From Muribaculaceae bacterium (GTDB lineage: Bacteria > Bacteroidota > Bacteroidia > Bacteroidales > Muribaculaceae), in assembly GCA_017651515.1 (NCBI GenBank), contig JAGCCU010000005.1, positions 1-34,109 of the forward strand: a DNA stretch of 34,109 nucleotides, read 5' to 3'. Below the pieces are notes generated by a model. The model worked only from the letters and a program-made list of their open reading frames with translations, had not been told where the DNA came from and searched no databases. The translations under genes and the position numbers were made by a program. Below, one piece after another: positions 1 through 34,109 of the stretch. The number at the start of each line of letters is the position of its first letter. Position 1 is the first letter of the stretch.

Positions 1-236
1 ACGCGCGAGCAGAAGGTCAGGTCGTTGGGGTATGCCTCCTGCACCTTCTGGTACGACTGCTGCTTGTATGCCTCGTCCTCCTTCGCCTCGCCCACATACT
101 GCGAGAACTCATGGTTGCCGGAAGATACGAACCAGTCGCCTTCCAGGTAGTGGCGGGCAGCGGCATCCAGGTTGGCCTCTGAGACGAAGTCTATCAGGTC
201 GCCCGTGTGGAGAAGCATCAGGTCGTGCTCCTTGGC
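1..236 (-). other. Calcineurin-like metallophosphoesterase fragment fused to buk
   Basis: From about residue 167 of the buk frame to the window edge the protein carries two metallophosphoesterase signatures: GDLID (residues 175-179) and GNHE (203-206), 24 residues apart, as expected for motifs II and III of the calcineurin-like fold. The first motif (DxH) and the later histidine motifs are missing, so this is an internal piece of a phosphoesterase. It shares strand and frame with buk. The switch lies near 228-245, where RRYAKE would fit either protein, which suggests a join at a short shared stretch. GC content is about 60 percent on both sides of the join, so composition gives no help. Confidence 0.7.
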
Positions 237-725
237 GTAGCGGCGTGCGATGGCACGCTGGTTGAGCGGGTGCCAGATGCTCATACGCTTGATGAGTGGC
301 GAACCGCACACACGCGCGTAGTCGTTCAGTTCATCTACCACCACAGGGTCGGCTATGAAAGCATCGCAGCCATCGATGTCCTTTGCAATCTCACGGGCAA
401 TGATGCAGCCCAGGTCGCTTGCATGGTGATGCTCGCTGGTTCGCACGTCTTCAATCATCTTGTCGTTTACGCGATAAGTGCCACCGGGAATTGGCTTCAG
501 CAGACCGCCACGGGCCACTATGGCATCAAACTTCAGTTCAATACCGGCTCCTTTGAGCACGTTGATGATAAGGTCTTTGCGGAACTCATGCTGGTCAATG
601 ACTGCCTTGTAGGGTGCAAGTTCTTCTACAGAGTGACTGAGGCCCTGCTTAAAGATGCATTCTTCGTCATTATATACAGCTATCTTGGTAGATGTAGATC
701 CGGGATTTATTACTAATATCTTCAT
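1..725 (-). CDS. buk: Butyrate kinase N-terminal part, joined in frame to a phosphoesterase fragment (partial)
   Basis: The ATG at 725 opens a frame that runs off the window. Residues 1 to about 166 are butyrate kinase (ASKHA fold, butyryl-phosphate + ADP to butyrate + ATP): they start with the phosphate-binding NPGSTSTKIAVY and contain ARGGLLKPIPGG, ADPVVVDEL and SIWHPLNQRAIARRYAKE. The family normally continues with a conserved VHLGGGISVG stretch, but here the frame changes to HTGDLIDF and SSGNHEF, which are metallophosphoesterase motifs. The kinase therefore lacks its second half, including the glycine-rich ATP-binding part. It lies 42 bp downstream of ptb on the same strand, the usual pairing for substrate-level phosphorylation through acyl-phosphates. 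The kinase part is sure. Whether the join is biological or an assembly artefact cannot be told from the sequence; I favour artefact. Confidence 0.85.
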   Translation of the reverse strand, partial: MKILVINPGSTSTKIAVYNDEECIFKQGLSHSVEELAPYKAVIDQHEFRKDLIINVLKGAGIELKFDAIVARGGLLKPIPGGTYRVNDKMIEDVRTSEHHHASDLGCIIAREIAKDIDGCDAFIADPVVVDELNDYARVCGSPLIKRMSIWHPLNQRAIARRYAKEHDLMLLHTGDLIDFVSEANLDAAARHYLEGDWFVSSGNHEFSQYVGEAKEDEAYKQQSYQKVQEAYPNDLTFCSR

Positions 726-767
726 TTCGTTTGGTTTACGTTGTTTATAGTATAAAGGTGCTGTGCA

Positions 768-1667
768 TCATAGTGCAGCCACTGCCAGACTGAAGAACTT
801 GCATGGACCGCTGTCGCTGCGCGATGGTGTCACCACGGGAGCCAGCGTGCCTTGCAGGATGCCGGCAGTCTCGGTGGCTGTGAAGCAGGTGAGTGTCTTG
901 TAGAACACGTTGCCGGCCTCGATATCGGGGAAGATGACAGCGTCGCTTTCTCCACGGATTGGTGAGTCGATGCCCTTCATCTCCATGCTGTGCAGGTTGC
1001 ACGATGTCTTGATGTCGAGTGGACCGTCAACAATGCATGGACCGAACTCGCCGTCCTTTGCCATCTGGGCAATCTCCTTGTAGCCCACAGTGAATGGGAA
1101 GAACTTCTCGTTCACCTTCTCGCTGCAGTGGATGAGCGAAATCTTTGGCTCGGCAACACCCATGGCACGGCACATGGCGGTGATATAGCGCACTTGCTGG
1201 ATGCGCTGCTCGTGGGTGGGATAAGGAATCACGGCAGCGTCGCTGAAGAGTAGCAGGCGGTCGTAACCAGGAATCTGGGCAGTAGTAACGTGTGTGAGCA
1301 CATTGCCACGTGGCAGGATACCGGTTTCCTTGTTCAGCACTGCATGAAGCAGGTTGTCGGTGTTGATGAGGCCTTTCATCAGAATGTCGGCCTTGCCTTC
1401 GCCTACCAGACCCACTGCCAGCTTGGCGGCCTCGTCGCGGTCATCGGTATCAACGTAGGTGATGTGGTCGGCAAACGGCTTCAGTTCATCGAGCTGTTGC
1501 AACTGTTCGCGGCAACCTACGAAGATCGCATCAACAAAACCCTCACGCAATGCGCGTGTCACGGCCTCCTGGGTCGATTCGTCGGATGCCCATACTACGG
1601 CTACACGTTTTCTAATACCTCTTTCTACGAGGTGCTTGATCAAATCGTCAAAATTCTTGATTGTCAT
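768..1667 (-). CDS. ptb: Phosphate butyryltransferase (phosphotransbutyrylase)
   Basis: The 299-residue protein has the normal length for the Ptb branch of the phosphate acetyl/butyryltransferase family (PF01515). It exchanges CoA for phosphate on butyryl-CoA or branched acyl-CoA, giving the acyl-phosphate used by butyrate kinase. Recognisable stretches include ADILMKGLINTDNLLHAVLN, the TAQIPGYDRLLLFSDAAVIP region, and DGPLDIKTSCN and PDIEAGNVFYKTL near the C-terminus. It is cytoplasmic with no signal peptide. It is first in a two-gene unit with buk, 42 bp upstream of it, and has its own -7 box. In Bacteroidales the pair may act on branched-chain acyl groups as well as butyrate; the substrate cannot be decided here. 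Confidence 0.93.
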   Translation of the reverse strand: MTIKNFDDLIKHLVERGIRKRVAVVWASDESTQEAVTRALREGFVDAIFVGCREQLQQLDELKPFADHITYVDTDDRDEAAKLAVGLVGEGKADILMKGLINTDNLLHAVLNKETGILPRGNVLTHVTTAQIPGYDRLLLFSDAAVIPYPTHEQRIQQVRYITAMCRAMGVAEPKISLIHCSEKVNEKFFPFTVGYKEIAQMAKDGEFGPCIVDGPLDIKTSCNLHSMEMKGIDSPIRGESDAVIFPDIEAGNVFYKTLTCFTATETAGILQGTLAPVVTPSRSDSGPCKFFSLAVAAL

Positions 1668-1709
1668 AGCGGTTAATATAGTTTGGTTTTATGGTTATTT
1701 TTCAGCCTG

Positions 1710-1717
1710 CAAAGTTA
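1710..1717 (-). promoter_or_regulatory. Bacteroidetes -7 box for ptb-buk
   Basis: The minus strand reads TAACTTTG, a full match to TAnnTTTG, placing transcription start near 1705 and giving a leader of about 38 nt before the ptb ATG at 1667. No clear -33 TTTG is seen. Confidence 0.55.
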
Positions 1718-1823
1718 CGGATTTTTTCCCGCATTCACTAGAAACTGCATGACAATAGATATATGTTTTACAACATATTTTGGATGTGAGATTCAAGATG
1801 CAAGAATCGAGTCTCTACTACAG

Positions 1824-2462
1824 TTATTTGATTTCAATTTTATCTCCCAAGAAATGAGGTTGCTTGCCGATGGCGAGGTCGATGAACAGTTTCACGCGAG
1901 CCAGTAATTCGCGAGTGTGAATTTTTAGCCACTTGCTGCGAATACTCACGTCTTTTGCATTGAAAGCCACTGCATGAATGTCATTGTGTTTGGCGAGATA
2001 TAATGCCCGCTCGTTGTGGAATTGCTGTGAGATAATGGTGATGCTGTCCTGACCGAATATTTCCTTTGCACGCACTACCGAATCGAGAGTCCGAAATCCG
2101 GCATAGTCCAGAACGATACGGTTTTCAGGCACACCGTGCGCCATTAGTGAGTCGCGCATGCATGTGGCTTCGTCATAGTCTTTCACATGGTTGTCACCAC
2201 TGACGAGCACATAGTCCACCTTGCCGGCATGGAAAAGTGAAGATGCTGCATCAATGCGATAGTCAAAGTAATAGTTGTGTTGACCAGTTGGCGTAAAAGG
2301 AGCTGTGCCTAGCAGCAGCCCGACTTTATTATGTGGAATGATGTCAACTTGGTCGTAAATAGCGCCTTTTGCACTGAATCTCACGACGGCATCACAAGCG
2401 ATTGTAGCGAACACGCATGCAACAAGAATAATCAATAAAGTGATCCAGAGTGTTTTTTTCAT
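1824..2462 (-). CDS. SanA/YdcF-like DUF218 envelope protein
   Basis: A 212-residue protein with one N-terminal hydrophobic helix (about residues 5-24) followed by a DUF218 (YdcF/SanA) fold. Typical features are KVGLLLGTAP, where LGT matches the family's first strand and loop, the DYVLVSGDN motif, DYAGFRTLDSVVRAKEIFG and ISQQFHNERALYLAKH. SanA of enteric bacteria is an inner-membrane protein that affects vancomycin exclusion and envelope integrity; its biochemical activity is not settled. The start follows the PAP2-type phosphatase gene by 33 bp on the same strand, so both are probably co-transcribed, an envelope-maintenance pairing. Family assignment is firm, function is by family only. Confidence 0.85.
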   Translation of the reverse strand: MKKTLWITLLIILVACVFATIACDAVVRFSAKGAIYDQVDIIPHNKVGLLLGTAPFTPTGQHNYYFDYRIDAASSLFHAGKVDYVLVSGDNHVKDYDEATCMRDSLMAHGVPENRIVLDYAGFRTLDSVVRAKEIFGQDSITIISQQFHNERALYLAKHNDIHAVAFNAKDVSIRSKWLKIHTRELLARVKLFIDLAIGKQPHFLGDKIEIK

Positions 2463-2495
2463 GATTAGATTTATTTTAAAGTCTGTTTTGTTATA

Positions 2496-3860
2496 CTATT
2501 GGGATAAAGTAGAGAATTCGGTTTTGGCTGATTGTAGCAGAGCCATGAAGTCGGGATCGGCATGAAGGTGTGCCACTACGGCGCTGGCGAGGATGCGCCC
2601 AGCCTGTACATCGCTGGCAAATTGATAGCCGGCAATGATGCGGCTCTCTCCATATTCATATCCTCGCTTTAGGATTTCGTCTTGATGAGAAGGTGCAATT
2701 TCGGCAAACAGCAACGCCAAACCCCAACCCACCTGAGCATTAGTCGATGGGTAGCTTGATATTTCGAGATATGTGTCCTCTTCATCGGGTATCAGAGTCT
2801 GTTCTTTCATTTTCACGTATGGGCGTTTGCGGAACCGTTCCGAAGCTTTCAGTTCTTGCGCAGTTTCCTCAAATGCAGCCTTGGCGGCAGACACCATTGC
2901 GGTTATAGCAGGAATGCTGTCGACAAGGGTATCAGCTGACATTGCAATGACAAAGGAGGCAATAAGCGTCGGGTCGCTGATGTCGGCATCGGCAATTGCT
3001 TGGTCACCACGAGGGGTGTTGCGCTCAGTCTTTGCTTGCCAATAATTGACAACATCACGGTAATAATGCTTGTCTATTGTATCGGTGAAAGCCGGTAGGA
3101 AATATCTGCCATTTGGCCATCCGGCATCGCTTTTGCGATTCAGTGTGGTGTAAGCATCGTATTCCTGCTTGGCTGCATGCAAATCTTCGATGAACTGTGG
3201 ACTGGCATGCAGCCGAGCCACAGCAGCCGATGCACAAAGCATGGCAGCATCGACGTCGCTCTGCCAGTGTGCACCTGCTATCACGCGGCTCATGCCATAG
3301 TTGTAGCCGACCTTCAGAATGGTGTCCTGAAGTTGTGGTGCCATTTCGGCGAGTATGAGGGCAGTAGCCCATCCTAGAGCTGTGTGCCTCGACAGATATG
3401 CACTGTCGTTGAGCAGTTCCTCTTCGTTGTCGAAGGCTCCCCATGTGTGCTCATTCAGTTGTTGGAACGGCCGCTTGCGCATGTGACTGGTCTTGTCTGC
3501 ACTTAAGGCCACGGTGTTACCGGCTTTTTGCATCAGGTGATATGTGGCAGGCATTGTGAGAGAATCGATGTCGCACCCCAACGCATTACCGAAAATCACT
3601 TTTGTGCGCTCAATGCCGTATTGCGAGTCGAGGTTTGCCTGTGGGCCGCGCACCGTATCCTGGCGCATTTTCTTTCCCCATTGCCACTGTATGAAATCTG
3701 AGAAGAAATCCAGACGGGCCGTGTCGGGTGGTGCCGGCAAATAGGTGTCGGCATCAGGCATGTCGTCAATGTAGAAATAAAGCGAATCAGTAGTCGACTG
3801 TGCAAACAATCGACCTATTCCGAGAATCAGAAACGCTATTATGACTGTATGTCTCGCCAT
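2496..3860 (-). CDS. Tandem PAP2/class A acid phosphatase with degenerate second domain
   Basis: A 454-residue secreted protein (signal peptide about 1-20, ending LFAQS) made of two copies of the class A nonspecific acid phosphatase/PAP2 fold. Copy 1 keeps the three-part signature: K123 with R130-P131, LSRH at 156-159 in place of PSGH, and SRVIAGAHWQSD at 191-202 with nucleophile H198 and D202. Copy 2 aligns closely but has R346-P347 without an aligned lysine, PSTN at 371-374 instead of PSGH, and SRIIAGYQFASD at 406-417, where Q413 replaces the nucleophile. Copy 1 is probably a periplasmic phosphomonoesterase; copy 2 cannot use this chemistry and may be structural or substrate-binding. Family members normally have one domain of about 230-250 residues, so an internal duplication followed by decay is inferred. 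It is transcribed ahead of the SanA-like gene. Confidence 0.87.
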   Translation of the reverse strand: MARHTVIIAFLILGIGRLFAQSTTDSLYFYIDDMPDADTYLPAPPDTARLDFFSDFIQWQWGKKMRQDTVRGPQANLDSQYGIERTKVIFGNALGCDIDSLTMPATYHLMQKAGNTVALSADKTSHMRKRPFQQLNEHTWGAFDNEEELLNDSAYLSRHTALGWATALILAEMAPQLQDTILKVGYNYGMSRVIAGAHWQSDVDAAMLCASAAVARLHASPQFIEDLHAAKQEYDAYTTLNRKSDAGWPNGRYFLPAFTDTIDKHYYRDVVNYWQAKTERNTPRGDQAIADADISDPTLIASFVIAMSADTLVDSIPAITAMVSAAKAAFEETAQELKASERFRKRPYVKMKEQTLIPDEEDTYLEISSYPSTNAQVGWGLALLFAEIAPSHQDEILKRGYEYGESRIIAGYQFASDVQAGRILASAVVAHLHADPDFMALLQSAKTEFSTLSQ

Positions 3861-3883
3861 TAAGGAGAAATATAATCAGACTG

Positions 3884-3891
3884 CAAAAATA
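3884..3891 (-). promoter_or_regulatory. -7 box for the phosphatase/SanA-like unit
   Basis: The minus strand reads TATTTTTG, a full TAnnTTTG match, giving a start near 3879 and a leader of about 19 nt to the ATG at 3860. No TTTG lies at the usual spacing upstream. It sits in the 115-bp gap after the rubredoxin gene. Confidence 0.5.
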
Positions 3892-3975
3892 ATAATTATT
3901 ATTGAAAACGTCACACCAAACCTTCGCCAGACGGACAGCCGCTGGCGATTGCTTGATGAAATGCTTGTCATACCG

Positions 3976-4140
3976 TTATTCTTCGGCAGGCGAGAACATG
4001 TCCTTGCCGACATTGCATAAGGGGCAAGTCCAGTCTTCGGGCAGATCTTCAAATGGAGTGCCGGCAGGGATGCCGTTGTCGGGATCACCTACTGCGGGGT
4101 CATACTCGTAACCGCACATGTCGCAAACGTACTTTTTCAT
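3976..4140 (-). CDS. Rubredoxin
   Basis: A 54-residue protein beginning [15 protein letters not shown]. Cys6-x-x-Cys9-Gly and Cys39-Pro-x-Cys42 form the Fe(SCys)4 site, and the [16 protein letters not shown] stretch is diagnostic. Length equals that of classical rubredoxins. It is a cytoplasmic one-electron carrier, often serving peroxide or superoxide reductases in anaerobes. It lies 20 bp downstream of the C_GCAxxG_C_C gene and is probably co-transcribed with it from the promoter at 4587-4617. That promoter faces away from superoxide dismutase, so an oxidative-stress role is a reasonable inference; the actual partner is not in this window. Confidence 0.95.
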
Positions 4141-4160
4141 TTTGTAGTCAGTTTAAAAGG

Positions 4161-4562
4161 TTATACAATATGATTTTTAGATAATATGTCTTCAAGGAAT
4201 TCGGCGGCATCGGCAACGCAGTCGTTGCATTGCCTGATTGGAACACCGGAATTCCCAACACCTTTAAGCATTTTGCATTGTGTAGCACCGTTGCGTTGTT
4301 GGAAACGCGTCATCATTTCACGCATTGCAAGCATGGCTTGAGGTTTCGACTCGAAAGCCTGACCGATAATGACGGCAGAACCAGTGATGGCCCCGCACGT
4401 TCCCTCCATGTTGCCCATGCCAGAACCGAAAGCTCTTGTGATATTCTTTGTGGAGACTTCGTCCATACCCACTAGGTCACAATAGGTGCAGGCAACTGCC
4501 TGAGCACAGTTATACTCTCCGCTCTGCTTCTTTAATACTGCAGTATGCTTACGCGATTCCAT
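4161..4562 (-). CDS. C_GCAxxG_C_C family redox-type protein
   Basis: A 133-residue protein of the C_GCAxxG_C_C family. Conserved cysteines appear as YNCAQAV (Cys19), GTCGAITG (the family motif, near residue 56), QCKML and the C-terminal RQCNDCV. The pattern suggests a metal- or disulfide-bearing redox protein, but no biochemical function is firmly established for the family; some members are annotated as putative redox-active or ferredoxin-associated proteins. It has no signal peptide. It heads a unit with rubredoxin and is divergent from sod, which supports a place in electron transfer or oxygen defence. Confidence 0.85.
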   Translation of the reverse strand: MESRKHTAVLKKQSGEYNCAQAVACTYCDLVGMDEVSTKNITRAFGSGMGNMEGTCGAITGSAVIIGQAFESKPQAMLAMREMMTRFQQRNGATQCKMLKGVGNSGVPIRQCNDCVADAAEFLEDILSKNHIV

Positions 4563-4586
4563 AATTGATCGTCAATGATATATCTG

Positions 4587-4617
4587 CAAAATTAATGATA
4601 ATTGTTCATCCTACAAA
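4587..4617 (-). promoter_or_regulatory. Promoter for C_GCAxxG_C_C-rubredoxin
   Basis: On the minus strand TTTG (4614-4617), a 19-nt spacer and TAATTTTG (4587-4594) match both Bacteroidetes sigma elements. The predicted start near 4582 leaves a leader of about 20 nt. It is back to back with the sod promoter, their -33 boxes only about 28 bp apart. Confidence 0.7.
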
Positions 4618-4645
4618 AGAGGCTGAAAAGTTTTTGAAATTTTTT

Positions 4646-4676
4646 TTTGAGAATAGATAAATAATTCTTTACTTTG
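4646..4676 (+). promoter_or_regulatory. Promoter for superoxide dismutase
   Basis: TTTG (4646-4649), a 19-nt spacer and TTACTTTG (4669-4676, seven of eight positions of TAnnTTTG). A T-rich run lies just upstream at 4631-4648, like an UP element. The predicted start near 4681 leaves about 30 nt before the ATG at 4711. Confidence 0.6.
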
Positions 4677-4710
4677 CAGTGATAACCAAATAACGTTAAC
4701 CTCTATAATT

Positions 4711-5328
4711 ATGAAGACTCTTAATAAGACCATTCCTGTCAATGGAAAATTTGAACTGATGAAGTTACCGTTTGCTCCCACACTGCTGGAGCCGGTCATC
4801 AGCGCTGAGACCATGAAGTTTCATCACGGAAAACACTTGCAGGCTTATCTGGATAATGTGAATGCAGCATTGCCCGGTAGTGGACTTGAAAACCTGTCAC
4901 TCGAAGAGGTGGTGAAGAAAGCCACCGGAGGCTTGCGTAATAATGCTGGCCAATTGCTGAATCATAACATGTATTTTGCTCAGTTCGCTCCTGTCCAGGC
5001 CGATAATGTGCCTACGGGAGTTCTTCTGGGAGCTATTGAAATAGCTTTCGGTTCATTTGAGAATTTCAAGCAGGAGTTCACTCAGGCCGGTGTGTCGCTT
5101 TTCGGTTCTGGCTGGGTATGGCTGTCGGCAAATGCTGCAGGCAAATTGATGATAACGCAGAATACCAACGCCACAAATCCATTGCAGAATGGTTTGCGGC
5201 CTCTGCTCACAATGGATGTCTGGGAACATGCCTACTATCTAGACTATCAGAACCGTCGTGCCGACCACTTGTCAGCAATGTGGCAGATAATAGACTGGGA
5301 TATAATAGCATCGCGCTATAGTAGCTGA
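4711..5328 (+). CDS. sodB: Superoxide dismutase (Fe or cambialistic Fe/Mn)
   Basis: A 205-residue Fe/Mn superoxide dismutase, converting superoxide to oxygen and peroxide in the cytoplasm. The metal ligands are all present: H38 in KFHHGKH, H85 in LLNHNMYF, and D169 and H173 in MDVWEHAYYLDY. Gln81 in NAGQLLNH sits where Fe-type enzymes place their second-sphere glutamine; Bacteroides homologues are known to work with Fe or Mn, so metal choice is left open. The chosen start adds about 16 residues before the usual N-terminus; ATG at 4759 (MKLPFAP) is an alternative, but 4711 gives a leader length typical for this window. A hairpin with a T run follows the stop. It is divergent from the rubredoxin unit. 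Confidence 0.95.
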   Translation: MKTLNKTIPVNGKFELMKLPFAPTLLEPVISAETMKFHHGKHLQAYLDNVNAALPGSGLENLSLEEVVKKATGGLRNNAGQLLNHNMYFAQFAPVQADNVPTGVLLGAIEIAFGSFENFKQEFTQAGVSLFGSGWVWLSANAAGKLMITQNTNATNPLQNGLRPLLTMDVWEHAYYLDYQNRRADHLSAMWQIIDWDIIASRYSS

Positions 5329-5333
5329 CATTT

Positions 5334-5354
5334 TGTGCGTGTGGCACACTTTTT
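5334..5354 (+). terminator. Probable terminator of sod
   Basis: TGTGC (5334-5338), loop GTGTG and GCACA (5344-5348), followed by CTTTTT, begin 6 nt after the sod stop. The stem is short, so efficiency is uncertain. Confidence 0.45.
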
Positions 5355-5360
5355 GCTCAA

Positions 5361-5449
5361 AATCGCATAAATGAATAATTCGTCTTCAGTTGTTTTCTAT
5401 ATGGAAAATGATAACTGAAGGTTGAGAACAGAAAACTATAAATGCGATT
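5361..5449 (+). repeat. Nested inverted repeats upstream of the protease gene
   Basis: An outer pair AATCGCAT (5361-5368) and ATGCGATT (5442-5449) encloses an inner pair CTTCAGTT (5384-5391) and AACTGAAG (5413-5420), whose interior adds TTTTC and GAAAA. The right outer arm abuts the start codon at 5450. If transcribed, it would fold into a two-tier hairpin with the start codon at its base. No TAnnTTTG box is seen here, so the promoter of the protease gene is not identified. Confidence 0.55.
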
Positions 5450-6073
5450 ATGGAGCTAAATAATTATATAATGCCGATATTTCGCCGTGCTGGAGACGAA
5501 CGCTCGTTTGCCGGCACGGCGTTCTGTATTCCTGGGAAACTGCTCACGGCAAGCCATGTGCTGCAAACGACTGCCACTTATTATGTGCGAAACGGTGAGG
5601 ACTATTATCCTTTGGAACATATTATGTGGACTCCACAGCAGGTTATGGCCGATGACAAACTTGGATATGACGTGGCCATTTACCCATTGGGCGATATGCT
5701 CAGTCCGTTGTCATTAAGTGACAAAGATGCAGAGAAAGACGACCAACTCGAGGTGTTATGTTGGCAATTCAAAGACGGTCGCTTACAACAGGTTTATACT
5801 CCCTGCATAGTGCGAGGTGATGCCGATGAAGAAGGATATTTTCAGATTTCCACCTCTGAGCGCATCACCCACGGTGCCAGCGGCTGCCCGGTGTATAAGG
5901 ACGGCAAGGTGTATGGTATTCTCACCATGGGCCGTGACTATTATGAAAACACAGGAGGTTTTGCCGGTATTCCACCGCAACATTACCGATTGATGCGCCG
6001 TATGGAAGAGAATACCTGCTGGGTGTTTAAAACCAGTCACATCAAGCGCTTCCTCCCGCAACTAAATACATAA
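5450..6073 (+). CDS. Trypsin-like serine protease without signal peptide
   Basis: A 207-residue protein with a complete chymotrypsin-fold triad: H36 in LLTASHV, D74 in GYDVAIYPL and S144 in HGASGCPVYKDG. The oxyanion-hole region (GxSGxP) and the preceding GTAFCIP strand are typical of S1-type proteases. Unlike DegP/HtrA it has no signal peptide, transmembrane helix or PDZ domain, and its length covers the protease domain alone. It is therefore predicted to act in the cytoplasm, where such stand-alone proteases are uncommon and sometimes serve as effectors. The substrate is unknown. The next gene, 61 bp downstream on the same strand, encodes a small secreted protein with no evident link. Confidence 0.8.
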   Translation: MELNNYIMPIFRRAGDERSFAGTAFCIPGKLLTASHVLQTTATYYVRNGEDYYPLEHIMWTPQQVMADDKLGYDVAIYPLGDMLSPLSLSDKDAEKDDQLEVLCWQFKDGRLQQVYTPCIVRGDADEEGYFQISTSERITHGASGCPVYKDGKVYGILTMGRDYYENTGGFAGIPPQHYRLMRRMEENTCWVFKTSHIKRFLPQLNT

Positions 6074-6134
6074 TTAATGAGTGCTTTGTTTGCTGGAATT
6101 AAACCACAGTAATGTTTCCAAATAATATAGAACA

Positions 6135-6698
6135 ATGAAAAAAATCTTTATGTGGATGGTAGTCGCCATCTTTACGCTGACACTGGACTCATTTTCAGCG
6201 ACGGCAAAGGATATTCCGGCAGGAATAAGAATGGAGATAGCCTCGGCCGAAGAGAACGACAACGAGTTTGAAATCTTTATCTATAAGGATGAGGACGGAA
6301 CTGTCGGCTATTATCTTGGACTTGGTAGGGAGTTTAGGGTTTTGGATATTCTTGATGTCGAAATTCCGGGAACATCATTCAGTCTTGTTGATGAAGTGTG
6401 TTTGTGTTTAGGCGTTACAAGTGATGAAGCAATGGCTTCTCTTGACTCTCTTTTGGCAATATTTGATAAAGATGTAAACTACGTTGCTGAATTCCCGACT
6501 TGAATGTCAACAGGCGCCGAAAGACTCGGTGAACCAACAACAGTCAAATGCATCGTAAAAAAGAAATTCCTAAAAGGCAAATATTTGCAATTTAATTTTG
6601 TCAGTGGAAAACATTCTGCTGAGGCTGATCTCTTCAAGTCGATTGTCAAAGAGTTGAAAATAGGACTGAAAATCGACAAGAAACTCCACAAAAGATAA
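6135..6698 (+). pseudogene. Small secreted protein gene interrupted by one in-frame TGA
   Basis: Two frames, 6135-6503 (122 residues) and 6504-6698 (64 residues), are in the same reading frame and separated only by TGA at 6501-6503. Together they would make one 187-residue exported protein with a signal peptide (MKKIFMWMVVAIFTLTL, to about residue 24). The upstream half has an acidic region and DGTVGYYLGLGREFRVLDI; the downstream half begins MSTGAERLGEPT and ends KIDKKLHKR. I recall Bacteroidales hypothetical proteins with this two-part layout as one chain, so a CGA-to-TGA change at codon 123 is the simple explanation. Alternatives are two real small genes or a sequencing error. No function is known. 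Confidence 0.65.
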
Positions 6699-6721
6699 TA
6701 ACAGTTTCCTAATACAAAAAG

Positions 6722-6750
6722 CTGGCGCAAACCCATGGGGTGTGCGCCAG
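6722..6750. terminator. Bidirectional terminator between convergent genes
   Basis: CTGGCGCA (6722-6729) pairs with TGCGCCAG (6743-6750). A run of five A lies on the left side and TATTTT on the right, so the hairpin has a U-rich tail on either strand. It lies between the interrupted gene ending at 6698 (+) and the HD gene ending at 6770 (-). Confidence 0.7.
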
Positions 6751-6769
6751 TATTTTGGGTATATTGATT

Positions 6770-7411
6770 TTACGATGTAAGTTGGTCGTAAAGAGTGTCA
6801 AAAATTTCTTTCAATTCTTCTTTATTATTGATTAGTTGTCGCAATTGAGCAAGTCTTTCGGCATTGGGACTGTGTGGAAAATACAGCTTTAGATAACCTC
6901 CTTTGCCATATTTTTCTTTCAGATGCTCCACCGTGCGGCGATAGTGTTCGTCACGGCCTAGGGTAGGGTAATTGTCAAGCCCAAACTGAATAGTCCGTTT
7001 AACGATAGTTTCCGGTACAATCACGCGGTCAGCTTCGGCCACTATGCGACCGTAGATGCTGCGTGGCTCATTCTTTGCTGAAGCGCGGTGGTCTTCGGCA
7101 GCCTGAGCGATTGTCTCAATCTGCTCTTCGGTAAACCAGCGGCGAAGCTCACGGTCGGCGCGGATGATACGTCCGCTGGCCAGGTGATGAACGTCGCGTC
7201 CCTCGCATAACCCAGTATCGTGATAGGCTGCAATGGCGAATGCCATATTGACATCAACCGGTTCGCCGGCAGATTGCAGGTTTTTGACAATTGTCAGGCT
7301 CTGGTCAATGACGGTTAGGACATGATCGCGACGATGAGCTGCGTCATGGTGGTCATAAAGCGGCAGTATTTCACGCTCGATATATTGCTTGAATTCTTGA
7401 TTGATATTCAT
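6770..7411 (-). CDS. HD-domain phosphohydrolase
   Basis: A 213-residue protein with the HD metal-binding layout: HRRDH at 26-30, the signature pair H64-D65 in AYHDTG, H75-H76 and EDHR at 106-109, then a conserved EADRV. HD proteins cleave phosphate esters in nucleotides or signalling molecules; the substrate is unknown here. The start at 7411 (MNINQEF) is preferred over an upstream ATG at 7447, which would overlap the preceding gene and add no conserved residues. It is 10 bp after the SGNH gene and last in the unit that begins with the sigma-barrel fusion, ending at a bidirectional terminator. Confidence 0.82.
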   Translation of the reverse strand: MNINQEFKQYIEREILPLYDHHDAAHRRDHVLTVIDQSLTIVKNLQSAGEPVDVNMAFAIAAYHDTGLCEGRDVHHLASGRIIRADRELRRWFTEEQIETIAQAAEDHRASAKNEPRSIYGRIVAEADRVIVPETIVKRTIQFGLDNYPTLGRDEHYRRTVEHLKEKYGKGGYLKLYFPHSPNAERLAQLRQLINNKEELKEIFDTLYDQLTS

Positions 7412-7421
7412 GACTGCGAAT

Positions 7422-8381
7422 TTACGGCCAATTTTGCATATTTGCAATAATGTCGTTTCTTTTTAGCAGATGGATTATGCGAGTGGTGTTTATAGTAACG
7501 CCGTCGCGATTGATGTGATACCCACCATTGTAGTTGTAGCAGTCATCTATCGTCATCGATTGGGGAGTGACGGCATAGGGGCGCTTTATACTGTCGAGTG
7601 CTTGCTTTATGGAATTGTTATAACAATATATAAAATGATTTTTGGGACATACAGGAGGAAGCATAATCACTGTGGCGCCACATTTTTCATATTCAATGAT
7701 GATTTCATCAAGCCATTTCATAAATTCTTGATTAACAGCATTTGCCACCATTGCATTTGATTTCTCAAAAGACTGTGGAGGCAGATGCCAGTGGCTTACT
7801 TCGTCGCCAAGGTCGTTAAATCCGCTTGCCACATACTTAAAGGCTGTATGCTTGTTTGGCGTATCAAAACTCCCAGTAACGCAAGCTTTGATGAATCGTA
7901 TGGCATTACTTGCTGCCAAACGTGGAAGTCCTATAAATACATTGATGAGTTGCTGAGTATTTAGTGAGCTGAGGTTCCTCCATTTGGTGACCATCATTAG
8001 TTGTGGCATAGTTTCAGGTTCGCCATTGCCTCCGGAAAAAAAATTGCCGTATTCAAATTGAAAAACCACAATGTCGCCTGGGCGGATGTGTTTCAGGCAG
8101 TCTTCCACAGGGTAACGAATGCCTATACCGCCATGAAGTCCCATATTCACCACATGGCAGTGTAATGAATCCTCGATCATGTGCGAATCCAAACCAAATG
8201 CCAGATTGCTTCCTCCTATGAAAATAATGCGTGGAGCAGGACATGTGATAAGTCTTGCCATTTTCGATTTGTAGGCCATAAGGTAATTATTCCTGTCGAC
8301 GGGAATGAGCCATACTAATGAAACGATCAATATTATGAATAACGTAATGCAACACAGCAACTTTAGTATGTAGTGTTTCAT
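7422..8381 (-). CDS. SGNH-like membrane-anchored acyltransferase partner of MBOAT
   Basis: A 319-residue protein with one N-terminal transmembrane segment (about residues 8-27) and a periplasmic SGNH-like domain. RIIFIGGSNLAFG places the presumed nucleophile S58 in a GGSN variant of the GDS block, and GGYHINRDG near the C-terminus supplies H289. The gene begins 2 bp after the MBOAT gene, the arrangement of MBOAT plus AlgJ/AlgX- or DltD-like pairs that O-acylate envelope polysaccharides or proteins. In such pairs the MBOAT brings acyl groups across the inner membrane and the SGNH protein places them on the acceptor. The acceptor here is unknown. Assignment is by motif and neighbour. Confidence 0.75.
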   Translation of the reverse strand: MKHYILKLLCCITLFIILIVSLVWLIPVDRNNYLMAYKSKMARLITCPAPRIIFIGGSNLAFGLDSHMIEDSLHCHVVNMGLHGGIGIRYPVEDCLKHIRPGDIVVFQFEYGNFFSGGNGEPETMPQLMMVTKWRNLSSLNTQQLINVFIGLPRLAASNAIRFIKACVTGSFDTPNKHTAFKYVASGFNDLGDEVSHWHLPPQSFEKSNAMVANAVNQEFMKWLDEIIIEYEKCGATVIMLPPVCPKNHFIYCYNNSIKQALDSIKRPYAVTPQSMTIDDCYNYNGGYHINRDGVTINTTRIIHLLKRNDIIANMQNWP

Positions 8382-8383
8382 GA

Positions 8384-9805
8384 TTAGAATTGGAAATAGA
8401 TGAACTGTGATTGAGTTCCGGAGAAGGTACAGATACTCATTGCTATTGCAAAATATACTGAATATCGCAAAGAAGAATGACGTGCAAGGATTGAATGGCT
8501 GTTAAACTGCAGGGCATGTTCACTGTGCCGTCCGTGCCATTCCATTGTGAGCATGAGGATTATAACAAGAATTATTAGTGGTATATTAACATTACTGAGT
8601 TCAATGGTATCTATGTATTTCATAGAGCAAAGATTCAACAAAAAACCTGTGGCATCGTGCAGTGTAGGTGCTCTGAAGATAATCCATCCCAAAGTGACGA
8701 GCGTGAAAGTCAGTAGAGTTGATACAGTCTTGAAGAATTGGTTTTCAAAATGCTTAAATTTGTCAATACTAAACAAAAATATGCACAGTAACGCTGCATG
8801 GTATATGCCCCATGCAATGAAAGTCCAGTTTGCGCCATGCCACAGTCCGCTAATGGCAAACACAATAATAATGTTCCTCAAGTGGTGGAGCCGTGTACCT
8901 CGATTGCCCCCCAAAGGAATATAGATGTAATCGGTGAACCAGCGCATGAGAGATATGTGCCATCTACGCCAGAAGTCTTGAATGTTTTTAGAAAAATAAG
9001 GATATTTGAAGTTTTGACTTAGTCTGATGCCAAATAGTTTAGCACAACCGATGGCTATATCGCTGTAGCCTGAGAAATCACCATAAATCTGAAATGAAAA
9101 AAGCACGGCACCAACAAGTAGCGTGCTACTACCTACATGGTCATAATTGGCCCATATCTGATTTACGGCTATGGCGCAGTTGTCAGCAACTACCATTTTC
9201 TTGAAGAACCCCCACAGCATTTGTCGCAGTCCATCGGTTGTGGTAGCTGAATTGAAGTGCTGTTCGTGCATGAATTGTGGTAATAGGTCACTTGCACGTT
9301 CAATAGGGCCTGCAACCAACTGTGGGAAGAAACTTATATAAGCAAAAAATGCCGTCACGTCATGCGTAGATGCGATGCGACCACGATACACATCTATTGT
9401 ATAACTCAGAGCCTGAAAGGTGTAGAAACTGATGCCTACTGGCAAGATTACATTCAAAGTCACGCAGTCGATGCTTATTCCTATAATACCCATCAATGTA
9501 GAGAATTCTTGCATGAAAAAATTAAAGTACTTGAACAAGCATAAAATGATGAGATTAATTATGATGACTCCACTAGCTACAGCCTTGCGATGTTGAGTGT
9601 AACGTGACATTAGCAGTCCACTGGCAAAGCTACAAGCAGTGGTGAATATTATTAAGGCGAGAAAGCGCCATTCCCACCAGCCGTAGAATACATAACTTGC
9701 AAACACGATGAATGTATTTCGAGCATGTTGTGATTTAACCAACGCCCAATAAATCGTAAACACCACAGGCAAGAATATCAGAAACTCAAACGAATTGAAC
9801 AACAT
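8384..9805 (-). CDS. MBOAT family O-acyltransferase
   Basis: A 473-residue polytopic inner-membrane protein of the AlgI/DltB-type MBOAT family. It starts MLFNSFEFLIFLPVVF, typical for the AlgI branch, and carries FYGWWEWRFLALI, LPVGISFYTFQALSYTIDVY, FFPQLVAGPIERA, the IQDFWRRWHISLMRWF block and GLWHGANWTFIAWG with the presumed catalytic histidine. ATG at 9805 is chosen because the family N-terminus begins exactly there; longer frames reach into the upstream gene. It moves acyl groups, usually acetyl, across the inner membrane for O-acylation of an extracellular polymer, with the next gene as partner. It follows the sigma-barrel gene by 14 bp. Confidence 0.93.
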   Translation of the reverse strand: MLFNSFEFLIFLPVVFTIYWALVKSQHARNTFIVFASYVFYGWWEWRFLALIIFTTACSFASGLLMSRYTQHRKAVASGVIIINLIILCLFKYFNFFMQEFSTLMGIIGISIDCVTLNVILPVGISFYTFQALSYTIDVYRGRIASTHDVTAFFAYISFFPQLVAGPIERASDLLPQFMHEQHFNSATTTDGLRQMLWGFFKKMVVADNCAIAVNQIWANYDHVGSSTLLVGAVLFSFQIYGDFSGYSDIAIGCAKLFGIRLSQNFKYPYFSKNIQDFWRRWHISLMRWFTDYIYIPLGGNRGTRLHHLRNIIIVFAISGLWHGANWTFIAWGIYHAALLCIFLFSIDKFKHFENQFFKTVSTLLTFTLVTLGWIIFRAPTLHDATGFLLNLCSMKYIDTIELSNVNIPLIILVIILMLTMEWHGRHSEHALQFNSHSILARHSSLRYSVYFAIAMSICTFSGTQSQFIYFQF

Positions 9806-9819
9806 GATTTTCAATGCTT

Positions 9820-11565
9820 TTACGGGACAATACGTATGCCAAATGGTAATGCAACGTCGAAAGGATGTGCTGTGCGATAAGTCTCTATAGGGCTTCCTGT
9901 AGGTATGTAATAACGGAAGCCTGGCTCGAAATAGGCATTGACATGAGGTAGCAGCTTGTATTGAACGCCCACACTGGCTCCCACCGACCATTGCCACGGA
10001 GCCTTTACGGTGGCGTGGGTGGTTGGGAATACCAACGAGTCACCTGGGGCATGAGGGTACTTGCCGGTATAGATGTATTGGGTGGTTTCGCGTCCGCGCA
10101 GCGGTATGTCGAGGTGCACGCTGCCTGACGTATATACTGTCCAGCGGCGGTGTTGCCAGATGTTGTAGGTTACTCCGAGCGGCACATTGAGGTAGTAAAG
10201 CCGTTGTGTGCGTCGGGTGATATCGTTGTCATTTCCGTTGTCGGTTTCAAACGTTGATTTCATCCAAGTGAATCCAAGACCGGAACTGAGGCTCCATCGC
10301 TGGCTGAGTGGCATGCTAAGTGACAGCTGCACGGTGCGAGGCCGTTCGTGATGTTTGGTTTCGCTTAATGGCATCTTGTCATCGATTTCTTCCTGTATCT
10401 CAGGTGAACTCTGTGCGTGGCGGTCGGCTATCTGTTTCATGGCCATAGCATCTATTGAATCCATCAGTTCGGCATTGTCATTCAAGTAGTTGTAGTAGTC
10501 GCTCCAGGTGTAGAGTTTCATGGCTCGCTGGGTCTCGCCTGCGGCAAAATTGATCACCGAGAGGAAATTGTCGGTTACCGATGCCGTTGAATTTGGAGCG
10601 CCGCCGTAAGCCAAGTGCAAGTTCCAACGACGATGCGATTTGTCTTGATTTGACAATGTTTGTTGCTGTCTCTGTTGCAGTGATGGTGCCACAGTGGGAG
10701 CGGCAGGAATGCTGGATGCTTGCCACTTTAGGCCTTCAATGCTCGTAGCAGGAATGTCATAGCTGGTGAGTACACTCGTTTGTTCGTTGCTTGTAATCGT
10801 TGTTGATACTTGTTGGTTGCCAATGGCTGAGACGTTGCAGGTGGTTGTACTTCTAAATCCAGGCTGATTAGTCGAGAGTGTCGCCGATTGTAGCGTACCG
10901 GGAGTGGTAGTTAGTTGTCGCCTACTTGTAATTTGTTTTTTTTCTGATGGTGTTTTTTTAGTTTCGTTATTATTTGTCAGGTAAATACTCATAGGCAATA
11001 TAAGTGCTAAGAGGGTTGCCAGCAACGCCCAGTGATGTTTCACCATTTCCTGAAGTTGTTGCTTGGCTCGTGACAGTTGTGAGCGGCTACTGCTTTCAGT
11101 GATGCCTAGTAACTCGCCAATTTCACGGTGGCTCAGTCCCTCAAATGTCTTGAGCCTGAACACTTGTTGATAGCCTTGTGGCAGATGCCCGACCATTTCA
11201 AGTACTATGGGAATTGATATTTCAGGCAATATTTCATTGCTCGGCTCGATAGCTAAATCAATACTGTTATCTATGGGAATACGCTGGTGTGAACGATTTT
11301 GTTTGAGATAGTTTAGCGCCATGTTTCTCACTATGCTGCCCATCCATGCTTCTAGTTTAGTGGAACTGTGCAGTGAGTCTAATGTGGTGAAAATCATGAT
11401 CCAGGCATCGTGTTCGATGTCGCGGGCGGCTTCAGCATCTTCAACATAACGTCTGGAAATGCTCAACAACCTCTCGTGATAATGACTGTAGAGCCATTTC
11501 AAAGCGCCCTCGTTGCCCATGCGGCAACGCTGCAGTATCTCATCTATATCGGTTTTTGTCTTCAT
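9820..11565 (-). CDS. ECF sigma factor fused to TM helix, linker and outer-membrane beta-barrel
   Basis: One uninterrupted 581-residue frame. Residues 15-90 are sigma-70 region 2 (DIEHDAWIMIF, then WMGSIVRNMALNYLK); 120-172 are region 4 with helix-turn-helix (LPQGYQQVFRLKTFEGLSH, EIGELLGITESSSRSQLSRA). Only a few residues later comes one transmembrane helix, about 179-196, flanked by KHH on the cytoplasmic side. Residues 198-311 are Ser/Thr/Gln-rich and low in complexity, fitting a periplasmic linker. Residues 312-581 resemble outer-membrane barrels: RTVQLSLSMPLSQRWSLSSG, YYLNVPLGVTYNIW, WSVGASVGVQYKL. This is the topology of Dma dual membrane-spanning anti-sigma proteins, with the sigma factor in place of the anti-sigma domain. 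An internal ATG at 11046 could yield the TM-barrel part alone. Domain calls are firm; tethered, envelope-controlled sigma activity is inference. Confidence 0.88.
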   Translation of the reverse strand: MKTKTDIDEILQRCRMGNEGALKWLYSHYHERLLSISRRYVEDAEAARDIEHDAWIMIFTTLDSLHSSTKLEAWMGSIVRNMALNYLKQNRSHQRIPIDNSIDLAIEPSNEILPEISIPIVLEMVGHLPQGYQQVFRLKTFEGLSHREIGELLGITESSSRSQLSRAKQQLQEMVKHHWALLATLLALILPMSIYLTNNNETKKTPSEKKQITSRRQLTTTPGTLQSATLSTNQPGFRSTTTCNVSAIGNQQVSTTITSNEQTSVLTSYDIPATSIEGLKWQASSIPAAPTVAPSLQQRQQQTLSNQDKSHRRWNLHLAYGGAPNSTASVTDNFLSVINFAAGETQRAMKLYTWSDYYNYLNDNAELMDSIDAMAMKQIADRHAQSSPEIQEEIDDKMPLSETKHHERPRTVQLSLSMPLSQRWSLSSGLGFTWMKSTFETDNGNDNDITRRTQRLYYLNVPLGVTYNIWQHRRWTVYTSGSVHLDIPLRGRETTQYIYTGKYPHAPGDSLVFPTTHATVKAPWQWSVGASVGVQYKLLPHVNAYFEPGFRYYIPTGSPIETYRTAHPFDVALPFGIRIVP

Positions 11566-11620
11566 CTATTATAAGACAACCAATTTTTGAAACGTTGCGT
11601 CGTTGAAATAAAAAATGATT

Positions 11621-11651
11621 CAAAGTTAGCCAATTCTTCACGGTAATGCAA
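11621..11651 (-). promoter_or_regulatory. Promoter for the sigma-barrel/MBOAT unit
   Basis: On the minus strand TTG (11649-11651), a 20-nt spacer and TAACTTTG (11621-11628). The predicted start near 11616 leaves a leader of about 51 nt. The -33 region lies directly beside the terminator of the upstream gene. Confidence 0.6.
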
Positions 11652-11652
11652 G

Positions 11653-11684
11653 AAAACGGCTCGCCAGTAAGTCGTGGCGAGCCG
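11653..11684 (-). terminator. Terminator of the glycine-zipper lipoprotein gene
   Basis: CGGCTCGCCA (11657-11666) and TGGCGAGCCG (11675-11684) form a perfect 10-bp stem with an 8-nt loop, followed on the minus strand by TTTTC. It starts 28 nt after the stop at 11712. Confidence 0.82.
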
Positions 11685-11711
11685 GTATAATTATGAATTG
11701 TCAAATGATGA

Positions 11712-12362
11712 TTATCGTCTGCGGGTTTGGATTTGGAACGAGCACATCGTGTAGAGGTGGTCGCCGTCACTCAGGCCGATGGAGAAGTCAGCGCGACCGT
11801 TTTTCAGCTTGTTTGTGGCAACTACTTCGGCTTGATAGCGCACGGCACGGCCGGGAGCAAGTTCGCTGACAATGGCAGTGGGGGAGAGGTAAATCTGTTT
11901 TGTACCACTCACTGTGATTACCGGAGCCAGGTCATAAACATAATCTCGTCCAGTGTTGCGAATAATAAATGAAATTTTTGCGTGTTCACCGGCGTCGATA
12001 TGCTGATTGCGGTTGTTGTCATTAAATCGCAAATCTTCAATGACAATGTCGGCGTAGGGACTGTAGTAGTTGTTCTGACGATAGTCGTCGCGGTCATAAT
12101 CATAGTTATAGTCCGATGAGCGGTAATTGCCGTCCTGGGTCTTTGGAGCAGTGGCTGCAGCCCCCACGGCAGCACCTACTGCCATGCCGAGTACAGTGCC
12201 CATGTCGTGGCCGCGATGTCCGCCGGTTATGCCACCGATTGCCGAGCCGAAGAGTCCGCCCAACGAGGCGCCAGTGGCTGCACCATAGAACTGGTTTGTA
12301 GATGAGCAGCTGCTCATCATTATCAATGCAGCGCTCATGGCTGCCAGTGTAATTTTCTTCAT
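11712..12362 (-). CDS. Glycine-zipper lipoprotein with C-terminal beta-rich domain
   Basis: A 216-residue lipoprotein: the signal peptide ends at MMSSC with the lipidated Cys19. Residues about 31-70 are a glycine zipper (GASLGGLFGSAIGG, then GTVLGMAVGAAVGAA) like that of SlyB/YMGG-type envelope proteins, and can form a membrane hairpin. A Tyr/Asp/Asn-rich spacer follows (about 78-102), then a C-terminal domain from about 104 (DIVIEDLRFNDNNRN, AKISFIIRNTGRDYVYDLAP) that looks like a CARDB/LEA-type immunoglobulin-like fold. Function is unknown; an envelope structural or stress role is likely. It is a single-gene unit ending at the terminator at 11653-11684. Its promoter is unclear: TAAC followed by TTTTG near 12412 is one base too long. 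Confidence 0.78.
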   Translation of the reverse strand: MKKITLAAMSAALIMMSSCSSTNQFYGAATGASLGGLFGSAIGGITGGHRGHDMGTVLGMAVGAAVGAAATAPKTQDGNYRSSDYNYDYDRDDYRQNNYYSPYADIVIEDLRFNDNNRNQHIDAGEHAKISFIIRNTGRDYVYDLAPVITVSGTKQIYLSPTAIVSELAPGRAVRYQAEVVATNKLKNGRADFSIGLSDGDHLYTMCSFQIQTRRR

Positions 12363-12498
12363 CTTATTATAAATGCTTTTTTAATTATTTGGTTGTTAGA
12401 CTGCAAAAACGGCCAAAAGTTAAATCCACGCCAAAATAAATGTTATATTTTTCAACGAATTGGATGATTTGGAGGAATTAACGACCATTTATGTCGCT

Positions 12499-13278
12499 TT
12501 ATGGCCTTGAATTAGGTAAAATGTGACTGAAGTACTCAGTGAGCATCTCATCGGTACACAGTGCAGCATCGCCGCCATGATGGTACTGCGGGCAGTACTT
12601 ATAGTCAAGGATATTGGCTCCGTTCTTCTTTAAGCGCGCTACTAACTGGGTGCAGTTATCCTCATCAGAGGTATTGAAGAAGTAAGTGGGAACCTTGGTC
12701 ATCTGAGGCTCTGAGCACGACATCGATATTCCTGCAGCAAATACCTCGGGATGCTGTGCCACGAAGTCCCATGTGCCACGTCCGCCATCCGATGAGCCAG
12801 CTACATATATGCGCTGTGGATCTACAAGGTCCTTGTCCACAAGGTTGTCAATCATGTATTTCACGTCATCGTAGCAGTCTATCCATCGTACGCACTGTTG
12901 CAAGTCTGCCTTGTGGCACATAGGAAGTAAGGCTATTGCCTTGATGCCGTGACGACGAAGGTAGTGTATTACGGAATCGTCGGCGGCACAGTTGTCGTAA
13001 TGGTTGGGATGCTTGAAGAAACTATGGATTTTTTGATCGTGAACGCCGCCGTGAAGCCACAGGAACAGCAACGCCTTCCCTGGTTTCTCCGAGTGAATGC
13101 TGATAATCTGGCACGGCAGGTTGTAGGTGAGAGTGTCGGCAGGCAATGTTGCCACCTTGATAGTGTCGTGAATCACTTTCACGTTGCTGGCATTACGGTT
13201 GGAATAGGTTGTTACGCTTACACACCCAGCCATTGCAATAAGTGTTGTTATCAATAAAAATTGAGTCAGTTTTTTCAT
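12499..13278 (-). CDS. Alpha/beta hydrolase lipoprotein (esterase-like)
   Basis: A 259-residue protein with lipobox IAMAGC (Cys19) and an alpha/beta hydrolase fold. WLHGGVHDQ at 74-82 gives the oxyanion loop, S163 in GSSDGG is the nucleophile elbow, D205 or D207 in NTSDED and H233 or H234 in QYHHGG complete the triad. Spacing fits the feruloyl/PHB-depolymerase-like esterase group (Esterase_phb type). The natural substrate is unknown; surface esterases of this kind often trim plant or host glycans. It starts 19 bp after ygiQ on the same strand and is probably the last gene of the mmcQ-ygiQ unit. A 136-bp gap without a clear terminator follows. Confidence 0.8.
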   Translation of the reverse strand: MKKLTQFLLITTLIAMAGCVSVTTYSNRNASNVKVIHDTIKVATLPADTLTYNLPCQIISIHSEKPGKALLFLWLHGGVHDQKIHSFFKHPNHYDNCAADDSVIHYLRRHGIKAIALLPMCHKADLQQCVRWIDCYDDVKYMIDNLVDKDLVDPQRIYVAGSSDGGRGTWDFVAQHPEVFAAGISMSCSEPQMTKVPTYFFNTSDEDNCTQLVARLKKNGANILDYKYCPQYHHGGDAALCTDEMLTEYFSHILPNSRP

Positions 13279-13297
13279 AAATATCTATTTAGTATTA

Positions 13298-15205
13298 TTA
13301 TCTATTTTTCTTGTGAAATGCCGTTTGAACCATTTGTTTTCGTGATGAGGCAGAACCCGGTGCGTTTGGGTAGAGGCGAGCGAGGAGGTCGGGGCGGCGC
13401 ATCCGGCGCAGTGCTGTCTGGATGGCTTGACGGTACTTGGGGTCGTACCAGAAGAAATACTGTCGTTGAGCAAGTTTTTCCTCCTTGCTGTGTGCCGTGA
13501 AAACGGGTTTCAACGTATAGGGATGCAGTCCTGTGAAAAATGTCTCTGTAGAAACAGTCATTGGTGTGGGTGTGAAGTCCTGTACCTGTTCGAGGTGGAA
13601 GTCAAGTTCTTTGGTAAGCACTGCCAGTTCGGCCATGTCCTCTTCTCGGCATCCAGGATGGGATGAGATGAAGTAGGGGATGAGTTGCTGGTTCAGTCCG
13701 TACTTTTTGTTAACTCGGTCAAATAGACGCTTGAACTGTCCAAAGAGCGCAAAATCGGGTTTGCGCATAATTGACAAGACTTCGCTGTTGGTATGCTCCG
13801 GAGCCACTTTTAATCGTCCCGAAACGTGAAAGCGGATAAGTTCCTCGTTATACTGTGCATTCACTTTGTCAATAGCAGGGTCGCCAGTGTGGTGCATAGA
13901 CAGGTCGTAGCGCACACCGCTGCCGATGAACGACTTCTTTACTTCGGGCATGGCATCCACACTGTGGTAAATGTCAAGCAATGCGCTGTGGTCGGTATTG
14001 AGGTTGGAGCATGGCTTGGGATGCAGACACGATGGACGGCGGCACTGTTTACAGCGCTCCAGGTCATTTCCGTGCATGGCATACATGTTGGCACTGGGGC
14101 CGCCCAAGTCGCTTATGTAGCCCTTGAAATCAGCCATCTGTACCACTTGTCTTACCTCTCGCATAATTGACGCCTTGCTTCGTGATGCAATAAACTTACG
14201 CTGATGAGCGCTGATGGTGCAGAAAGCGCAGCCGCCAAAGCATCCGCGGTGCATGTTCACCGAGTGACGGATCATCTCGTAAGCAGGGATGCGCTTGCCT
14301 TGATATCGTGGATGTGGCAGTCGCGTGTATGGCAGATCGAACGATGCATCTATTTCCTCAGTGGTCATTGGAGGATTCATGTGGTTAACCTTAATGGCTA
14401 TGTCACCTGTGGCTTGCCAAAGAGTGCGACCGTGCCAACGGTTGCTCTCAATCTCAATGTATTTGAAATTCTCGGCTTGGCAGCGTTTGTTGGCTTGACA
14501 TTGCGCAAAAGTGTGCAGTACAATGTTCTCCTCGTCATTCTCGGCCGGAATTTCGTTTAACGGACGTCGAACTACAGTCTGCGGTATGTCGGTCAAGTCC
14601 TCAATATTCACTCCACCATTTAGCGCATCGGCAATGGTAATGGTTGCTAGTTCGCCCATGCCGTAAGTGATGATATCAACAGGTGCTGTGTTCATGATCG
14701 ACGGCATCAGGCGGTCTTGCCAGTAGTCGTAATGCGCCAGTCGCCGCAGCGATGCCTCGATGCCGCCAGCTACCACAGGCACGTCAGGGAAGAGTTTTTT
14801 GAGGATTTCGCTATAGACGATGGTAGGGTAATCGGGACGGGCGCCGGCACGGCCGTCGGGGGTGTAAGCATCGTCGCTGCGCCGACGGCGGTTAGCGGTG
14901 TAGTGGTTCACCATGGAGTCCATCGCTCCAGCCGAAACGCCAAAGAATAGCCGAGGCTTGCCAAGTTTCTTGAAGTCGCGTAGATCGTCACGCCAATTGG
15001 GTTGTGGCACTACGGCCACCTTATAGCCGTGCGCCTCGAGGGTACGGCCTATTACTGCAGTGCCCATCGAGGGATGGTCGATATAGGCGTCACCAGTGAA
15101 CAGAATGACGTCAGCTTGGTCCCATCCCAGGTGGTCCATCTCCTTACGTGTGGTGGGTAGCCATTGCCCTTCAACGCGTCGTTCACTATGGTTTCGCTTG
15201 TTCAT
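13298..15205 (-). CDS. ygiQ: YgiQ family radical SAM protein
   Basis: A 635-residue radical SAM protein of the YgiQ (UPF0313) family. The N-terminal region matches the family ([54 protein letters not shown]), and the 4Fe-4S cluster motif CFGGCAFC lies at about residues 320-327 within [19 protein letters not shown]. The C-terminal extension holds further cysteines ([18 protein letters not shown]) and [17 protein letters not shown]. The reaction catalysed by YgiQ is not known. It is cytoplasmic and full length. It begins 1 nt after the mmcQ-like gene, so the two are translationally close and share the promoter at 15578-15609. Confidence 0.95.
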
Positions 15206-15206
15206 G

Positions 15207-15557
15207 TCAATATTGATACTTTTCTCTTAAGCGTTTCGGGAGTTTTGACAGCACAATGGCATGCGACCGTGTTATCCACTCCTTGACGTGTTCGTCATCG
15301 ATACTGTCAAGATATATGTCGTTCCAGTGAACCTTATTGAGGTGGTATGCAGGTTGGACGCCGTTATAATGCGACCGTAGCCACTGGCCATATTCAGGTT
15401 CCAACTTCAGTGCACATGTGGGCTGGGGCGCTTCGAGCCAGATGTGCAGAAATATTTTTCCTTCTATGCGAAACACCAGCCAGTCGGGACCGTATGGCAT
15501 GTCTTCCTGAGTCCCTGGCAGCGACAGGGCAAAAAATCTTACCTCTTCAATGTTCAT
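15207..15557 (-). CDS. MmcQ/YjbR family protein
   Basis: A 116-residue cytoplasmic protein of the MmcQ/YjbR (DUF419) family, a small fold related to the CyaY-like/double-wing group. FALSLPGTQEDMPYGPDWLVFRI is the family's N-terminal hallmark, followed by KIFLHIWLE and PAYHLNKVHWNDIYLD. It is thought to bind DNA or another ligand, but function is unproven. The first ATG at 15557 gives the expected length. It heads the ygiQ unit, with a full promoter 20 nt upstream. Confidence 0.9.
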   Translation of the reverse strand: MNIEEVRFFALSLPGTQEDMPYGPDWLVFRIEGKIFLHIWLEAPQPTCALKLEPEYGQWLRSHYNGVQPAYHLNKVHWNDIYLDSIDDEHVKEWITRSHAIVLSKLPKRLREKYQY

Positions 15558-15577
15558 GTCACCACTAATTGTGTCTG

Positions 15578-15609
15578 CAAATTTACATCAAAGCATCCAA
15601 AAGTGCAAA
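15578..15609 (-). promoter_or_regulatory. Promoter for mmcQ-ygiQ-hydrolase
   Basis: On the minus strand TTTG (15606-15609), a 20-nt spacer and TAAATTTG (15578-15585), both exact. The predicted start near 15573 leaves a leader of about 16 nt. Confidence 0.72.
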
Positions 15610-15638
15610 AGTTGCTTGGAAATCTCGCAAAGTGAATA

Positions 15639-15669
15639 CAAAAAAGAGACACGCAGGTTGCCCTGCGTG
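15639..15669 (-). terminator. Terminator of the large secreted protein gene
   Basis: CACGCAGG (15650-15657) and CCTGCGTG (15662-15669) form an 8-bp stem with a TTGC-type loop. On the minus strand it is followed by TCTCTTTTTG. It is about 35 nt after the stop at 15704. Confidence 0.75.
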
Positions 15670-15703
15670 CCTACGAGAATTATTGCTTAACTAAATGATG
15701 AAG

Positions 15704-18595
15704 CTATTTAATTGTCTTTTCTGAGGTAATAATGCCATTGCTGTAACGTGTCATCACAATATTGATACCTTGATAAGGCTTGCTGCTGGGAATACCCATA
15801 ACGTTATAATATGTAACACTTTCAACATGCGCGTTGTCATTGAGGTCGTTAATTGATGTAACAACGCTTTCCCAAAATAGTGTGGGCAGTTTGTTCTCGG
15901 TGATGAAGAAATCCTTACCATCACCAATGTTGTTTGATGCCCGGGAACCTTCAACAAGGATTGGAGTTTCATTCTCGTCAAGGCAAGTGGCATATAGGCG
16001 TGCAATGTAACTCACATTCTTTTCACTGATATCCGGAGAATCAATGAAGATATCATTAATTACGATTGGTTCTGAACCTGGGAACACTTCCTTAATTGGG
16101 TAATACTGGGTGGACCAAAATTCAGCCGAGAGATCATCAAGTGTGTTTAGTAAGGTTTCAGTATGAACATCGCCTTCGTCTACAACTCTCCATACTCTGT
16201 AATAATACACATTCAGTTTCGATTGGTTGGGAATCTTCGGCGTGAGCTTAAGCATTGTTGCATATCCTCTCCTTACACCTTCAGCGGTGCTGAACGGATT
16301 GGATTTTTCCTGATACATTACTTCGATATCAAGCTGAGGGTAATACATGGTCTTGAAATCGCAGCCATAAGTGTTCTTTTTATTGATGTCGCCATTTGAC
16401 AAAGTTGTAATTACTGGTACATACAGACTCTGTTGATTATAATTGATGTTGTTATAATCAAGTACAGTAATATTTTGGTCTTCATCAGTAATATTTGTTG
16501 ATCCGAGGAACTCGTTGATCATGCCGTCTTCACTTATAGAATAAATATTGTACTTATCATAGTTGTTGACGTGTTCAGCTTTGCCGATTTTAGTCATTTT
16601 TCTCAATTGATAATCAGCACGATAGATGGCATATTCCGAAAGGTTGACGGTTGGGTCGCTTATGGCATTGAACGTGATGAAATTACTTGGGATGGCTTTT
16701 GCGCTGTGATTGGTGTCGGCAACTATCTCATTGAAAGTGTGCTCTTGTCCACCCACCTCGCTGGTTGTCTTGAAGACCGGAACGGTGAAGCTGTTGCTAT
16801 AATTCTTATATTCACCGTCTTGAAGTTGTTCGAATGTGTAGGTGTATTTGTCGGGATGATTGTTTTCCTTTGTTGAAGCAATAAAACGGTCGATAACTGT
16901 AACTGTGGAGTTGTCAAAACCAGTGAGCCTGCCGTTGGTCGAGGGCTCTTCGTCGTCAAAGACCTGGTTTGTGACTTGAGTTGCGGCATTATATGTTACA
17001 GTATAGTCGTACTCCATTGTGCCGTCGATGGGTATAAACTGCACTTGAGCCACCACGACTTTGTTATTGTTGGCATCGGTACGTATTACATCATAGGCTT
17101 CCAGGTTGTTCTTTATTGAAAGATAGTCTTCGTAAGAATTAGGATGAATTGTCATCTTGTTCTTATAAACATTATTCTGCGAGTTGACACCCTTGGCATC
17201 AAATCGACAGCGGTATTCTTGAGCCTGAGTGAAGAATGCGCTGTGAAGTCCAGGAATAGTCACGGTACGGACAGGGCTTTCGGCACTGATTGTAATCACA
17301 GGGTTGCCATCGGTATCAATTTGGATGTTGTTGTTGTTATCATAATTAATAGGGTGGGCGGTAATTACGTAGCTGAATGTCTGAGGGTCTGTAATCTGTT
17401 TTACACGATATATGTGCTCACGCGCCATTGTAGGTTGGTCTTCTATGCTTGCGAGTTGTATGCGTTTGTTGCCATCTATGATGTAAACATAGAAATGCTG
17501 TGGCACATCTACACCTAGATTCTCTTTTGTGAACGAGGTGCTCCAGTTCAACTTAACATTATAATAGCCGGTTTCTTCAGCAGGTATGGCTTGTGCATTC
17601 AAATCGGCAGTATAGGAAAGAACCTTAGGCATGACCTCTTTATTCCAATCATCCTGGTTGTCGGATTCTGAATTACCATAATTTTTGAACAAACGGTTGG
17701 TATTAATTTCAGTGTCCGCATGTACTCCTTCAGGGTCGTGTTCGCCTTCAAAACGGCGGTCGGGAATAAATATCACAAGATTGTTGAGATGGTAATTCTC
17801 GCCGTTCTTGGAGATCGTGAACCAGTGATTGTTGGTATTGCCTCCTATTGTGCCAACGTCGGTACAGTCGTGATAGCACAAGTAGGAGTGGCCGGCTTTT
17901 ATTTCATCGATAAAGTCATCGGTGTTGTGACCGTTGTCACCTTTTACGGGGCTGATCTGTTCATACAGGCGATATAGAGGTCTTGTGTATGATGATCTTG
18001 GCTTTCCTTTCGAGATGAAGAAGAAACGATTTGTAGTGATGCTGTCGGCTGCAATAATGTAGCCGGGATTGCTGCTGTCGTTGACACGCGTGAAATGGGT
18101 CATCAACTTGGCCGAGGTATAACACCGACGGATATATTCAAGTGGGGTGGTGTTGTTGGCAAGCGAAGCTTTCCATGTATCGCTGATAGTGAGCATTATC
18201 AGGGTCATGCCGTCTTGTTTGGGATTTGGAAAGAATTCACCGGCATTTACTTGCTGCCAATCATATCCGGCTCCACCACTCACGAGATGGCCATAATTGT
18301 TATAGTCTATTTTGCGTGACTGCATCCCGTTAAAGTCATAGGCATAGTGAATACCAGGAATGTCAGGATTAACATAAACCTCTTTAAGGAGAGCTGCAAT
18401 TTGTTCGGCGCTTTTGGCCTCATCTGTAAGTTTTGCAGTTTTTTCTACGCCGTTTTCTATATAAGAATAGGTGAAATGAGAATAGTCAAAATTCATGACC
18501 TTGTTGGTGGACTCATGATACACCGTAGCCGATGCACATATTGCACTCAACAGTAGAATAATGATAAGTGTAATGTTTTTTGTTTTCAGATTCAT
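15704..18595 (-). CDS. Large secreted protein of unknown function with possible C-terminal sorting domain
   Basis: A 963-residue exported protein; the start at 18595 (MNLKTKNITLIIILLL) gives a clean signal peptide ending near ASATV, while an upstream ATG at 18649 only adds a hydrophobic stretch and overlaps the -7 box. I recognise no catalytic domain. The chain is rich in Asn, Tyr and Thr, and several stretches look like repeated beta-sandwich modules (YYNVKLNWSTSF, RGYATMLKLTPKI, NVSYIARLYATCLDE). The last 40 or so residues (ESVTYYNVMGIPSSKPYQGI, ending TSEKTIK) resemble the C-terminal beta domains found on many Muribaculaceae and Prevotella secreted proteins and may be a type IX-like secretion or anchoring signal. 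It is a single-gene unit with its own promoter and terminator. Confidence 0.7.
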   Translation of the reverse strand: MNLKTKNITLIIILLLSAICASATVYHESTNKVMNFDYSHFTYSYIENGVEKTAKLTDEAKSAEQIAALLKEVYVNPDIPGIHYAYDFNGMQSRKIDYNNYGHLVSGGAGYDWQQVNAGEFFPNPKQDGMTLIMLTISDTWKASLANNTTPLEYIRRCYTSAKLMTHFTRVNDSSNPGYIIAADSITTNRFFFISKGKPRSSYTRPLYRLYEQISPVKGDNGHNTDDFIDEIKAGHSYLCYHDCTDVGTIGGNTNNHWFTISKNGENYHLNNLVIFIPDRRFEGEHDPEGVHADTEINTNRLFKNYGNSESDNQDDWNKEVMPKVLSYTADLNAQAIPAEETGYYNVKLNWSTSFTKENLGVDVPQHFYVYIIDGNKRIQLASIEDQPTMAREHIYRVKQITDPQTFSYVITAHPINYDNNNNIQIDTDGNPVITISAESPVRTVTIPGLHSAFFTQAQEYRCRFDAKGVNSQNNVYKNKMTIHPNSYEDYLSIKNNLEAYDVIRTDANNNKVVVAQVQFIPIDGTMEYDYTVTYNAATQVTNQVFDDEEPSTNGRLTGFDNSTVTVIDRFIASTKENNHPDKYTYTFEQLQDGEYKNYSNSFTVPVFKTTSEVGGQEHTFNEIVADTNHSAKAIPSNFITFNAISDPTVNLSEYAIYRADYQLRKMTKIGKAEHVNNYDKYNIYSISEDGMINEFLGSTNITDEDQNITVLDYNNINYNQQSLYVPVITTLSNGDINKKNTYGCDFKTMYYPQLDIEVMYQEKSNPFSTAEGVRRGYATMLKLTPKIPNQSKLNVYYYRVWRVVDEGDVHTETLLNTLDDLSAEFWSTQYYPIKEVFPGSEPIVINDIFIDSPDISEKNVSYIARLYATCLDENETPILVEGSRASNNIGDGKDFFITENKLPTLFWESVVTSINDLNDNAHVESVTYYNVMGIPSSKPYQGINIVMTRYSNGIITSEKTIK

Positions 18596-18646
18596 GATTA
18601 AGAATGAAATTGTATAGCTAAAAAATTTGAGTAAAAAATTCGGCTG

Positions 18647-18654
18647 CAAAATTA
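18647..18654 (-). promoter_or_regulatory. -7 box for the large secreted protein gene
   Basis: The minus strand reads TAATTTTG, an exact TAnnTTTG, giving a start near 18642 and a leader of about 47 nt to the ATG at 18595. No good -33 element is seen at the normal spacing, which may mean that an activator is needed. Confidence 0.55.
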
Positions 18655-18751
18655 CATGAAATGTCGATGCGGAAAACTAAAAATTTATAAATAAGTCATA
18701 ACAAAACAAAAGTGTATAGTTTTAATATAGTTATTTGGTTGAAAACGTGTA

Positions 18752-18783
18752 AATTTTTCGAAAATATACATATTTTCATATGT
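18752..18783. repeat. AT-rich overlapping palindromes in a 344-bp gene-free stretch
   Basis: The gene-free stretch 18596-18939 holds the -7 box above, a terminator at its right end and, between them, AT-rich palindromes. GAAAATAT (18760-18767) and ATATTTTC (18770-18777) form an 8-bp inverted repeat, overlapped on the left by TTTTTCGAAAA and on the right by ACATATTTTCATATGT. They lie about 100 bp upstream of the -7 box, so they could be operator sites; in such AT-rich DNA chance is also possible. Confidence 0.3.
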
Positions 18784-18860
18784 GTATAAGATGGCATGTA
18801 GAGTAAAATTAATTGCTGTAAACTACTGTTTCTTATGAATAGGTTGCTTAAATAGCTCAT

Positions 18861-18914
18861 AAAAACGCTCATGGGCAGAAGAAGTCGGCAACTAGCTTCT
18901 GCCCATGAGGCGTT
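18861..18914 (-). terminator. Strong terminator after the uvrB-lipoprotein unit
   Basis: TCATGGGCAGAAG (18869-18881) and CTTCTGCCCATGA (18896-18908) form a perfect 13-bp stem, extended by AACGC and GCGTT across a one-base bulge. The minus strand continues with TTTTT. It lies 26 nt after the lipoprotein stop at 18940. Confidence 0.85.
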
Positions 18915-18939
18915 GTTTTGTTCAAATAAATTGTTCTAC

Positions 18940-19425
18940 CTATCTTGTGTAATATAAGTCTTCGCTTAGTGACGTGCCTTCTACGGTCAATTTAAGTGTA
19001 AACACGAGTTGATTTGTTGTGAGCGTCTTAATCTTCATGCTGATTCTGACGCCTTCCTCAGCTAAAGCGTCCAAGCCATCGAAAGTGAAGTTGCCATTGT
19101 CATAGTAAGTGTAACGGATACGGTCGCCGGTGTTGACGAAGATCATCTCGTCATCTGTAAAGCGTAGTTTTTGATCAACTACCAGGATGTTATTAATGCC
19201 AGTTATTTGTTTCATGTAGTCAAGTAAATCGCCGTACGGCATTTCGATTGGAACCGAAACCCCTAAAACTGAAACAATGGCCTTCTGGAAGGTCCATGTG
19301 TCACCTTTCAATAGCTCAATATTGTGATTAACCGGACCATCATCGTCGTCATCATTGCCGCATGAAACAAAGCCCATGCATAGCGCAATCATCAGGAGAG
19401 GAAAAAGTAGGAATTTCTTTGTCAT
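18940..19425 (-). CDS. Small surface-type lipoprotein, lipocalin-like
   Basis: A 161-residue lipoprotein with lipobox GFVSC (Cys22) followed by GNDDDDDG. A run of Asp directly after the lipidated cysteine matches the lipoprotein export signal that sends Bacteroidetes lipoproteins to the outer face of the outer membrane. The rest (residues 33-160) is predicted all-beta: GDTWTFQKAIVSV, QKLRFTDDEMIFV, IRYTYYDNGNFTFDG and LVFTLKLTVEG, a pattern like the lipocalin-like domains common in Bacteroides. Function is unknown. It begins 33 bp after uvrB on the same strand and probably shares its transcript, ending at a strong terminator; that pairing is likely positional. Confidence 0.75.
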   Translation of the reverse strand: MTKKFLLFPLLMIALCMGFVSCGNDDDDDGPVNHNIELLKGDTWTFQKAIVSVLGVSVPIEMPYGDLLDYMKQITGINNILVVDQKLRFTDDEMIFVNTGDRIRYTYYDNGNFTFDGLDALAEEGVRISMKIKTLTTNQLVFTLKLTVEGTSLSEDLYYTR

Positions 19426-19458
19426 GACTGTAAAGTTATTAATTTGTTATATTGTTGC

Positions 19459-21558
19459 TTATAATCGTTGTTGGAGTTTTACTATCTCGTCGCGGTATTG
19501 TGCTGCCTCTAGGAAATCCATTCGTTTTGCCGCATCTATCATCCGCTGCTTGAGGTGTGATATGGTAGCATTTATCTGTTCTTTACTCATGTACGCGATA
19601 ACTGGGTCTGCAGCAACGCCATCAGCACCGTTGAACTCTGCTGCCATCTGCTGCTCGAGGTCATTATAGCCTTTAATGGCCTTTTTCACTTCAGTATAAT
19701 CGTCGACGTTGCTTTCGTATTTGCGGGCGTGTTTCTTGTCTTCATCTGTGCGCTCCATGTCGGTGTCGACACCAATAATGGCTTGTCGTGCCTTGACAAT
19801 TGCCTGTGGAGTGATGCCGTGTTCCTCGTTGTATTTGAGCTGGAGTGTACGTCTTCGCTCTGTTTCGTCGATTGTCTGTTGCATGGAGTCGGTGACGTGG
19901 TCTGCATACATTATAACCATTCCGTTGAGGTTGCGTGCTGCACGTCCGGCCGTCTGTGTTAGTGAACGGCGACTGCGCAGGAAGCCTTCCTTGTCGGCAT
20001 CAATGATTGCCACGAGGCTGACTTCAGGTAAATCAAGTCCTTCGCGCAGCAGGTTTACTCCCACCAGTACGTCTATTGCACCTGCACGCAGGTCATCAAG
20101 GATCTGTATGCGGTCCATCGTTTCTACGTCGCTGTGTATGTAGGCGCAACGGATGTCGAGCTGTGCAATGTAGTCGGTGAGTTCTTCAGCCATGCGCTTG
20201 GTGAGGGTGGTGACAAGCGTGCGCTCTCCATGCTCCACTCGCAGCTGGATTTCTTCAAGCAGGTCATCAATTTGACCTTGCGACGGACGAACTACGATTT
20301 GTGGGTCGAGCAATCCTGTGGGACGGATAAGTTGCTCTGTGACAATGCCTTCACTTTTTTGTAGCTCGTAGTCGGCAGGGGTGGCACTCACGTAGATTGT
20401 CTGATGGGTCATCGCCTCAAATTCCTCAAAGCGGAGAGGGCGGTTGTCGAGGGCAGCTTCAAGACGGAAACCATAATGGACGAGGTTGGTCTTGCGCGAC
20501 TGGTCGCCGCCGTACATGGCACGTATTTGTGGAATGGTGACGTGGCTCTCGTCGATGATCGTTAGGAAGTCGTCGGGAAAGTAGTCCAGCAGACAGAATG
20601 GCCGCATGCCTGGTCTGCGCCCGTCAAAATAACGCGAGTAATTCTCGATGCCGGAGCAATACCCAACTTCGCGTATCATTTCTAGGTCATAGGTCACACG
20701 CTCATACAGTCGCTTGGCTTCTACAGGACGACCTTCACGGTTGAAAGCCTCGACCTGAGTGCCTAGGTCAACGTCAATCTTTCCTAAAGCTCCAGCCATG
20801 CGCTCTTTGGTTGTGACGAAGATATTAGCAGGAAAAATGCGAAATCCCTCTACCTGTTCTCGCGGCATCTGAGTAAATGGGTCAAGCAATTGCATTGATT
20901 CTATCTCATTTCCCCAGAATATCACTCGTAACATGATGTCTTCGTCACTGAGATAGACGTCCACGGTGTCGCCCTTGACACGGAAGTTGCCCATTCTCAT
21001 CTCTATTTCGTTGCGTGAATAGAGTGCGTCGACAAGGCGGCGCAGGAATGTGTCTCGGTCCATTGTGTCGCCCACGTGCAACTCAATGGCATTGGCATTT
21101 ATGTCCTCTGGATTGCCCATGCCGTAAAGACACGAGACGCTCGACACCACCACGATGTCGCGCCTGCCGCTGAGCAAAGCGGTGACGGTCGATAGTCGCA
21201 GCCGTTCAATCTCGTCGTTAATTGAGAGATCTTTCTCTATGTATTTATCGGTCGATGGAATATAGGCTTCAGGTTGGTAATAATCGTAGTAACTCACAAA
21301 GTAATGCACTGAGTTTTCGGGAAAGAAACTCTTAAACTCGGCATACAGCTGTGCTGCCAACGTCTTGTTATGCGAAAGAACAAGGGTGGGGCGGCCAGTG
21401 CGGGCAATTACGTTGGCCATTGTGAAGGTCTTTCCAGAGCCAGTAACGCCTAATAGCGTCTGGAACGGAGTGCCGTCCATCACGCCGTTGCTGAGTTCTT
21501 CTATAGCTTGAGGCTGATCGCCAGTGGGCGCATATTGTGAGTGCAGTTTGAATGCCAT
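19459..21558 (-). CDS. uvrB: Excinuclease ABC subunit B
   Basis: A 699-residue UvrB, the damage-verifying helicase-like subunit of nucleotide excision repair that receives DNA from UvrA and recruits UvrC. The Walker A motif LLGVTGSGKTFTMAN lies near residue 35. The beta-hairpin region YYDYYQPEAYIPSTDKYIEK, DIVVVSSVSCLYGMGNP, the DESHV box and the TAGRAARN helicase motif VI follow, and the C-terminal UVR motif (AAKRMDFLEAAQYRDEI) binds UvrC. ATG at 21558 (MAFKLHSQYAPTGDQP) is chosen over 21594 because it fits the family N-terminus and lies about 20 nt from the predicted transcription start, whereas 21594 is upstream of it. It is divergent from tilS. Confidence 0.98.
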   Translation of the reverse strand: MAFKLHSQYAPTGDQPQAIEELSNGVMDGTPFQTLLGVTGSGKTFTMANVIARTGRPTLVLSHNKTLAAQLYAEFKSFFPENSVHYFVSYYDYYQPEAYIPSTDKYIEKDLSINDEIERLRLSTVTALLSGRRDIVVVSSVSCLYGMGNPEDINANAIELHVGDTMDRDTFLRRLVDALYSRNEIEMRMGNFRVKGDTVDVYLSDEDIMLRVIFWGNEIESMQLLDPFTQMPREQVEGFRIFPANIFVTTKERMAGALGKIDVDLGTQVEAFNREGRPVEAKRLYERVTYDLEMIREVGYCSGIENYSRYFDGRRPGMRPFCLLDYFPDDFLTIIDESHVTIPQIRAMYGGDQSRKTNLVHYGFRLEAALDNRPLRFEEFEAMTHQTIYVSATPADYELQKSEGIVTEQLIRPTGLLDPQIVVRPSQGQIDDLLEEIQLRVEHGERTLVTTLTKRMAEELTDYIAQLDIRCAYIHSDVETMDRIQILDDLRAGAIDVLVGVNLLREGLDLPEVSLVAIIDADKEGFLRSRRSLTQTAGRAARNLNGMVIMYADHVTDSMQQTIDETERRRTLQLKYNEEHGITPQAIVKARQAIIGVDTDMERTDEDKKHARKYESNVDDYTEVKKAIKGYNDLEQQMAAEFNGADGVAADPVIAYMSKEQINATISHLKQRMIDAAKRMDFLEAAQYRDEIVKLQQRL

Positions 21559-21582
21559 TGTAACAACTGATGAATGTGCTTG

Positions 21583-21590
21583 CAAATATA
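21583..21590 (-). promoter_or_regulatory. -7 box for uvrB
   Basis: The minus strand reads TATATTTG, an exact TAnnTTTG, giving a start near 21578 and a leader of about 20 nt. No clear -33 TTTG is found. It lies 8 bp from the -33 element of the opposing tilS promoter. Confidence 0.62.
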
Positions 21591-21598
21591 GCAATTAT

Positions 21599-21630
21599 TT
21601 TGCTAATTATGGTGGAAAATGCTAATTTTG
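21599..21630 (+). promoter_or_regulatory. Promoter for tilS, predicting a leaderless mRNA
   Basis: TTTG (21599-21602), a 20-nt spacer and TAATTTTG (21623-21630) are exact matches to both elements. The predicted start is 21634-21636, at the ATG at 21635. No other ATG lies before the conserved SGGADS loop, so the start codon is fixed. Confidence 0.68.
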
Positions 21631-21634
21631 CAGC

Positions 21635-23002
21635 ATGAACAAAGCCGATTTCTCATATAGCGTTAGTCACTTCATTGTGTCGCAGTGTGGCGTAGATAAT
21701 AATGACCAACTGCTTGTTGCACTAAGCGGTGGTGCCGATTCTGTAGCTCTGTTGAGGGTTTTGCTGGATTTGGGTTATCGGTGTGTCGCTGCACATTGCA
21801 ATTTTCATCTGCGTGACGAGGAATCGATGCGCGACGATCGTTTCGTGCGTAGTCTGTGTTCCACTTTGGACGTGCCGTTGCGGGTACGTGATTTCGATGT
21901 GGAGACCTGTCGGAGGGAACGCGGAATTTCCGTTGAAATGGCTTGTCGTGAGTTGCGCTATTCATGGTTTAATGAGTTGCTTAAAAGTGACAATTGTGAT
22001 TTTGTGGCCGTGGCTCACCACCGTGACGACAATATCGAGACGATGTTCCTAAATATGCTGCGGGGTACTGGCATTGCCGGTCTTACAGGTATGAAACCGC
22101 GTAATGGAAATGTTATCCGTCCGCTGTTGTGCGTGAGTCGTGCTGATATTATAGAGTACCTAAGTCAGATAGGTCAGGATTATGTTACTGACAGCACGAA
22201 TCTTACAAATGAATATCAGCGCAACAAGGTACGCAACGTGCTTTTGCGCGAAATTGACAAAGAGTTTCCTCAAGGCCGTGACCGTATAGCCGACACAATT
22301 AGTAATTTGGCGGAATTTCAAGAACTCTATGATGAATTGGTGGCTGATGTTATATCGCAGTGTCTGGAACAGCAGAATGACGAAAAACAGGTGTATTCAT
22401 TGGCGCCGTTGAAGCGTTTTTCGCAGCCAAAGTTGTTGCTTCACGCTATCCTTGCGCGATATGGTTTCAAGATGGAACAGTGTGAGCTGATGGCGACCAA
22501 AATCCATGAAGAAAATCAAGGTTTCAAGGCTCATTTTTATGCTTCTACAAATGCTGTAACTTTGACGTGTGAAAATATTGTAATTGAGAAAGTTGATAAT
22601 GTCGAAAAGATAGATTATAAAGTTGATTTTTCGAGCCATTCAAACCTTCCAGTAAAACTTGAAGTTTTGCGTCGTGAGATGCCATTGGATTTAGGTGAAT
22701 TGGATGGAAAATTCACTGTCGCTTTTGATGAGAGTCTGCTGAATTGCGAACGGATAGTTTTGCGTCATTGGCGTGAGGGAGATCGTATGAAACCCTTCGG
22801 GATGAAGGGCACGAGACTGCTTAGTGATATCTTCAGTGATGTTCATCTCACATTGCAGCAAAAACGCCGTCTGTGGCTTCTCGAAGCCGACGGCGAAATC
22901 CTCTGGATACTAGGTATGCGAGCTGCCGAAGCATATCGCGTTACAGCATCTTCAAAAGGTTACGTTGAAATGCGTGTTGATGATCATTCCATGTGGAACT
23001 GA
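21635..23002 (+). CDS. tilS: tRNA(Ile)-lysidine synthase
   Basis: A 455-residue TilS, which uses ATP and lysine to convert C34 of the CAU-anticodon tRNA(Ile) to lysidine, an essential modification for reading AUA. The PP-loop SGGADS is at residues 31-36, followed by AAHCNFHLRDEES, FVAVAHHRDDNIETMFLNM, LRGTGIAGLTGM and the DSTN motif. The C-terminal domain has REGDRMKPFGMKGTRLLSDIF and ends with the family's LWLLEADGEILWILGMR. Length is normal for the long-form enzyme. The mRNA appears leaderless. Its 3' end overlaps that of the convergent AXE1 gene by 19 bp. Confidence 0.97.
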   Translation: MNKADFSYSVSHFIVSQCGVDNNDQLLVALSGGADSVALLRVLLDLGYRCVAAHCNFHLRDEESMRDDRFVRSLCSTLDVPLRVRDFDVETCRRERGISVEMACRELRYSWFNELLKSDNCDFVAVAHHRDDNIETMFLNMLRGTGIAGLTGMKPRNGNVIRPLLCVSRADIIEYLSQIGQDYVTDSTNLTNEYQRNKVRNVLLREIDKEFPQGRDRIADTISNLAEFQELYDELVADVISQCLEQQNDEKQVYSLAPLKRFSQPKLLLHAILARYGFKMEQCELMATKIHEENQGFKAHFYASTNAVTLTCENIVIEKVDNVEKIDYKVDFSSHSNLPVKLEVLRREMPLDLGELDGKFTVAFDESLLNCERIVLRHWREGDRMKPFGMKGTRLLSDIFSDVHLTLQQKRRLWLLEADGEILWILGMRAAEAYRVTASSKGYVEMRVDDHSMWN

Positions 23003-24279
23003 TTCTTCAGCCATTTGATGGCATTGTCCACTTGCCAAGGATAGAGCCAGTGGCCTGTGTCACGCCCTACTTGAAGTTGTTTGGGTGCAGTGATTACGTT
23101 GTAGGCACTGAATGTTGAAGTTGGGCAGCACGCAGGGTCGTTGAATCCCCAAGCATAGAATCCTGGTACACGAAGCAGACGGGCAAAGTTTACAGTATCA
23201 TAATAACGCGAAACCTCGATGCGGGCTTGTAGGTTGGGCTCGTTGGGGTTGCGGAACAGGTGAGGCCACCCGGCACCACGTCCGTAGTAGTAGCCGGTTA
23301 AATCGCAGAATGCGGGGAAGTAGGAGAACAACGCGCTCACGTGGGGACTGAGAGCAGCTGTCATGATCGAAAGCATTCCGCCCTGGCTGCCGCCATAAGT
23401 AGCGATACGCGTGGTATCTACGTCGTCACGTGTGCACAGGTAATCGACTGCCCTTACACAACCCAGTATGGAACGCTTGTAGTAGTAAGTGTCGCGATTA
23501 TCAATGCCCATTGTGGTATAACCAGCCAGTGCGCCCTCTTCGAGTTGGCGGTATATTTCTTCTGACTGGTCAACTGGAATTCCGTGAACACCTATTTCAA
23601 GCACTACAAAACCTTCATATGCCAGTTCGTGAGGACCTTTGAATGACCGCACGGCAGCACCAGGAAGTCTCAATATGGTAGGCTTCTTGCCAGGCGTCTT
23701 GGGCACTGTAAGCACACCGTAAACGTAGTTGCCCTCTTTATAAGATTGCACACGTAGATAATACACATCTACACGGTCGTTGCTTTCTTCTTGACAATAT
23801 CTCAGAGTAGGCTTCATCGGCACCAGCGAAGCCTTTTTCATGGCATCACTCCAGAATTGTTCAAAATCGGACGGCATCGTCGTTGTAGGTTGGATGCTAT
23901 AAGGGTCGAATGCAATGTTGGTCATCGAACTGTATGTTCTACCGTCGAGGGTCACTTTGACGCGTACGCTGGTGAAACCCGGTTGTTTCGCCCCGGGCAC
24001 GGTGAAGTGTGCGAATCCGTCTTTACCAGTTTTAACTGTATGAGTCTCAACCGCATCCAGTTTGTCGGGACCGTAACTGTAAGTTATTTCTGTGTCAGTC
24101 ATCCTGACGTTTTCCTTGATGGCATAAGCGGTGAAGTGAACCGTTTCGCCAGTGTGATACGTCCAATCGGCATGATCTGGTTCGGCCACTACGGTTACAT
24201 ACTGATGGCTAGACGACTGCGCGAGAGCCGTCATCAGTATGCCCGTTGCGAGAAGCATTAGGCAGTATATTCGTTTCAT
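22984..24279 (-). CDS. Acetylxylan esterase (AXE1 family), secreted
   Basis: A 431-residue exported protein (signal peptide about 1-20) with an N-terminal beta-sandwich (about 25-125, transthyretin-like) and a C-terminal AXE1/cephalosporin-C deacetylase-type alpha/beta hydrolase. Nucleophile S298 lies in TYGGSQGG, D381 in AWGFNDPACCPT and H410 in RDTGHWLYPW. AXE1 enzymes (CE7-related) remove acetyl groups from xylan oligosaccharides or similar glycans. The ATG at 24279 (MKRIYC) is preferred over an upstream TTG. It follows the thioredoxin-fold protein gene by 37 bp and ends inside the tail of tilS. Substrate is by family only. Confidence 0.87.
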   Translation of the reverse strand: MKRIYCLMLLATGILMTALAQSSSHQYVTVVAEPDHADWTYHTGETVHFTAYAIKENVRMTDTEITYSYGPDKLDAVETHTVKTGKDGFAHFTVPGAKQPGFTSVRVKVTLDGRTYSSMTNIAFDPYSIQPTTTMPSDFEQFWSDAMKKASLVPMKPTLRYCQEESNDRVDVYYLRVQSYKEGNYVYGVLTVPKTPGKKPTILRLPGAAVRSFKGPHELAYEGFVVLEIGVHGIPVDQSEEIYRQLEEGALAGYTTMGIDNRDTYYYKRSILGCVRAVDYLCTRDDVDTTRIATYGGSQGGMLSIMTAALSPHVSALFSYFPAFCDLTGYYYGRGAGWPHLFRNPNEPNLQARIEVSRYYDTVNFARLLRVPGFYAWGFNDPACCPTSTFSAYNVITAPKQLQVGRDTGHWLYPWQVDNAIKWLKNQFHME

Positions 24280-24316
24280 CGTCAAAGAAGTTTTGGCTCA
24301 GGAATGGGTGTTATTA

Positions 24317-25126
24317 TTAGTTGAATAGCAACTTGATGAGTTCTTGGGAATTCTTGTCAGCATTGGCCGATAAAATACCAAGAGCTTTTTCAATGCGGCT
24401 GAGGCTTGGCTCGTTCTTCACCAGTACGGTGTTGTCAGAATTAAGCAAATAGAATAATGGCGTTGTCATCAGCACGTATGCTTCGTCTTTTTCAATTTGT
24501 TGCTTCTTGTCCCAGCCATTGACGACCCAGTCTGGAATTGCGTTATTTTTCCAGGCTTTTTGGTTGTTGCCTGTATAAATTGAGATAACCTGCAGTTGTC
24601 CTTGCTTAACAAGTTCGCTCAGCGCAGTAGATTCAGAAATTGCCTTCTTTGTCTTAGTGCAAGCATCACAGTTGAGGTCATTAAAGAATATGAGCTTGAT
24701 TTTGTCATTTTCGAGCAAACGGTGTGTTTTTCCGTCAGTTGTGGCATATTCGATGTCGGTTGCGTTTGTTCCCACATGGTTCTTGGAGGCCATTTCCAAG
24801 AGCAATTTTGGACGCTCCTTTTCGGTATTGCTCAGAACAAAGGAATTAGCTAGTTTATTCAGAGCAGTCACATATAACTCTTCGTTGTGAAGTGAATCGG
24901 CAGGGTCGCCCAGACGCTCTACTATTTCTGCAGCTTTTCTATAAGCTTTTGAGTCGGATTCAAGGGCTGTGAGTGTTGACTGCATTATAATCAATGCGTT
25001 ATCATGTGGGAGTTTGGGCAAACCCTTGAATAGTGCATTCAGACGGTCGGTGTCAATTCCAAAGAACTGTGCCTGAGCACCAAAACAGACGAGTGCGACA
25101 AGGCAGCTAAAAAGTAATTTTCTCAT
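24317..25126 (-). CDS. Secreted thioredoxin-fold protein (DUF5106-like)
   Basis: A 269-residue exported protein with signal peptide 1-20 (ending GAQAQ), a helical N-terminal half (about 25-118) and a thioredoxin-like C-terminal half. LIFFNDLNCDACTKTKK carries the redox motif C153-D-A-C156, and LMTTPLFYLLNSDNTVL supplies the strand with the cis-proline of thioredoxin folds. The layout matches the DUF5106/TlpA-like proteins of Bacteroidales, which are periplasmic thiol-disulfide proteins with unknown partners. It heads a two-gene unit with AXE1 and is divergent from ybaK with interleaved promoters. Confidence 0.82.
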   Translation of the reverse strand: MRKLLFSCLVALVCFGAQAQFFGIDTDRLNALFKGLPKLPHDNALIIMQSTLTALESDSKAYRKAAEIVERLGDPADSLHNEELYVTALNKLANSFVLSNTEKERPKLLLEMASKNHVGTNATDIEYATTDGKTHRLLENDKIKLIFFNDLNCDACTKTKKAISESTALSELVKQGQLQVISIYTGNNQKAWKNNAIPDWVVNGWDKKQQIEKDEAYVLMTTPLFYLLNSDNTVLVKNEPSLSRIEKALGILSANADKNSQELIKLLFN

Positions 25127-25142
25127 ATCTAAAAAGTTTTTA

Positions 25143-25174
25143 TTTGCAAAGGTAGAATAAAAGGAGTAAATTTG
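25143..25174 (+). promoter_or_regulatory. Promoter for ybaK-aroC-thioesterase-fucosidase
   Basis: TTTG (25143-25146), a 20-nt spacer and TAAATTTG (25167-25174) match both elements exactly. The start near 25179 leaves a leader of about 18 nt. Confidence 0.72.
25147..25154 (-). promoter_or_regulatory. -7 box for the thioredoxin-fold/AXE1 unit
   Basis: The minus strand reads TACCTTTG, an exact TAnnTTTG, giving a start near 25142 and a leader of about 16 nt. It lies inside the spacer of the opposing ybaK promoter. Confidence 0.6.
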
Positions 25175-25196
25175 TACCTAATTTAATATTAAATAA

Positions 25197-25694
25197 ATGA
25201 AAAAGTTAAATAAGACAAACGCTGCGCGACTATTGGATCAGGCAAAAGTTCCCTATGAATTAGTCCCTTATGAAGTGGACGAGAATAATTTGGCTGCCGA
25301 CCATGTTGCGGAGTCGCTGGGAGAGGACATCAACTGCGTGTTCAAGACGCTGGTGCTCAAGGGTGATCGCACCGGTCATTTCGTGTGTGTAGTACCAGGT
25401 AACGCTGAGGTTGACCTGAAAAAAGCGGCGAAAGTGTCGGGCAATAAAAAGGCCGATCTGATTGCTATGAAAGAGTTGCTCCCTACTACTGGCTACATAC
25501 GTGGCGGTTGTTCGCCCATAGGCATGAAGAAGCCTTTTCCTACGTTTTTTCACGAGACATGCATCTGTTTTGAACATATCTTTGTCAGTGCCGGCCAGCG
25601 CGGGTTACAGTTTAAGATTGCCCCTCAGGCACTTGTGGATTTTGTGAAAGCAACAGTTGCTGATATTGTCATCGATAAACAAAATGAAGCATGA
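25197..25694 (+). CDS. ybaK: Cys-tRNA(Pro)/Cys-tRNA(Cys) deacylase YbaK
   Basis: A 165-residue YbaK/EbsC-type trans-editing protein that hydrolyses Cys-tRNA(Pro) made in error by prolyl-tRNA synthetase. The family pattern is clear: NAARLLDQAKVPYELVPYEV, VFKTLVLKGDRTGHFVCVVPG with the conserved lysine in FKTL, VSGNKKADLI and GYIRGGCSPIGMKKPFPTF with the GGxSPxG-type loop, here carrying Cys. It is cytoplasmic and of normal length. It is first in its operon, and its stop overlaps the aroC start by 4 nt (ATGA), suggesting translational coupling. Confidence 0.95.
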   Translation: MKKLNKTNAARLLDQAKVPYELVPYEVDENNLAADHVAESLGEDINCVFKTLVLKGDRTGHFVCVVPGNAEVDLKKAAKVSGNKKADLIAMKELLPTTGYIRGGCSPIGMKKPFPTFFHETCICFEHIFVSAGQRGLQFKIAPQALVDFVKATVADIVIDKQNEA

Positions 25695-26764
25695 ACACAT
25701 TCGGACGAATATATAGGCTTACGAGTTTCGGTGAGTCGCACGGCCCTGCTATGGGCGGCATAATAGACGGAATGCCCTCTGGTGTTATCATCAATATTGA
25801 CGAAGTTCAGCGCTATGTTTCGCGTCGCAGCCCTGTGGATGAACTGCACAGCACGTCGCGTCGTGAAATTGATCATGTGGAAATTCTGTCGGGTATTTTT
25901 GAGGGCAAGACGCTTGGCACGCCCATTGGATTTGTTGTGCGAAACAATGATGCCCATAGCGATGACTATGAGTCGTTACGCAACATCTATCGTCCCTCTC
26001 ATGCCGACTATACATATCAGATGAAATACGGCATCCGTGACTATCGTGGGGGCGGTCGTGCGTCGGCTCGCGAGACGGTGTCGCGCATGGTGGCCGGAGC
26101 ATTTGCCATGCAAGTGCTCAAACAATATGGTGTGAGAATAACGGCTTATGTGTCGAGAATAGGCGGTGTGGCATTGGGTGAAAGCGATGAAATCGACTTG
26201 TCGCAAATTGACAATAGTGTTGTCCGTTGCCCAAATACACTTGTTTCACATCGCATGGTTGAAGCCGTTTCTCAAGCACGTGAGCAGGGAGATACTCTTG
26301 GTGGCATGGTGCATTGTGTAATCAGCGGAGTGCGTCATGGTCTCGGTGAGCCTGTATTTGGTAAGCTTGATGCCGTGTTGGCTTCGGCCATGATGGGCAT
26401 ACCGGCTGCCAAGGCTTTCAGTATTGGCAAGGGTATGGAATTCGCCAGGATGAAAGGGCACGAAGCAATTGACAGTTTCGAAGTGGGTGATTACGGAGAG
26501 ATTCGCTTGCGCGACAATAAATCCGGCGGTATACTGGGTGGTATCTCAACCGGCGACGATATATACTTCGACGTCGCGTTCAAGCCGGTAGCTACTATGA
26601 TGCGTGAAATTCAGGCAATCGACAGCGACGGCAATCCTGTGACCGTAGAGCCGCATGGACGGCACGATGTGTGTGTGGTACCACGCGCTGTGCCAATCGT
26701 GGAAGCTATGGCCGCAATGGTGGTGCTTGACGCATTGCTCATTGACAAATCCGGAAGGCTGTAA
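25691..26764 (+). CDS. aroC: Chorismate synthase
   Basis: A 357-residue chorismate synthase, the last shikimate-pathway enzyme, converting EPSP to chorismate with reduced FMN. Family signatures are present: GESHGPAMGG at residues 14-23, the RGGGRASARETVSRMVAGA block near 115-133, and SGGILGGISTGDDI and KPVATMM towards the C-terminus. The length is typical. It overlaps ybaK by 4 nt and is followed after 18 bp by the acyl-ACP thioesterase gene. Confidence 0.98.
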   Translation: MNTFGRIYRLTSFGESHGPAMGGIIDGMPSGVIINIDEVQRYVSRRSPVDELHSTSRREIDHVEILSGIFEGKTLGTPIGFVVRNNDAHSDDYESLRNIYRPSHADYTYQMKYGIRDYRGGGRASARETVSRMVAGAFAMQVLKQYGVRITAYVSRIGGVALGESDEIDLSQIDNSVVRCPNTLVSHRMVEAVSQAREQGDTLGGMVHCVISGVRHGLGEPVFGKLDAVLASAMMGIPAAKAFSIGKGMEFARMKGHEAIDSFEVGDYGEIRLRDNKSGGILGGISTGDDIYFDVAFKPVATMMREIQAIDSDGNPVTVEPHGRHDVCVVPRAVPIVEAMAAMVVLDALLIDKSGRL

Positions 26765-26782
26765 AACTATTTACATTGAATC

Positions 26783-27520
26783 ATGATAAAAGAATATAGC
26801 AAGACCTATTATCTGAGTGCAGGTGAATGTAACCCTCAGCGCGAGTTGCCACTGCCACTGTTGATGAATCGTGTGATAGACGTGGCCACAATGCATGCCA
26901 ACGTGTGGGGTGTAGGTTACGAACGTCTCATTGCCGACAACCATGCTTGGGTACTGGCGCGTGTAACCGTGGAAATGAAGCGTTACCCACGCGTGAACGA
27001 AAACTATACTCTCACCACATGGATTGAAGGCTACAACCGCCTGTTCAGCCAGCGCAACATGGAAATTACCGATGAGCAAGGTTGCACGCTGGGTTATGTG
27101 CGTACCATCTGGATGGTGATAGACCTTGACACGCGCAAGAGCGTTGATATGGAAAGTCTCACCTATATCAGCGAAAACATAATTGATCGCCCATGTCCAA
27201 TTGCTCCTCAAGGCCATTTGCGACCTGTTGAAGAGGGCTTTGTTACCGAACACACATTCGGCTATGTAGAGTGTGATTTCAATCGCCATGTTAATACTGT
27301 GCGATATCTTGAACTGCTCATCAATCAATTCGATATGTCATATTTTGACAACAACGTCATTCATCGTATGGAGGTTGCGTTCATTCATGAAACGCACTAT
27401 GGAGAATGTGTTCAGGTGATAAAGAAAGAAGAAGGCGAGCGTGACTGGCATATGGTGATATTGAAGGACGGCATTAACCGTGTTAGAGCTCGTTTCCAGT
27501 TCGTTGACCGAACAGTATAA
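26783..27520 (+). CDS. Acyl-ACP thioesterase
   Basis: A 245-residue protein of the acyl-ACP thioesterase family (PF01643, FatA/FatB-like), which releases free fatty acids from acyl-carrier protein. Two hotdog domains are visible: residues about 5-130 (LLMNRVIDVATMHANVWGVG, AWVLARVTVEMKRYP, YTLTTWIEGYNRLFSQRNME) and 155-240, with the catalytic-type DFNRHVNTVRYLEL at 166-179, matching the plant DxNxHVNN motif. It is cytoplasmic. In anaerobic gut bacteria these enzymes set the free or branched fatty-acid pool; chain-length preference cannot be read here. It sits between aroC and the fucosidase. Confidence 0.93.
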   Translation: MIKEYSKTYYLSAGECNPQRELPLPLLMNRVIDVATMHANVWGVGYERLIADNHAWVLARVTVEMKRYPRVNENYTLTTWIEGYNRLFSQRNMEITDEQGCTLGYVRTIWMVIDLDTRKSVDMESLTYISENIIDRPCPIAPQGHLRPVEEGFVTEHTFGYVECDFNRHVNTVRYLELLINQFDMSYFDNNVIHRMEVAFIHETHYGECVQVIKKEEGERDWHMVILKDGINRVRARFQFVDRTV

Positions 27521-27549
27521 TCAGTTAGCAAATGATAATACAGATCGTC

Positions 27550-28917
27550 ATGCATAAGAAACTTATATCATTAGCGTTCCTTTGTGTCGTTACAATGGGC
27601 GTTATGGCACAGGGAAATGTCCACGAACAGTCGGCGCCAGACCAGTATCAATGGCCCACCGAGCAAGCAGTACTTCAGAAACTCCATCAGTGGCAAGATT
27701 TTAAGTTTGGTGTGCTGTTACACTGGGGCATCTACTCAGTGCCAGGCATCGTAGAATCATGGTCGATATGTGTTGAGGACTGGATCAGGCGCGACACCAC
27801 ACAGACTTATCAGCAGTATCGTGACTGGTACTTCGGATTGGCCGATGAGTTCAATCCCACACAGTTTGACCCTGTGCAGTGGGCCTCGGTAATGCGTGAT
27901 GCGGGCATGAAATACATGATTTTCACGACCAAGCACCATGATGGTTTCTGCATGTTTGACAGCCATGAGACTGACTATACCATAGCGCACCATGCCTTTG
28001 CTGCTGACTCACGCTGTGACGTGCTGCGTTATGTGCTTGATGCGTTCCGTAACCAGCAGTTTATGCTGGGTACATATTTCTCCAAACCTGACTGGCACAG
28101 CCAGTACTACTGGTGGGACGTGTATCCAAATCGTGGCCGTAATGTGAATTATCCCATCGAGAAATATCCGTGGCGTTGGGAACAGTTCTGCCAGTTTACA
28201 TACCGTCAGATTGAAGAAATCATGTCGGGTTATGGTAATGTTGACATTCTGTGGTTAGACGGTGGCTGGGTATGCACCGAGAACAATCAGGACATCCACA
28301 TGGACCGCATCGTGCAGATGGCACGCAGTCACCAGCCAGGACTTATTGTTGTAGATCGCACCATTCGCGGCCCGTACGAGAACTACCAGACTCCTGAGCA
28401 GACCATCCCCAAGGAACAACTTTCCTATCCTTGGGAGAGCTGTATCACGCTGAGCGATGACTGGGGTTGGACACCACATCCTCGATGGAAGTCGCCGCAA
28501 CGCATTGTCAACACGTTGGCCGAAATTGTCGCCAAGGGTGGAAACATGGTGCTTGGGGTAGGGCCGACACCTCAAGGACTCATACAACCTGAGGCGGTGG
28601 AACGTCTGCAAGGCATTGGTCGTTGGTTGCGTACCTATGGTGATGCTATATATGGTACCACCATCACGCCTCATTACCATGAGGGAAATATCTGGTTTTC
28701 TGCGGCAAAGGATGGCAGCCGCAAATATGCCATTTATGCGTTGCCGGAGGGAGGGCCGCTGCCAGCTACAATCAGCTGGACAATAAATATGCCCATGAAG
28801 CGGGTGAGTATGCTGGGTAGTGGCAAGAAATTGAAACACCGCATCTCCGACGGTCGTGTAACAGTCACTCTGCCCCGTGGAATGCAGCAACAGTCATTCG
28901 CTCTTGTAATAGAATAG
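27550..28917 (+). CDS. Alpha-L-fucosidase, GH29
   Basis: A 455-residue secreted glycosidase; the start at 27550 (MHKKLISLAFLCVVTMGVMA) gives a proper signal peptide, and ATG at 27532 would add six residues. GH29 features are KFGVLLHWGIYSVPG, DAGMKYMIFTTKHHDGFCMF, the nucleophile D237 in DILWLDGGW, and PWESCITLSDDWGW with a candidate acid/base glutamate. The short C-terminal beta domain ends the chain without extra binding modules. It hydrolyses alpha-L-fucosides from host mucin or milk glycans or plant polymers, in the periplasm or outside. It follows the thioesterase by 29 bp, and its stop lies only 4 bp from the convergent acetyltransferase stop. Confidence 0.94.
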   Translation: MHKKLISLAFLCVVTMGVMAQGNVHEQSAPDQYQWPTEQAVLQKLHQWQDFKFGVLLHWGIYSVPGIVESWSICVEDWIRRDTTQTYQQYRDWYFGLADEFNPTQFDPVQWASVMRDAGMKYMIFTTKHHDGFCMFDSHETDYTIAHHAFAADSRCDVLRYVLDAFRNQQFMLGTYFSKPDWHSQYYWWDVYPNRGRNVNYPIEKYPWRWEQFCQFTYRQIEEIMSGYGNVDILWLDGGWVCTENNQDIHMDRIVQMARSHQPGLIVVDRTIRGPYENYQTPEQTIPKEQLSYPWESCITLSDDWGWTPHPRWKSPQRIVNTLAEIVAKGGNMVLGVGPTPQGLIQPEAVERLQGIGRWLRTYGDAIYGTTITPHYHEGNIWFSAAKDGSRKYAIYALPEGGPLPATISWTINMPMKRVSMLGSGKKLKHRISDGRVTVTLPRGMQQQSFALVIE

Positions 28918-28921
28918 CTGA

Positions 28922-29440
28922 TCAAGACAGTTCCAGTCGCAGCACTCTGATTGGGCGGTCTTTACCCATGTATTGTGTCTCGTCAATGCATGTTTCGCCT
29001 GTTGCTAAAAATCCGCATTTTTCCATTACACGGCCGGAGGCTGGGTTATCGATAAAATGCCCGCTGATCAATGAAAGAATATCGGTAGTTTCGCGGATGT
29101 TTTCAATCATCATTCTGAGAGCCTCTGTGCAGATACCTTGGTTCCAGTAAGGCTTTGCAATCCAATAGCCGACGATAGGTTCGCAGTCGCGGGCAGGAAG
29201 GTTGCAGTCGCATGACGGACCATAGCCAATGGCTCCAATGGCTTCATCGGTCTCTTTGAGTACAATGGCCCAGGTGGTATCATTATTGAACAGTGTACGA
29301 ATAATCTCAAGGCTTTCTTCCACACTTTTGTGAGGCGGCCAACCCGCACGCGATCCTACATCGGGATTGGACGCCCATTTGAAAAGTACTTCGGCATCGC
29401 TTTCACGCCACAGGCGCAGCAATATTCTATCGGTTTCCAT
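28922..29440 (-). CDS. RimJ/RimL-like GNAT N-acetyltransferase
   Basis: A 172-residue single-domain GNAT of the RimJ/RimL type (Acetyltransf_3). It begins METDRILLRLWRESDAEVLFKW, the family's N-terminal strand and helix, followed by WAIVLKETDEAIGAIGY, VGYWIAKPYWNQGICTEALR (the acetyl-CoA binding region with Q-G-[IY]-x-T-E) and NPASGRVMEKCGF. It is cytoplasmic; the acceptor amine is unknown. It is last in a three-gene unit, 8 bp after the methyltransferase-like gene. Confidence 0.9.
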   Translation of the reverse strand: METDRILLRLWRESDAEVLFKWASNPDVGSRAGWPPHKSVEESLEIIRTLFNNDTTWAIVLKETDEAIGAIGYGPSCDCNLPARDCEPIVGYWIAKPYWNQGICTEALRMMIENIRETTDILSLISGHFIDNPASGRVMEKCGFLATGETCIDETQYMGKDRPIRVLRLELS

Positions 29441-29448
29441 AATGATTT

Positions 29449-29928
29449 CTATCTTAAGAAATAGCGTGGAACTTGTTGCTTGTATTTTCTGTATTCATCA
29501 CCAAAGTCGGCTTCCAGCCGTTTCTCTTCGGAACGGACCTGAACGGTGAGAAAAACAACTTCTATTGCAAAAACCAATAACGCCCACCAACTCATGAGCC
29601 AAAGCATCACACCGATGTCATAGATGTAAACTCCCACAAGCATGGGGTTGCGTGAGAAACGGTAAGGACCATCAGTCATCAGGTGCTTTGTGCGCGGCGC
29701 CACTTCATGATTGTAAGCGTCAAAGGGATTACCTTCACCCACTTTTTTCATGTGAACTATTGCCCAAATACTCAAACATAGTCCCACAACCATTAAAACA
29801 CCAGCAATTATAGCCCAAGGCAGTGCTGGTGCCCAAGGGAAGGGCCTGCCCGACACCCACCACATCAAAGCAGGAATGCCAGCCACAAAAACTAGAAATC
29901 CCAATATGTATCCAAACGCGTTTTTCAT
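29449..29928 (-). CDS. Isoprenylcysteine carboxyl methyltransferase-like membrane protein
   Basis: A protein of about 159 residues with four hydrophobic segments (about 5-25, 35-60, 98-125 as a pair) and the ICMT/PEMT-type C-terminal signature: LMTDGPYRFSRNPMLVGVY followed by SEEKRLEADFGDEYRKYKQQ and VPRYF. Bacterial members are SAM-dependent membrane methyltransferases with mostly unknown acceptors. ATG at 29928 overlaps the upstream stop as ATGA; the ATG at 29937 is also possible. It sits in the middle of the GNAT unit. Confidence 0.88.
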   Translation of the reverse strand: MKNAFGYILGFLVFVAGIPALMWWVSGRPFPWAPALPWAIIAGVLMVVGLCLSIWAIVHMKKVGEGNPFDAYNHEVAPRTKHLMTDGPYRFSRNPMLVGVYIYDIGVMLWLMSWWALLVFAIEVVFLTVQVRSEEKRLEADFGDEYRKYKQQVPRYFLR

Positions 29929-30806
29929 CTTCTCCATCGTTTTAGCATCGGAAAGAAGTGCTGCATCATTTGGATGTATTCTTCTTTAGCCATGGGCTGA
30001 GGCATATTCTTGTTGACTTCATCAATGAACTGAGCGCAGTGCTCAATCATTTTGTCCATAGTGCAATCTTGAAGGAACTTGCCATCTTGATAACAGTACT
30101 TGCAGTAGTCAAAGCAGATGCTGCCGTCAGCATTTGTGCCACAGTCATCATTCTTGGTCAATGGCATGCCACAGCTTTGGCAGAATTGTGGTAACTGGCC
30201 ATGCCGCAAGGTCTTCTCCTTGATTGGGAAAGTTTCTTCATAGGCCTCAAATGCCTTGGGGTTCTCATCTGCTACAAAATAACCTTTTGGAGGACAATAA
30301 GTCGCCTCTATCCCTCCAAGCCAACCTGGGATAAGCTCTTGAGCTAAGAAGTAGGGCACTTCGGCATCGCGGGACTCGCTATGATAATGGATTCCCAACT
30401 TGCTGGCGAGATCAAATCCAGCATGTTTATAGAACTCAATATTCCCCTCCATGCACAGGAAACCTATGCCCATTTCACGAGCCTTCTCCAATGCATAGTT
30501 GAGCAGTTTGAGTCCATAACCTTTGTGCTTGTAATCGGGGTGAATGCTGATTGGTCCGAAAGTCCATGAGGAACGCTTAGTTCCATCGTCGAGCACAAGT
30601 TCGGCCTTTGAGAACATGATGTGGCCTATTATTATGCCATCATGCTCCATCACAAAGTCAAGTTCTGGGATAAAGTCGGGATTGTTCCTGAACTGGTTGA
30701 GCACAAAATGCTCGGTACATCCAGGACGGTACACGTTCCAAAATGCCTCACGAGTGAGATTCTCCACCTCACGATAATCTTTTGGTTGTTCTAATCTTAT
30801 GTTCAT
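29925..30806 (-). CDS. GNAT acetyltransferase fused to a C-terminal zinc ribbon
   Basis: A 293-residue protein. The N-terminal part (about 1-150) is a GNAT domain: DYREVENLTREAFWNVY, IIIGHIMFSKAEL, FGPISIHPDYKHKGYGLKLL and FYKHAGF. The C-terminal part (about 205-255) is a PF12674-type zinc ribbon with FCQSCGMPLTKNDDCGTN and CFDYCKYCYQDGKF, providing several paired cysteines. The combination is seen in other Bacteroidales and Clostridia; acceptor unknown. The start at 30806 is chosen because the promoter at 30825-30855 puts transcription start near 30820; the ATG at 30812 is also possible, and 30905 is upstream of the promoter. It leads the three-gene unit. Confidence 0.87.
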   Translation of the reverse strand: MNIRLEQPKDYREVENLTREAFWNVYRPGCTEHFVLNQFRNNPDFIPELDFVMEHDGIIIGHIMFSKAELVLDDGTKRSSWTFGPISIHPDYKHKGYGLKLLNYALEKAREMGIGFLCMEGNIEFYKHAGFDLASKLGIHYHSESRDAEVPYFLAQELIPGWLGGIEATYCPPKGYFVADENPKAFEAYEETFPIKEKTLRHGQLPQFCQSCGMPLTKNDDCGTNADGSICFDYCKYCYQDGKFLQDCTMDKMIEHCAQFIDEVNKNMPQPMAKEEYIQMMQHFFPMLKRWRR

Positions 30807-30824
30807 TGTCATCTGTTTTAATCG

Positions 30825-30855
30825 CAAAGATATAGAAAAAATATTTGTTAGCAAA
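30825..30855 (-). promoter_or_regulatory. Promoter for the GNAT/methyltransferase unit
   Basis: On the minus strand TTTG (30852-30855), a 19-nt spacer and TATCTTTG (30825-30832), both exact. The leader is about 14 nt to the ATG at 30806. Confidence 0.72.
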
Positions 30856-30870
30856 CTGTTTTTATTAATA

Positions 30871-30903
30871 GATAATTCACGAAAAAAATTTCCGTGAATT
30901 ATC
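30871..30903 (-). terminator. Terminator of the outer-membrane barrel gene
   Basis: GATAATTCACG (30871-30881) and CGTGAATTATC (30893-30903) form a perfect 11-bp stem with an 11-nt loop, beginning 27 nt after the stop at 30930. The stem is AT-rich and the following tail is only weakly U-rich, so termination may be partial. Confidence 0.6.
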
Positions 30904-30929
30904 ATTGAGTGTATTATTGTTAGACTGAA

Positions 30930-33299
30930 CTACATTCTTGCCTTCTGCTTTTCACCGGCGCCCGAGCCTCGGTATTTGCTGCGTGCTGTGTTGAACTTCC
31001 ATGTAAGGTCAAGCATAAAGGTGCGGCGAGCTGGGTTATAGGTATAGATTTCTCTCACACCATAGATTACAGCACCGGTCTTGCTGGTGTTAAAGATGTC
31101 GATGCAGCGTAGGTCGGCAGTCAGTGTTCCCAGTCGTCCTAGGCTGAAGTCACGTTGAACACCCAGTGTTGAATTGAAGCGGGTTTTTGTGAGGCGGAAG
31201 TTGTTGTAGTCACCACGTGATGACCACACTATGCTTGCATTCAGGCGAAATCTCTTTGGCAACTCGATATCGTTTTGCCACACAAGGTTCAGATATGGGT
31301 GGTTAAGGGTGAGAATAGAACCATCGGCGCAAGGTGTCTTATAGTTCTGGAACACAGCGAATGCACTCCATTGTGGATGCCAGCAGCCAATAACGGGACG
31401 TGCAACAAAATTGATTGACAGTTGGTTGAAATCCTCGGCGCTATTGATGGGTCGAACAAGGCTTACCAGTGGATCATCGGCTCCGGGATAAGGTTCTGTT
31501 GACATTGTCTCGCAGTCCTTGATGCGCCCATAGTTAAGAGTAAGGTTCATCCACTTGTAGGCGGTGTTCAGTACGAGGCTGTGGGTATAGGTGGGTTTCA
31601 AGTAGGGGTTACCACTCTGATAGGTGTAGCGGTTGATATATACTGTTGAACTGGTGAGACTACCATAGTTTGGACGCTGGATATCGCGACGGTAGGAGAG
31701 CGACACCTGAACGTTTCCTATAGGCATCGAGATTACTGCTGTAGGGAACCAGTCGCCGTAATTGCGGCAAACCTCGTCCTCGCGAACTCCAAAGTTATAG
31801 TAGTCGTTCTTGAGGTGCTCATAGCGAAGTCCCATTTGTGCAAACACTCGACCAAACAGTCTTCCATATTCCATGAACGCTGCTGTCGACGACTCGTTGA
31901 TCTTGGTGTCGGTAGTCTTCACAGGCACAGCGTCGGTTGCTGAGAACGAATAGGCATCGGTGCGATGGTTGTGGGAGTACTCGCCGCCGAGCGACAGGTT
32001 ACCGTTCAACAAAGGATAGGAGAAGATAAGTTTTGTTGCCCAGAAGTCGTTGCCACTGCGGGTGTTGCTCTCAATGCTACGCTGTGAAGTTTCCCCTGAA
32101 GCCAATGTCGCAGTCTCAAATGTGCTGCCTGGAGTCTCAGTTTGGTCGAAGAGTCCGTCCACATTGAAATCAACGCCCAGTTTACCAATTTTGCCGTTGT
32201 AGTAAGCGTTGAAGATGTGCTTTTTAAAGGTATCGCTCTGCCTTATATCGCTCTCGGAATGCTCAGTCAAAATGCCATTCTCATAATTGTCGGTGTGGAA
32301 CATGTCGCTGAAATCGGTGCCGGGGTGGCGGTCATATTTATAGAATGCTCCCAAGCTATGATTCTCATTTACCATATAGTTAATCTGAAGTTGTGGCGAC
32401 CAGCCTTTCCAAATGTTTTTACCTTCCTGAGTTGTAACGCTATTATAGTAGTCGGGGCCTACATAATAAATTATCTCGTTGTCCTGCAACTGCTTGCTGT
32501 GTCCATAGCGTCCTGCCCAGAACGAGGCTGTGATGTCGAGGCCGCCAATGCGGTAGTTCATGTCGAGGTTGTTGGCAATGGTATATCCATATTGGTACAT
32601 ACCATTCAGGTTGTCCTGGAAACTAAAGCCCTCACCTTGCGCTTTCTTAAGCTGGATGCGTACAACGGCCTTGGTCGAGGCGGCATAGCGGGCTCCGGGG
32701 TTCTGGATCACGTCGACGTGCTCTATTTGGTCGGAACGCAGGCGTGAAAGCTCATTCATATCCTGAACTTTGCGGCCGTTGATATATACCTCGGCTTCGC
32801 CACGACCAAGTACCTTCACGCTCCCATCACGCTCAGCCTCGAGCGATGGCACCCTCTTCAGGGCGTCGGCCACAGTACCGGCCTTCTCAAGTATGGTTCC
32901 CTCGATGGTGGTGCGCATGGCCTCACCCTTGACGCGGGTCTTGGGCAACTTGCTCACCACTACTACCTCACCTAGCAGTGTGGCTTCGGGCTGCATGGTT
33001 ATTGTGCCCAGATCAACAGCACTTGAATTAATGTAAATTGTTTGATAACCTATATAAGAAATCTTTACCAGTCCGCCATTTTGCAAAGCGTTAAGTTTAA
33101 ATGCACCTTGATCGTCGGTTATGCCACCCTGCACATAGGCCGAGTCGGGCATCGACAGCATCACAACATTTACAAAAGGCATAGGTTCACCATTCTCGTC
33201 AATCACTTTGCCGTTAACATCGGGCGTTTTTGCTACTGCACTCAAAGCTATCATCATGATAGCCATCAGAGCCATGGTTTTTAGAATAAACTCTTTCAT
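30930..33299 (-). CDS. TonB-dependent-receptor-like outer-membrane beta-barrel protein
   Basis: A 789-residue outer-membrane protein with signal peptide (about 1-23), a CarboxypepD_reg-like beta-sandwich (VNGKVIDENGEPMPFVNVVM to about residue 110), a plug-like region (about 120-215: GTVADALKRVPSLEAERDGS, EVYINGRKVQDMNELSRL, VDVIQNPGARY) and a C-terminal barrel with repeated aromatic amphipathic strands. This is the outer membrane beta-barrel family (PF14905) layout, related to SusC-like and TonB receptors, here without a SusD-like partner. No clear TonB box is seen. The ligand is unknown. It is a single-gene unit with a predicted leader of about 170 nt, far longer than others in this window. 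Confidence 0.9.
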   Translation of the reverse strand: MKEFILKTMALMAIMMIALSAVAKTPDVNGKVIDENGEPMPFVNVVMLSMPDSAYVQGGITDDQGAFKLNALQNGGLVKISYIGYQTIYINSSAVDLGTITMQPEATLLGEVVVVSKLPKTRVKGEAMRTTIEGTILEKAGTVADALKRVPSLEAERDGSVKVLGRGEAEVYINGRKVQDMNELSRLRSDQIEHVDVIQNPGARYAASTKAVVRIQLKKAQGEGFSFQDNLNGMYQYGYTIANNLDMNYRIGGLDITASFWAGRYGHSKQLQDNEIIYYVGPDYYNSVTTQEGKNIWKGWSPQLQINYMVNENHSLGAFYKYDRHPGTDFSDMFHTDNYENGILTEHSESDIRQSDTFKKHIFNAYYNGKIGKLGVDFNVDGLFDQTETPGSTFETATLASGETSQRSIESNTRSGNDFWATKLIFSYPLLNGNLSLGGEYSHNHRTDAYSFSATDAVPVKTTDTKINESSTAAFMEYGRLFGRVFAQMGLRYEHLKNDYYNFGVREDEVCRNYGDWFPTAVISMPIGNVQVSLSYRRDIQRPNYGSLTSSTVYINRYTYQSGNPYLKPTYTHSLVLNTAYKWMNLTLNYGRIKDCETMSTEPYPGADDPLVSLVRPINSAEDFNQLSINFVARPVIGCWHPQWSAFAVFQNYKTPCADGSILTLNHPYLNLVWQNDIELPKRFRLNASIVWSSRGDYNNFRLTKTRFNSTLGVQRDFSLGRLGTLTADLRCIDIFNTSKTGAVIYGVREIYTYNPARRTFMLDLTWKFNTARSKYRGSGAGEKQKARM

Positions 33300-33472
33300 C
33301 TTTTTTCCTTATTTAAATTATTAATTTGTTTGCTTTGTTCATGTTTTAGACGCAACAACCATATAAAAATGTTGCGCGATTTCAGTGTTGTTATCAAGTT
33401 TTTAGTGTTTTTAACAAACGGTATGTTTTAAAAAATCATGACTTGCGGTTTAATGCTTGCATGATTTTGACG
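33300..33472 (-). promoter_or_regulatory. Long structured leader of the outer-membrane barrel gene
   Basis: The 314-bp gap 33300-33613 between divergent genes contains no gene. If transcription starts near 33468, the barrel mRNA has a leader of about 169 nt with two inverted repeats: AAAATCATG (33432-33440) with CATGATTTT (33460-33468), followed on the minus strand by a TTTTTT run, and CGCAACA (33351-33357) with TGTTGCG (33370-33376). The first could act as an attenuator or an operator at the start site. No known riboswitch was recognised. Confidence 0.4.
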
Positions 33473-33480
33473 CAAATTTA
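33473..33480 (-). promoter_or_regulatory. -7 box for the outer-membrane barrel gene
   Basis: The minus strand reads TAAATTTG, an exact TAnnTTTG, and is the only perfect match on this strand between the gene and the divergent promoter. A closer but imperfect site lies near 33415-33423. Confidence 0.5.
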
Positions 33481-33549
33481 CAGCTATAATTATAGCAATA
33501 GAATGCTTTTGGGATATTCTGCACGCTTTTGTGACGAGTGGCATTATAA

Positions 33550-33581
33550 TTTCGCGATTTCTCAAAAAAGTTGTATCTTTG
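33550..33581 (+). promoter_or_regulatory. Promoter for the iron-type alcohol dehydrogenase
   Basis: TTTC (33550-33553), a 20-nt spacer and an exact TATCTTTG (33574-33581). The predicted start near 33586 leaves a leader of about 28 nt to the ATG at 33614. Confidence 0.6.
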
Positions 33582-33613
33582 CGAAAAAGTAACTAAAACA
33601 ACAATATAATATT

Positions 33614-34109
33614 ATGATTAAGGATTTCAATTTTTACGCTCCCACAAGGGTGGTGTTCGGCCGTAAGTCAGAAAAGAAGATTGGTGAACTGGTAGCTTCC
33701 AATGGTGGCAAGAAGGTTCTAATCCACTATGGAGGCGGTTCTGCGCAGCGTTCAGGCTTGCTCGACGTGGTACGAGGGCAACTGCGTGATGCCGGCATAG
33801 CATTCTGTGAACTTGGTGGCGTAGTTCCCAACCCATTGCTGTCGAAAGTTCGCGAAGGCATTGAACTGTGCCGCCGAGAGGGTGTAGACTTTATCCTAGC
33901 CGTGGGTGGCGGCAGTGTGATTGACTCTTCTAAGGCAATAGGCTATGGTGTGCCTTACGATGGCGACGTATGGGATTTCTGGGCTGGAAAAGCAGTACCC
34001 GCACAGTGTCTGCCTATCGGCGTGGTACTTACTATACCTGCTGCTGGAAGCGAGATGTCTTCAAGTTGCGTTATTACTGCCGACGAAGGTCTGCTCAAGC
34101 GTGGTTTCA
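33614..34109 (+). CDS. Iron-containing alcohol dehydrogenase (butanol dehydrogenase/YqhD type), partial
   Basis: The first 165 residues of a type III alcohol dehydrogenase, open at the window edge. MIKDFNFYAPTRVVFGRKSE is the family start, and FILAVGGGSVIDSSKAIGYG holds the GGGSVID NAD(P)-binding motif near residues 96-102. The following VWDFWAGKAVPA and LTIPAAGSEMSSSCVIT match the BdhA/YqhD branch, which reduces aldehydes with NAD(P)H using Fe or Zn. The metal ligands lie beyond the window. It is divergent from the outer-membrane barrel gene, with its own promoter. Confidence 0.92.
   Translation, partial: MIKDFNFYAPTRVVFGRKSEKKIGELVASNGGKKVLIHYGGGSAQRSGLLDVVRGQLRDAGIAFCELGGVVPNPLLSKVREGIELCRREGVDFILAVGGGSVIDSSKAIGYGVPYDGDVWDFWAGKAVPAQCLPIGVVLTIPAAGSEMSSSCVITADEGLLKRGF

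Follow-up and report, generated by a model that had tools for sequence, protein, structure and literature searches.

The window analyzed here, a stretch of 34,109 nucleotides, carries on its minus strand a gene that reads from ATG to stop as one frame of 581 residues with zero internal stops, in an interval where the plus strand holds numerous stop codons (Table 1). The initial annotation had given this frame its boundaries and length, both of which hold, and had omitted the strand. Its further proposal, that an ECF sigma factor, a TM helix, a linker and a barrel domain are joined within a single polypeptide, is borne out by Pfam, hydropathy and composition. In the fused protein, Sigma70_r2 scores 37.3 bits at residues 25-91 (cut-off 24), Sigma70_r4_2 scores 55.5 bits at residues 121-171 (cut-off 25.7) and OMP_b-brl_2 scores 36.6 bits at residues 412-554 (cut-off 27), and a FecR-type periplasmic anti-sigma domain is absent among the seven Pfam families matched at E<=1. 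The TM helix is placed by hydropathy, the top 19-residue hydrophobic segment beginning at residue 179 with a mean hydropathy of 1.94. The linker comprises 114 residues, 44% of them Ser, Thr or Gln, and its composition and fast evolution suggest a disordered tether. While the gene is the only match of its protein on the window's contig at E<=1, the same genome encodes two further full-length fused copies (64% and 50% identity), both without stops, and in none of the three is there a stop or frameshift between sigma region 4 and the TM helix.

Table 1. Features of the fused gene and its surroundings, in window coordinates
Feature	Coordinates	Strand	Basis and remarks
Whole gene: ECF sigma/TM/linker/outer-membrane barrel protein, 581 aa (barrel predicted)	9820..11565	-	ATG start; stop codon 9820-9822
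ECF sigma domain, residues 8-172 (region 2, 25-91; region 4, 121-171)	11050..11544	-	Pfam and profile
Single hydrophobic (TM) helix, residues 179-197, directly 3' of region 4	10975..11031	-	Hydropathy; helix 161-200 in low-confidence model
Ser/Thr/Gln-rich linker, residues 198-311	10633..10974	-	Composition; dN/dS
Predicted outer-membrane barrel domain, residues 312-581 (OMP_b-brl_2)	9823..10632	-	Pfam, profile, amphipathic strand peaks
ECF-type promoter element GCAAC-N13-GTTGTC, directly 5' of the fused ATG	11575..11598	-	Pattern match
MBOAT O-acyltransferase gene	8384..9805	-	Pfam; possible starts 5 to 14 nt past the fused stop
Third gene of the putative operon	7422..8381	-	No Pfam match
Block of barrel, MBOAT and third gene, 92.8% identical to RUG12202	7422..10623	-	DNA comparison; sigma/TM/linker strongly diverged

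The C-terminal domain is predicted to be an outer-membrane barrel from its family membership and its strand pattern. Across residues 400-581, 69 windows showed beta-strand amphipathicity, whereas 300 shuffles averaged 11.3 and never exceeded 34, on a hydropathy scale in which we had raised the values of Trp and Tyr. About eight or nine strong amphipathic peaks are spread over residues 312-581, the first at 313-321 and the second only after a stretch of roughly 90 residues. The barrel profile of the fused family also matches split Dma-like proteins, that is, those whose sigma factor is encoded by a separate gene. AlphaFold, supplied with only three aligned rows each time, returned a mean pLDDT of 36.0 for the full length and 31.3 for the barrel alone, values too low for either model to be used; in the low-confidence full-length model, residues 161-200 form one continuous helix. 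Matches to solved structures comprised 21 sequences, every one of them on the sigma part. Downstream, the close spacing of the MBOAT gene makes its co-transcription with the fused gene probable, and the third gene would be SGNH/AlgX-like by reading only.

This domain order is that of Dma3 of B. thetaiotaomicron, the original report of which is presumably that of Pardue et al. 2024. The initial annotation knew of no described system of this form, and in this it was mistaken: the available excerpts of a paper on Dma2 (PMC13088901) describe Dma3 (locus bt_2778-2779) with a sigma domain at its own N-terminus, so the architecture itself is not new. As there described, and compared with our protein by description rather than by sequence, Dma3 is likewise a Dma-family protein that has its own N-terminal sigma and lacks an adjacent ECF21 sigma gene (PMC13088901, excerpts). 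The same excerpts state that very little is known of Dma3, that loss of dma1 or of dma2 induces its locus, and that deletion of dma3 does not reverse the hypervesiculation of those mutants (PMC13088901). BT_2778, by annotation probably Dma3, is listed in an iron-response table as a sigma-70 family sigma factor, at about 2.3-fold. Dma1/Das1 and Dma2/Das2 of B. thetaiotaomicron and the P. vulgatus pair M0N98_03760/61 have a TM helix, a long disordered tether and a C-terminal barrel; the window protein shares the TM helix by hydropathy and a tether of that kind by composition, and its own C-terminal barrel is predicted. However, these have a separate sigma gene and an N-terminal cytosolic anti-sigma domain, whereas in the window protein the sigma is fused and that domain is absent. 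An envelope-acting toxin is the inducer described for the P. vulgatus pair (PMC9308784, excerpts).

Outside this group, IutY of Pseudomonas putida (ECF243) is a one-polypeptide sigma/anti-sigma processed by Prc and RseP (PMC5411451; PMC8999054; excerpts of both). It resembles the window protein in joining an ECF sigma and an inner-membrane helix in one polypeptide that responds to an outer-membrane signal, but its anti-sigma domain lies in the periplasm and its outer-membrane receptor is a separate protein, IutY having no barrel of its own. The actinobacterial groups ECF48, ECF52 and ECF53 also have a sigma with a C-terminal TM extension, for which release by proteolysis is expected; unlike the window protein they retain a zinc-finger anti-sigma part, and the excerpts consulted describe no outer-membrane barrel for them (PMC8999054). 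In the excerpts of the literature that our search covered, we found no description of the spread, single origin, local promoter elements or sensor exchange of sigma-fused Dma proteins. These four points, with the purifying selection on sigma and barrel, are what the present analysis adds to Dma3 in print, along with a mechanism that can now be tested.

The fused family turns out to be old and widespread in Bacteroidales. In the genus, 40 of 101 genomes have a match at E<=1e-35, and in 38 the sigma and the barrel lie in one frame (CACYRK010000006.1 and CAMVDK010000047.1 are two of these cases); the copies in G021 and G024 are broken, and the matches in G081 and G091 are short by about 40 N-terminal residues. 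At E<=1e-45, a profile of 11 fused proteins found matches in 66 of 297 genomes in a sample of the family, spread over 12 of 30 genera, and in 12 of 393 in a sample of the order, spread over 9 of 207 genera, figures that count matches and not fusions and that partly include sigma-only or broken genes. From the loci fetched for a subset of these matches we collected 73 frames with both a sigma and a barrel match, distinct over their last 380 residues and longer than 440 aa, with close relatives included. At least four of them (L089, L109, L112, L122) have their start within the sigma domain, which may mark them as broken genes, and further broken copies occur in G656 and G415. With fused forms this common, the relatives are not always separate genes. 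Free-standing Das-like sigmas, in frames of 155-283 aa, were found in 46 of the 101 genus genomes at E<=1e-30 with one query (the sigma of locus L024); in the window's own genome, at 87% completeness, that query found none at the same threshold. Other, distant ECF-like sigmas are present there, at least five of them matched by the fused protein at E<=1.

The sigma profile of the fused family matches das-like genes adjoining Dma-like genes in Bacteroidales, and trees of both parts bear on how the two forms are related. In a tree of 81 sigma domains, 19 split sigmas stand on one side of a branch with support of 100/99, and in a quick tree of 72 barrels 10 split ones do so with an SH-aLRT of 95; 58 fused proteins and four broken copies occupy the opposite side in both. 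Neither tree is rooted, and the split examples (19 sigmas, 10 of them with a Dma-like barrel gene at the locus) are best sigma matches and no census. The 58 fused rows are those of the 73 frames that remained once 15 near-copies or N-terminally incomplete frames had been left out, as were the duplicate loci L034-L036, L142 and L143. Since the fused and split forms separate cleanly in both trees, a single fusion event is most likely, and one fusion followed by spread is the simplest reading of these sequence data. Independent fusions in separate families are unsupported by the trees. A first tree had also held L033 and L004-L008, the latter being distant sigmas of the window's own genome with very long branches, and there the long-branched L004 was placed inside the fused clade; the second tree was built without these rows.

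Fused and split proteins also differ at the junction between sigma and membrane. The TM helix begins -2 to 8 residues past the sigma match in all 73 fused frames (median 2), whereas nine of ten split Dma-like proteins have 47-58 residues ahead of it, the tenth (L028) being unreadable and broken and duplicate rows having been left out of this comparison. A gap this short indicates that the sigma was substituted for the anti-sigma domain and was not added onto an anti-sigma factor, which agrees with the earlier suggestion that it occupies that domain's place. Both ends of the protein are under purifying selection and the linker far less so. In a comparison of seven pairs, dN/dS of the sigma part was 0.07-0.27 in five, the rest being saturated, and fell as low as 0.03 for region 4 in one pair. 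Six pairs were measurable for the barrel, of which five gave 0.07-0.17 and one 0.34 (the window and RUG12202, with a dS of only 0.11), and four for the linker, which gave 0.49-0.61.

Conserved promoter elements accompany the fused genes. Either of two ECF-like elements is present at the start of 51 of the 73, against an average of 0.28 and never more than 2 in 50 dinucleotide shuffles: GCARC-N13-15-GTTRTY in 14, and GCAGTMTTT in 37, followed in many cases, by eye, by a CATCTAT-like -10. With the first possible start codon as reference, the interval searched was -200 to +90, and several elements accordingly lie just within the called frame; in the remaining 22 stretches neither pattern was found over this interval. 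The element at the window's own gene is so near the ATG that a leaderless transcript would be expected. GCAGTMTTT recurs within 100 nt past the stop in 29 of the 73, while neither the antisense nor the reversed pattern gave any match there and 200 mononucleotide shuffles averaged 0.1, with 1 at most. In the GCAGTMTTT group this second element usually precedes a gene on the same strand. The fused sigma probably activates its own gene and its neighbor.

Genome-wide, the elements remain close to the fused genes. In the window's own genome the three fused genes have a strict element at two and a near variant at the third, while a scan with the window-type pattern yielded 14 matches, compared with 15 for the reversed control; just two of the 14, both at fused genes, are convincing. 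In 20 other genomes there were 36 matches against 11 in the control, 13 of them just before and 7 just after fused genes; with the matches at fused genes removed, 16 were left against the same 11. Because the scans show little beyond the fused genes, the visible regulon is local, and a wider one was rejected by promoter pattern. The sigma itself varies with the class of element. At residue 161 of region 4, which is taken to lie in the recognition helix, Arg is found in 15 of 15 GCARC-class proteins and Ser or Ala in 28 of 28 GCAGTMTTT-class proteins, a comparison over the 58 fused rows of which 15 have no promoter class. The promoter classes are also clades, so this pattern is consistent with matching between sigma and promoter and is not proof of it. 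The same two classes differ at Met174, the internal ATG at 11046 from which the initial annotation had imagined a barrel-only form: the ATG is present, but the residue is conserved in 14 of 15 proteins of one class and in 10 of 28 of the other, and such unevenness lends that form no support.

The two halves of the protein appear not always to have traveled together. When the window is compared with RUG12202, an uncultured Bacteroidales bacterium, synonymous sites are saturated in the sigma part (pS 0.87) and the barrel is near-identical (pS 0.10). The edge of the exchanged block, at window position 10623, falls at about residue 315, in the first barrel strand and hence at the linker/barrel junction. 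G003 and G047, two other genomes of the genus, are syntenic with the window on either flank, and only 7422-10623 matches RUG12202, at 93%. A single misjoined contig was rejected as the cause on the strength of this synteny, other assembly errors being still conceivable. A second case appears in the trees, where L014, L047, L049 and L054 combine sigmas of the window's clade with barrels of a separate clade. Where the barrel belongs to another clade in this way (L014, L047, L054), the promoter class follows the sigma.

How might such a protein work? On balance, we lean toward a latent sigma of the Dma3 kind, tethered at the membrane and freed by proteolysis. Its domain order, the loss of the anti-sigma domain, its conservation and the promoter elements are observed, and we infer its topology, inhibited state, signal, proteolysis and promoter reading. 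The ECF sigma domain would lie in the cytoplasm, with the end of region 4 continuing almost directly into the one helix of the inner membrane; a flexible linker, up to about 40 nm when fully extended, would then cross the periplasm to the outer membrane, with the C-terminal barrel as the sensor. There is no anti-sigma domain, and the hold of the membrane on the end of region 4 should by itself prevent a working holoenzyme on a promoter. A change at the outer membrane sensed by the barrel would lead to cutting of the linker and then of the TM helix by an RseP-type protease, and the sigma domain so freed would transcribe its own gene and the adjoining gene or cassette (here the MBOAT O-acyltransferase operon, elsewhere CotH-kinase, radical-SAM, methyltransferase, acyltransferase or serpin genes). 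The cutting step is proposed for the fused protein by analogy with IutY, whose sigma is freed by Prc and RseP. An M50/RseP-type protease gene is present in the window's own genome, which weakly favors release by cleavage; such a gene is likewise present in 14 of 14 control genomes.

ToxR and CadC are membrane-bound regulators that act uncut, and the fused protein may be likened to them: left at full length, it could work at the inner membrane by capturing RNA polymerase and promoter there, with the barrel modulating its activity through tension or oligomerization. The protease step is after all an analogy, and sigma, TM helix and barrel stay joined in 73 frames. However, the gap of -2 to 8 residues and the modeled helix 161-200 would bring the -35 DNA and the polymerase against the lipid surface, and IutY, the nearest studied single-polypeptide case that we found, is cut according to the excerpts available. 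We consider uncut action at the membrane unlikely.

Alternatively, the promoters at and after the fused gene could be read by another ECF sigma, either a free-standing Das or some other, leaving the fused sigma a different or weaker role. A similar TGCA(G/A)(C/T) element is seen by eye upstream of several split das-like genes, and both the other ECF-like sigmas of the window's own genome, at least five in number, and the rise of dma3 in the dma1 and dma2 deletions of B. thetaiotaomicron (PMC13088901, excerpts) suggest that another sigma may read these promoters. Yet the window's genome, with no Das-like sigma found in the single-query search, bears elements at all three of its fused genes. This explanation, too, strikes us as improbable.

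Far less credible is a sigma domain that is defunct as a sigma, the protein serving mainly as an envelope tether or sensor through protein contact. The broken copies in G021, G024, G656 and G415 would fit such a loss, as would the dma1/dma2 hypervesiculation that persists when dma3 is deleted in B. thetaiotaomicron (PMC13088901, excerpts). But a sigma part held at a dN/dS of 0.07-0.27, with region 4 down to 0.03 in one pair, both sigma regions above their Pfam cut-offs and conserved promoter elements all speak against it. An error of sequencing or assembly that joined two neighboring genes can be practically dismissed: the window's assembly is fragmented (85 contigs), but the fusion is found again across many assemblies, in 38 of 101 genus genomes and in genomes of other genera and families, and in the trees a branch sets the fused proteins apart from the split rows.

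Returning to a tethered sigma released by proteolysis, the locus lends itself to a larger proposal, which joins two claims and which we put forward tentatively, as somewhat less than an even chance. It holds that this is a one-protein system from the outer membrane to DNA, in which a tether at region 4 fully replaces the anti-sigma factor, and that recombination where linker and barrel meet lets natural populations exchange the outer-membrane sensor under a sigma/TM/linker module, the effector genes downstream having moved with it in at least one instance. If the tether alone silences the sigma, the route from the outer membrane to RNA polymerase would be very short, running through one polypeptide and requiring no partner anti-sigma. 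Were this true, single-gene constructs of the wild-type protein, the isolated sigma and barrel swaps could be made in laboratory Bacteroides, so that the transfer of force or cleavage across two membranes would become directly addressable. Such a class of regulators, widespread in Bacteroidales, can be hidden by ordinary annotation, as BT_2778 illustrates in the table mentioned above, where it is a plain sigma-70 family sigma factor. The genes next to other fused genes give an idea of what the family may control: they encode CotH kinases, radical-SAM/SPASM proteins, methyltransferases, Acyl_transf_3 proteins and serpins, and others without a telling domain. As likely local targets, the acyltransferases, CotH kinases, radical-SAM enzymes and serpins suggest surface modification or protection as a common theme. 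At the radical-SAM/SPASM loci, a GFO_IDH_MocA oxidoreductase follows in all three that were examined.

The 3.2 kb block at positions 7422-10623 of the window, which carries the barrel, the O-acyltransferase (MBOAT) gene and the next gene, showed 92.8% identity to RUG12202, an uncultured Bacteroidales bacterium that carries a fused gene, when the DNA was compared directly. The rest of the locus around this block is syntenic with G003 and G047, two genomes of the window's genus, and not with RUG12202, and the edge of the block is the linker/barrel junction of the fused gene. In the sigma and barrel trees, four further loci (L014, L047, L049 and L054) pair a sigma domain of the window clade with a barrel from a different clade, a combination that, judging from these trees, is a natural sensor swap.

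The end of the GTTGTC promoter element lies 9 nt upstream of the ATG of the window's fused gene (spacing at window 11566-11575), so the mRNA of this gene is predicted from this spacing to be leaderless; in the group with the GCAGTMTTT element the latter is often tens of nucleotides upstream of the start. The gene upstream of the fused gene is conserved in G003 and in G047 (79% DNA identity in G047) and had no match in Pfam. The window's own genome (G000) also holds two additional fused sigma/barrel genes, one preceding an MBOAT gene and the other a CotH-kinase gene.

Features of the window and of its genome
Feature	Location	Description
Upstream gene	window 11712-12362	glycine-rich, lipoprotein-like (class by eye); upstream of fused gene
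L002	G000:C41:148-1878	additional fused gene
L003	G000:C28	additional fused gene

Sigma and barrel lie in separate frames in the broken fused genes of L015/L035 (G021), L016 (G024), L096 (G656) and L097 (G415), which may reflect either decay or assembly error.

A window-type promoter match at position 6317 (minus) of L193, which could be a chance occurrence, lies about 60 nt upstream of the second gene past the third fused gene of the window's genome; this second gene is lipoprotein-like and had no match in Pfam. Downstream of other fused genes, a radical-SAM/SPASM gene followed by a GFO_IDH_MocA oxidoreductase gene is recurrent (L198, L197 and L200), with a CotH kinase gene additionally present in L198; the radical-SAM gene is preceded by a promoter element of the fused-gene type in L198 and L197. 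Finally, a serpin gene lies immediately 3' of the fused gene in L106, L107 and L133, with a promoter element between the two.
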